From Carnobacterium sp. (GTDB lineage: Bacteria > Bacillota > Bacilli > Lactobacillales > Carnobacteriaceae): a stretch of DNA of 47,229 nt. The position numbers were made by a program, and so were the translations under genes. The notes beneath the pieces were generated by a model. That model was given only the letters and a program-made list of their open reading frames with translations, searched no databases and had not been told where the DNA came from. Positions 1 to 47,229 of this stretch are shown in pieces; the stretch's first letter is position 1; each line of letters begins with the position of its first letter. The stretch covers positions 1 through 47,229 of the forward strand of contig JAGQHW010000005.1 of assembly GCA_020431645.1 (NCBI GenBank). The letters are read 5' to 3'.

Positions 1-84
1 TATGTTGGGTTTAAAAGCTATTTGAATTAGTTTACTAGTATTTTCCGTAAGAGTCAAGCAGAGAATAATAAATAAAAAGGAAAA

Positions 85-780
85 CTATTCAGATAAATAG
101 ATGGTTCGATTTCCTAATGGTTGAAGTGGTCGGTTTGTTTTTCCGACATTTTCTTTAAAGGCTTGTAATAAACCTTTACGCATGTAAGTTTGATTTTTAA
201 ACACAACCCAATTAACTGGTCCAATAGTTGGTGGAGTTGTTAAAGAACCAGTATAATGAAAGAATTGTTTTTTTATGGGCAATAATTTCGCTACATCAAC
301 AGGTACTAGCAATCCTCTTCCTGATACTCTCGGGTTTAAAGCTAGACTATCTAAGCGAGATTTCTCTAAATTTGCTGGTTCCTTGTTAGGAATGACCATA
401 ATTGCTAATACTAATAGGTCATTTTCTTTGGATCTATGCACCAAATGCATTTCTAAAGGAAACGATTCATGATTAATTTGGTGTTCACTCGGTAGATGAA
501 AATGAATATCATCCAAGATATATCTTTTATGATTAAAAAAGAGAACATTGACTTCCTGTCCTGATAATGGAGTCAAATGAACGGTGTGATTAAAAAATGA
601 CGTCTCAAAATTTGTCAAATGATATCTTGTATTCATCGTTTTCTGATATTGATTTTTTTTAGCGCTCTGTTCACATAATTGAATAGGCGATTGTAAGCTT
701 TCATTTTCTGCTTTTTTAAAGGCTTCACATATATTTTTCCAATTTTCTGGTCTGCGTTCTCCTTCATAATACCAATCCAT
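85..780 (-). CDS. Alpha-class carbonic anhydrase without signal peptide
   Basis: Reversible hydration of CO2 to bicarbonate by a zinc enzyme of the alpha class. The 231-residue product carries the family signature: zinc ligands His93 and His95 in the HFHLPSEH motif, third ligand His112 in EMHLVH, an N-terminal QSPIQL segment, and a GSLTTPP stretch near the C-terminus that holds the Thr199 equivalent. Bacterial alpha enzymes are usually exported, but this one starts directly with the WYYEG/PENW core and has no hydrophobic leader, so it is inferred to be cytoplasmic. The start is fixed by AAAGGAG seven bases upstream of ATG. It is divergent from rqcH. Cytoplasmic bicarbonate would feed carboxylases and carbamoyl-phosphate synthase, whose genes lie 4 kb away; that link is inference. 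Family assignment is secure. Confidence 0.93.
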   Translation of the reverse strand: MDWYYEGERRPENWKNICEAFKKAENESLQSPIQLCEQSAKKNQYQKTMNTRYHLTNFETSFFNHTVHLTPLSGQEVNVLFFNHKRYILDDIHFHLPSEHQINHESFPLEMHLVHRSKENDLLVLAIMVIPNKEPANLEKSRLDSLALNPRVSGRGLLVPVDVAKLLPIKKQFFHYTGSLTTPPTIGPVNWVVFKNQTYMRKGLLQAFKENVGKTNRPLQPLGNRTIYLSE

Positions 781-826
781 TTTTTTCTCCTTTACTTATC
801 ATCCATTTATACAGCAACGCAATTAA

Positions 827-855
827 ATCATACCTTTTTCAGTAGATTTTTCCAA
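827..855 (-). promoter_or_regulatory. Candidate promoter of the carbonic anhydrase gene
   Basis: On the minus strand TTGGAA (855-850) and TATGAT (832-827) are separated by 17 bases, a good SigA-type match, about 50 bases upstream of the carbonic anhydrase start codon. Assigned by consensus only. Confidence 0.55.
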
Positions 856-879
856 CTAATTTATCTTCTGTCTAAATAA

Positions 880-888
880 TGGTATAAT
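880..888 (+). promoter_or_regulatory. Extended -10 promoter of rqcH
   Basis: TGGTATAAT on the plus strand is an extended -10 element (TGn plus a perfect TATAAT) about 110 bases before the rqcH start. No clear -35 is visible, which is usual for extended -10 promoters. The intergenic stretch 781-995 holds this and the divergent carbonic anhydrase promoter and no other gene. Confidence 0.5.
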
Positions 889-995
889 TATAAAGGGAAA
901 AATAAAGAAAATAAGTAACTAACTCTCCAGTATTTTATGTTTAAAAATAGAATAAGCTAGTTTTTCGCTTAAGTATGGAAAGAAGGGCAACTAAT

Positions 996-2705
996 ATGTC
1001 ATTTGATGGAATATTCACTCATGCAATGGTAGATGAATTAAGAATGGGCCTTAAAAATGGCCGTGTATCAAAAGTACAACAACCTTACAAAAATGAAATC
1101 ATTCTTGTCATGCGAGCAAATGGTAAAAATCATAAATTGTTATTATCTGCTCATCCAAGTTATGCAAGAATTCAACTAACAGAAATTCCTTATGAAAACC
1201 CTAGTTCTCCTCCTAATTTTTGTATGGTTATGCGTAAGCATTTAGAAGGAGCTGTTTTAGAAGATATCCAACAAGTCGGCAATGATCGAATGATTCATTT
1301 TACGTTTAAAAGTCGTGATGAGTTAGGTGATATCCAAAATGTGATGTTAATTGTGGAATTAATGGGCAGACACAGTAATCTCTTTTTAGTCGAGCAAGAT
1401 ACTAACCGTATCATTGATACCATTAAACACGTTCCGGTAAGTCAAAATACTTTCCGAACAATGATGCCTGGTTCAACGTATGTTAATCCACCTTACCAAG
1501 AAAAGTTAAATCCTTTTGAGGTTAGTCCGATAAAAGCTATGTATACTAGTGAAAATCAGGAAGACTTATCTTTGCAACAACGTATTCAAACACAATACCA
1601 AGGGATTGGTTCTGAAACAGCTAAAGAATTATCTTATCGTTGTGAAGATCAATTAGATAACTTAAAACCAACACTCGAATCATTCGTTAACGTTATACGA
1701 CAAAGAAAACTTGAGCCTACTTTAACAACTTTTAATAAGAAGTTGTTTTTCACACCTGTTCCCTATCTTAGTTTAGATGGTGAAACAGAAACATATCCTA
1801 CTTTAAGTATTTTATTAGATCAGTATTATCAAGTCAAAGCTGAAAAAGATCGTGTACAACAACAAGCCTCTGATTTGATCCATATCGTTCAAGTAGAATT
1901 ACAACGTAACGTTAAAAAAATGAAAAAACTTGAAAAAACAATGCAAGAAACAGAATTAGCTGATGATTATCGACTTCGCGGAGAAATACTAACCGCTTAT
2001 TTACATGAACTATACAAAGGTCAAAAAGAAGTCACTTTACCGAATTTTTATGATGATGATCAACCTTTAAAGATTAACTTGAATCCAAGAAGTACTCCTT
2101 CTCAAAATGCTCAAAAGTATTTTTCAAAATACCAAAAGTTAAAAAATGCTATTATTTTTGTAACGGAACAGATTCGATTAACAAAAGAAGAGATTGATTA
2201 TTTAGATTCTGTTTCTACACAATTAGAATTAGCTACACCAAAAGACGTTGCTGAAATTAAGGAAGAATTAGTTCAACAGGGTTATTTGAGAAAAAAATAC
2301 AAAAAAAATCAGAAAAAGCAAAAGAAACAAAAAGCTAGTAGTCCTGATAAATATATTTCTAGTGATGGCGATACTATCCTAGTAGGAAAAAATAATTTAC
2401 AAAATGACTTATTGACAATGAAAACCGCTAAAAAGTCAGATATTTGGCTTCACACGAAAAATATTCCAGGTTCTCATGTTATTATTCAAAACAATAATCC
2501 TTCCGAACAAACAATTAGTGAAGCAGCAAATATTGCAGCTTATTTTTCTAAATCTCAACTTTCAGCTTCTTTTCCCGTTGATGTTGTAGAAGTCAAGAAA
2601 ATTAAAAAACCCAACGGTGCAAAACCAGGATTTGTTATTTATGAAGGGCAACAAACGGTTTTTGTGACACCAGATAAAGACTTAGTCAAAAAATTAAAGG
2701 AATAA
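996..2705 (+). CDS. rqcH: RqcH / NFACT-family ribosome quality control factor (FbpA-like)
   Basis: Homologue of bacterial RqcH and eukaryotic Rqc2. It binds obstructed 50S subunits carrying peptidyl-tRNA and directs C-terminal alanine tailing; it is often annotated as fibronectin-binding protein A. The N-terminal NFACT-N domain runs over about residues 1-250 and holds the Asp97-Arg98 pair (in VGNDRMIHF) matching the pair reported as essential in Bacillus subtilis RqcH. A charged coiled-coil region covers about 280-430, a Lys-rich linker about 437-450, and the C-terminal NFACT-R/DUF814 domain carries SDGDTILVGKNN and WLHTKNIPGSHV. The start at 996 (MSFDGIFTH) is preferred over the in-frame ATG at 975 because of a ribosome binding site (AGAAGG) just upstream and because family members begin this way. 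It is monocistronic, followed by a bidirectional terminator. Confidence 0.93.
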   Translation: MSFDGIFTHAMVDELRMGLKNGRVSKVQQPYKNEIILVMRANGKNHKLLLSAHPSYARIQLTEIPYENPSSPPNFCMVMRKHLEGAVLEDIQQVGNDRMIHFTFKSRDELGDIQNVMLIVELMGRHSNLFLVEQDTNRIIDTIKHVPVSQNTFRTMMPGSTYVNPPYQEKLNPFEVSPIKAMYTSENQEDLSLQQRIQTQYQGIGSETAKELSYRCEDQLDNLKPTLESFVNVIRQRKLEPTLTTFNKKLFFTPVPYLSLDGETETYPTLSILLDQYYQVKAEKDRVQQQASDLIHIVQVELQRNVKKMKKLEKTMQETELADDYRLRGEILTAYLHELYKGQKEVTLPNFYDDDQPLKINLNPRSTPSQNAQKYFSKYQKLKNAIIFVTEQIRLTKEEIDYLDSVSTQLELATPKDVAEIKEELVQQGYLRKKYKKNQKKQKKQKASSPDKYISSDGDTILVGKNNLQNDLLTMKTAKKSDIWLHTKNIPGSHVIIQNNNPSEQTISEAANIAAYFSKSQLSASFPVDVVEVKKIKKPNGAKPGFVIYEGQQTVFVTPDKDLVKKLKE

Positions 2706-2775
2706 ACATTATCTACTATACGCTCTTTCTATCTCACAAGTCGTTTTTTCTTATTTAACGCCTTTAAATCAACTT

Positions 2776-2819
2776 AAAAACTTGCTAAAGTCTATTAAAT
2801 AAGCTTTAGCAAGTTTTTT
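2776..2819. terminator. Bidirectional terminator between rqcH and pyrE
   Basis: Inverted repeat CTTGCTAAAG...CTTTAGCAAG with an A-run on the left and a T-run on the right. It can end both the plus-strand rqcH transcript and the minus-strand pyr operon. Confidence 0.85.
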
Positions 2820-2827
2820 CAATTTAA

Positions 2828-3457
2828 TTAATCATTCCAATGAATAGGGTCTTGTTTCCATTTTTTCAAAAGCGTCATTTCCTCATTTGAAATAGCGCTA
2901 GTTTCTAAGGCAACTTCGGTCAATGTTGTATAATCTGTTAATGTCTTCATAGACAGCTGATTCTTTTTAAAATTGTCGACTCCTTTTGGTAATTCATAAG
3001 TAAAAATAGCTGCTATCCCTAGAACAATAGCTCCATTACTCTTGAGTGCACTTGCTGCCTCTAAGACGCTTCCTCCTGTTGAAATTAAGTCTTCTATAAC
3101 AACTACTTTTTGTCCTGGCAAAAGTCTGCCTTCAATTTGATTCCCTTTACCGTGTTCTTTAGCTTTTCCTCGAATATAAATCATCGGTAAATCTAATAAA
3201 TCAGCAACCCATGCCGCATGAGGTATGCCAGCTGTAGCAGTTCCTGCTATAACTTCTGCATCAGGATAGTCCTTTTTTATTAACTCAGCCATACTTTTCG
3301 CAATTTCTTTTCGTACAATTGGGTAGCTCATTGTAATTCTGTTATCACAATAAATAGGACTTTTTAGACCACTTGCCCAAGTAAAAGGATTAGCTGGACT
3401 TAAACTAACTGCCTCAATATCTAGTAAGTGTTTGGCAATAATTTGTTTGGTTGTCAT
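2828..3457 (-). CDS. pyrE: Orotate phosphoribosyltransferase
   Basis: Transfers the phosphoribosyl group from PRPP to orotate, giving OMP (fifth step of UMP synthesis). The 209-residue protein is full length. It has the family KSPIYCDNR motif near the N-terminus, the flexible catalytic loop with Lys-rich [13 protein letters not shown], and the PRPP-binding motif [13 protein letters not shown]. It is the last gene of the operon; its ATG follows the pyrF stop codon directly, which suggests translational coupling. Unlike PyrAA and PyrAB in the same operon, every expected active-site motif is intact. Confidence 0.96.
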
Positions 3458-4174
3458 TTAATTTTCGACTCCGTTCCATTGGTTTTTAATTGAATGATAC
3501 GCTGCTACTGGATCTTTTGCTAATGTAATTGGGCGTCCAACAACAATAAAGCTTGCTCCATTTTTTCTAGCAAAATCTGGTGTAGCAATTCTTTTTTGAT
3601 CCCCTTGTTCGTCAGTCTTTAATCGTATTCCTGGTGTAACACACAAAAAATTAGTAGAGGTTTGTTCTTTAATTAAACGAGCTTCCAATGCAGAGCAAAC
3701 TACACCATCTAAACCAGCAGACTGCGTCAATTTTGCATAGTGGACAACACTCTCCAATAAAGGAACAGTGATTAATTGCTCTGTTTGCATCGCTTTTTGA
3801 GTAGTCGACGTCAACTGTGTTACTGCTATTAGTTTAGGACGTTCTTTTCCAGCTGGTGTTCCAGCAATGATCCCTTCCATCGCAGCTTGCATCATTTCTT
3901 TTCCACCTGCAGCATGAACATTTATCATATCAATATCTAAAGCTGCTAAACCTTGCATAGAACGTTTAACAGTATTAGGAATATCATGCAATTTTAAGTC
4001 TAAAAAAATTTCATGTCCTAGACTTTTAATGTATCGAACGATTTCTGGACCATTTTGATAGTATAATTCCATCCCAACTTTTACAACTAATGATTCTTCT
4101 TTAAATTCATTTAAAAATTGTTTGATTTCTGAGCTTGTAGAAAAATCTAATGCAACAATTGGTTTAGTTTTCAT
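3458..4174 (-). CDS. pyrF: Orotidine 5'-phosphate decarboxylase
   Basis: Decarboxylates OMP to UMP, the last step of UMP synthesis. The 238-residue protein has the usual length and carries the catalytic signature [11 protein letters not shown] with the Asp-Lys-Asp array, the phosphate-binding VTPGIR and VVGRPIT motifs, and an N-terminal ALDFS strand. The start overlaps the end of pyrD by 11 bases, and GAAGG precedes the ATG. The catalytic site appears intact. Confidence 0.96.
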
Positions 4175-5093
4175 TTAATCTGCCTTCTTTCACTTCTTTT
4201 ATTAATCCTTCAATACTTTCTATTCCTAATTCTTTCATTCTAACAGGCAATGCTTCAATTAGTTCTTTGCATACTAGGGGATTATTGTATTGGGCTGTCC
4301 CAATAGCAACGGCACTAGCTCCCGCCATAATCATCTCTAATACATCATCAACAGTTGATACACCGCCCATTCCGATTATCGGAATGGAAACAGCTCTGGA
4401 AACTTGGTAAACCATTCTTATTGCTATCGGCTTAATACCTGAGCCAGATAATCCACCTGTTTTATTAGAAAGAATTGGTTTTCGTGTCTTTAAATCAATG
4501 ACCATACTAGAAAACGTATTGATCATACTAATGCCATCAGCACCACCTTGTTCAGCTGCTTGAGCAATAGCGACAATATCTGTCACATTAGGAGTTAATT
4601 TTACATAGACTGGCAAAGTTGCTACTTTTTTAACCGCTTCTGTCATTGAACGGACAGCTTCAGGATTTGAACCAAACGTTAGTCCACCTTCTGCAACATT
4701 CGGGCAAGATACGTTTAATTCAAGAGCTTTTACATAAGGAGACTGACATAATTTTTTTGTCACCTCAACAAATTCAGCGGTTGTATTCCCTGCTACACTA
4801 GCAATAATCGGTGTATCAAACTCTTTTAGAGCTGGTAATTTTTCATTTACAATCACATCGACGCCTGGATTTTTTAATCCTATTGCATTTAAAATACATG
4901 TATCTAACTGATAATAAGTAGGCTCTGGATTACCTACTCGAGCCTGACTTGTAGTCGATTTAATAATAATAGCTCCTAGAATATTGTAGTCAAACTTGCC
5001 CATATGTCTTTCACCAAAGCCAAATGTTCCACTAGAAGGCATGATTGGATTTTTAAGATGAAGTCCTGGTAAATGAACACTTAATTGAGTCAT
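4164..5093 (-). CDS. pyrD: Dihydroorotate dehydrogenase, class 1B-like catalytic subunit
   Basis: FMN-dependent oxidation of dihydroorotate to orotate. The 309-residue protein resembles the PyrDB subunit: PSSGTFGFG at the N-terminus, NAIGLKNPG, the catalytic Cys in LNVSCPNV (class 1 uses Cys rather than Ser), [11 protein letters not shown], and a C-terminal GMGGV phosphate-binding turn. Class 1B enzymes normally pair with the iron-sulfur/FAD subunit PyrK to use NAD+, and pyrK usually sits just upstream. Here only 47 bases separate pyrAB from pyrD, so there is no pyrK. A strong AGGAGG precedes the start. The segment before NAIGL (YYQLDTCIL) differs from the usual VAET..GML. The electron acceptor is therefore uncertain. 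Confidence 0.92.
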
Positions 5094-5140
5094 TTATTTT
5101 CCTCCTAATTAGTCGTTTATTTTTTGAAAATTTCTAGTTT

Positions 5141-8100
5141 TTATAATGGCTGAGTCATAAATGTTCTAGCCTCTAGCACACTTAAGATAGCTGCAGCTGT
5201 ATCTAATGAAGTCAATAAGGGGATTCCGTGTTCGATAGTACTTTTTCGAATCAACTCACCATCTTTTGCCCCTTTTTTAGTCCGACCGATTGTATTAATA
5301 ACGAGTTGAACTTTCCCTCTAGCAATGATATCTAAAATATTTTCTTCTTTTCTTTCATCCAGTTTTGCTATCGATTGGACAGGTATATTTTTGTTTTTCA
5401 AAAATTTCTCTGTTCCACTTGTTGCAATAATCTGATAACCTATTTGATGAAATCGCTCTGCAATAGCGTAACACTCTTCTTTATCTTTATCTGTGAGCGT
5501 CAATAAAACTGTTCCATAATCGGCTAAATGTAACGAACTCGCTTCAAAAGCTTTGTAAAGAGCTTTCTCAAGTGTCCGATCACTTCCCATCACTTCACCA
5601 GTTGATTTCATTATCGGACCCAACAGAGCATCCACCTTTTGTAACTGAGCAAAAGAAAAGACAGGTGTTTTCACATGAACCTTACTAGACTCTGGCACTA
5701 GCTCGTCTTGGTAGCCTTGATTCTTTAGTGATTGGCCTAAGATACTATTGGTCGCCACCTCTGTTATAGGTATATTGGTTATTTTACTTAGAAATGGTGC
5801 CGTTCGACTAGCATGAAAATGCACGCTATTGAGATAGACTTGATCTTCAAAGACAACAAATTGACTCGTCATTAACCCAATACACCCTAAGTGGTTGGCT
5901 AATTGTTTTGTGTATTGAATAATCAGTTGTTTTATTTCTGGCTTCAATGATTGAGTTGGATAGACAGCCATTGAATCTCCCGAATGGATACCAGAGCGTT
6001 CGATGTATTCAACAATACCTGGAATTAAAATAGCCTCACCATCACTTATTGAACTGACTTCTACTTCTATTCCATTAAGATATTGGGTGATAAAGAAAGT
6101 CGAATGAGTAAGCGAGCGTTTCATAAATTTTTCCAACTCTAGTTGATTATCAATCAGATCAATCTTGTTTTCATTGAGTCGAACAACTGGTTGAATCAGT
6201 ATCGGATACCCTATTTGCTTGGCACTAAAAAGAGCTTCTTTTTTAGTTGCTACACTAGAGCTTATGGCTATTGGAATTCCTGAATGAGTGAGTGCTTCTT
6301 CAAACGTTATTGGATTGTTGCTATTGAGACTATCTAAAAAAACATTCCCTAATATTGAAACACCTAATAGCTTCAACGATTTTGCTAAGGCAGCAGCTGT
6401 TTGTCCACCAAACTGAAAAATCACTCCAACAGGATTTTCTAAATAAATCACATTCATAATGTCTTCTAATGTTAAAGGTTCAAAATACAATTTATCTGAT
6501 AGTAAAAAGTCAGTTGAAACCGTTTCAGGATTATTGTTTAAACTAATTGCCTCATAATCCGCTTTTTGAATGGCTTTAATCGCATGAAAAAGGGCATGGT
6601 CAAATTCCATTCCTTGACCAATTCGTGCTGGTCCAGAACCTAAAACTAAAATAGATTTCTTAGCGGTTGGCATGCTTTCGTTTTCTTCTTCGTACGTACT
6701 ATAAAAACCAGCACTCTTTGTTTTTCGCTCCAGAGAATACGGACCTAATTGCTTATAAACGGGTATAATCTTATTAGTGTAACGAAAGTCTCTGACTATT
6801 GATTCAGTAGTTTGCCAAAGTAATGAAATAAATGCATCTGAAAACCCAAAAGATTTAGCATAAAGTAACGTCTCTTGATCAAATAAATGGTTGATCAGTT
6901 TTTTTTCAATTTCAACAATATGAGCTAACTTATCTAAGAAAAATAAATCAATGGCTGTTTTTTCAGCTAATGTTACGATTGGGTACTCCCTACGGATAAT
7001 TTCCACTAAATAAAACAACCGATTATCTTGTGCAAGACTGACTTTTTGAAGGACTTCTTCATCTGAAGCGGCAGATAAGTCTGCTAAGTATAGATGAGAA
7101 ACTCCTATTTCTAAAGAACGAACAGCTTTTAATAAGGATTCTTCTACCGTTCGTCCAAATGCCATTGCTTCTCCAGTTGATTTCATTTGTAGTCCTAGTT
7201 TTCGGTCACCTTTTTCAAATGTATCAAATGGCCAACGTGGAATTTTTGAAACGATGTAATCCATTGCTGGTTCAAATTCAAAAATGAACTCACCCGTTTC
7301 CGAATTTTTGATTTCATCCATTGAAAATCCAACAGCTAACTTTGCTGCTGTTCTTGCAATTGGATAGCCAGTCGCTTTACTCGCTAATGCTGTTGAACGA
7401 TTGACACACAAATTCACTCCTAAAATGACGTAATTTGAAGAAAATGGTTCAAGAGCAAAGCGAATAGTGCAGCTTCCTTTAATACTTAAAGCACGAATAA
7501 TAGTTAAAGAAGCATCACGAAGCAGTTGATGTTGCTTGTCTGTTAATGTTTGAGTAGGAGAAAATACAATGGAATCTCCTGTATGTATACCCACAGGGTC
7601 AAAATGTTCTAATTGACAAATAACCATTGCTTGATTTTTCTGATCACGAATCACTTCGTACTCTACTTCTTTATAACCAGAGACTTGTCTTTCGACCAAA
7701 CATTTATTAATAGGTGAACGTATTAAACTTTTAGTTAGTGCGTTTTCTAATTCTGTTAAATTAGTGCAATTTACTTTAACAGACCCCACTTTATTGCTCA
7801 TTGACATTACGATCAAAGGAAAAGATACCTGTTCAGAGAAAAGTACCGCTTCTTCAATGGTCTGAACCACTCTACTTTCAAGTGTAGGCTCCTTTAGTTC
7901 TTTCATTAATTCTTTAAATAAATCTGGATACTCTGTCGTTTTTATAGCTTCCAGGGTCACTCCTAATAACTCAATGCCTAGCTCATCTAGTAGTCCTGAA
8001 TCTGCTAGTTCCATTGTTGCATTTAAAGATGTCCGACCACCTAAAGTTGGAATCAAGGCATCTGGTCGTTCTTTTCGCAAAATTTTAGAAATAAACTCTA

Positions 8101-8311
8101 CTGTTAAGGGCTCGATATACACGCGATCAGCCATTCCTTTATCGGTCATAATCGAAGCAGGATTTGAATTTATTAAAATCACTTCGTATCCTTCTTCTTT
8201 AAGCGATAAACAAGCTTGAGTTCCAGCATAGTCAAACTCTGCAGATTGCCCAATAATCGTTGGACCAGAACCTATAATAACTATTTTTTTTAAGTCTAGT
8301 CGTTTTGTCAT
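5141..8311 (-). CDS. pyrAB: Carbamoyl-phosphate synthase large subunit-like protein with both ATP-grasp sites degraded (probable pseudoenzyme)
   Basis: Homologue of the CPS large subunit, 1056 residues, uninterrupted and colinear with the family: carboxyphosphate half about 1-402, oligomerisation region about 403-553, carbamoyl-phosphate half about 554-936, allosteric MGS-like domain about 937-1056. In the first half the Arg129 equivalent is Pro129, Arg169 is Met169, the GGxGGG loop reads VGSVKV (175-180), the Gln285 equivalent is Arg284, the metal-binding Glu299 equivalent is Gly298 and Arg303 is Cys302. In the second half Arg715 is Pro667, Arg754 is Gln707, the Gly loop is LNENK (712-716), and Glu841/Asn843/Arg845 are Ser829/His831/His833. 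Flanking motifs (GIHTGDSI, SKATGYP, GIHSGDS, QFGGQT) are kept. Equivalences are my own alignment to E. coli/Bacillus sequences from memory. The start at 8311 overlaps the pyrAA stop (ATGA), with AAGGAG upstream. The protein is unlikely to make carbamoyl phosphate. Confidence 0.9.
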   Translation of the reverse strand: MTKRLDLKKIVIIGSGPTIIGQSAEFDYAGTQACLSLKEEGYEVILINSNPASIMTDKGMADRVYIEPLTVEFISKILRKERPDALIPTLGGRTSLNATMELADSGLLDELGIELLGVTLEAIKTTEYPDLFKELMKELKEPTLESRVVQTIEEAVLFSEQVSFPLIVMSMSNKVGSVKVNCTNLTELENALTKSLIRSPINKCLVERQVSGYKEVEYEVIRDQKNQAMVICQLEHFDPVGIHTGDSIVFSPTQTLTDKQHQLLRDASLTIIRALSIKGSCTIRFALEPFSSNYVILGVNLCVNRSTALASKATGYPIARTAAKLAVGFSMDEIKNSETGEFIFEFEPAMDYIVSKIPRWPFDTFEKGDRKLGLQMKSTGEAMAFGRTVEESLLKAVRSLEIGVSHLYLADLSAASDEEVLQKVSLAQDNRLFYLVEIIRREYPIVTLAEKTAIDLFFLDKLAHIVEIEKKLINHLFDQETLLYAKSFGFSDAFISLLWQTTESIVRDFRYTNKIIPVYKQLGPYSLERKTKSAGFYSTYEEENESMPTAKKSILVLGSGPARIGQGMEFDHALFHAIKAIQKADYEAISLNNNPETVSTDFLLSDKLYFEPLTLEDIMNVIYLENPVGVIFQFGGQTAAALAKSLKLLGVSILGNVFLDSLNSNNPITFEEALTHSGIPIAISSSVATKKEALFSAKQIGYPILIQPVVRLNENKIDLIDNQLELEKFMKRSLTHSTFFITQYLNGIEVEVSSISDGEAILIPGIVEYIERSGIHSGDSMAVYPTQSLKPEIKQLIIQYTKQLANHLGCIGLMTSQFVVFEDQVYLNSVHFHASRTAPFLSKITNIPITEVATNSILGQSLKNQGYQDELVPESSKVHVKTPVFSFAQLQKVDALLGPIMKSTGEVMGSDRTLEKALYKAFEASSLHLADYGTVLLTLTDKDKEECYAIAERFHQIGYQIIATSGTEKFLKNKNIPVQSIAKLDERKEENILDIIARGKVQLVINTIGRTKKGAKDGELIRKSTIEHGIPLLTSLDTAAAILSVLEARTFMTQPL

Positions 8312-9393
8312 ACACCCTTTTTCTCCTTCCAATCATCAACTGATGCCATGAATTGATCAAATAGATGCGTGGCATCATGTGGTCCAGGTGCAGCATCTGG
8401 ATTAAATTGAACACTAAATGAAGGCAAATAGCGGTGTTTTATCCCTTCAATTGATCCATCGTTTAATTCAATATGAGTAACTGCTAGTACTGTTTGGTCA
8501 ATAGAATCCGAATCAACTAAAAAGCCGTGGTTTTGCGCTGTTAGATAAAAAGTCCCTGTAGCTAAATCTTTTACTGGATGATTTAGACCCCTATGTCCTA
8601 CTTTCATTTTTACAACTGTACACCCATTAGCTAACGCCATTAACTGGTGTCCTAAGCCTGTCGCAAACAAAGGTACTTTACTTTGAATAGCTTTAATCAT
8701 TGTCAAGACCGTGGGTAAATCATTAGGGTTACCAGGTCCATTAGTTAATAAAACTCCATCAGGTTCTAAGTTTAAAATAGACTCAGCTGTTGTATCATAC
8801 GGTAAGACAGTGACTTGGCAATTGCGTTTATTTAATTCCTTTAATAAACTGTGCTTTAAGCCAAAATCAATTACAATGATTGTGCGCTCATTCCCTGGGC
8901 TAACGTATGCTCTTGATGTCGATACTTGTTCGACTTGTTGAATGGGTAAAACAGTTGCTTTTAATTGATCAAAAGCATGCTTGAAATCATCATGTGCATC
9001 AACAATTGTGCCACGCATAACGCCTTTATTTTGAAGGAGATGCATCAATTTACGAGTATCCACTCCTGTAATTCCTGGGATTTTTTTATTTTTTAAAAAC
9101 TCATCTAAATTCATCTGATTATGCCAATTAGAAGGGACACGTGCAAATTCCTTAACAATGACAGCTTTACACGTTGGTTCAATCGATTCATAGTCGTTTC
9201 GATTGATTCCTGTATTTCCAATAGAAGGGTAATTAAAAACAATCATTTGTCCATTATAAGATTGATCTGTAATAATTTCTTGGTATCCTGTAACTCCGGT
9301 TGTAAACACTACTTCTCCAATAGTATCAATTAAAGAACCAAATCCTTTTCCTTTAAATAGTGACCCATCTTCTAACAGTAGTATTCGATCCAT
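8308..9393 (-). CDS. pyrAA: Carbamoyl-phosphate synthase small subunit-like protein lacking the glutaminase triad (probable pseudoenzyme)
   Basis: Homologue of the glutamine amidotransferase subunit of CPS, 361 residues, full length: N-terminal CPSase small-chain domain about 1-150 (TGYQEI, GNTGINRNDYES) and class I amidotransferase domain about 170-350. The nucleophile motif normally reads FGICLGHQ; here it is FATGLGHQ, so the catalytic Cys is Gly246 (codon GGC at 8658-8656). The normal QxHPEA motif reads QFNPDA, so the catalytic His is Asn331 and the Glu is Asp333. All three triad residues are changed while neighbouring scaffold motifs (TNGPGNP, GHRGLNHPV, QNHG, PGPHDA) are kept. Glutamine hydrolysis is therefore not expected. 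RBS AGGGAGAG precedes the ATG, and the stop overlaps the pyrAB start by four bases. Confidence 0.92.
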   Translation of the reverse strand: MDRILLLEDGSLFKGKGFGSLIDTIGEVVFTTGVTGYQEIITDQSYNGQMIVFNYPSIGNTGINRNDYESIEPTCKAVIVKEFARVPSNWHNQMNLDEFLKNKKIPGITGVDTRKLMHLLQNKGVMRGTIVDAHDDFKHAFDQLKATVLPIQQVEQVSTSRAYVSPGNERTIIVIDFGLKHSLLKELNKRNCQVTVLPYDTTAESILNLEPDGVLLTNGPGNPNDLPTVLTMIKAIQSKVPLFATGLGHQLMALANGCTVVKMKVGHRGLNHPVKDLATGTFYLTAQNHGFLVDSDSIDQTVLAVTHIELNDGSIEGIKHRYLPSFSVQFNPDAAPGPHDATHLFDQFMASVDDWKEKKGV

Positions 9394-9395
9394 AC

Positions 9396-10691
9396 TTAGC
9401 TCTCCCTTTTATAAACAACTTTTCCACCAACAATGGTCATCACTGTTGTGCCTTTCACTTTCCATCCGATAAATGGCGTATTGGTAGCCTTAGATAAAAA
9501 ATCTTTTGCTAAAAGACTGTTTTCTGTTTTTAAATCAAATAAAGAAATATCTGCTGGATAACCGACTTTAAGAACGCCAGTATGTAATCCAAAAACGGTT
9601 GCCGGTTTAACCGTTAACCAACTGACCAATTGTTCTAACGTTACTGTACCAGGCTCTACTAAATAAGTATAAAGCAAAGAAAAAGCTGTTTCACTTCCTG
9701 TGATACCAAACGGAGAGTTTTTCATTCCGCCTTTTTTTTCTTCCTCTGTATGTGGTGCATGGTCAGTCGCTATTAAATCAATTGTACCATCTAATAACCC
9801 TAAAATCAGAGCTTCTCGATCTTTTTTACTTCTCAAAGGTGGATTCATTTTATAGATACTTGTATCTGAGGGAATATCTTCTTCTGTCAGCAACAAATGA
9901 TGAGGAGTAACTTCAGCTGTTACCTTTATCCCAGCGCGCTTAGCCTCTCTTATGACTCGCACACTTTCTTTTGTTGAAACATGACAAACGTGGTAATGAG
10001 CACCGGTTGCTTCACTAATTAGGACATCTCTAGCGATCTGGCTAGCTTCTGTAATACTTAAGATACCAGGTAAGCCTAACTCTTTATTACGGGTTCCTTC
10101 GTGCATCACTCCACCAAATAACAACGAATCATCTTCTGTATGAGCAACAATGGTTGTTTTATTTTTTGCAGCTTCTACCATTGCTTGATACATCGTTCCG
10201 GCTGTTTGTACGCCTACTCCATCATTCGTGAAAGCAAATGCTCCGGCAGCTAGTAAGGCTTGTTGATCGGTTAAGTGATCACTTTTTAGCCCCATTGTTA
10301 TCGGGGCATAGTGTAAAACGTTGATTTGTGCATCTGTTCTAATTTTCTCTTGAATGGCAGTCATTTTTTCGACCGTATCCGGTTCTGGATTCACATTAGG
10401 CATCGCACAAATCGTCGTAAATCCCCCTCTTGCTGCAGCCATTGTGCCTGTTTTAATTGTTTCTTTATTAGTATAGCCAGGTTCTCTCAAATGAACGTGA
10501 ACATCAATTAATCCAGGAGTCATTAAAGCGCCTTTTGCATCGATTGTATCAATAGATAGCCCTTCTTCTTTTGAGAACAACGCTTGTTCATACCCAATAG
10601 ATTGAATAACCCCTTTATCTACTATCATTTCAATTGGTACAAATTGTCCTTTTTGATTTAATGTAACAGCATTTTTTATCCAGATTGTCAT
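9396..10691 (-). CDS. pyrC: Dihydroorotase
   Basis: Zinc amidohydrolase that interconverts carbamoyl aspartate and dihydroorotate (third step of UMP synthesis). About 431 residues. Active-site motifs are all present: HVHLREPG (metal His pair), FTNDG, AHTED, HVCHVST, EVTPHHLLL and the catalytic Asp in ATDHAPH, followed by SPFGITGSE. The start is ambiguous: GTG at 10703, ATG at 10697 and ATG at 10691 are in frame. I chose 10691 (MTIWIKN) from family length, with a GTGGATGAT ribosome-binding-like sequence before it. It follows a PyrR attenuator directly, in the place where pyrP and pyrB usually stand, and pyrAA follows after only two bases. Confidence 0.95.
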   Translation of the reverse strand: MTIWIKNAVTLNQKGQFVPIEMIVDKGVIQSIGYEQALFSKEEGLSIDTIDAKGALMTPGLIDVHVHLREPGYTNKETIKTGTMAAARGGFTTICAMPNVNPEPDTVEKMTAIQEKIRTDAQINVLHYAPITMGLKSDHLTDQQALLAAGAFAFTNDGVGVQTAGTMYQAMVEAAKNKTTIVAHTEDDSLLFGGVMHEGTRNKELGLPGILSITEASQIARDVLISEATGAHYHVCHVSTKESVRVIREAKRAGIKVTAEVTPHHLLLTEEDIPSDTSIYKMNPPLRSKKDREALILGLLDGTIDLIATDHAPHTEEEKKGGMKNSPFGITGSETAFSLLYTYLVEPGTVTLEQLVSWLTVKPATVFGLHTGVLKVGYPADISLFDLKTENSLLAKDFLSKATNTPFIGWKVKGTTVMTIVGGKVVYKRES

Positions 10692-10798
10692 AATCATCCA
10701 CACTCATCTCTTTTTTATTTTTTATTATTGGTTGCATTAATAGATTATTTCTTACTCATTTCCTTTTATTTTTCTCGTTCATTTTTAGGTAAACAAAA

Positions 10799-10903
10799 AC
10801 CCAGCAGTCTAAGAAAGACTGCTGGGTTCTATCCTTTACTACTAACGATTGGTCAAATTAGCGTAGTAAAATGAGATAGTGGCCTTTTGCGTCTCTCTGG
10901 ACT
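10799..10903 (-). promoter_or_regulatory. PyrR-dependent transcription attenuator before pyrC
   Basis: Reading the minus strand from the end of pyrR, a PyrR-binding loop AGTCCAGAGAGACG (10903-10890) is followed by a long stem-loop (about 10879-10829) and then an intrinsic terminator with the 12-bp stem ACCCAGCAGTCT/AGACTGCTGGGT (10799-10827) and a T-rich tail. The loop matches the known consensus ARUCCNGNGAGGYU except near its end (ACG for GCU/GYU). By analogy with Bacillus, UMP-bound PyrR would stabilise the loop and favour termination. The middle stem is probably the upper part of the antiterminator. Confidence 0.85.
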
Positions 10904-10920
10904 CAATTAAAGTTTCACAT

Positions 10921-11511
<591 letters not shown>

Positions 11512-11535
11512 TTACTGAACCAACATTATTTGAAA

Positions 11536-11665
11536 AGATGCCCTCTCACCTATGCTATTAGGTAAGAGGGCATCTCTGACATCACTCGTTGATGCTATCT
11601 AAACAGATAACGTCAACAAGTGATGCCTACGTGTATGCTCCTTCTTAGCCTCACAGGACTGGAGT
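11536..11665 (-). promoter_or_regulatory. PyrR-dependent transcription attenuator in the pyrR leader
   Basis: Minus-strand order: a PyrR-binding hairpin (TCCTT...AAGGA stem) whose loop AGTCCTGTGAGGCT (11660-11647) matches ARUCCNGNGAGGYU perfectly; a long stem-loop (11625-11579, arms CATCACTTGTTGACG... and its complement); then a terminator with the stem AGATGCCCTCTTACC...AGAGGGCATCT (11536-11575) followed by TTTTC. A GGCATC just before the middle stem can pair with GATGCC of the terminator's 5' arm, which would form the antiterminator. The pairing scheme is my inference from the sequence. Confidence 0.9.
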
Positions 11666-11697
11666 TAAAGGATTTCTTTCACTTGCTTCTATTCAAG

Positions 11698-11726
11698 ACT
11701 TTACCTTGTTGATTAAAAAATGTCAA
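11698..11726 (-). promoter_or_regulatory. Candidate pyr operon promoter
   Basis: Minus strand TTGACA (11726-11721, perfect -35, overlapping the rluD stop codon) and TAAAGT (11703-11698) with a 17-base spacer. It lies upstream of the PyrR-binding hairpin, as needed for an attenuated leader. The -10 is only a partial match. Confidence 0.55.
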
Positions 11727-12631
11727 CGGGTTTCTCTCAATTCAGTAAGGGTATCTTCAAACAATTTAGGCAGTGGTGCTTCAAAAGTTAAGAATTCATT
11801 TGTTTTGGGATGGTTAAATCCTAAAACACGTGCATGAAGGTATTGTCCTTTACCAGGCAGTGTTTTTCTTGGTCCATAAATAGGATCGCCAGCTAAAGGA
11901 TAGCCAATATATTTCATATGAACTCTGATTTGATGTGTTCTGCCTGTTTCTAATTTAAGAGAAACGAGCGTGAAGTCTTTAAATCGTTCAAGAACTTGGA
12001 AATGTGTAATTGCTGCACGTCCATCATCAATGATGTCTTGTTTTTTACGATCATTTTTAGAACGTCCAACAGGTGCGTCAATCGTCCCTTTATCGTGAGG
12101 AATAACGCCATGAACTAATGCATAATATTCTCTTAAAGAAGAATGGTCTTTTAACTGCGCAGCAAGATTTTCGTGTGCTAAATCATTTTTAGCTACCATT
12201 AATAACCCGCTTGTATCTTTGTCAATGCGGTGTACAATACCCGGTCTAATGGTTCCATTTATTCCTGATAAATCTTTTACATGAAACATTAAGGCATTTA
12301 CTAACGTTCCTGACTGGTGTCCTGCTGAAGGATGGACAACCATTCCTTGTGGTTTATTGATAACGAGCATATCTTCATCTTCAAAGACGATTTCAATAGG
12401 GATATCCTCTGCTTCAACATTAAGAGAAATTAATTCTGGCTCTGTAATAGCAATGACGTCACCTACTTGAACTTTATAGTTAGACTTTGCAGTATTATTG
12501 TTAACGGTCACGTCACCTTCTTTGATCCATTGCTGAACATGAGAGCGGGTAAACGTAGGAAGCAGTTCAACAACCACTTTATCCAAACGGCCACTTTCGT
12601 TTTCTATTTTAAATTGATAAGTTTGAGACAT
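11723..12631 (-). CDS. rluD: Large-subunit pseudouridine synthase, RluD family (YlyB-like)
   Basis: Isomerises specific uridines in 23S rRNA to pseudouridine. The 302-residue protein has an N-terminal S4 RNA-binding domain (about residues 12-60) and a catalytic domain with the signature HRIDKDTSGLLM, where Asp137 is the predicted nucleophile, followed by GRTHQIRVHM. It sits between lspA and pyrR, the same order as lspA-ylyB-pyrR in Bacillus. The exact target site cannot be read from sequence, so RluD is a family label. Confidence 0.93.
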   Translation of the reverse strand: MSQTYQFKIENESGRLDKVVVELLPTFTRSHVQQWIKEGDVTVNNNTAKSNYKVQVGDVIAITEPELISLNVEAEDIPIEIVFEDEDMLVINKPQGMVVHPSAGHQSGTLVNALMFHVKDLSGINGTIRPGIVHRIDKDTSGLLMVAKNDLAHENLAAQLKDHSSLREYYALVHGVIPHDKGTIDAPVGRSKNDRKKQDIIDDGRAAITHFQVLERFKDFTLVSLKLETGRTHQIRVHMKYIGYPLAGDPIYGPRKTLPGKGQYLHARVLGFNHPKTNEFLTFEAPLPKLFEDTLTELRETR

Positions 12632-12659
12632 GTAAAAACTCCTTTTTCATTATAAACTA

Positions 12660-13124
12660 CTAATATAATTTCCTTTTTTTATCTTGCTCATCTAAAAATA
12701 CATACAAAATCATTAATCCAACTCCAACAGACAATGCCATATCGGCAACATTGAAAATAGGAAAATCGATAAACTCTAAACGAATCATATCTACTACATA
12801 ACCTAGTCGAATACGATCGATGACATTTCCTATCGAGCCTGCCAAAACAAATGATAAGGATAAGGACAACAAACGGCTCTGACGACCATATTTCTGTAAG
12901 TAATAAACCACAATGACCACCACTATGGCAGTAACTATATAAAAAAACCACATTTGTCCTTCTAAAATACTCCATGCTGCACCAGTGTTTTGTAGATACA
13001 TCCACGATAAAAGAGAGGGGAAAACTTCTACCACTTCATATAAATCTATATTTGCAACGGTCAAGTACTTAGTAAATTGATCAATTCCAATAATCAAAAG
13101 AGCCAAAACATAATATAAAAACAT
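12660..13124 (-). CDS. lspA: Lipoprotein signal peptidase (signal peptidase II)
   Basis: Membrane aspartyl protease that cleaves diacylated prolipoproteins before the lipidated Cys. 154 residues with four predicted membrane helices. Family motifs are NTGAAWSI, GNVIDRIRLGYVVDMI (first catalytic Asp) and FNVADMALSVG (second catalytic Asp). It is upstream of rluD with a 28-base gap and is probably the first gene of this run. Its likely substrates include the two lipoproteins encoded at 13800-15321. Confidence 0.95.
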   Translation of the reverse strand: MFLYYVLALLIIGIDQFTKYLTVANIDLYEVVEVFPSLLSWMYLQNTGAAWSILEGQMWFFYIVTAIVVVIVVYYLQKYGRQSRLLSLSLSFVLAGSIGNVIDRIRLGYVVDMIRLEFIDFPIFNVADMALSVGVGLMILYVFLDEQDKKRKLY

Positions 13125-13233
13125 TCATAAACCTCACTTTATCACGATAGAATAGGTACATAAGAACTTTCTCTTCATTTTACATGATATCATCCATTAG
13201 GGATAGTTTTTTCTTATTTTTAAGCAATAATAG

Positions 13234-13263
13234 TTGATATTTATCTAGTATAAGGTGTATAAT
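13234..13263 (+). promoter_or_regulatory. Candidate promoter of the small orphan gene
   Basis: TTGATA (13234-13239) and a perfect TATAAT (13258-13263) with an 18-base spacer on the plus strand, 34 bases before the start of the 79-residue gene. Confidence 0.6.
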
Positions 13264-13296
13264 AATCTACGGATAAAGAAAGGAGATGATTTAAAA

Positions 13297-13536
13297 ATGA
13301 AAAAACCAATAATTGAAAAAGTTTGGTTGATTAAAGGAATGTTGTTCAAAAATGAGGATTACCAACTAGCTCTTGACTTAGAAGATAGCAAAAATCGGGT
13401 AAGTATGCGGTACATTATTATTGATACCACTTCTGTTTCGTATCACAACGAGTTAGAAATTGGTTATCACCAAGAAGACTTCTTTATCTTTAGTAACAAA
13501 GAAGATGCTAAAAAAGATTTGTATTCTATTGCATAG
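13297..13536 (+). CDS. Small protein of unknown function
   Basis: Predicted 79-residue acidic protein beginning MKKPIIEKVWL. I do not recognise the family. The start is set by AAAGGAG before ATG 13297; an in-frame ATG at 13255 overlaps the predicted -10 box and is unlikely. No signal peptide, membrane helix or Cys residue is visible. The pattern of short beta-strand-like stretches (VWLIKGML, RYIIIDTTSV, DFFIFSN) suggests a small folded cytoplasmic domain. It has its own promoter and terminator, so it is probably expressed alone. Confidence 0.75.
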   Translation: MKKPIIEKVWLIKGMLFKNEDYQLALDLEDSKNRVSMRYIIIDTTSVSYHNELEIGYHQEDFFIFSNKEDAKKDLYSIA

Positions 13537-13582
13537 GTAGACTTAGTAATTCGTCCATAAGAGTTACCGTCTACCTTTTTTA
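13535..13582 (+). terminator. Rho-independent terminator of the small orphan gene
   Basis: AGGTAGAC...GTCTACCT inverted repeat followed by a T-run. It begins at the stop codon of the 79-residue gene. The remaining stretch to 13799 holds only the promoter of the envelope operon. Confidence 0.85.
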
Positions 13583-13683
13583 AATCCCCTCCATTAAATG
13601 ATGGATGAGGATTATTTTTTTGTCCTTTTTTTACTATTTTTTTTAATATATTAAGAAATTATGATGAAAAACAAAGGTATTAT

Positions 13684-13712
13684 TTGGGAATAATCCTAAC
13701 TTTTGGTATACT
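13684..13712 (+). promoter_or_regulatory. Promoter of the envelope operon
   Basis: TTGGGA (13684-13689), a 17-base spacer and TATACT (13707-13712) with an extended -10 TGG just before it, about 90 bases upstream of the lipoprotein start. Confidence 0.65.
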
Positions 13713-13799
13713 AATCTGAGTTGTTCCTAAAGAAATAACATCTTTATTTATGCGCTTAATTTTTACTCATTTAAATTGAAAGAATAAGGAGATAAACTA

Positions 13800-14438
13800 A
13801 TGAAAAAACGTACTACAGCAGCTATTATGACTACCGCTTTATTTTTATCCGGTTGTACAACTGACGGGATTGCAGAGGCTACAAAGGACATTAAAGAATC
13901 TGAACCCATTGAAGAAGCAATCGTAGCACAATTAAATAGGGTTACTAAACAAGAAAAAGGATTGCAAGAAGCATTTGAAGCTACTTTATCCAAAGACAAA
14001 GCAGAGAAACCTTTTTCTGATAAAGAGTCAACTATTTTTAAAAATATTGATGAGCGAAAAAATTCTCTTGAGGCAATTAAGGCATCTATTGATGAATTCG
14101 ATTTAAAACAAAAAAGCTTAGTTGAAAATGATGGAACAACATTACCTGAAAAAGAAATAGATTCTTTAACAACGAGTATGAAAGAAATGAGCATCTCTCT
14201 TAACGATTATACTAAACTTTACGAGAAAAACTTAGCAGAAGAGGAAAAATACTTCCAATCTCTTGCATCAAAAGAAGCTACTTATCAGACTTTGACGGAT
14301 GGAATGGCTGCTATTAATGAGCAAGATGCTACAAATAAAGAGCAATTAAAAAAATTGAACGAACAATTTGAACAATTAAGAATTCAGCGTAAAGAGGCAC
14401 AAGAACAATTAAGTTCTTTATCAGAATCAACAAACTAA
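13800..14438 (+). CDS. YkyA-like cell-wall-associated lipoprotein
   Basis: A 212-residue predicted lipoprotein. The N-terminal signal peptide ends in a lipobox LSGC (Cys19), so the mature protein should be anchored in the outer leaflet of the cytoplasmic membrane. The rest is highly charged and helical, with heptad-like coiled-coil stretches (about residues 35-60, 85-130, 140-205) and no catalytic motif. Length and pattern resemble the YkyA (PF10368-type) putative cell-wall-binding lipoproteins; that assignment is moderate. RBS AAGGAG precedes ATG 13800. It is first in an operon with a deacetylase lipoprotein and a secreted glycosidase-like protein, which suggests an envelope role. Confidence 0.75.
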   Translation: MKKRTTAAIMTTALFLSGCTTDGIAEATKDIKESEPIEEAIVAQLNRVTKQEKGLQEAFEATLSKDKAEKPFSDKESTIFKNIDERKNSLEAIKASIDEFDLKQKSLVENDGTTLPEKEIDSLTTSMKEMSISLNDYTKLYEKNLAEEEKYFQSLASKEATYQTLTDGMAAINEQDATNKEQLKKLNEQFEQLRIQRKEAQEQLSSLSESTN

Positions 14439-14457
14439 TAATTGGAGTGATGAAAAA

Positions 14458-15321
14458 ATGAAACAAGCACTATCCATTTGTGGAGTAACCTTAATTAGCG
14501 CCTTGCTATTAAGTGCTTGCCAAACAACTAATCCAACGGCTTCTGAAACAAATTCAATGACTTCTTCTCTTACTCAAAGCAATTCGAATACAACAGACGC
14601 ATCAAGTGACAGTGCTCTAGCTACATCTGAAAAGATACTAGAAGAGGAAGAAATAAAACCAGTAGAGTATACATACAACGTTAATCCAGCTATCTTCACT
14701 ATTGAACCCCTGAATAAAGAGGACAATACAAAAGTAGCTTTATTAACTTTTGATGATGCTCCCGATACGCACGCCGTTGAGATTGCTAAAAAACTAAAAT
14801 CTATTGACGCACCTGCAGTATTCTTTGTTAATGGTATGTACATTGAATCAGAGGAAGGTAAGCAAAAGCTAAAAGACATTTATGATATGGGCTTTGAGAT
14901 TGGAAATCATTCACAAACACATGCTAACTTAAGTGAAATAACACCGGAAGAACAAAGACAAGAAATTATCAAAACAAATGAGCTAGTCTATGAAATAACC
15001 GGAGAGAAGCCTCGTTTCTTCAGAGCTCCATACGGTGTGAATACAGATGTATCTGCTCAAATCATTGAAGAAGAAAAAATGGTGTTTATGAATTGGACAT
15101 ACGGATACGATTGGGAAGCAGATTACCAAAATTCTGAAGCCTTGACGGATATCATGTTAAACACAGAGTACTTGAACGATGGTGCAAACTTATTGATGCA
15201 TGATCGATCTTGGACAAACGAAGCGACCATTGCTATTGCAGAAGGATTAAAAGAAAAAGGCTACACATTAATAGATCCAGCGCTAATCGCATCACCAGAA
15301 AGAGAGGAATCAACCCAATGA
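14458..15321 (+). CDS. Polysaccharide deacetylase lipoprotein (NodB domain)
   Basis: Predicted membrane-anchored carbohydrate esterase 4 family deacetylase, 287 residues. The signal peptide ends in lipobox LSAC (Cys21), followed by a Ser/Thr-rich linker to about residue 60. All NodB motifs are visible: TFDDAP (Asp99, Asp100), NHSQTH (metal ligands His151 and His155), RAPYG (189-193), DWE (218-220) and LLMHD (His248). The third position of motif 1 is Ala rather than the common Gly. Likely substrates are N-acetylated peptidoglycan or another wall glycan, removing acetyl groups; the exact substrate is not readable. The stop overlaps the start of the next gene (ATGA). Confidence 0.92.
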   Translation: MKQALSICGVTLISALLLSACQTTNPTASETNSMTSSLTQSNSNTTDASSDSALATSEKILEEEEIKPVEYTYNVNPAIFTIEPLNKEDNTKVALLTFDDAPDTHAVEIAKKLKSIDAPAVFFVNGMYIESEEGKQKLKDIYDMGFEIGNHSQTHANLSEITPEEQRQEIIKTNELVYEITGEKPRFFRAPYGVNTDVSAQIIEEEKMVFMNWTYGYDWEADYQNSEALTDIMLNTEYLNDGANLLMHDRSWTNEATIAIAEGLKEKGYTLIDPALIASPEREESTQ

Positions 15322-16532
15322 TAACGACTAAAAAACTGACAAACAGCGTGTTGCTAAGCTTCTTACTTTTTACTGCTTTTCCATTAACAACACAAGCAGA
15401 AGAGCCTACTAAAGACCAACCTATCGAAGTCAATGATCAACCTCTTTTAAGTATCCCTAAAAAATTCCCTGCACAATTTGCTTATGATAGTGGAATTACT
15501 ATTGCTTATCCTGAAAACGGCGTCAAAGGAGTCTATTTAACAGCCTATTCTGCTGGTGCACCAAAAAGAATGGCTGAACTATCTGAATTCGTCACCTCAA
15601 GTGGTTTAAATGCGATGGTTATCGATATAAAAGATGATGTTGGTCATTTGACTACAGATGTAAAATCTGATAATGAAATGATTCAAAAAAGCACTCAAAA
15701 TTATATTGCTGATCCAGACTCAATGATGACTAATTTAGAAAAAAATCAAATTTATCCGATTGCTCGAGTCGTCGTTTTCAAAGATACTTTACTTGCAGAA
15801 GCAAAACCAGAATTATCTTTCAAGCGTCCTGATGGGAGTGTTTGGAAAAATAGTAACGGAGATGCTTTTGTAAATCCCTTCTCAAAAGATGTCTGGGAAT
15901 ACAATGTTGAAGTAGCTAAACAAGCCGCTAAAATGGGCTTTAAAGAAATACAATTTGATTATGTTCGTTTCCCAGAAGGTTTTGAAACGCAAAGCGATAG
16001 TTTAAGTTACACTCGCGGTGATTATCAAGATAGCGAATTAGACGAAGTACAACAGCGTGTTGCTGCTGTAACAGATTTCGTTAAATATGCACGTGAAGAG
16101 TTACGTCCATATGGTGTTGAAGTCTCTGTAGATATCTTTGGTTACGCTGCTACTGTTCCAGAAGCTCCAGGAATTGGACAAAACTTTGGTAAAATTTCCG
16201 AAAACGTTGATGTTATTTCTTCTATGATTTACCCTAGTCACTGGGGTTCTTATTTCGGAATTGCAAAACCTGACCTAGAGCCTTATAAATTAGTTCAAGA
16301 ATATATGAAAGTTGAAAATGAGTTGTTAGGCTCATTAGAAACACCACCTAAATCAAGACCTTGGCTACAAGACTTTACAGCTTCTTATCTTGGTGCTGGT
16401 AACTACATTAATTATGGAGCGCCTCAAGTATCTGATCAGATTAAGGCTTTACACGAAGCCGGAATTGAAGAGTTTCTTTTATGGGATGCTAATAACAGTT
16501 ATACGCCAGGTGTAGAGTATAACTTAAAATAA
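15318..16532 (+). CDS. Secreted putative glycoside hydrolase (DUF4015 type)
   Basis: A 404-residue secreted protein with a signal peptide ending near TTQA-EE and a TIM-barrel-like domain typical of the DUF4015/putative glycosyl hydrolase family. Visible hallmarks are VKGVYLTAYSAG, MVIDIKDDVGH, YPIARVVVFKD, EIQFDYVRFPEG, VSVDIFGY, SSMIYPSHW and EFLLWDANNSY. The Asp in IQFDYVRFP and other conserved acidic residues are candidate catalytic groups. The start at 15318 overlaps the deacetylase stop by four bases; a longer in-frame ORF from 15210 lies inside the deacetylase gene and would hide the signal peptide. Substrate unknown; coupling with a deacetylase suggests action on a wall or surface polysaccharide. 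Confidence 0.87.
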   Translation: MITTKKLTNSVLLSFLLFTAFPLTTQAEEPTKDQPIEVNDQPLLSIPKKFPAQFAYDSGITIAYPENGVKGVYLTAYSAGAPKRMAELSEFVTSSGLNAMVIDIKDDVGHLTTDVKSDNEMIQKSTQNYIADPDSMMTNLEKNQIYPIARVVVFKDTLLAEAKPELSFKRPDGSVWKNSNGDAFVNPFSKDVWEYNVEVAKQAAKMGFKEIQFDYVRFPEGFETQSDSLSYTRGDYQDSELDEVQQRVAAVTDFVKYAREELRPYGVEVSVDIFGYAATVPEAPGIGQNFGKISENVDVISSMIYPSHWGSYFGIAKPDLEPYKLVQEYMKVENELLGSLETPPKSRPWLQDFTASYLGAGNYINYGAPQVSDQIKALHEAGIEEFLLWDANNSYTPGVEYNLK

Positions 16533-16544
16533 AACCGTTCAACC

Positions 16545-16603
16545 TAATGAAAAGGCCCCTTTCTTCGTCTGTTATACAAGACGAGAAAGGGGCCTTTTCA
16601 TTA
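16545..16603. terminator. Bidirectional terminator between the envelope operon and rexA
   Basis: Nearly perfect inverted repeat of about 25 bp (TAATGAAAAGGCCCC... on the left arm, one-base bulge) with a 7-base loop. Its right end overlaps the rexA stop codon. It can end the converging transcripts from both sides. Confidence 0.9.
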
Positions 16604-19600
16604 GTCATTTACTAGAACCAATTCATTGTTAGCCAATAAACAGAGATATGCTTGTACAACAGGTTTATTCAAACTAATTTCAAGTGCTTTCCGATATAAA
16701 TTCATTTGTCCTCTGTATTTTTCAAGCATATTCTCACCAGCTTTCAAACCGTAGCGAGTAATTTGGTCTGTTTTATAATCAAATAAAATAATCTCTTTTT
16801 CAAATTCCAAGTATCCATCTACAATTCCGTGAATCAAAACGGTGTCTTTTGCAGTGGGGTCTAAATCAGTAAAGATTCTATCTGCTTTTATTAGCAATGA
16901 AAAAGGAGCTTCTCGTTTAACTTGTTCAGGATGAGCTAATAATAACTGTCCTAATTTATTTTCAAAAAAGCGAACAATTTTGTCTTTTTCTATTTTTTCA
17001 GCTATCTCTGACTGCAACATGCCACTTTCAACTAAATTTAGGATTAATTCGTTAACTGAAAGGACAGTTACCGGTTCAAAGAGAGTAATAGATTGCATCA
17101 CTAAATGCGTTGCCGTCCCTATTTCTGCACTTGTAGGAGCAGTCATCTCTGCCATAAACTTGGGACGTGTTAACTTGTCCTCTACAAATCTATTTTGATT
17201 GCGCGGCTGGTTGATATCTATTTTAACCATGAACTCATCTTCTGGTTCTTCAAATAACCGCTTAATCTCTGAGACAGATTGATAACTAGTCGTATGAGTT
17301 GCTTTTTCATAACGGTAAGTATAATTCATGAGTGATAAGGCTTCTTCTAAGAGCCCTTGTTCCTCTACAACTAACCTATTTTTTGAAACAGATTCATTAA
17401 GTTTTTCGATCCATTTCTCGTCCGTTTCAAGATTTTCTTGAATCAATTCTTCTTGAATCATACTTTCTTTATAAAAATGAATAGAAAACTTAGCTGGATG
17501 ATTTTTAATGTGCATATTATTAGCTGTAATTGAAAGAAAATCATTTGTTGCATCTGAATGTCTCATCAACGAAAGTCCAATCCATTTCATCAAATTAGTT
17601 GCTGCCAGACGGTCGGCATTAGGTAAAACAGTTGCTTCATGGCCGCTTATGATTCCCCACTCTTTGTAAGCAGCTTCTTCATCTGTATAAGAACCAACTA
17701 AAAAAAGCTTTTCTTCAGCGCGAGTCAGAGCAACATACAGTTTTCGCATCTCTTCTGATAGCAATTTAACTTTTCTTTCCACTTTTAATGCACTGTTGGG
17801 TAAGGAAGCATGACGGATGTGGCTCTCTTGATCTCTATATTCCGTTCCGATTCCAAAATCTTCGTTAAACAAATAACTGTTTGTAATATCTTGTAAATTA
17901 AATTTTTTAGTTAAGTCTAACACAAAGACAACTGGAAACTCTAACCCCTTGCTAGCATGAATAGTCATGACGCGTACCGCGTCTTCGTCTACAGCAATAG
18001 CTTTAGGTTCAGCTAAGTCTTTATCCTTTTCTTGCATTTTTTCAATAAAACGGACGAATTGAAAGAGTCCTTTAAAACTCGTTTTCTCATAGCTAGCTGC
18101 TCTTTCGTATAAAGCATGTAGATTTGCCTTACGCTGACGTCCTGAGCTCATCCCGCCTACGTAATCAAGGAATTGAGTATCTGTATAGATAGACCAAATC
18201 AATTCAACTAAATGATTTCTTCTCGCTTCTTCTCGCCATTTTTTTAAACGGACTAAGAATACATCAATTTTATTAAATAAGGTCGTTGTAAACCCACTAG
18301 CCCTATCTTCTCCTGGATAAGAAGAATAAAATTGATTAAGTGCTTCATAATACTCACCTGTTTTTTGACTGATTCGAATAGACGCTAACTCATTTTCATT
18401 CAACCCCACAATAGGCGAACGCAAGACTGCAGCTAAAGGAATATCTTGATAGGGATTATCAATTATTTTTAATAAAGACATCATAATCGTAATCTCAGTC
18501 GTTTGAAAATAATTTTGTGTATTAGTGACAGACAACGGAATCGATAGTCGGTTGAATATCTCCAGTAAAATTAAATTATTTTTTTTAGTAGGCGTTAATA
18601 AGACGATATCCTTGTATCTAATTGGACGGTTACTTTTTAATTTCTTATCATAAATAGGAAATCCTTCTTTAATTAGTTGTTGAATTTTTTGACCAACCAT
18701 CAGTAGTTCGCCTTGTGTCTTCCCCTCTATTTGCATATCGTAATCTAAAGACTCTTCGTTGGACTCCTCTTTTTTTATCTCTTTTCCTTTTTCGTAAATC
18801 AAAATCTCTGTAGCATGCTCAGTTGTTTCTGGAAAATCAGTAAACCCTTGGATTAATTTAGCAGGCTCATCGTAATCCATTTGGCCAACAGATTTATCCA
18901 TTAGTTGTTCAAAGATTAAATTAGTGAATTGTAAAATTTCTCCTCTTGATCGGAAATTTTCAGCTAAAATAATCCGTTCGCCACCATTATTTTCACCGTA
19001 TTTTTCGTATTTTTCTAAAAATAAACCAGGATCTGCTAGTCTAAAAGAGTAAATAGACTGCTTAACATCTCCTACCATAAAAAGATTTCCTGTATTTGTT
19101 TCATTTTTTGTTAACCAGTGCAGAATATTTTCCTGTAACTTGTTAATATCTTGGTACTCATCAATCATCACTTCTTTAAATTTTTCTCGATAGTGACTAG
19201 ACGCTTCTGTGGGTGTCCACTTTTGCGCTTCATTTTTAGCTAAAATGTTTAATGTTAAGTGCTCTAGGTCATTGAAATCTAGTAAATTCCGCTCGTTTTT
19301 TCTCTCGCGATAAGCCAGCGAGTAGACCTTTGCAACCCGAGCCATCTCTTCGACTAATGGCACTGTTTTAACCATAACGTCAAGTTGATTTTCTAAAGGC
19401 GCATTAAAATACTCTTCTTTCATTTTTTCATAACGAGCCTTTGCTTGTTTTCGCAAGACAGCCATTTCGATACCGGCATCTTTTACACTATCATCTGCTG
19501 ATCTTTTGACTGGCCTCCAATTAACGAACTTAAACGATTGAACTAAAGGATAAACGTTTTGATAGTGATCCGCTTGAATAAGCGCAAGCACTTCTTTAAA

Positions 19601-20398
19601 ATGAACGGCTTCACTAGTAACGATTTTAGTTTGATTGACTAGTTCTTGCTCGCCTTCGCCAATTTTAGCAGCTGTTAAATCTAATTCAATCATATTCACC
19701 AAACTATCTACCAGTTGAGGTTTTACGAGTTGTTGAAATAAAACTCCTTTTGAAAAAGAATCTAACGTGTCATTATATAAGCCAGAAAGATTTTCTAACC
19801 AATAATCTGGATCAGGATTAGCTCTAGAGAATTCATATAATGAAAAAACAAGTTCGGTTAATCCAGCATCACTGCGATCGTTAGAATAAGCGCGGGCTAA
19901 ATCGAGAAATGAACCTGATTCATCTCCATATAGTTTTTCTCTAACTTCTTCCCAAACAGATTCTTTTAATAAAACGATTTCTGTTTCGTCTGTTAATAGT
20001 CTAAAAACAGGATCTAAATCAATTAAATAGTAGTAACGTCGGATAACTTGTAAACAAAAGGCATGAAGTGTGCTAATAGAAGCTTGTGGCAGTAACGTCA
20101 TTTGCTTGATTAAATGCTGCTTTTGTTCTGGGTGACCTTCACCAGTAATGGCTTGTTGAATGGCCGTTTTAATTCGTTCTTTCATTTCTCTTGCAGCGGC
20201 TTCTGTGTAGGTAACGATTAACAATTCATCGACATTGATACCCGCTTTTATTTTTTCAATCACGCGCTGAACCAATACAGTTGTTTTACCCGATCCAGCT
20301 GAGGCAGAAACCAAAATATTATGGCCAGATTCGTAAATAGATTGCCATTGGCCATCTGTAAATCGGCTATTTAATGGTTTTATCGGCAATTGGCTCAT
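16601..20398 (-). CDS. rexA: ATP-dependent helicase/nuclease subunit A (AddA/RexA)
   Basis: Helicase-nuclease subunit of the AddAB/RexAB complex, which resects double-strand breaks for RecA-dependent repair. The 1265-residue protein shows UvrD-type helicase motifs in order: Walker A ASAGSGKTT (33-41), FNDLEH, Walker B MIDEYQD, VGDVKQSIYSFR, TIHASKGLEFPVV and YVALTRAEEKLF. The C-terminal RecB-family nuclease domain carries GTATHLVMQ, IVDGYLE and the catalytic DYKTDQ. It overlaps rexB by four bases (ATGA), giving translational coupling. All motifs look functional. The gene is equally called addA. Confidence 0.97.
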   Translation of the reverse strand: MSQLPIKPLNSRFTDGQWQSIYESGHNILVSASAGSGKTTVLVQRVIEKIKAGINVDELLIVTYTEAAAREMKERIKTAIQQAITGEGHPEQKQHLIKQMTLLPQASISTLHAFCLQVIRRYYYLIDLDPVFRLLTDETEIVLLKESVWEEVREKLYGDESGSFLDLARAYSNDRSDAGLTELVFSLYEFSRANPDPDYWLENLSGLYNDTLDSFSKGVLFQQLVKPQLVDSLVNMIELDLTAAKIGEGEQELVNQTKIVTSEAVHFKEVLALIQADHYQNVYPLVQSFKFVNWRPVKRSADDSVKDAGIEMAVLRKQAKARYEKMKEEYFNAPLENQLDVMVKTVPLVEEMARVAKVYSLAYRERKNERNLLDFNDLEHLTLNILAKNEAQKWTPTEASSHYREKFKEVMIDEYQDINKLQENILHWLTKNETNTGNLFMVGDVKQSIYSFRLADPGLFLEKYEKYGENNGGERIILAENFRSRGEILQFTNLIFEQLMDKSVGQMDYDEPAKLIQGFTDFPETTEHATEILIYEKGKEIKKEESNEESLDYDMQIEGKTQGELLMVGQKIQQLIKEGFPIYDKKLKSNRPIRYKDIVLLTPTKKNNLILLEIFNRLSIPLSVTNTQNYFQTTEITIMMSLLKIIDNPYQDIPLAAVLRSPIVGLNENELASIRISQKTGEYYEALNQFYSSYPGEDRASGFTTTLFNKIDVFLVRLKKWREEARRNHLVELIWSIYTDTQFLDYVGGMSSGRQRKANLHALYERAASYEKTSFKGLFQFVRFIEKMQEKDKDLAEPKAIAVDEDAVRVMTIHASKGLEFPVVFVLDLTKKFNLQDITNSYLFNEDFGIGTEYRDQESHIRHASLPNSALKVERKVKLLSEEMRKLYVALTRAEEKLFLVGSYTDEEAAYKEWGIISGHEATVLPNADRLAATNLMKWIGLSLMRHSDATNDFLSITANNMHIKNHPAKFSIHFYKESMIQEELIQENLETDEKWIEKLNESVSKNRLVVEEQGLLEEALSLMNYTYRYEKATHTTSYQSVSEIKRLFEEPEDEFMVKIDINQPRNQNRFVEDKLTRPKFMAEMTAPTSAEIGTATHLVMQSITLFEPVTVLSVNELILNLVESGMLQSEIAEKIEKDKIVRFFENKLGQLLLAHPEQVKREAPFSLLIKADRIFTDLDPTAKDTVLIHGIVDGYLEFEKEIILFDYKTDQITRYGLKAGENMLEKYRGQMNLYRKALEISLNKPVVQAYLCLLANNELVLVND

Positions 20399-23300
20399 TC
20401 ATTTTCCTCCTTTTCTGCTAAAATTAACTTGAGAACATCCTCACGTTTTAATTTTTCTTCTTTTCGGTAGTTATTTTCAGGTAACATATAATCAAACTGA
20501 GAAACGGCTTTAAATTCACCGCTAACAGTAGAGATATGTTGTCTTTTTTCAAAGAATGGCTGAAGTGTTGTGACACCTTCTATAATGGCATTACCAGCAT
20601 CCACGATTAATTTCTGATTGTGCATTCTCAGAGCTGCCATTTCTTCAAGTGTAACAAATCCAGTTGATTTCAATGATTTATCTTTCAGTTGATTGAATGG
20701 ATAAACAGATGAAGCTGTGGTTGGCTCAATTGTATGATCTAAAGCTAATAATAAATCTTCTTCCTCTAAAAGAAGTCCATCTAATTTAAATTTTTTTAAA
20801 AATTCTGTAGCTATCGACTCTTCATCTGTTATCTCGGTTTCTTTAATAAAAGGATTTTTTACATGCACATAAAATGCCCCAGCAGGTTTAGCTGAATGCC
20901 CAATTAGTTCTGTTGCGTTACTTAAAGCCGTATCCAAATAGGTAATCATTTGCATAGCTAAGCCATAATACGCTTCAAAATAATTAAACTTATGTGCACT
21001 TGATTTATAATCGACCACACTCAAATAATGTTGATTCTCTACTTCTACTGTATCAACTCGATCAATTTTACCGCGGATAAAAAGAGTCCCTCCATTATTT
21101 AAGGGAAAAGATAGTCCTTCTATTCCTTTTTGATTCGCTAACTGTCCGAATAAGACTTCTGTTTGAACAGTCTTCATACTTGTCCTTCTACTTTGATTAC
21201 CTAGTGCCCACACCATCCTTTTAATCGTTTGGCTTAGTTGGCTGCGAATGAATTTCATTCGATTAGAAGCCGATAAAATAGAGAATTTTGGTTTTTTGAA
21301 TAAAACAGCTAAGACCTCATCTGTAATGAGTTCAATCGCTTCAGTATCTAAAGTAGCTAACGTCAACTCTCTTGTTAATAAAGACTTGAATAATTGATCC
21401 AACGCATCATGGAAGAATTCACCTGTTCCTGCTGGTGATAAACCGAATCGATCTCGTTCTTTTAATTTAAGCCCATATTGTAAAAAATGGTTGTAAGGAT
21501 CTGCATAAAAAGTTTCTAAGCGAGAAACCGATAAATAAAGATCTTTTCCGTACAAGCTAGTAGCAATCTCATTTTTTAACGGATGCGGAATATTTTTCTT
21601 TACTAAGCTTGTTAACAATTGATAAAAAGATCCTGCTAGATGTTCATCCCGTTTGAAATAGCGATAAATTCCCATCCAAAATGGGGATAACACGCCTTTT
21701 TTATCTTGCTCTTTGCGAAGGACTACTACTAATTGGCTCATTGTACTTTTTTTAGTTCCAATGAAACTTAGTGTTTCTTTAGGTGTTGGATTTTCTAAGG
21801 AGCTAATTTCTGATCCTTTGAACTGAACTGGAAGAGAAAATTGTTTCCCTATCCGCTCTACGTAAGGAGATAGTTTAGCGGTTTCTTTAGAATCACTGTT
21901 AAGCGGATAAGAAAAAATCAATTGCTCAGAGGAATCTAGAAAGGCGTTGTAAGCAATAAAAGGCTCAGAAGCCATTAAATCTTCTGAGGACGGTTTTAGA
22001 TATTTCCCAGAAGCTAAAAATTCAGAGAAAAAGGATCGGTCCTCATTTGTTAACATGCTTTTATTCTCTGATTTAGCAGGTAAATGGATATCTGTCATTC
22101 CTAGTAAGAAAGTGACTTTTGCCGTACCAATTCGTGTTCCTTCAAGACCTGAAAAAATAACTTGATCAATATTAGGTGGAACAATACTGTAAGACGCATT
22201 CTCAAAACCTGCTGACAAAATAGCTTGGAAACTCTCCATCTCAAAACTTTCTTCACCCAATACTTCGACATACTCATCTAATAACTGCAAAAGGACGGAC
22301 CAAATCTGTTCGTGTTTTTTAGCTGTTTCCAAATCGTTGGCTTCAATCGCTTGGTCTCGCCAAAAAGTTAATTGGGTATCTACTCCTATTTTTTCTAAAA
22401 AAAGGTAAAGTATTTTTGCAGCTTCAGCTCCTGTTTTAGCTTTTTCAAGCTGAGTAAAAAAAGGAATTAATGCATTTTTTAATAAAAATCTCACCTGATT
22501 AGCGGTGTTTTCAATACGTTGGTCTGAGTCAGATTGGAAGTCAGTATCGTCATAGTAAAACTTAGTGTAATGCCAAGGTTCTTTCATAGTCCACTGGTAT
22601 CCTTCATACCCATAAGCTAACACAACGTTCTCCATTAGATCAATTTTATCACGAAACTGATTTACTTGATTTTGAATAGATTGAATGCGAGTTTTTCTGT
22701 CAACAGGCAATTTAGTTGATTGTTCTGGAACAAACAACTCTGTGCGCAGTAAACGCATGACATCTGCATAACGCCAATTTTTCCGCTTAATGGTCAGTAG
22801 TGCATCGATTAGCTCAACTAGTGGATGTTGAGTCATCAAATCAGCACTATCAATAAATGTTTCAATGCCATTTTCCGCAAAAATAGGCCCTAAAATCGTT
22901 AAGTAATCTTGAGTATTTCGAGTTAAAATTAAGATATCTTTATACCGATACTTTTCACTTTTTATCATTTTTCTAATCTCTTTTGCAACATGAGAGACTT
23001 CTGCTTGTTTATCTTCAGCTGCCCAGATTTCAACGCACTCATTCATAGGAACCTGCTGTTTTTTTAGATTAGAATTAACAGGACTTAATTGAGTTGACTC
23101 TACCCAAAAATCTTCTAGTTGATTTAATTCTTCGCAATAAGAAGCGTCTATTTTTTGAATCAATCGATCTGGTGCAATCGGAATGCGCTCAGTGCGAGCT
23201 AATTGGTATAACTTGTAGTACGTTTCGCCAGCTGCTTGGAAAAGTTCGTGCATTCCGGGTTTTTCATTTGGATACCCTTTATCCAAGGTTAAAGAAATCG

Positions 23301-24009
23301 TCACTTTTTTAGCAGAATGCATTAAAGCTAAAATTAGTGCTTGTTCTTGCGCAGTAAACCGAAAGTAACTTTCAATATAAATAGTTGTCTCTGAAAAATC
23401 TATTTCTTGTAGTTTTTCAATCAGTGCTGTTATGATATCCTCTGTTTCAACATACTTACCCATTAAAGAAGTATCAAAGGCCTGATACAATAAAGAGATA
23501 TCTTTTAACTTTAATTGAAAATCTACTTCTTGTGGACTTGATCCTAACTGATGAATCAATCCTGATAAGTCATCTTGACTAATTCGGCCTGTTCTTAATT
23601 CTAAAAATAAATCTGTTAATTGTTGAACAAATCCTGTTTTTCGAACTTCTCCACGATAAATGATCAATTGTTCCTCATAATCGATTAACAACTTGCGCAC
23701 AAGCATAGATAAACCAGAACTTGTTAATTGCGGTTTAATAAATACATCCGTATCTTGAAGCCAATACCATGCTAAACGATTAAAACTAAAGACTTGAAGA
23801 TTCATCATGCCCACTATATTATTCTCATTAAAAGGAGGATGTTCTCCAATTTTTTCAAGTACCGTCATCTCAGCTTCAAATTTAATATGGTCTGGAACCA
23901 AATAAAATATCTTAGCTTGTTTATTTGCACTCAGTGTAGTGGCAATCTCATCTAACATATGTCCTCTTTTATCACGATTAGCTCGACCTAAAACAAACTG
24001 CAACCCCAT
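20395..24009 (-). CDS. rexB: ATP-dependent nuclease subunit B (RexB/AddB)
   Basis: Partner of RexA, 1204 residues. The C-terminal nuclease domain is present: LSVSRLETF, GTGEFFHDAL, IRGKIDRVDTVE and the catalytic VDYKSS. Two features separate it from Bacillus AddB. The N-terminal segment that is a Walker A motif in AddB (GRSGSGKT) reads GRANRDKR here, and the Cys residues that hold the AddB iron-sulfur cluster are missing (for example FYADPYNHF where AddB has a Cys before the Pro). This is the RexB form known in Lactobacillales, not damage. First gene of the rexB-rexA operon; its promoter must lie within 24010-24100. Confidence 0.95.
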   Translation of the reverse strand: MGLQFVLGRANRDKRGHMLDEIATTLSANKQAKIFYLVPDHIKFEAEMTVLEKIGEHPPFNENNIVGMMNLQVFSFNRLAWYWLQDTDVFIKPQLTSSGLSMLVRKLLIDYEEQLIIYRGEVRKTGFVQQLTDLFLELRTGRISQDDLSGLIHQLGSSPQEVDFQLKLKDISLLYQAFDTSLMGKYVETEDIITALIEKLQEIDFSETTIYIESYFRFTAQEQALILALMHSAKKVTISLTLDKGYPNEKPGMHELFQAAGETYYKLYQLARTERIPIAPDRLIQKIDASYCEELNQLEDFWVESTQLSPVNSNLKKQQVPMNECVEIWAAEDKQAEVSHVAKEIRKMIKSEKYRYKDILILTRNTQDYLTILGPIFAENGIETFIDSADLMTQHPLVELIDALLTIKRKNWRYADVMRLLRTELFVPEQSTKLPVDRKTRIQSIQNQVNQFRDKIDLMENVVLAYGYEGYQWTMKEPWHYTKFYYDDTDFQSDSDQRIENTANQVRFLLKNALIPFFTQLEKAKTGAEAAKILYLFLEKIGVDTQLTFWRDQAIEANDLETAKKHEQIWSVLLQLLDEYVEVLGEESFEMESFQAILSAGFENASYSIVPPNIDQVIFSGLEGTRIGTAKVTFLLGMTDIHLPAKSENKSMLTNEDRSFFSEFLASGKYLKPSSEDLMASEPFIAYNAFLDSSEQLIFSYPLNSDSKETAKLSPYVERIGKQFSLPVQFKGSEISSLENPTPKETLSFIGTKKSTMSQLVVVLRKEQDKKGVLSPFWMGIYRYFKRDEHLAGSFYQLLTSLVKKNIPHPLKNEIATSLYGKDLYLSVSRLETFYADPYNHFLQYGLKLKERDRFGLSPAGTGEFFHDALDQLFKSLLTRELTLATLDTEAIELITDEVLAVLFKKPKFSILSASNRMKFIRSQLSQTIKRMVWALGNQSRRTSMKTVQTEVLFGQLANQKGIEGLSFPLNNGGTLFIRGKIDRVDTVEVENQHYLSVVDYKSSAHKFNYFEAYYGLAMQMITYLDTALSNATELIGHSAKPAGAFYVHVKNPFIKETEITDEESIATEFLKKFKLDGLLLEEEDLLLALDHTIEPTTASSVYPFNQLKDKSLKSTGFVTLEEMAALRMHNQKLIVDAGNAIIEGVTTLQPFFEKRQHISTVSGEFKAVSQFDYMLPENNYRKEEKLKREDVLKLILAEKEENE

Positions 24010-24106
24010 CGTACGTCCACCTCATCTACTATTTTTGTCTCTTTCAAATCTATCGTTTACTTTCCGACTTTATTGCATCTATAGACTCCATAATGAATGA
24101 GAACAA

Positions 24107-24151
24107 AAGCACTCCAAAAGTTAGGTTTTTAAATCTAATTTTGAAGTGCTT
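24107..24151 (-). terminator. Terminator after the DUF1294 gene
   Basis: Imperfect inverted repeat AGCACTCCAAAAGTTAG / CTAATTTTGAAGTGCT; on the minus strand it is followed by TTTTG. It closes the run that ends with pepT and the DUF1294 gene, before the rexB promoter. Confidence 0.7.
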
Positions 24152-24182
24152 ATGCGAATGATAAAAAAAGTAGTCTGCTACA

Positions 24183-24452
24183 TTAGTTTAAAACTAAAAA
24201 GTAAAACATGACGCTAACTAGTACGACTACTCCTAAAGAATAAATTACCTTAAATTTAAGCTCTTTCGTCTTGTGTCTAAACAGGTACATACCCAATAAG
24301 CCACCTAATCCTCCACCAACAAGTCCAAGTGTCAGCATTCTTTTTTCGGGAATACGCCATTTACGTTGCTGTGCCTTTTTTTTATCAAGTCCCATTAAAA
24401 TAAATAGCCAACCGTTTAAAGCAAGACTATACGCTATGATATAAGTTAACAT
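24183..24452 (-). CDS. DUF1294 small membrane protein
   Basis: An 89-residue protein with a hydrophobic N-terminal helix, the family signature MGLDKKKAQQRKWRIPE on the cytoplasmic side, a Gly-rich second helix (LGLVGGGLGGLLGMYLF) and a third C-terminal helix. The DUF1294 pattern is clear but no function is established. Its start overlaps the pepT stop (TAATG), so it is co-translated with the peptidase; no functional link is evident. Confidence 0.88.
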   Translation of the reverse strand: MLTYIIAYSLALNGWLFILMGLDKKKAQQRKWRIPEKRMLTLGLVGGGLGGLLGMYLFRHKTKELKFKVIYSLGVVVLVSVMFYFLVLN

Positions 24453-25687
24453 TACCCTTTATTTCTTGCGTTCAAAGAAACAATTTCAACAATGACATCT
24501 GTTGCTTTTTGCATACTTTCTACTGCGACGAATTCATAGCGACCATGGAAATTCTCGCCACCCGCGAATATATTAGGGGTTGGCAAGCCCATAAATGAAA
24601 TTTTAGAGCCGTCAGTCCCACCTCTAATGGGCTCAATAATCGGCTTAATGTTCAAGTTTTTCATCGCTTGCTCAGCAAGCTCAATAACCGTCATGTCTTT
24701 TTCGATAATTTCACCCATATTGTAATAAGAATCTTTTAACTCAACAGTAATTCGTTCAACACCATTTTTTTCGTTTAATTCTTTTGCAACATTTTGTATA
24801 AAAGTTTTACGCTCTTCAAATTTAGCCCGATCATGGTCTCGAATAATGTACTCCATTTTAGCTTCTTCTACTTCACCGGTCATTCCTAATAAATGGAAAA
24901 ATCCTTCTCGACCACTTGTTTTTTCGGGAACTTCACCTTGAGGTAAAGCAGCGTCAAAAGCTAAACCAAGTTTTAAAGCATTTACCATTGTGTCTTTTGC
25001 TGTTCCTGGGTGAACGTTTTTCCCTTGAATCTTCACGATAGCTGAAGCAGCATTAAAGCTTTCGTATTCTAGTTCTCCAACAGGCCCACCGTCCATTGTA
25101 TAAGCAAAATCTGCATTAAAATCAGGCACATCAAAAAGATTTGCACCTATTCCAATTTCCTCATCAGGACCAAAAGCTACACGAACAGTACCATGTTTAA
25201 TCGTTGAGTCAGCTAATAAAATTTCCATTGCTGTCATAATTTCAGCAATACCAGCTTTATCGTCAGCGCCTAATAGAGTATTGCCATCTGTAGTGATTAA
25301 TGTTTTGCCAATATAATTTTTCAAATTAGGAAAATCTTTAGGCGATAAACTAATATTTTTTTCTTGGTTCAATACAATGGTATTGCCGTCATAGTTTTCA
25401 TGAAACTGTGGCTGGACATTTTCAGCATTAAAATCAGCTGTATCCATGTGAGCAATAAAACCAATCGTTGAAACATCCTCATCACTATTAGATGGCAAAG
25501 TTGCAGTAACATACCCATTTTTTTCATTGTAAGAAACATCACTCATCCCCAAAGCCGTTAATTCAGCCATTAATGTTTTAGCAAAAACAACTTGAGTTTG
25601 CGTAGAAGGAATAGTTGTGCTGGTCTCATCAGAACGAGTCTCTGTTTGAATATAGCGAACAAATCGTGGAACTAAATTTTTATACAT
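24452..25687 (-). CDS. pepT: Peptidase T (aminotripeptidase)
   Basis: Zinc-dependent M20B exopeptidase that removes the N-terminal residue of tripeptides in the cytoplasm; it supports peptide-based nutrition typical of lactic acid bacteria. 411 residues. Metal-site motifs are [33 protein letters not shown] and [10 protein letters not shown]. The ATG at 25687 (MYKNLVPRF) has AAAGGAG seven bases upstream and matches the family N-terminus; the in-frame ATG at 25708 lies before the ribosome binding site. Confidence 0.95.
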
Positions 25688-25737
25688 GAAAAAACTCCTT
25701 TTACTCATTATTTTTTATAGTCAATTAGTGTTTAACA

Positions 25738-26862
25738 TTAAATAAAACGATAGGGATCGGTATTTAAAGATGATTGTATCACTTCTAAATCCCAATCCAT
25801 CTCTTTACTCCAATTTGTAAAGAGAGTAGCCAATTCTTTTTTACAAATACTTTCAATATGGTGTCCTGGATCGATGACACTAAGATTGGATGCTAACATA
25901 TCATGTCCAACATGGTAATAAACGTCTCCAGTGATGTAAACTTCAGCACCTTTACGGATAGCATCTGGATAAAACTTGCCTGCGTCTCCACCACATATAG
26001 CAACACGTTGGATTTTTTTAGTAGGATCTTTTGCAAGGTAACGCAGTCCAATAACACCAAATGTATCTTTTATTTTTTTAGCAAATTCTTCAATAGTTAT
26101 TGGTTCTTTTAAATTTCCGACTCGTCCTAATCCATATTGATCCACGTAGTTTTCTATTGTGTAAACGTCATAAATCGGTTCTTCATAAGGATGCTCAGAA
26201 AACAACGCCTTTTCAATTTCAGCAGTTAATCGTTCTGGGAACATCACTTCAATCCGTGCTTCGTTCACTTCTTCTACTTCATTTAGTTGCCCAATATGTG
26301 GTTGTGCTTGATTCATTGGTGTAAAACTTCCGGTTCCTTCAACGGTATAAGTACAATCCTTATAGTTAGGACCGATTTCTCCTGCTCCTGCTTGAGTTAA
26401 TGCTTGAATCATCTCATTTTTATTTGCTAACGGAACAAACACAACTAACTTTTTATATTTCTCTCGCTTTGTCACTGACATAATTTCAGTTTCCGTGATG
26501 CCGATTGCTTTTGCTAACCATGCATTCATCCCATTTGTTGCTACATCAAGATTTGTATGGGCAGCATAAACAGCAATATCATTTTTTAACAAATCAGCAT
26601 ACATGTTGATTTGCGGATCATCCGTTACTAGGTTTTTTGTAGGTCTAAAGAGTGGTGGATGATGAGCAAAAATTAAGTCAATATTTTTTGAAATCGCTTC
26701 TTGTACAACTTCAGGACGCACATCTAGTGTTATTAAAACTTTTTTTACTGATTTATTTAATGTTCCAATAGCTAAACCAACAGGATCGCCTTCTTCAGCT
26801 AAGTAAGTCGGTGCGAACTCTTCAAACTTTTGAATCAAATCATGTCCTAAGATACTTTTCAT
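25738..26862 (-). CDS. Nif3-family dinuclear metal-binding protein (YqfO-like)
   Basis: Member of the NIF3 / GTP cyclohydrolase I type 2 homologue family, 374 residues, in the long form with a central PII/CutA-like insert (about residues 125-235) between the two halves of the metal-binding domain. Metal ligands are visible in FAHHPPLF, AAHTNLDVA and the C-terminal GHHIES. Family members bind two metal ions; the physiological function is not settled. The start overlaps the end of trmK by four bases, the conserved trmK-yqfO pair. Confidence 0.92.
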   Translation of the reverse strand: MKSILGHDLIQKFEEFAPTYLAEEGDPVGLAIGTLNKSVKKVLITLDVRPEVVQEAISKNIDLIFAHHPPLFRPTKNLVTDDPQINMYADLLKNDIAVYAAHTNLDVATNGMNAWLAKAIGITETEIMSVTKREKYKKLVVFVPLANKNEMIQALTQAGAGEIGPNYKDCTYTVEGTGSFTPMNQAQPHIGQLNEVEEVNEARIEVMFPERLTAEIEKALFSEHPYEEPIYDVYTIENYVDQYGLGRVGNLKEPITIEEFAKKIKDTFGVIGLRYLAKDPTKKIQRVAICGGDAGKFYPDAIRKGAEVYITGDVYYHVGHDMLASNLSVIDPGHHIESICKKELATLFTNWSKEMDWDLEVIQSSLNTDPYRFI

Positions 26863-27566
26863 TTTAATAACTCCTCAATCGCAGAAATTTTAATCGTAAA
26901 TGCTTGTATTTTTTCAGATTGATCTGTAGCAGATTTAGGTAAATCAACGAGTATTTGCTTATTTTTAGCTAATTCATTTGTCCATTTTTTTATAAATAGT
27001 AAAGACCGTTCTTTTCTCAAGTGAAAACCAAAAGCAATATCTTCTGCTAAAAAAGGAACGGAGGATTCAGCAGATTTTTCAGCTACTATAATTTCATATA
27101 TTTTGCTGTTTTCTTCAATTAATTCTTCTGAAACAATCTGATAGCGGTGGTCAATCAGCCAAGTTCTCAAATCAGATTCATCTTTATTTGCCTGTAAAAT
27201 CAATCTCTCTTTACCAGTTAATTTCCCCATTCGATATCCTTCGTCTAAAATAGTAGCAATGAGTGCGCCGCCCATACCACAAATGGTAATGGCAGAAATC
27301 TGGTCTAATTCAGGATTAAGAACGCTCAATCCGTCTCCCAATCGAACAACTACTTTGTTTTGTAATTTCAGGCGTTTGACTTGATTCTCGGCAATTCTAA
27401 ATGGCCCTTCAATAATCTCTCCAGCAATAGCAAATTCAATCTTACCCTCTACTGCTAGAACACAAGGAAGATAGGCATGATCTGATCCAATATCAGCTAA
27501 GCGTGAACCTTCAGGGACGTAGCTAGCTGCTTTTTCTAAGCGCAATGATAGTTGTTTTAGCTTCAT
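26859..27566 (-). CDS. trmK: tRNA (adenine-N1)-methyltransferase for A22
   Basis: SAM-dependent enzyme that makes m1A22 in tRNA, a family found mainly in Firmicutes. 235 residues: Rossmann methyltransferase fold with SAM-binding LADIGSDHAYLP (about 24-35), AGEIIEGP, RLGDGL, the ITICGMGGALI motif and a C-terminal coiled-coil extension. It precedes the Nif3-like gene with overlapping start and stop codons. Confidence 0.93.
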   Translation of the reverse strand: MKLKQLSLRLEKAASYVPEGSRLADIGSDHAYLPCVLAVEGKIEFAIAGEIIEGPFRIAENQVKRLKLQNKVVVRLGDGLSVLNPELDQISAITICGMGGALIATILDEGYRMGKLTGKERLILQANKDESDLRTWLIDHRYQIVSEELIEENSKIYEIIVAEKSAESSVPFLAEDIAFGFHLRKERSLLFIKKWTNELAKNKQILVDLPKSATDQSEKIQAFTIKISAIEELLK

Positions 27567-27596
27567 TAACTCTCTGTCACTTCTTTCGTTATAAAA

Positions 27597-28055
27597 TTAG
27601 TTTTTAAAGAAAGCTTCATCTAATAAATACCCTTCTGCAGCTTCTTTTGTTTTAAAAATAGCCTCCATTTTACCATCTGGTAAATTAACAGACCACATCG
27701 GATTGTCATATACTAAACGTAAAACATCACCATTTTGATCAAACCATAATTCGGAGTATCCTTCTTCGTAACCATCTTCCGTTTTTTTCAAAAATATGAT
27801 AGCTTTATCTAGTAAACGTCTAATATTTTTTTCATCAGCATCTAGGACTGAAATATAACCTTTAATGGTTTCTTCTTTAGGTAAGTAACCTGCATAAATA
27901 AGCGCATTTCCATTCCGATGAAGGTAACGAACAACCGTTGTTTTATCAACTGCACTACTCTCAAAATGATAATTGGTTCTATTTAGTGAAACAGGTACAG
28001 CCGTTAATTCTTTATACTCGTCAAATAGAGCTTTTTTTTCCTCAAACGATAACAT
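27597..28055 (-). CDS. Conserved-looking protein of unknown function
   Basis: 152-residue soluble acidic protein (MLSFEEKKALFDEYKEL...). I do not recognise the family. It has no signal peptide, membrane segment or Cys. An aromatic-rich central region with GYEEGYSELWFDQNGD and DNPMWSVNLPDG suggests a mixed alpha/beta fold. It lies between rpoD and trmK in the same direction, separated from rpoD by a terminator, so it probably has its own promoter in 28056-28131. Confidence 0.8.
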   Translation of the reverse strand: MLSFEEKKALFDEYKELTAVPVSLNRTNYHFESSAVDKTTVVRYLHRNGNALIYAGYLPKEETIKGYISVLDADEKNIRRLLDKAIIFLKKTEDGYEEGYSELWFDQNGDVLRLVYDNPMWSVNLPDGKMEAIFKTKEAAEGYLLDEAFFKN

Positions 28056-28131
28056 ATATTCTCATCCTCTCAAACTATCCTACTTAAGTATTATAACAGT
28101 TTTTTTAAAACCATGCTTTAATATGTTGAAA

Positions 28132-28176
28132 CAAAAAAAGCCAAGCGAATAGAAAATACTATCGGCTTGGTTTTTT
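28132..28176 (-). terminator. Terminator after rpoD
   Basis: Inverted repeat AAGCCAAGC...GCTTGG with A/T-runs on both sides; the minus strand reads TTTTTTTG after the stem. It ends the dnaG-rpoD transcript. Confidence 0.8.
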
Positions 28177-28185
28177 AAAATAAGT

Positions 28186-29301
28186 TTATTCTAAGAAATC
28201 TTTCAGTTGTTTTGAACGACTTGGATGACGCAATTTACGTAACGCTTTGGCTTCTATTTGACGAATACGCTCGCGCGTTACACCAAATACTTTACCAACT
28301 TCCTCCAATGTTCTTGTACGCCCGTCATCAAGACCAAAACGCAAACGCAAAACATTTTCTTCACGATCCGTTAAGGTATCTAAGACATCTTCAAGTTGTT
28401 CTTTTAACAGTTCATAAGCAGCATTTTCTGCTGGGCTAGTTGCATCATGATCTTCAATGAAGTCACCTAAGTGAGAATCATCTTCTTCACCAATTGGTGT
28501 TTCTAATGAAACAGGTTCTTGAGCAATTTTTAAAATCTCACGAACTTTTTCTGTTGGAAGATCCATTTCAGCACCAATTTCTTCAGGTGTCGGCTCTCTT
28601 CCTAAATCTTGTAACAATTGACGTTGAATACGAATCAATTTGTTAATCGTTTCAACCATATGAACTGGAATACGAATCGTACGTGCTTGATCAGCAATAG
28701 CACGGGTAATGGCTTGACGAATCCACCATGTAGCATAAGTCGAGAATTTGAACCCTTTAGTATAGTCAAATTTTTCTACAGCTTTCATTAAACCCATATT
28801 TCCTTCTTGAATCAAATCTAAAAATTGCATACCACGCCCAACATAACGTTTAGCAATACTTACCACTAGTCTCAAGTTAGCTTCCGCTAAGCGCTGCTTA
28901 GCTTCTTGATCACCGACTTCGATTTTTTTAGCTAACATAACTTCTTCTGCAGCGGTTAATAAATTCACTCGACCAATTTCTTTTAAATACATGCGAACAG
29001 GGTCATTGATTTTTACACCTGGAGGAGCGGTTAAGTCTTCTGGTTTTTCAGCTTCTTCTTTGCGCTCTTTAGCTAACATTTGGCGAACAGTTGGACCACC
29101 ATCATCTCCTACAACACCAATCCCACTATCTTCAACTTGTTGAATGAGTGCGTCCATTTTATCTGCATCCAATGTATAAGGTGTCGCTAATGTGTTCGTT
29201 AATTCATCATAATGAACCGTTCCACTAGGTTTAAATTCTTTAATAAATGCCTTTACTGCATCCTTATAAGATAATGTTGGTACTTTTTTTTCTTCAGCCA
29301 T
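28186..29301 (-). CDS. rpoD: Primary RNA polymerase sigma factor (SigA/RpoD)
   Basis: Housekeeping sigma-70 factor, 371 residues. Region 1.2 contains [11 protein letters not shown]; region 2 has [30 protein letters not shown] and the -10 recognition segment [13 protein letters not shown]; region 3 has RIPVHMVE; region 4 ends with the helix-turn-helix [21 protein letters not shown]. The start at 29301 (MAEEKKVP) follows GGGGAGG; the longer in-frame ORF from 29331 would lie before the ribosome binding site. It follows dnaG directly in the conserved dnaG-rpoD macromolecular synthesis operon. Confidence 0.98.
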
Positions 29302-29339
29302 AAAAAAATGCCTCCCCTTTTTCAATCTCACTTTTTTTA

Positions 29340-31211
29340 CTACCCATTTTTTAACAAGCGGGATAGATTGACAATCTCAATCATTAAAACTTTTAATTGA
29401 GCTTGGTCGCCTTTTTTAGCAGCCTCGGTCATTTCGTCTTTTGTTTGTTTCAATTGTGTTTCTAACACTGACTTTCTTGAGATAACATCGATATAATCTT
29501 TGATCTCTTGTGGAACAACATCCATACTAAGAGATTGAAACTCAATTTCAACGATTTTATTTTTTAACGGTGTTTCTTTTACAAAATCAATAAACGCCTC
29601 AATGGACGTATCTGACAGAGCATGCTGTGCATGTTCTTGAAAGTTTTCATAATACAGATACAATAATTGATAATCATCATGTACGAAATGAAATTCTTCT
29701 GGTAAATTTTTGAGTTGAATTCTAACTTCTTCAAAATGAAATAAACGATTAAGCAATAATTGTTCTGCTCGTTCGATAGAATCCAATTTTTCTCTCTGAT
29801 TGTGAACTTGAGTAAACGTTGTAGAGCGAATTTCCGGGATTGATACCGTCTTTTTAGGTTCTTTGGAACGTTTTTTTTGTCGCTCATAAAAGCGTTGTTG
29901 AAACTGTTCATTTAAAGAATCAATAGAGATATCAAATTCGGCTGCTAGTTGCTTCATATACATTTCTCGTTCAACCGCAGAGGTAATCGTCAACATTTCA
30001 GTTACTATCTTTTCAATGTATCCAAGCCGCTCACTCTCATTTTTCAAATTCATATCACGACGATAGTAGTTCATTTTGAAACTAAACAAGGTATCTCTAC
30101 CATGAGAAATAAGTTCCTTAAAGGCTGACGCTCCTTTTTCTTTAATAAAATCATCCGGATCCATACCTTCAGGAAACGATAAAATAGCTAAATCAAAATC
30201 TGTTTGATCTATTAATAAATCAGCTGCACGTTTAGCAGCTTCAATACCTGCATCATCACCATCATAAGCCACTAAAACTTGATCTGTTATTCGCCCAAGC
30301 ATATGGATTTGCTCATTTGTCAGACTGGTTCCCATCGAAGCAACACCATTTTGTATTCCTGCTTGCCATGCAGCAATAACATCCATAAAGCCTTCAAATA
30401 AAATAACCTCTTTTTCTCGTCTGACAGCAGGGCGTGCCTTATCAAAATTAAATAAAACACTTCGCTTATTAAAAAGGTAGGTCTCGGGACTGTTTAAGTA
30501 TTTAGGTCCTGTTTCAAAGTCTGAAGTCTCAAACAACCTCCCAGAAAAACCAACAACTTTTCCTTGTTGATTGCGAATAGGAAAAACAATTCGATTAGAA
30601 AAACGATCTAATAGATCACCATTTTCTTTTTCAACAAATAAGCCCGTTTCGTTCAACAACTCTTTCGAATAATCTTTACCAATCAAATATTGTTGTAACA
30701 GGGTACGCTCATGTGGGGCAAACCCAATACCAAATGTTTCAATGGTTTCTTGTGTTAACCCCCTTTTCAACAAATAAGCTAATGCCTCTTCCCCAGCGGT
30801 TGTTTGCAACAGGATGTGATGGAATAATTCAAGACTCTCTTCATGTATTTTGAGAAGAAAGTCTTTTTTGGAATCTTTATTTTGTGAGTTTGATTGTCCT
30901 CCATTGAGTAAAGTTTGATCGACTTCGATCTGGCTAAGTTCTGCTGTCTTCAATACCGCTTCAGGAAAACTTAAACCATCGACTTCCATCAAAAACGAAT
31001 AAACATTTCCTCCTCTACCACAACTAAAACAATGAAAAATTTGTTTTTCTTCTGTCACAGAAAATGATGGTGTTCGCTCATCATGAAATGGACAAAAACC
31101 AAAAAAATTCTTTCCCTTTTTTTTAAGTTGTACGTACTGACTGACAATATCTGTAATATTGGTTTCTTGCCTGATTTTATCAACTGTTTCTTCAGGAATC
31201 CTCGTTGCCAA
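29340..31211 (-). CDS. dnaG: DNA primase
   Basis: Synthesises RNA primers at replication forks. About 623 residues. The N-terminal zinc-binding domain has [11 protein letters not shown] and HCFSCGRGG, the catalytic core has GFSGRLF and the Toprim motifs LFEGFMDV and VAYDGDDAG, and the C-terminal region is the helicase-interaction domain. I place the start at the TTG at 31211 ([11 protein letters not shown]), which follows AGAGGTGA and matches other DnaG N-termini. The seven extra residues read from a TTG at 31232 include the ribosome binding site itself. First gene of the dnaG-rpoD operon. Confidence 0.97.
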
Positions 31212-31348
31212 ACCATTCACCTCTTTAGCCAATTAAAACGTACTTTCTGATCCTCTCTACAAGGCGGTAAGAGCCGCACCAAATAAATCAGCGCGACTCA
31301 GTTTTTTCGTTATCTGTAGACAGAAATATTCAAACTTAATTATACCAT

Positions 31349-31385
31349 AAAAAAAAGGAGCAGACAACAAGTTAGCCCCTTTTTC
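31349..31385. terminator. Likely terminator after niaX
   Basis: AAAAAAGGAGC...GCCCCTTTTT inverted repeat with one mismatch and flanking A- and T-runs. On the minus strand it ends the niaX transcript before the dnaG promoter region. Confidence 0.65.
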
Positions 31386-31403
31386 TATGAGTTTTTTATT
31401 CTT

Positions 31404-31973
31404 TTAATTTTTAACTTTTGTCAAAGACGAGCTAAAGCTTTTCCTTTTATTTAAAGACTTCCAAATAATAGAAGCAATCCCAAAATCAACCATACTGTGT
31501 ATCACTGTTCCGATTCCTACCATTAAAAAAACAGACTGTAAGAAACCTTGATTGTAGTACGTGTCTGTTACATTCCCACCAAAATAAAAGAGCGAAACGA
31601 CCGCTACTTCTGCTAACGCATGAACTACACCAATAGCAAAAGAGAAAAATTGAGCTTTTAATGGATTTTCTATTATTTCTGGATGTCTTTGTACCCAAAA
31701 GGCTCCTACTATGGCAAATACTACATGAGTTAACGCTCTTAACGCAACAATTAAAGGAAAACCACTAATCATAAAGCCAACAGCTGTACCTAGTGCCACA
31801 AAAACTGCAATAGCTGGTGAGATAAATAAAGCAATAAAAATAGCTACATGACTACCTAATGTAAAAGAAGCAGGTTCTAAAATAATTTTAACAGGTGAAA
31901 CAATAGGAATCATAATCCCAATCGCTATTAATAAAGCTGATACCGTTAATCTATGAACACTTTTTGTTTGCAT
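31404..31973 (-). CDS. niaX: Niacin ECF transporter substrate-binding component
   Basis: 189-residue integral membrane protein with about six hydrophobic helices. The N-terminal pattern (ALLIAIGIMIPIVSPVKI, EPASFTLGSHVAIFIALFISP, GFPLIVALRALTHVVFA) fits the NiaX S-component of energy-coupling factor transporters. It would capture niacin and work with a shared EcfAA'T module encoded elsewhere. It lies next to the NiaR repressor gene, with NiaR-like palindromes in its promoter, which strongly supports niacin as substrate. Confidence 0.88.
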   Translation of the reverse strand: MQTKSVHRLTVSALLIAIGIMIPIVSPVKIILEPASFTLGSHVAIFIALFISPAIAVFVALGTAVGFMISGFPLIVALRALTHVVFAIVGAFWVQRHPEIIENPLKAQFFSFAIGVVHALAEVAVVSLFYFGGNVTDTYYNQGFLQSVFLMVGIGTVIHSMVDFGIASIIWKSLNKRKSFSSSLTKVKN

Positions 31974-32003
31974 ATAAACATCTCCAATTGGTTATAATCG
32001 CTT

Positions 32004-32063
32004 AGGTGTCAAGACACCTCCACTAATTTAGTATAACTGAATAAAAAAAGATGTCAAGACACT
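32004..32063 (-). promoter_or_regulatory. niaX promoter with two NiaR-like operator palindromes
   Basis: Two copies of a TGTCAAGACA core: AGGTGTC-AA-GACACCT (32004-32019, perfect 7-bp arms) and AGATGTC-AA-GACACTC (32049-32063). On the minus strand the second contains the -35 TTGACA, followed after 16 bases by TATACT, so a repressor bound there would block the promoter; the first lies just downstream of the expected transcript start. Operator identity is inferred from position next to niaR. Confidence 0.8.
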
Positions 32064-32066
32064 CTT

Positions 32067-32588
32067 TTAATCTTGATACAATACGTTTTCATCAGATAAC
32101 TGCTGAATGATTTTATTAAAAATAAATTCATCTTTACAGGCAATCGTATGCAAATGAATGCCTTTTGTTAAGTCTGATAATAAATTTGCTTTTGAACGTA
32201 TCATTTTTTGAAGAAATTGATCTGCATCGTGTCGTGAGCTGATATTTAATTGCCCTTTTATCTCACCATAAACCGGGTGTTCCACGATGACATCGATTAT
32301 TTCTCCCCCATTATCAACTATTGCATACAATTCTTTTTGAGTTTCATCTAGTTGATGTGCACAAGCAATTTTTCGGACATAGCGATTATCAGGACTTTCT
32401 TCACTAGTTAAGACGTACCCTTTAGGTGTTGCTGTAATATCAATTCCTGTTGCTCTAATTAAAGCGACGTCGCCAACAATAATTTGACGACTAACTGCTA
32501 ATTTCTTTGCTAATACTGTAGCACTTATTGGTGTTTTTGTCTTCTGTAGCGCAGCAACAATTTTATTTCTCCTTTTAATAGGTTCCAT
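32067..32588 (-). CDS. niaR: NiaR niacin-responsive transcriptional repressor
   Basis: 173-residue regulator: N-terminal HTH_11 winged helix (about 1-60, ISATVLAKKLAVSRQIIVGDVALIRATG) and C-terminal 3H domain with three conserved His motifs (IVEHPVYGEIKGQL, SSRHDAD, GIHLHTI). Family members bind niacin (nicotinic acid) with a metal and repress NAD salvage and niacin uptake genes. Two matching palindromes lie between this gene and niaX. Confidence 0.92.
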   Translation of the reverse strand: MEPIKRRNKIVAALQKTKTPISATVLAKKLAVSRQIIVGDVALIRATGIDITATPKGYVLTSEESPDNRYVRKIACAHQLDETQKELYAIVDNGGEIIDVIVEHPVYGEIKGQLNISSRHDADQFLQKMIRSKANLLSDLTKGIHLHTIACKDEFIFNKIIQQLSDENVLYQD

Positions 32589-32647
32589 AGTTCTATTCCT
32601 CTCAATTTTAAAAAAGCATTTTTTTCACCATAGGTATAAAAACTAAA

Positions 32648-34363
32648 TTAGTCTAAGAATTGAGCTTCATAAAGACGTCGATACGTTCCATTTAACGCCA
32701 TTAATTCCCTGTGACTACCTTCTTCAGCTATTCCTGTCTCATTCACGACAACAATCCTTGTCGCATGCTTAATTGTCGCTAGACGATGTGCGATAACGAG
32801 AGTCGTTCTGCCCGCTGACAATGAGTTTAACGAATCTTGAATAGCTTGTTCTGTTTCAGTATCTAATGCTGAAGTAGCTTCGTCTAGTATCAAAATAGCA
32901 GGATTTTTTAAAAACATTCGAGCGATTGATACTCGCTGTTTTTGTCCTCCAGATAGTTTAACCCCACGTTCTCCAATAATCGTATCCAATCCTTCAGGCA
33001 TGTCTAAAACAACTTGCTCTAAATGCGCCAAGCGAACTACCTCTGTTATCTCCTCTTCACTCGCATCCAATTTACCATATCGAATATTTTCTCGAAGACT
33101 TCCGGGAAATAAAAAGACGTCCTGTTGAACGATGCCAATTTGTTTTCTTAATGACTGCATGGTCACATCTTGAATATTTATGCCATCAATTAAGATTTCC
33201 CCTTCATTTATTTCATAAAAACGAGGCAATAAGTTACAAATAGTTGTCTTACCAGCACCACTTGGCCCAACAAAAGCAATTGTTTCTCCTTGAGTAATAG
33301 ATAAATGAATATGCTCTAGAACCTTATTCGTTGAATCATACCAAAACGAAACATTTTTATATTGAATTGTACCCTCTACTGGGGGTAAGACTTTTGCATC
33401 AATCTTATCTTGGATACTAGGTTTTTTACCTAACTCTTCTCGGAAGCGTTTAAAACCTGCTATGCCTTTAGGATAACTTTCAATCATTGTATTCACTTTT
33501 TCAATTGGACGAACAAATATATTCGCTAATAAAATAAATGCAACAAATTCTCCATAATTAATTTCTCCTCTGATTGTGTAAAACGCTCCGAAAAATAACG
33601 CAAATAAATTAATTAAGCGAATTAAGAAATAATTGTAAGAAGAACTAATGCCCATCATTTTGTAAAATAATATTTTTGATTTTCGATAGGTCTGATTTAA
33701 TACTTCAAAACGCCCGGCTTCATATTTTTCATTGGCGAAAGCTTGCACTTCACGAATACCACTTACAGAAGCTTCAATTCCAGCATTAAAATTTCCTAAA
33801 TTTCGAAAGATGTCGATATTAACATGAGTCATTTTTTTATTAAAAATAATTAAGGCTACCGTAATAAATGGAATCATAATAAATGTTGCCAAAGCTAATT
33901 TAACATGAATGGTTAACATGATACCAAAAGCTCCTATTAAAGTAATCAATGTGATAAAAATATCTTCTGGCCCATGATGAGCGACTTCTGATATTTCAAA
34001 TAAATCAGTTGTTAATCGCGCCATCAGCTTACCTGTTTTTTTATTATCATAGTAGCTAAACGGTTGTTTTTGGAGATGAGAATAAAGTTCTCTCCGCATA
34101 TCTGTTTCGATGTTAACGCCTAATGTATGGCCGAAATAAACAACTATGTATTGTAGCACAGTATTCACCATATATAATAGTAACAGCAAAAGCGATACGG
34201 TAACAATTAATGACCAATTTCCCGAAGGTAACAAGCGATTAATCACTCGATTGACCACAACTGGAAAGGCCAATTCTAATGTTGCAGCTAAAATAGCACA
34301 ACCAAAATCAAGATAGAATAACTTTTTATAAGGCCGATAATAACTAAAAAACTGTTTTAACAT
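32648..34363 (-). CDS. ABC exporter half-transporter (YwjA-like, multidrug/lipid type)
   Basis: 571-residue fused permease-ATPase. An N-terminal type I exporter membrane domain has about six helices (residues 1-310). The nucleotide-binding domain carries Walker A GPSGAGKTT, Q-loop VQQDVFLF, signature LSGGQKQR, Walker B ILILDEATSALD and the H-loop AHRLAT. It probably acts as a homodimer since no partner gene is adjacent. Substrate unknown. Its N-terminus resembles B. subtilis YwjA from memory. The start is set by GGAGGA before ATG 34363. Confidence 0.9.
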   Translation of the reverse strand: MLKQFFSYYRPYKKLFYLDFGCAILAATLELAFPVVVNRVINRLLPSGNWSLIVTVSLLLLLLYMVNTVLQYIVVYFGHTLGVNIETDMRRELYSHLQKQPFSYYDNKKTGKLMARLTTDLFEISEVAHHGPEDIFITLITLIGAFGIMLTIHVKLALATFIMIPFITVALIIFNKKMTHVNIDIFRNLGNFNAGIEASVSGIREVQAFANEKYEAGRFEVLNQTYRKSKILFYKMMGISSSYNYFLIRLINLFALFFGAFYTIRGEINYGEFVAFILLANIFVRPIEKVNTMIESYPKGIAGFKRFREELGKKPSIQDKIDAKVLPPVEGTIQYKNVSFWYDSTNKVLEHIHLSITQGETIAFVGPSGAGKTTICNLLPRFYEINEGEILIDGINIQDVTMQSLRKQIGIVQQDVFLFPGSLRENIRYGKLDASEEEITEVVRLAHLEQVVLDMPEGLDTIIGERGVKLSGGQKQRVSIARMFLKNPAILILDEATSALDTETEQAIQDSLNSLSAGRTTLVIAHRLATIKHATRIVVVNETGIAEEGSHRELMALNGTYRRLYEAQFLD

Positions 34364-34442
34364 GAAATCCTCCTCTGTTGCGTACTTTATCTATTATAAG
34401 CAACAAGCAGCTCAAATGAAAGTCAAACTCTATTAAATAAAC

Positions 34443-34472
34443 TCCCACTAAAGAAAACTATCTTTAGTGGGA
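34443..34472 (-). terminator. Terminator after glyS
   Basis: Perfect 12-bp stem TCCCACTAAAGA/TCTTTAGTGGGA with a 6-base loop; the minus strand continues with TTTATTT. It ends the glyQS transcript. Confidence 0.8.
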
Positions 34473-34501
34473 GAATAAGCAAAAATTAATACCTGTATTT
34501 T

Positions 34502-36586
34502 TTATTTAACGACTAATTTATCAATACTTGCAAAAGATAAAGTAAGCAGAGCAATTTGGCTTAGTAGAGATAAACGATTATTTCTAATAGCTTCATTATC
34601 CGTCATGACCATGTTTTCGTCGAAGAAAGCATCAATATGAGGTTGCAAACTTTTTAATTCTCTAAATTTTTCTTCTGTTTCTAATGTACCGAAAACAGCA
34701 CTTATTTTTTCAACTTGATTTGCTAAATTTATTTCAGAATCCTTTTCAAATAGAGTTTTGTCTATTTTTCGATTCACTAGATTAATTTTTTCTTTATTTT
34801 TTTTAGCTAAGTTTAATACACGTGTTAATGATTCAATTGTTGGTTTAAACGACTGTTGCGTTATATGCTTTTCTAGTTCGCGGCCAGCTTTGAGCATATC
34901 AACTAAGTTTTCTTGGTCTGAATTTAAAACTGCTTCAATAATATCATAGCGTATTTTTTCATTACGCATAACTTGTTGTAAACGAGCTTTTATGAAATCA
35001 ACTAATTCTAAACCGCTCTTTTCGTAACCAGATAGCAAAGAATCTGAGTCAGAGGATAGCGTGTTAAGAATGTCTTCTCTAAGTGTATTCATCGGGAAGA
35101 ACCAATTCTCATTCGTCACAATACGAACTAATCCATACGCTTGGCGCCTCAATGCAAAAGGATCGTTAGAACCTGTTGGGACTTTTCCAATCGCAAAGAA
35201 AGACATCATACTCTCTAGTTTATCTGCTAAAGCTAGCACGGCACCAATTGAACTCTTAGGTAAGTCGCCATCACTTGAGATGGGTAAATAATGTTCGCGT
35301 ATAGCTGTTGCTACAGCAGGTGTTTCACCTTGTAATAAAGCGTATTTTTCTCCCATGACTCCTTGTAATTCTGGAAACTCCCCAACAACATTTGTAACCA
35401 AGTCAAATTTATATATTTCTGCTGCACGATCTAAACTAATCTGTTCCTCGTTGGTTAAGCCAACCGTTTTTCCGATAGTTCTTGCAAAAGAGCGAACACG
35501 TTGCATTTTTTCGTATACAGATCCAATTTTTTCATGGAAGGTTACTTGTTTCAACTGTTCCACACATGTTTCAATCGTTAATGTTTTATCTTCTTTATAG
35601 AAAAATAAAGCATCTTCTAATCGAGCAGTTAAAACTTTTTCGTTTCCTCTAATAACATTGTCAATAAATTCAGCATTCCCGTTTCGAACAGAAATAAAAT
35701 AAGGCAATAAGTTCCCACTATAATCAGCAACATCCACATATCTTTGGTGATCTCTCATAGAAGTAATCAATATTTCTTCAGGTATTTCTAAATAAACTGG
35801 ATTATACTTGCCATAAAAAGCTGTGGGGTATTCAACTAAATTATTAATTTCTTCTAACAGATTAGGTACAATTGAAACAGTCCAATCGTGTTCTTTTGCG
35901 ATCGCATCAATTTGAGAGACTATCATGTGTTGGCGTTTGTCGCTATCAGCAATAACAAACACTTTTTCTAAGACTTGCTCATAATCTAATGCCGTTTCAA
36001 AAGTTACATCTTTTCCGAGAAAACGATGGCCTCTACTAGTATTAGATGTTTCAATATCTAATACAGTGAATGGAATGATTTCGTCATCCAACATTGCTGT
36101 AATCCAATGGATAGGCCTAATGTAGTTAAAATGGTGATTAGCCCAATTCATACTTACTGGAAAAGTCATTGAGGTAATAACCTTATCTAAATCTGTTAAA
36201 ATCGTTTTAGCTGGTAACCCTTCAATAAACTTATCTACATGGACATACTCTATACCATTTATTTCTTTAAAATAAATATCCTCAACCGTTAACTGTTGCC
36301 CACGAACAAATCCCATAGCCGCTTTACTCCAATTTCCTTGTGCGTCTAGTGCAATTTTTTTAGCTGGTCCCTTAGCGGACTCCTCAACATCTACTTGTTT
36401 TTCAGAAAGATCTTTAATAATAACTGCTAATCTTCTCGGTGTAGAAAAAGGCAAGATTTCACCATAGCTCAGTCTGTTATCATCTAAAAATTGCTTCATT
36501 CTTTCAACCAACTGCAGTCTACTTGGTGCTACAATATGAGCGGGTATTTCTTCTAAGCCAATTTCTAACAATAAATTTTTAGTCAT
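34502..36586 (-). CDS. glyS: Glycyl-tRNA synthetase beta subunit
   Basis: tRNA-recognition subunit of the bacterial alpha2-beta2 glycyl-tRNA synthetase. The 694 residues match the usual length. It starts with NLLLEIGLEEIPA and contains STPRRLAVI, AKGPAKKIA, RPIHWI and RFLGKD, then an HD-like central region (ADKLESMMSFFAIG, NDPFALRR) and a C-terminal anticodon-binding DALR-like helical domain. It follows glyQ by one base. Expression is controlled by the T-box upstream of glyQ. Confidence 0.97.
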   Translation of the reverse strand: MTKNLLLEIGLEEIPAHIVAPSRLQLVERMKQFLDDNRLSYGEILPFSTPRRLAVIIKDLSEKQVDVEESAKGPAKKIALDAQGNWSKAAMGFVRGQQLTVEDIYFKEINGIEYVHVDKFIEGLPAKTILTDLDKVITSMTFPVSMNWANHHFNYIRPIHWITAMLDDEIIPFTVLDIETSNTSRGHRFLGKDVTFETALDYEQVLEKVFVIADSDKRQHMIVSQIDAIAKEHDWTVSIVPNLLEEINNLVEYPTAFYGKYNPVYLEIPEEILITSMRDHQRYVDVADYSGNLLPYFISVRNGNAEFIDNVIRGNEKVLTARLEDALFFYKEDKTLTIETCVEQLKQVTFHEKIGSVYEKMQRVRSFARTIGKTVGLTNEEQISLDRAAEIYKFDLVTNVVGEFPELQGVMGEKYALLQGETPAVATAIREHYLPISSDGDLPKSSIGAVLALADKLESMMSFFAIGKVPTGSNDPFALRRQAYGLVRIVTNENWFFPMNTLREDILNTLSSDSDSLLSGYEKSGLELVDFIKARLQQVMRNEKIRYDIIEAVLNSDQENLVDMLKAGRELEKHITQQSFKPTIESLTRVLNLAKKNKEKINLVNRKIDKTLFEKDSEINLANQVEKISAVFGTLETEEKFRELKSLQPHIDAFFDENMVMTDNEAIRNNRLSLLSQIALLTLSFASIDKLVVK

Positions 36587-36587
36587 A

Positions 36588-37499
36588 TTAGTTTATCTCC
36601 TTAGTAGAATTTAACTGATTTTTAAGTAGTGGATAACCAAGTTTTTCTCGTTCAGTAACAAAAGCAAGTGCAATAGCTCGTGCCATTTTACGTATACGGG
36701 CTAAATAACCAGCTCGTTCAGTAACAGAAACAGCTCCTCTTGCGTCTAATAAATTAAAGGTATGGCTACATTTTAAAACATAGTCATATGCTGGATGAAC
36801 TAAACCTGATTCAATTTGAACGGTAGCTTCTTTTTCATAGTCTTCAAATAATTGCAACAATAATTCTTGATTGCTATTTTCAAACGCGTATTTGGAGTGT
36901 TCGAATTCAGGCTGAATAAAAATTTCGCCATATTTTACTCCCTTTGTCCATTCAATATCATAAACACTATCTACTTCTTGTATATAAGAGGCTAGACGCT
37001 CCAATCCATAAGTTAGTTCGCTGGTGACAGGAAAACAGTCTAATCCACCAACTTGTTGGAAATAGGTGAATTGAGTGATTTCCATTCCATCCAGCCAAAC
37101 TTCCCAGCCTAAGCCTGCACAACCCATTGAAGGATTTTCCCAGTTGTCTTCAACAAATCGAATATCGTGTTTCAACGGATCAATACCTAAAAGAACTAGA
37201 CTATCTAAATAAAGTTCTTGAATATTCTTTGGTGAAGGTTTCATAACAACTTGAAATTGGTGATGTTGAAATAAGCGGTTAGGATTTTCTCCATAACGAC
37301 CGTCACCTGGGCGTCTTGAGGGCTCAACGTAAGCTGCATTCCATGGTTCTGGTCCAATCGCTCTCAAAAAAGTATAAGGGCTCATAGTTCCAGCTCCTTT
37401 TTCAGTATCATAAGATTGCATTAATAAACAACCCTTATCTGACCAGTAATTTTGTAATGTTAGAATAATTTCTTGAAATGTCAACGGCTCTTTTTTCAT
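36588..37499 (-). CDS. glyQ: Glycyl-tRNA synthetase alpha subunit
   Basis: Catalytic class II subunit of glycyl-tRNA synthetase, 303 residues. Motifs include [80 protein letters not shown] and GLERLA. AAAAGGAG precedes ATG 37499. A glycine T-box leader lies just upstream. Confidence 0.98.
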
Positions 37500-37533
37500 T
37501 TAAAACACTCCTTTTTATTATTTAGTATAAAAT

Positions 37534-37775
37534 AAAAAAGTCGTCCCTATGTTGATAATTATCAACATAGGGACGACTTTCATCGCGGTTCCACCCTAAT
37601 TCCAGTATATAACTACTAGCATCTTTATTGGACAGCTCCAGAATGCCTTTCAATTTTTCTCTTGTTCTGGCTTTCACTATCCCAGATTCGCTGAAAACAA
37701 GAATATAAAATCTACTTTTTTCTTTCTACGCTGTTTTATTCTATTGGCACTATCATATCTCTCTAGAGAAACGTT
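37534..37775 (-). promoter_or_regulatory. Glycine T-box riboswitch of glyQS
   Basis: Leader between recO and glyQ, read on the minus strand. The T-box sequence TGGAACCGCG is at 37593-37584, preceded by AGGG. A terminator with a perfect 20-bp stem follows (37534-37580, AAAGTCGTCCC...) with a T-run. Upstream are the stem I region and a candidate GGC glycine specifier at 37647-37645. Uncharged tRNA-Gly would favour antitermination. This fills the 307-base gap before glyQ; a SigA promoter probably lies in 37750-37806 but I could not pick one. Confidence 0.92.
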
Positions 37776-37806
37776 TGTCAATCCTTTCTTTTGAAATTCA
37801 ACACAT

Positions 37807-38595
37807 TTATTCAGTTGAATGTGGCTTTCTATCTAATAACAGATCGCCCCATTGATACATTTGATCAATGAATCGCTTACTTTTTAATTTTATCCCAACA
37901 GATTCGTCATAAATCATATCTAAAACCACTCTAATTTCTTTTTTTGTTTCATCTTTTACTTTAATTGTCCCTAGATGGTCCATTGAAATAACTGAAAATA
38001 GACGTAAAAAATAAATGGCTCGTTGACTTGCATGGTAACGATACTTGTCTAAATTCCAATGTTTTTGACAAAGTAAACCACCATAACTTCCTGAATAGTC
38101 AAATGGGCCTATTGTTTCACCACATTCACGACAGCCTCGCCATTCAGGTGCAACTCCGAAATAAGGTAATATTTGAACTTCAAAGATATTCACTAAAATT
38201 TCAGGATCTGTCCCATTATCTATTTCTATGAGCAATTGTTTCGCTTTATGAAATAAAGTTGGATCAGGCACACCATCTTCAATCGCTACATCAACTAAAC
38301 TGAGTATGTAAGTAGCATACGCATTTAGAAAAATATCTGTATGCAACTGATTTAGATGAATTAAATCTTTAGCATCTCGAATAAAACCAAGACCCGTATC
38401 TTTAATATCAGTAATGTATGTTGCCATAGTGAAAGGAAGTACAGCAGCTTTCAAATTACTGTTAGATTTTCGAGAACCTTTGATAAAAAACATTCTTTTA
38501 CCTAGTTTAGATGTAAAAATTTTGACGAGCCGATCACTCTCTTTGTAATTACGAATAGAGATAACAATCCCTTCTGTTTCTTGCAATTCTGACAA
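37807..38595 (-). CDS. recO: DNA repair protein RecO
   Basis: Recombination mediator that works with RecF/RecR to load RecA on gapped DNA and promotes strand annealing. About 262 residues: N-terminal OB fold (EGIVISIRNYKESDRLVKIFTSKLGK) and a helical C-terminal region with a zinc-like CRECG...LCQKHW motif. The start is placed at a TTG (38595, MSELQETEG) with AAAGGAG upstream; the open frame continues 12 codons further but covers the ribosome binding site. It lies 104 bases downstream of era in the conserved era-recO order. Confidence 0.95.
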   Translation of the reverse strand: MSELQETEGIVISIRNYKESDRLVKIFTSKLGKRMFFIKGSRKSNSNLKAAVLPFTMATYITDIKDTGLGFIRDAKDLIHLNQLHTDIFLNAYATYILSLVDVAIEDGVPDPTLFHKAKQLLIEIDNGTDPEILVNIFEVQILPYFGVAPEWRGCRECGETIGPFDYSGSYGGLLCQKHWNLDKYRYHASQRAIYFLRLFSVISMDHLGTIKVKDETKKEIRVVLDMIYDESVGIKLKSKRFIDQMYQWGDLLLDRKPHSTE

Positions 38596-38639
38596 GCTAC
38601 CTACTCCTTTCTTAGCTTTAGACTCTAGCAAATAGATAA

Positions 38640-38672
38640 AACAGAAAAGAAAACCCCACTAAAGTAAGTGAG
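38640..38672 (-). terminator. Weak terminator between era and recO
   Basis: CTCACT...AGTGGG short stem (6 bp with one G-U pair) followed on the minus strand by GTTTTCTTTTCTGTTTT. It may only partly stop transcription from era. Confidence 0.5.
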
Positions 38673-38699
38673 ATTTTTCTTCTTTCCATTCACGACTAA

Positions 38700-39607
38700 T
38701 TAATAATCTTCTTTGCGGTATCCAAAATCTTGTAAGTTTATTTGACGATCACGCCAATCTTTTTGTACTTTTACCCAAAGGTCTAAATAAATTTTATCCC
38801 CTAAAAGAACTTCAATATCGCGACGAGCACGGATGCCTATATCTTTTAACATCTTGCCGCCTTTACCAATAATAATTCCTTTTTGACTTGAGCGTTCAAC
38901 AATTACTGCTGCATGAACTTGAACTTTACCAAGTTCGTTTCTTTGCATACTTTCAACAACTACTGCAACTGAATGAGGGACTTCTTCGCGTGTTAATTGC
39001 AATACTTTTTCACGTATCAACTCTGAAACGATAAAATATTCAGGATGGTCTGTTACTTGATCTTCTGGATAGAACTGAGGTCCTTCAGGTAAATAGTTAA
39101 GGATTTCAGAAAGCAAGGTATCAACATTATTTCCCTCGGTAGCTGAAATCGGGATAATTTGTTCGAAATCCATTTCTGTTCGATAATCATCAATGATTTC
39201 AAGTAATTTATCTGGGTGAATTTCATCAATTTTATTAATCAATAGAAAGACAGGAGTCTTTTGCTCTTTTAATTTATCGATAATAAAATTATCACCAGGG
39301 CCACGTTTTTCAACAGCACTTACCATGAAAAGAATAGCATCTACTCCTCTTAAGCTACTTAAAGCAGATTCTACCATGAAATCTCCTAAACGGTGTTTAG
39401 GTTTGTGAATTCCTGGAGTATCTATGAAGACTATTTGTGAATCGTCTGTCGTATAGATACCTTGAATTTTATTTCTTGTTGTTTGAGCTTTATCACTCAT
39501 AATAGCGATTTTTTGGCCAACAACTCTATTTAGCAAAGTTGATTTGCCTACATTTGGACGTCCTACAATGGAAACAAATCCTGATGTGTGTTCTTTATTA
39601 TTGTTCA

Positions 39608-39608
<1 letters not shown>
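38700..39608 (-). CDS. era: Ribosome-assembly GTPase Era
   Basis: Essential GTPase that binds 16S rRNA during 30S assembly. 302 residues: G1 [10 protein letters not shown]3 DTPGIH, G4 NKID, G5 SATEG, and a C-terminal KH domain with [15 protein letters not shown]. The start overlaps the cdd stop by one base (TAATG). Part of the ybeY-dgkA-cdd-era cluster conserved across Firmicutes. Confidence 0.98.
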
Positions 39609-40413
<805 letters not shown>

Positions 40414-40436
<23 letters not shown>

Positions 40437-40890
40437 CTAATATCTCTTTCTGCAAGCCAAACATTTCTTTTTCTTCATTTGGCTCCATATGATCATAGCC
40501 ATTCAAATGTAAGAACCCATGAAGAGCAAGAAAACCCAACTCACGATTAAGCGAATGTCCGTACTCATCAGCTTGTTCTATTGCTTTATCAACTGAAATA
40601 ACGATATCCCCGATATTTCTAGGAAGTACCCCTTCGAAATCAGCTAGATTTAAAATTAAATCATTTTCAACTTCGTCTTCGAGAGCAAAACTGATAACAT
40701 CTGTTGGTTGATCTTTAAAACGAAATTCTCGATTAATCTCTTGAATTTTTTCGTTATCAACAAATAAAACAGATAATTCAGTTTCTTTTTCTAAATGAAG
40801 ATAGTCTCCAGAAAAATCTAAAATAGCTTGAACCATTTCTTTTTGTTCTATTGTAATCTTATTTGTTTCATCAAATAAATCTATTTCCAT
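40414..40890 (-). CDS. ybeY: Endoribonuclease YbeY
   Basis: Single-strand-specific metal-dependent RNase involved in 16S rRNA 3'-end maturation and 70S quality control. 158 residues with the signature HGFLHLNGYDH (three zinc His) and the upstream RDxxTDVLSF-like RFKDQPTDVISFALE. Sits between yqfF and dgkA as in other Firmicutes. Confidence 0.97.
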
Positions 40891-40923
40891 ATTGTATTGT
40901 GCCTCCTAAGTGCAATAGAAAAA

Positions 40924-43146
40924 CTATGCATTGCTTTTATTCAAGTTTTTATCGTCTAAACTTGGGTATTCAATTCTTGAATGAAATGTACCATTTAATC
41001 CTTCACAGATAGATTTTTCTACTATTTTCAATTCTTTAATAGAAATGGTGCATTCATCAAATTGTCCGTCTGTCATTCGACTATTAATCAATTGGTGAAT
41101 AAACCGTTCTATCGTTTCTTTTGTCGGTTTTGTCATTGAACGAACAGCTGCTTCTGCACTGTCTGCTATATTGATGACGGCTGCTTCTTTTGTTTGTGGT
41201 TTTGGGCCTGGATACCTAAAATCTGATTCTTGAACGGTTTCATCTAATTCTTTTGCTTTAATATAAAAGAACTTCATCAAGGTTGTTCCGTGGTGTTGAG
41301 CACAAATATCAATAATCGATTGTGGTATTTTTGCTTCTTTTAATATCTTTACCCCTTCACTAACATGTCCAAAGATAATGTCTCTGCTCTCATAAGGTGT
41401 TAATAAGTTGTGTGGATTCTCCATACCTGAAGGTAAATTTTCGACAAAGAAAAGCGAATGTCTTAATTTACCGACATCATGGTAATAACAAGCAACTCTT
41501 GCAAACAAAGCATCACCACCTATTGCCCCTACCGCGTTTGCACTTAAATTGGCAACCATTAAGCTATGGTGGTATGTACCTGGTGTTTTTATAACAAGTT
41601 CTTTTAATAAAGGATTTGCTGGATTTTCTAATTTCATTAGCGTTAATACCGCATTATCTGTAAACAATAATTCAAGATAAGGTGAAAATAAAACTGCTAA
41701 AAAGTATGAAATTAATCCACTTCCTAATGCAAACAAGCTGATCAATAGAGCATCACTAGAGAAAAATGATAAATTTAAGTAGAAAATAAGTGACCCTATA
41801 AATAGTGCATTAAAAAAGGATACCCACATAAATGTATTTAAGAATTGATCAACAATTCTTTTCTTTGTAATCATTGTTCCCATCATACCACTAAACAAAT
41901 AAAATAAAGATAATATAAAGGTGCTATTGGACCCGGTATTTTCTCTAAATAAAAAGAGAGAAAACGCAACTAAAAATCCATTTGAAACAATACCGTATCT
42001 TCTTGAACTAAAAGTTGTTAATACTATCGGGGCTAAAGCAGCCGGAAATAGTAAACTAATGTTGGCTAATCCTGATTCTTGCATTAAGGAAAGACCTTTT
42101 AACACTAGTAACGTACTTGTCATTGCTAACACATATAAAGTTAATTCCTGACCTTTTTTTAATAAAGAATCTTTTTTTGTCTTGCCTAGATAAAATAAAA
42201 CCAATGCTTGTGCTAATAAAAGTAAGAATAAACTATAAAAAAGGTGGTAGGAAGACTTATTGTCTAATAAACCAAGCAATTTAACTTGCTTTATAACGTT
42301 GCTATCAACAACATGGCCTTCTTGTACGATTACTTGACCTTGTAAGATTAATGCCGGTTGAACAGAAGCTTTCGCACTTTCACGTTGCTTTTGTGTTACT
42401 TGATCGTTATAAACATTATTTTCAATGAGAGAATTATCTAAAATTAAACTAGCTACTCGTTGTTGATCAGCAGTAAATTCCCAATAGTCTAAACTAGAGA
42501 TGGCCTCTTGCTTTTTTTTACTCAATTCGTCAACTCTAATAGAAGTAGACATAACATCAGAAAGCGTTTTTGTTGTCGCTTTTTCAATTTGATTCGCTAT
42601 TCCTTCAGCAGCCCCGAGTAATTCAAGAACCGACCACTCCGGTAATGAATTGACAAATTCTTTTGTTTCTTCATCGTTGTTTATTAATTTAGCATTAAAA
42701 AGAGAAAGCTTTTCTTTTGGTGTTAATCTTTTAGCAACGATAGCTAGTGTCTTATTTTCTTCTTTTTCATTTAAATCTGCTTTACTTTTTTCATCTTTAA
42801 CTGCTTCTTGATACTGTTCTTCTGCTAATTTATTCGTTTCTTTAACAGTAGCAAATAATAAATGAATTTTTTCTGTTTGGACACTGTTTAAGTCGGCATT
42901 GTAAGAGTAAACTGGTGCAACATTATCCGCTGCTACTTGCCTATTTTCAATTGTTTTTTCTAAATCTTCAACAGTTGACTGAGCACGAATAGTTTCATCA
43001 GAAACTTGGTAAAGTTCGATGTCTAGCACTCTTGGTTTTAAGTTACTATACAAAATAAAGAAAATCACAATCGAAAAAATAAGAAGTAAAATAGGAATGT
43101 AAAGTTTCCCCATTTTGTTTTGTATGATAGTCAAGTATCTACGCAT
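40924..43146 (-). CDS. pgpH: 7TM-HD family c-di-AMP phosphodiesterase (PgpH/YqfF)
   Basis: Membrane receptor-type enzyme that hydrolyses cyclic di-AMP. 740 residues: N-terminal helix (17-34), extracellular 7TMR-HDED domain (about 40-295), seven-helix membrane region (about 300-495) and a cytoplasmic HD domain. HD residues are His526-His527 (YHHSLMVANL) and His556-Asp557 (YYHDVGK), followed by GHVSEG and AQHHGTT. All metal ligands look intact. It lies between phoH and ybeY, the conserved order. Ligand for the outer domain is unknown. Confidence 0.95.
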   Translation of the reverse strand: MRRYLTIIQNKMGKLYIPILLLIFSIVIFFILYSNLKPRVLDIELYQVSDETIRAQSTVEDLEKTIENRQVAADNVAPVYSYNADLNSVQTEKIHLLFATVKETNKLAEEQYQEAVKDEKSKADLNEKEENKTLAIVAKRLTPKEKLSLFNAKLINNDEETKEFVNSLPEWSVLELLGAAEGIANQIEKATTKTLSDVMSTSIRVDELSKKKQEAISSLDYWEFTADQQRVASLILDNSLIENNVYNDQVTQKQRESAKASVQPALILQGQVIVQEGHVVDSNVIKQVKLLGLLDNKSSYHLFYSLFLLLLAQALVLFYLGKTKKDSLLKKGQELTLYVLAMTSTLLVLKGLSLMQESGLANISLLFPAALAPIVLTTFSSRRYGIVSNGFLVAFSLFLFRENTGSNSTFILSLFYLFSGMMGTMITKKRIVDQFLNTFMWVSFFNALFIGSLIFYLNLSFFSSDALLISLFALGSGLISYFLAVLFSPYLELLFTDNAVLTLMKLENPANPLLKELVIKTPGTYHHSLMVANLSANAVGAIGGDALFARVACYYHDVGKLRHSLFFVENLPSGMENPHNLLTPYESRDIIFGHVSEGVKILKEAKIPQSIIDICAQHHGTTLMKFFYIKAKELDETVQESDFRYPGPKPQTKEAAVINIADSAEAAVRSMTKPTKETIERFIHQLINSRMTDGQFDECTISIKELKIVEKSICEGLNGTFHSRIEYPSLDDKNLNKSNA

Positions 43147-43185
43147 TCATTCACATCCTAACGACTATTAGTCATACTTAAATAA

Positions 43186-44157
43186 CTAACTAAGTTTCTT
43201 TTTTTCATCATAGGCTTCTATGATACTTGCAACAACTGGGTGTCTTACGACATCTTTTGAGTCAAAATAAACAAAGTTGATGTTTTTGACATGATTAAGT
43301 ATTCCTTCAGCATGTGTTAATCCGCTAGTAGCTCCTTTTGGCAAATCAATTTGAGTAACATCACCATTAATAACCATCTGTGACCCAAATCCTAAACGAG
43401 TCAAAAACATCTTCATTTGTGAAACAGTTGTATTTTGCGCTTCATCTAGTATGACAAATGCATCTTCTAATGTGCGACCACGCATGTAAGCCAAAGGAGC
43501 GATTTCTATCACACCACGTTCCATTAAGCGATTAGTATGTTCCAATCCAAAAAGGTTATAAAGAGCATCATAAATAGGTCTTAAATAAGGGTCTACTTTT
43601 TCTTTTAAGTCTCCTGGTAAAAACCCTAAATGTTCTCCCGCCTCAACAGCAGGTCGTGTTAAGATGATTTTCTTAACTTCTCCATTTTTTAGCGCATTAA
43701 TTGCCATAACAACGGCTAAATAAGTTTTACCTGTTCCAGCAGGACCAATACCAAAAGTAACCGCATGATCCGTTATAGATTTAACGTAGCGACGTTGCCC
43801 AAAATTTTTCGCACGTATTAGATTTCCTGCAAAATTTTTACCAATTTCTTTATCATACATACTTACAAAATAATCTAACGTTCCTTCTTGCGCCATTTTA
43901 ATAGCAGTAACAACGTCTGGTTCACTTATAGAAATATTTTTATTGATTAATTCTTGTAATTTAGTTAAAATCATTTCGATTTTTTGACCCATTTCAATTG
44001 AGCCAATAACTTCTATTTTATTGCCACGACTATTAATAGTTAATTCCATCATTTCTTCAATTAATTGCACATTTCTATCTTGAGAACCAAATAATACTTG
44101 TATATCTTCTGTTTCATTTAATTCAAAGCTATATGATTCTACTTTTTTACTAGACAA
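43186..44157 (-). CDS. phoH: PhoH-like ATPase
   Basis: 323-residue PhoH family protein, a predicted RNA-associated P-loop ATPase in the ybeY neighbourhood. N-terminal KH-like domain (about 1-110), then Walker A GPAGTGKTYLAV, ILTRPAVEAGE, GRTLEDAFVILDEAQN (Walker B) and VINGDVTQIDLP. The start codon is TTG, preceded by AAAGGGGTG. Cellular role is not firmly known; genomic linkage with ybeY suggests RNA metabolism. Confidence 0.95.
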   Translation of the reverse strand: MSSKKVESYSFELNETEDIQVLFGSQDRNVQLIEEMMELTINSRGNKIEVIGSIEMGQKIEMILTKLQELINKNISISEPDVVTAIKMAQEGTLDYFVSMYDKEIGKNFAGNLIRAKNFGQRRYVKSITDHAVTFGIGPAGTGKTYLAVVMAINALKNGEVKKIILTRPAVEAGEHLGFLPGDLKEKVDPYLRPIYDALYNLFGLEHTNRLMERGVIEIAPLAYMRGRTLEDAFVILDEAQNTTVSQMKMFLTRLGFGSQMVINGDVTQIDLPKGATSGLTHAEGILNHVKNINFVYFDSKDVVRHPVVASIIEAYDEKKKLS

Positions 44158-44350
44158 ACATTCGACACCCCTTTTTATTCTGTTTGATTCTTTTTATTCC
44201 GCTATTAAATAGGCTAGGATTTTCATCAGTATTATTGAACACATTAGTATTTTACCACAAGTATGATACTAATTTATAGTTTTGATTCTTTATCTGGAAG
44301 AAAATTATGTAGTATTCTGACTGTTGTATTTTATTTATCTGAATTTAGTG

Positions 44351-44389
44351 ATAAAAGAACAAAATAAAAGAACAAAATAAAAGAACAAA
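44351..44389. repeat. Three tandem copies of a 13-base unit
   Basis: ATAAAAGAACAAA occurs three times without a break (44351-44363, 44364-44376, 44377-44389). The third copy forms part of the adjacent terminator arm. It probably arose by replication slippage; no function is evident. The surrounding gap 44158-44418 also holds the phoH promoter region. Confidence 0.9.
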
Positions 44390-44410
44390 GGAATAGACCT
44401 TTGCTCTTTT
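44379..44410 (-). terminator. Terminator after yqeY
   Basis: AAAGAACAAAGG...CCTTTGCTCTTT stem (one mismatch), followed on the minus strand by a T-rich stretch that comes from the tandem repeat. It ends the rpsU-yqeY transcript. Confidence 0.75.
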
Positions 44411-44418
44411 ATCATACT

Positions 44419-44862
44419 CTAATTCAGTTGATCTTTAACTAGGCGATTAATCACGTTTCCTTCTGCTTTGCCTTTAGTTACTGGCATAACAACACCCATA
44501 ACTTTACCAAAATCTTTCATTGAGGTAGCATTAACTTCAGAAACAGCCTTTGATATAATCACTTGTAATTCTTCTTCAGAAAGTTGTTGAGGTAAATATT
44601 TTCCGACGAGTTTGATTGCTTGATTTGTTTGCTCAACCAAATCTTCTCTATTAGCTTTTTTGAACTCTATTAGAGACTCACGTCTTTGCTTCATCTCGCG
44701 AGAAAGAAGTGTTAATTCCTCATCCTCACTCAATTCATTACCTGTTTTAATTTTTTCATTTTGAAATGCAGCTTTTAGCATGCGCAAAACAGCTAAAGTA
44801 TTTTTATCTTTAGCTTTCATAGCAGTTTTAATATCATCGTTTATGATTGTTAGAAGTGACAA
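44419..44862 (-). CDS. yqeY: YqeY / GatB-like domain protein
   Basis: 147-residue GatB/YqeY family protein. An N-terminal helical part (ALRMLKAAFQNEKI) is followed by the tRNA-binding-like C-terminal domain (KDFGKVMGVVMPVTKGKAEGNVINRLVKDQL). Start codon is TTG with GAGGGTGAG upstream. It follows rpsU closely and is likely co-transcribed; the rpsU-yqeY pair is widespread. Precise function is not established. Confidence 0.94.
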   Translation of the reverse strand: MSLLTIINDDIKTAMKAKDKNTLAVLRMLKAAFQNEKIKTGNELSEDEELTLLSREMKQRRESLIEFKKANREDLVEQTNQAIKLVGKYLPQQLSEEELQVIISKAVSEVNATSMKDFGKVMGVVMPVTKGKAEGNVINRLVKDQLN

Positions 44863-44897
44863 AACTTTCTCACCCTCAATTCCTATGCGTTATCTGA

Positions 44898-45071
44898 TTA
44901 GAACTTACGTTTTCTAGCCGCCTCAGATTTCTTCTTACGTTTCACACTTGGTTTTTCGTAGAATTCGCGTTTACGGGCTTCTTGTAAAGTACCAGTTTTG
45001 GAAACGGAGCGTTTGAAGCGACGAAGAGCATCATCAAGAGATTCATTTTTCTTAATAACTGTTTTTGACAT
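44898..45071 (-). CDS. rpsU: 30S ribosomal protein S21
   Basis: 57-residue basic protein translated directly from the minus strand: starts [19 protein letters not shown] and ends in [10 protein letters not shown]. It contains the S21 signature [12 protein letters not shown] and [23 protein letters not shown] precedes the ATG. It leads the rpsU-yqeY unit, and the region 45072-45275 upstream should contain its promoter. Confidence 0.98.
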
Positions 45072-45275
45072 TGTAAATTCCCTCCCTCCGTGCTTGTAAA
45101 AGTAACCATTCGTTAGTTAAACAACATTATTTTTTGTAGAAACTAAGAACAATCCTTCCCTATTATATCGAATGTATTTTTTTACGTCAACAAAGTATTT
45201 GCTTTTTATTGAAAATAGTGTAAAAAAAGCATGAAAACAACCTTATCTTGACACTATTTTTTATATTAAAGTTAC

Positions 45276-45704
45276 TTATAAGTTGTTTTTATTTGAACAT
45301 TCTTTGCATTTTCCAAAAATTTCGAATCGATGAGACTCAATCTCACAGCCATTTAGTTGCTCTTTGAAAAAATTCATTGGACACATTTGGATATTTTTAG
45401 TCATTCCGCAACTTGTACAAATAAAATGGTGATGATGCCCTTGATGCATACACCCAAAACGGAACATTTTTTCTCCATTTAATTCTGTTTCTTCTAGAAT
45501 ATCTACTTTGACAAAAGTATATAGATTACGGTATATCGTATCGTAACTTATCGTTGGATAAGTTTTTTTTAGTAACAGATGAACTTCTTTTGCAGTTAAA
45601 TAACGGTCTTCATTAACAAAAATTGATACCATTTGCTCACGTTTATCTGTATATTTATACCCATTTTCTTTTAAAATAATAATGGCTTTTTCAACTGCAG
45701 TCAT
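45276..45704 (-). CDS. zur: Zinc uptake regulator Zur (Fur family)
   Basis: 142-residue Fur-family repressor: winged-helix DNA-binding domain (KENGYKYTDKREQMVSIF, ISYDTIYRNLYTF) and a dimerisation domain with HHHHFICTSCG and CKEC structural zinc Cys pairs. It closely resembles B. subtilis Zur from memory ([37 protein letters not shown]), so Zur is preferred over Fur or PerR. The start at 45704 is preferred to ATG 45716, which lies almost on the ribosome binding site. Confidence 0.88.
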   Translation of the reverse strand: MTAVEKAIIILKENGYKYTDKREQMVSIFVNEDRYLTAKEVHLLLKKTYPTISYDTIYRNLYTFVKVDILEETELNGEKMFRFGCMHQGHHHHFICTSCGMTKNIQMCPMNFFKEQLNGCEIESHRFEIFGKCKECSNKNNL

Positions 45705-45923
45705 GTTTTTAAGCATCTCCCTTGAATGGTTCCTGTTTCTTATTATAACGTATCTCTATTCTAGAAGGCAAGAAGCCTGTTTATTAGCACTAACTATCCT
45801 TTACTTATTAAAAAACTTGTTTGTGAGGACTATCCTTCTTTTATTGTAAAAAATCAGTTATAATTGAAAAGAAGAATTTAAAATATATTGATTCGTATTT
45901 TTTTAGAAAAGAGGACTATCCCA

Positions 45924-46763
45924 TTGGAAAAATTGGAAAAACAAAAAAAGATTAACCTATATATTATTTCAGATTCTGTTGGTGGAACAGCTAACAACTT
46001 AGGACAAGCAGCTATGTCACAATTCCCAGGCGTAGATGCGAATGTATCAGCCTATCCTTTCATTAGAGGAGAAGATACACTTTATTCGATTCTTGAAAAG
46101 GCACATAAAGACAACGCTTTAGTTATCCATACATTAATATCTCCTACATTAACTAATTTAATTGTTTCCTACTGTAAAGACCATGATTTATTTTGTTTTG
46201 ATGTTATCAATCCAGTCGTTAAAGAAATTGAGCAACGAACAAATACTAAACCTTTAGAAGAACCAGGGATACTACACCAATTAAATGACAATTATTTTGA
46301 TCGCATTAGCGCAATTGAGTTTGCCGTTAAATACGATGATGGTCGAGATCCAAAAGGCTTTTTGGAAGCTGATATTGTTTTGTTAGGTATTTCACGTACT
46401 TCTAAAACACCTTTGAGCATGTTTTTGGCAAATCAAAACTACAAAGTCGCTAATTTACCTTTAGTTCCTGAAGCTCATATTCCAGAGACTTTATGGAAAG
46501 TTAACCCTAAAAAAATTGTTGGATTAACCAATGACAGACATGTATTAAATAGTATCAGAAGAGAACGTATGATTGCATATGGATTAAATCCTGAAACAGG
46601 TTATTCAAAAATCGATCGCATTGACGAAGAATTGGTTTTTGCAAAGAAGTTATACGATAAACTGGATTGTTTAGTCATTAATGTCGCAACAAAATCAATC
46701 GAAGAGACTGCTGCTATTATCGTTAATACCTTGCAGTTAGATTCTAAAAAAAGAACGTTTTAA
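45924..46763 (+). CDS. ppsR: Bifunctional pyruvate phosphate dikinase regulatory protein-like kinase/phosphotransferase
   Basis: DUF299 family protein, about 279 residues, that reversibly phosphorylates a Thr of pyruvate phosphate dikinase or PEP synthase, or plays a related regulatory role in Gram-positives (YqfL). Motifs are IISDSVGGTA near the N-terminus and the P-loop-like GISRTSKTPLSMFLA followed by NLPLVPEAHIPE. The start is placed at TTG 45924 (MEKLEKQKK) with AGAGGA eight bases upstream; the frame stays open back to 45888. Confidence 0.9.
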   Translation: MEKLEKQKKINLYIISDSVGGTANNLGQAAMSQFPGVDANVSAYPFIRGEDTLYSILEKAHKDNALVIHTLISPTLTNLIVSYCKDHDLFCFDVINPVVKEIEQRTNTKPLEEPGILHQLNDNYFDRISAIEFAVKYDDGRDPKGFLEADIVLLGISRTSKTPLSMFLANQNYKVANLPLVPEAHIPETLWKVNPKKIVGLTNDRHVLNSIRRERMIAYGLNPETGYSKIDRIDEELVFAKKLYDKLDCLVINVATKSIEETAAIIVNTLQLDSKKRTF

Positions 46764-46810
46764 TCCACTTACTTAAATTAAAAGAAGTTGAAACATAACT
46801 AAATAAAACT

Positions 46811-46858
46811 AAAAAAGGCCTAAAATCAATTTTATAAAGATTGATTTCAAGCCTTTTT
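46811..46858. terminator. Bidirectional terminator between ppsR and the glycine-rich gene
   Basis: Inverted repeat AAAAAAGGC...GCCTTTTT with arms extended by AATCAAT/ATTGATT and A/T runs on both sides. Confidence 0.85.
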
Positions 46859-46918
46859 ATCAGTTTTAGCTTAGTGAAGAGCTTTATATTTTTGTTTCAG
46901 CCTCTTTTACTTTTCAAA

Positions 46919-47229
46919 TTAAAACCCACGGCTAGATCCACCGCCGCCAGAGCTTCCTCCACCGCCGAAACCGCCGCCGCCGCCAAAACCACCACCGCCG
47001 CCTCGACCGCCACCACCTGCAGACATTCCAATTAAAAAGGGTAAGATACTTCTTGAACGACGTCCACCAGAACCACCACTACCACCTGAAAAGAAATTAC
47101 TTACAAGGAAAAAAATAATTAGAATAATGAAAACAGTAGACATACCCCCACCATTTTCATCACCGTAAGCTGTTTCATCAACTTGATACCCAGAAAAGAT
47201 TTCTTCATTATCAAAATTATACTCTGTAT
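46919..47229 (-). CDS. C-terminal part of a membrane protein with glycine-rich tail (partial)
   Basis: Open frame on the minus strand that runs off the window; no start is needed inside it. The visible 103 residues comprise an acidic stretch (NFDNEEIFSGYQVDE), one hydrophobic helix (STVFIILIIFFLVSNFF), a basic patch (GGRRSRS), a second short hydrophobic stretch and a tail of Gly-rich repeats ending GGSSRGF. Such a layout is typical of the C-termini of TPM-domain (YgcG-like) or DUF2207 membrane proteins; the diagnostic domain is outside the window, so the family is open. An internal ATG at 47143 is probably not the start. Confidence 0.7.
   Translation of the reverse strand, partial: TEYNFDNEEIFSGYQVDETAYGDENGGGMSTVFIILIIFFLVSNFFSGGSGGSGGRRSRSILPFLIGMSAGGGGRGGGGGFGGGGGFGGGGSSGGGGSSRGF

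Follow-up and report, generated by a model that had tools for sequence, protein, structure and literature searches.

One of the closest described counterparts of the locus reported here is the PdcF-PdaN pair of Bacillus anthracis. According to passages of a 2025 study in PLoS Biol (PMC12700454), PdcF, a YkyA-family protein, is a cofactor of a peptidoglycan deacetylase and is proposed to tether it to the membrane; PdcF and PdaN act together, PdcF being needed with PdaN for the deacetylase effects in genetic assays, and B. anthracis without pdcF is more sensitive to lysozyme. Already in print are YkyA genes next to deacetylase genes and a fusion of YkyA to DUF4015: the same passages describe an AlphaFold-predicted PdcF-PdaN complex, pdcF and pda genes as neighbours in Bacilli, YkyA fusions to deacetylase and to DUF4015 domains, and a predicted structure of the YkyA-DUF4015 fusion. 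Those passages do not state that YkyA and DUF4015 form a constant pair, that the deacetylase can be lost, or that the fold is linked to Cwp19 or PgaB. Excerpts of two further studies describe cleavage of partly deacetylated poly-GlcNAc by PgaB (PMC5933820) and assign Cwp19 to the lytic transglycosylases of peptidoglycan (PMC6016235).

Here, we analyzed a 47,229-nucleotide stretch of DNA from Carnobacterium sp. (the window), in which the genes of a YkyA-family lipoprotein, a CE4 deacetylase (Pda) lipoprotein and a secreted DUF4015 protein follow one another on the plus strand between hairpin terminators (Table 1). The three-gene operon is real, and it belongs to a real, conserved module that joins the known YkyA-deacetylase pairing to an uncharacterised enzyme family. 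We propose, with moderate confidence, that the products form a membrane-tethered peptidoglycan-processing module in which YkyA anchors a glycan-cleaving DUF4015 protein and works with the deacetylase where one is present.

Organization of the operon and its lipoproteins

The three families named in the original prediction all gave profile matches above cut-off, and its account of the layout, a 19-base gap between the YkyA and deacetylase genes (14439-14457) and an ATGA overlap of the deacetylase and DUF4015 frames (15318-15321), is exact. The common terminator that it placed behind the operon is a hairpin, which also serves the convergent addA. Its "one strong promoter" stood in part: the TTTGnTATAnT block upstream of the operon, which includes the -10 element, is kept in 5/5 genus members, but the strength was overstated, given a 9/12 score in a scan that found 26 sites against 26.0 in shuffles. 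Upstream of the operon, an 80-residue ORF (13294-13536, plus strand) has no family match; it lies beside the operon in 4/4 other genus members and is absent beside it in the 14 other relatives fetched. Farther upstream, a PyrR binding site (Rfam RF00515) is located at 11531-11675 on the minus strand.

Table 1. Features of the operon in the window, with coordinates, strand and supporting evidence
Feature	Coordinates	Strand	Evidence
Two hairpins with T runs closing the upstream ORF and insulating the operon	13535..13613	+	-30.3 kcal/mol, z -5.8
Candidate promoter TTGGGA-17-TATACT, extended -10 (TG before -10)	13684..13712	+	9/12 in scan
YkyA/PdcF-family lipoprotein, 212 aa, lipobox LSGC; putative membrane adaptor	13800..14438	+	PF10368 E 6e-19
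CE4 (NodB) polysaccharide deacetylase lipoprotein, 287 aa	14458..15321	+	PF01522 E 1.8e-29; motif alignment
Secreted DUF4015 protein, 404 aa, TIM-barrel glycoside-hydrolase-like	15318..16532	+	PF13200 E 4e-118; model
Linker PLLSIPKKFPAQFAYDSG, residues 42-59, candidate YkyA docking segment	15441..15494	+	motif pattern counts
DIKDD, residues 103-107, end of strand 2 (99-105)	15624..15638	+	D103, K105, D107 invariant, 50/50 sequences
FDYVRFPE, residues 213-220, end of strand 4, putative catalytic site	15954..15977	+	D214, E220 invariant, 50/50
Hairpin terminator common to operon and convergent addA	16544..16604	.	-44.4 kcal/mol, z -11.3

The window YkyA scored 68.9 bits against PF10368 (cut-off 28.8). 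Lipoboxes were read from the sequence as LSGC in YkyA and LSAC in the deacetylase, and the DUF4015 protein has a signal peptide without a cysteine, in agreement with the earlier claim of two lipidated products and one secreted product. Among the relatives, lipobox patterns occur in 17/19 YkyA, 17/17 deacetylase and 0/18 DUF4015 proteins, and all aligned YkyA proteins keep the cysteine (19/19). In the model of a Trichococcus YkyA-Pda fusion, the YkyA part is predicted as a helical bundle, with helices at residues 6-67, 80-110, 119-157 and 164-218; with a pTM of 0.54, this model defines no YkyA-Pda interface, and a fold search with it barely covered its YkyA part. The window deacetylase retains all of its motifs in the alignment (TFDDAP, NHSQTH, RAPYG, YDW and LLMHD), and the closest solved structures are CE4 proteins, mainly peptidoglycan and chitin/xylan deacetylases. 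Assignment as a PgdA, PdaA, PdaB or NodB equivalog was rejected, since the curated NCBIfam cut-offs were missed (best 98.4 bits against 237.4, PdaB); the scores against the PgdA/PdaC-type cut-offs were 75.3 of 800 bits (PgdA) and 72.6 of 400.

Predicted fold and invariant residues of DUF4015

The window DUF4015 protein matches the full PF13200 profile (394 bits, positions 1-313 of 313). Its model (pLDDT 91.2, pTM 0.85) points to a glycoside-hydrolase-like TIM barrel, in keeping with the glycosidase-like enzyme of the original prediction, with Cwp19 and the PgaB hydrolase domain as the nearest described folds. Foldseek ranked 4s1a, an uncharacterised DUF4015 relative, ahead of E. coli PgaB and C. 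difficile Cwp19, and a second aligner gave Z 27.8 for Cwp19 (rmsd 2.9 over 298 residues), Z 25.7 for the PgaB C-terminal domain (4p7l; rmsd 3.6 over 316), Z 24-25.7 for isolated PgaB hydrolase domains and Z 22.5 for the next other fold. A fold shared with Cwp19 and PgaB is no proof of a shared reaction, and the literature that we found naming DUF4015 describes no activity for the family. Sequence support for kinship with GHL10 is weak: the PF02638 (GHL10) profile has no match in the window DUF4015 protein or in the window's genome, the GHL10 HMM matches one DUF4015 protein (G039) at 1.6e-5, and the profile-profile comparison of GHL10 with DUF4015 gave E 1e-4 at a probability of 56%. A PDB profile search for a link to PgaB or Cwp19 returned only 4s1a and a weak match to a designed protein.

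The invariant acids of the DIKDD and FDYVRFPE motifs (Table 1) are joined by D272, likewise invariant (50/50), and all are located at or near the ends of barrel strands. In the profile alignment, the GHL10 "DDY" motif ("DDYFYP") has its first Asp opposite D214 and its second opposite Y215. If this DDY is Asp195-Asp196-Tyr197 of Cwp19, Y215 would occupy the position of the proposed key residue Asp196, which makes the identity of the catalytic residue ambiguous. The pattern of the N-terminal linker was found in 37/47 unique module DUF4015 proteins and 3/69 others (one of the 69 without the anchor); it was composed after the sequences had been seen, and since module and solo DUF4015 proteins are also different clades, the motif is not independent evidence of docking.

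Linkage of YkyA, the deacetylase and DUF4015

Direct reading of the gene order covered 18 relatives, 80 named loci and 20 stretches from 18/60 genomes of one neighbouring family. DUF4015 is present in 19 of 39 related genomes, and YkyA exceeds its cut-off in the identical 19. The three families co-occur, which the original prediction had proposed to check, in the order YkyA-Pda-DUF4015 within about 3 kb in 18 of these 19 module genomes, a count that takes in two broken modules, with the deacetylase of G008 and the DUF4015 gene of G016 each split into two frames. The split genes (L034 7196-7991 and L040 5941-7183, respectively) reflect assembly error or decay. The exception is G020, in which YkyA is followed by DUF4015 and the deacetylase lies about 45 kb away. 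In the 20 genomes without the module, the closest deacetylase has about 35% identity at best.

The survey took in 60 genomes of the neighbouring family that includes G020, which we take to be Aerococcaceae in GTDB. DUF4015 was found in 56/60 and YkyA in 54/60 of them, and in 54/54 YkyA genomes the YkyA gene immediately precedes DUF4015 in the same orientation, a count that outside the directly read stretches rests on the coordinates of the two domain matches. In G182, additional to the 54, an adjacent YkyA is present that the Pfam model missed. By spacing, 38 of the 54 leave no room for a deacetylase between the two genes, 8 have room, 7 have YkyA within a long frame of 463-473 aa that includes the deacetylase (a YkyA-Pda fusion), and in one (G231) YkyA and DUF4015 form a single lipoprotein of 563 residues. 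Close deacetylases, defined by E 1e-40 or better, are encoded elsewhere in 21 of the 38 genomes without room and nowhere in the other 17 (the latter tallied by eye), and genera g16 and g115 hold both arrangements, with and without a deacetylase between. Because YkyA adjoins DUF4015 in 54/54 genomes and the deacetylase is missing between them in 38, YkyA and DUF4015 are the constant pair and the deacetylase is a variable third part. YkyA tracks DUF4015, and the deacetylase may be found between them, fused to YkyA, elsewhere or not at all.

These arrangements make it unlikely that YkyA serves the deacetylase only, as PdcF does PdaN in B. anthracis, with DUF4015 as a co-transcribed bystander. Such a role would agree with the PdcF-PdaN genetics in the passages of PMC12700454 and with the YkyA-Pda fusions of Trichococcus and Jeotgalicoccus, but it does not account for the 38 pairs without room for a deacetylase, 17 of them in genomes without a close copy anywhere, nor for the natural YkyA-DUF4015 fusions, one in G231 and another named in those passages. 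Elsewhere in the family of G020, genus g102 (G203, G223, G230, G235 and G239) has open frames about 2050-2085 residues long in which several CE4-like stretches follow one another, and close deacetylase relatives occur away from YkyA-DUF4015 in frames of 570-584 residues (G196:C2:11138-11797 and G229:C22:71675-72343).

The 39 related genomes also bear on the substrate. A CE4 domain paired with a glycoside-hydrolase-like barrel, as in PgaB, and the similarity of the DUF4015 model to isolated PgaB hydrolase domains would suit a module that processes a PNAG-type exopolysaccharide as a Gram-positive counterpart of PgaB. We consider this quite improbable: the PgaC/IcaA synthase exceeds its cut-off in 2/39 genomes (G005 and G010), both without the module, and in 0/19 module genomes, the window genome being 92% complete, and the operon has no polymer synthase gene. 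Weaker glycosyltransferase matches to the PgaC/IcaA model are many, one in G017 reaching 296 bits. Because none of the 19 module genomes has a PNAG synthase over cut-off, we favour peptidoglycan over a PNAG-type exopolysaccharide as the most likely target.

Most Lactobacillales copies of the module are flanked by lspA, rluD and addA; this synteny makes the counts less independent, and the survey was therefore widened beyond the 39 relatives to the genome collection, whose 588 DUF4015 loci were reduced to 80. YkyA adjoins DUF4015 at 14/80 loci: nine have all three genes, four have YkyA and Pda fused (two Jeotgalicoccus and two Trichococcus), and one, in Geomicrobium, has no deacetylase. At two of the 80, DUF4015 adjoins a divergent deacetylase and YkyA is absent, and 64 have neither YkyA nor Pda nearby. 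Across a sample of 151 Bacilli genomes, YkyA exceeded its cut-off in 40, DUF4015 did so in 50 and both did in 22 (tallied by eye), and the two were linked in the window's genome only. The original prediction hinged on the genes staying together in relatives; in most Bacillaceae they are separate, and DUF4015 there belongs to another clade without an adjacent YkyA. In a DUF4015 tree of 101 rows, module proteins fall outside a well-supported clade made up of 66 unlinked proteins, the module/solo label changing twice (28.0 times in shuffles). The exceptions are two tandem DUF4015 copies of an Alkalibacterium bin (L078), whose genome has YkyA elsewhere. Diverged tandem DUF4015 duplicates occur there (L078 8345-11206) and in Granulicatella seriolae (L111 8565-11077). 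The module DUF4015 of Oceanobacillus piezotolerans groups with Staphylococcaceae modules and not with other Oceanobacillus copies, which points to a transfer of the module. O. piezotolerans and Geomicrobium each have a canonical YkyA plus a divergent module YkyA; with two YkyA types in one genome, the module appears to carry its own adaptor.

The three genes might be independent and linked only through inherited synteny, as the flanks kept around most Lactobacillales copies would allow. However, lspA, rluD and addA are all absent at 6/14 linked loci, so that shared synteny alone does not explain the linkage, and the modules at other genomic sites, the fusions and the grouping in O. piezotolerans leave this reading very unlikely. 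The linkage of the three genes is not due to chance.

Proposed mechanism and comparison with known systems

From the gene order, families, anchors, linkage, fusions and fold similarity observed here, we infer a membrane-tethered module in which YkyA would bind DUF4015. YkyA (PdcF family) would be a lipid-anchored helical-bundle adaptor that keeps the secreted DUF4015 protein on the outside of the membrane, probably via the N-terminal linker of DUF4015 (42-59), and would here also work with the separately lipid-anchored CE4 deacetylase. The deacetylase may strip N-acetyl groups from GlcNAc or MurNAc, and DUF4015 may cut the glycan strand, possibly reading its acetylation state; the deacetylase would then adjust the substrate that DUF4015 cleaves or resists. 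Counting against the adaptor model, the window deacetylase is itself lipidated and would need no tether. That DUF4015 is a non-catalytic glycan-binding barrel, as the lack of a demonstrated activity and the ambiguous residue mapping might suggest, is highly improbable in view of D103, D107, D214, E220 and D272, invariant at or near strand ends, and of nearest folds that are active enzymes.

A broader reading, which we put forward only tentatively, is that YkyA/PdcF proteins act generally as membrane adaptors and, in these Lactobacillales, partner chiefly with a peptidoglycan-cleaving DUF4015, with the CE4 deacetylase as an exchangeable second client, the whole being a Gram-positive counterpart of the two-domain enzyme PgaB. 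With such a second client, one adaptor would couple deacetylation and glycan cleavage. The original prediction of an extracellular glycan-processing module is supported by the linkage, the other genomic sites, the fusions and the DUF4015 fold, but the deacetylase-glycosidase tie that it stressed is not the centre, and it gave YkyA no role. Deacetylation and cleavage of the wall set lysozyme sensitivity and autolysis, and the module is thus a testable link between both. It also points to a likely function of the secreted DUF4015 family, which is scarcely named in the literature searched. Where the 2025 study presented PdcF as the cofactor of a deacetylase, the module adds a possible role for YkyA proteins as adaptors of an enzyme that cleaves the wall.

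Among known systems, the PgdA/PdaC-type peptidoglycan deacetylases have the CE4 fold and motifs in common with the window deacetylase, which differs from them as a short lipoprotein with a DDAPD variant of motif 1 and scores far under the NCBIfam cut-offs. Cwp19 (GHL10), as described in parts of PMC6016235 and PMC5765458, offers the nearest fold, acts on peptidoglycan and has a weak sequence bridge to DUF4015; however, it has its own cell-wall-binding repeats, whereas the window DUF4015 has no PF02638 match and its catalytic residue may differ. PgaB (CE4 and GH153; excerpts of PMC5933820) likewise couples a CE4 deacetylase to a TIM-barrel glycan-cleaving domain, whereas here the genes are separate and Gram-positive, the barrel matches PF13200 only and no PNAG synthase is found over cut-off. 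PdcF-PdaN of B. anthracis, as far as the passages of PMC12700454 describe it, likewise combines a YkyA-family lipoprotein with a CE4 deacetylase; in contrast, the module described here has DUF4015 in the operon as the constant partner of YkyA in the surveyed families, its deacetylase is itself lipidated, and its YkyA can be a second, dedicated paralogue.
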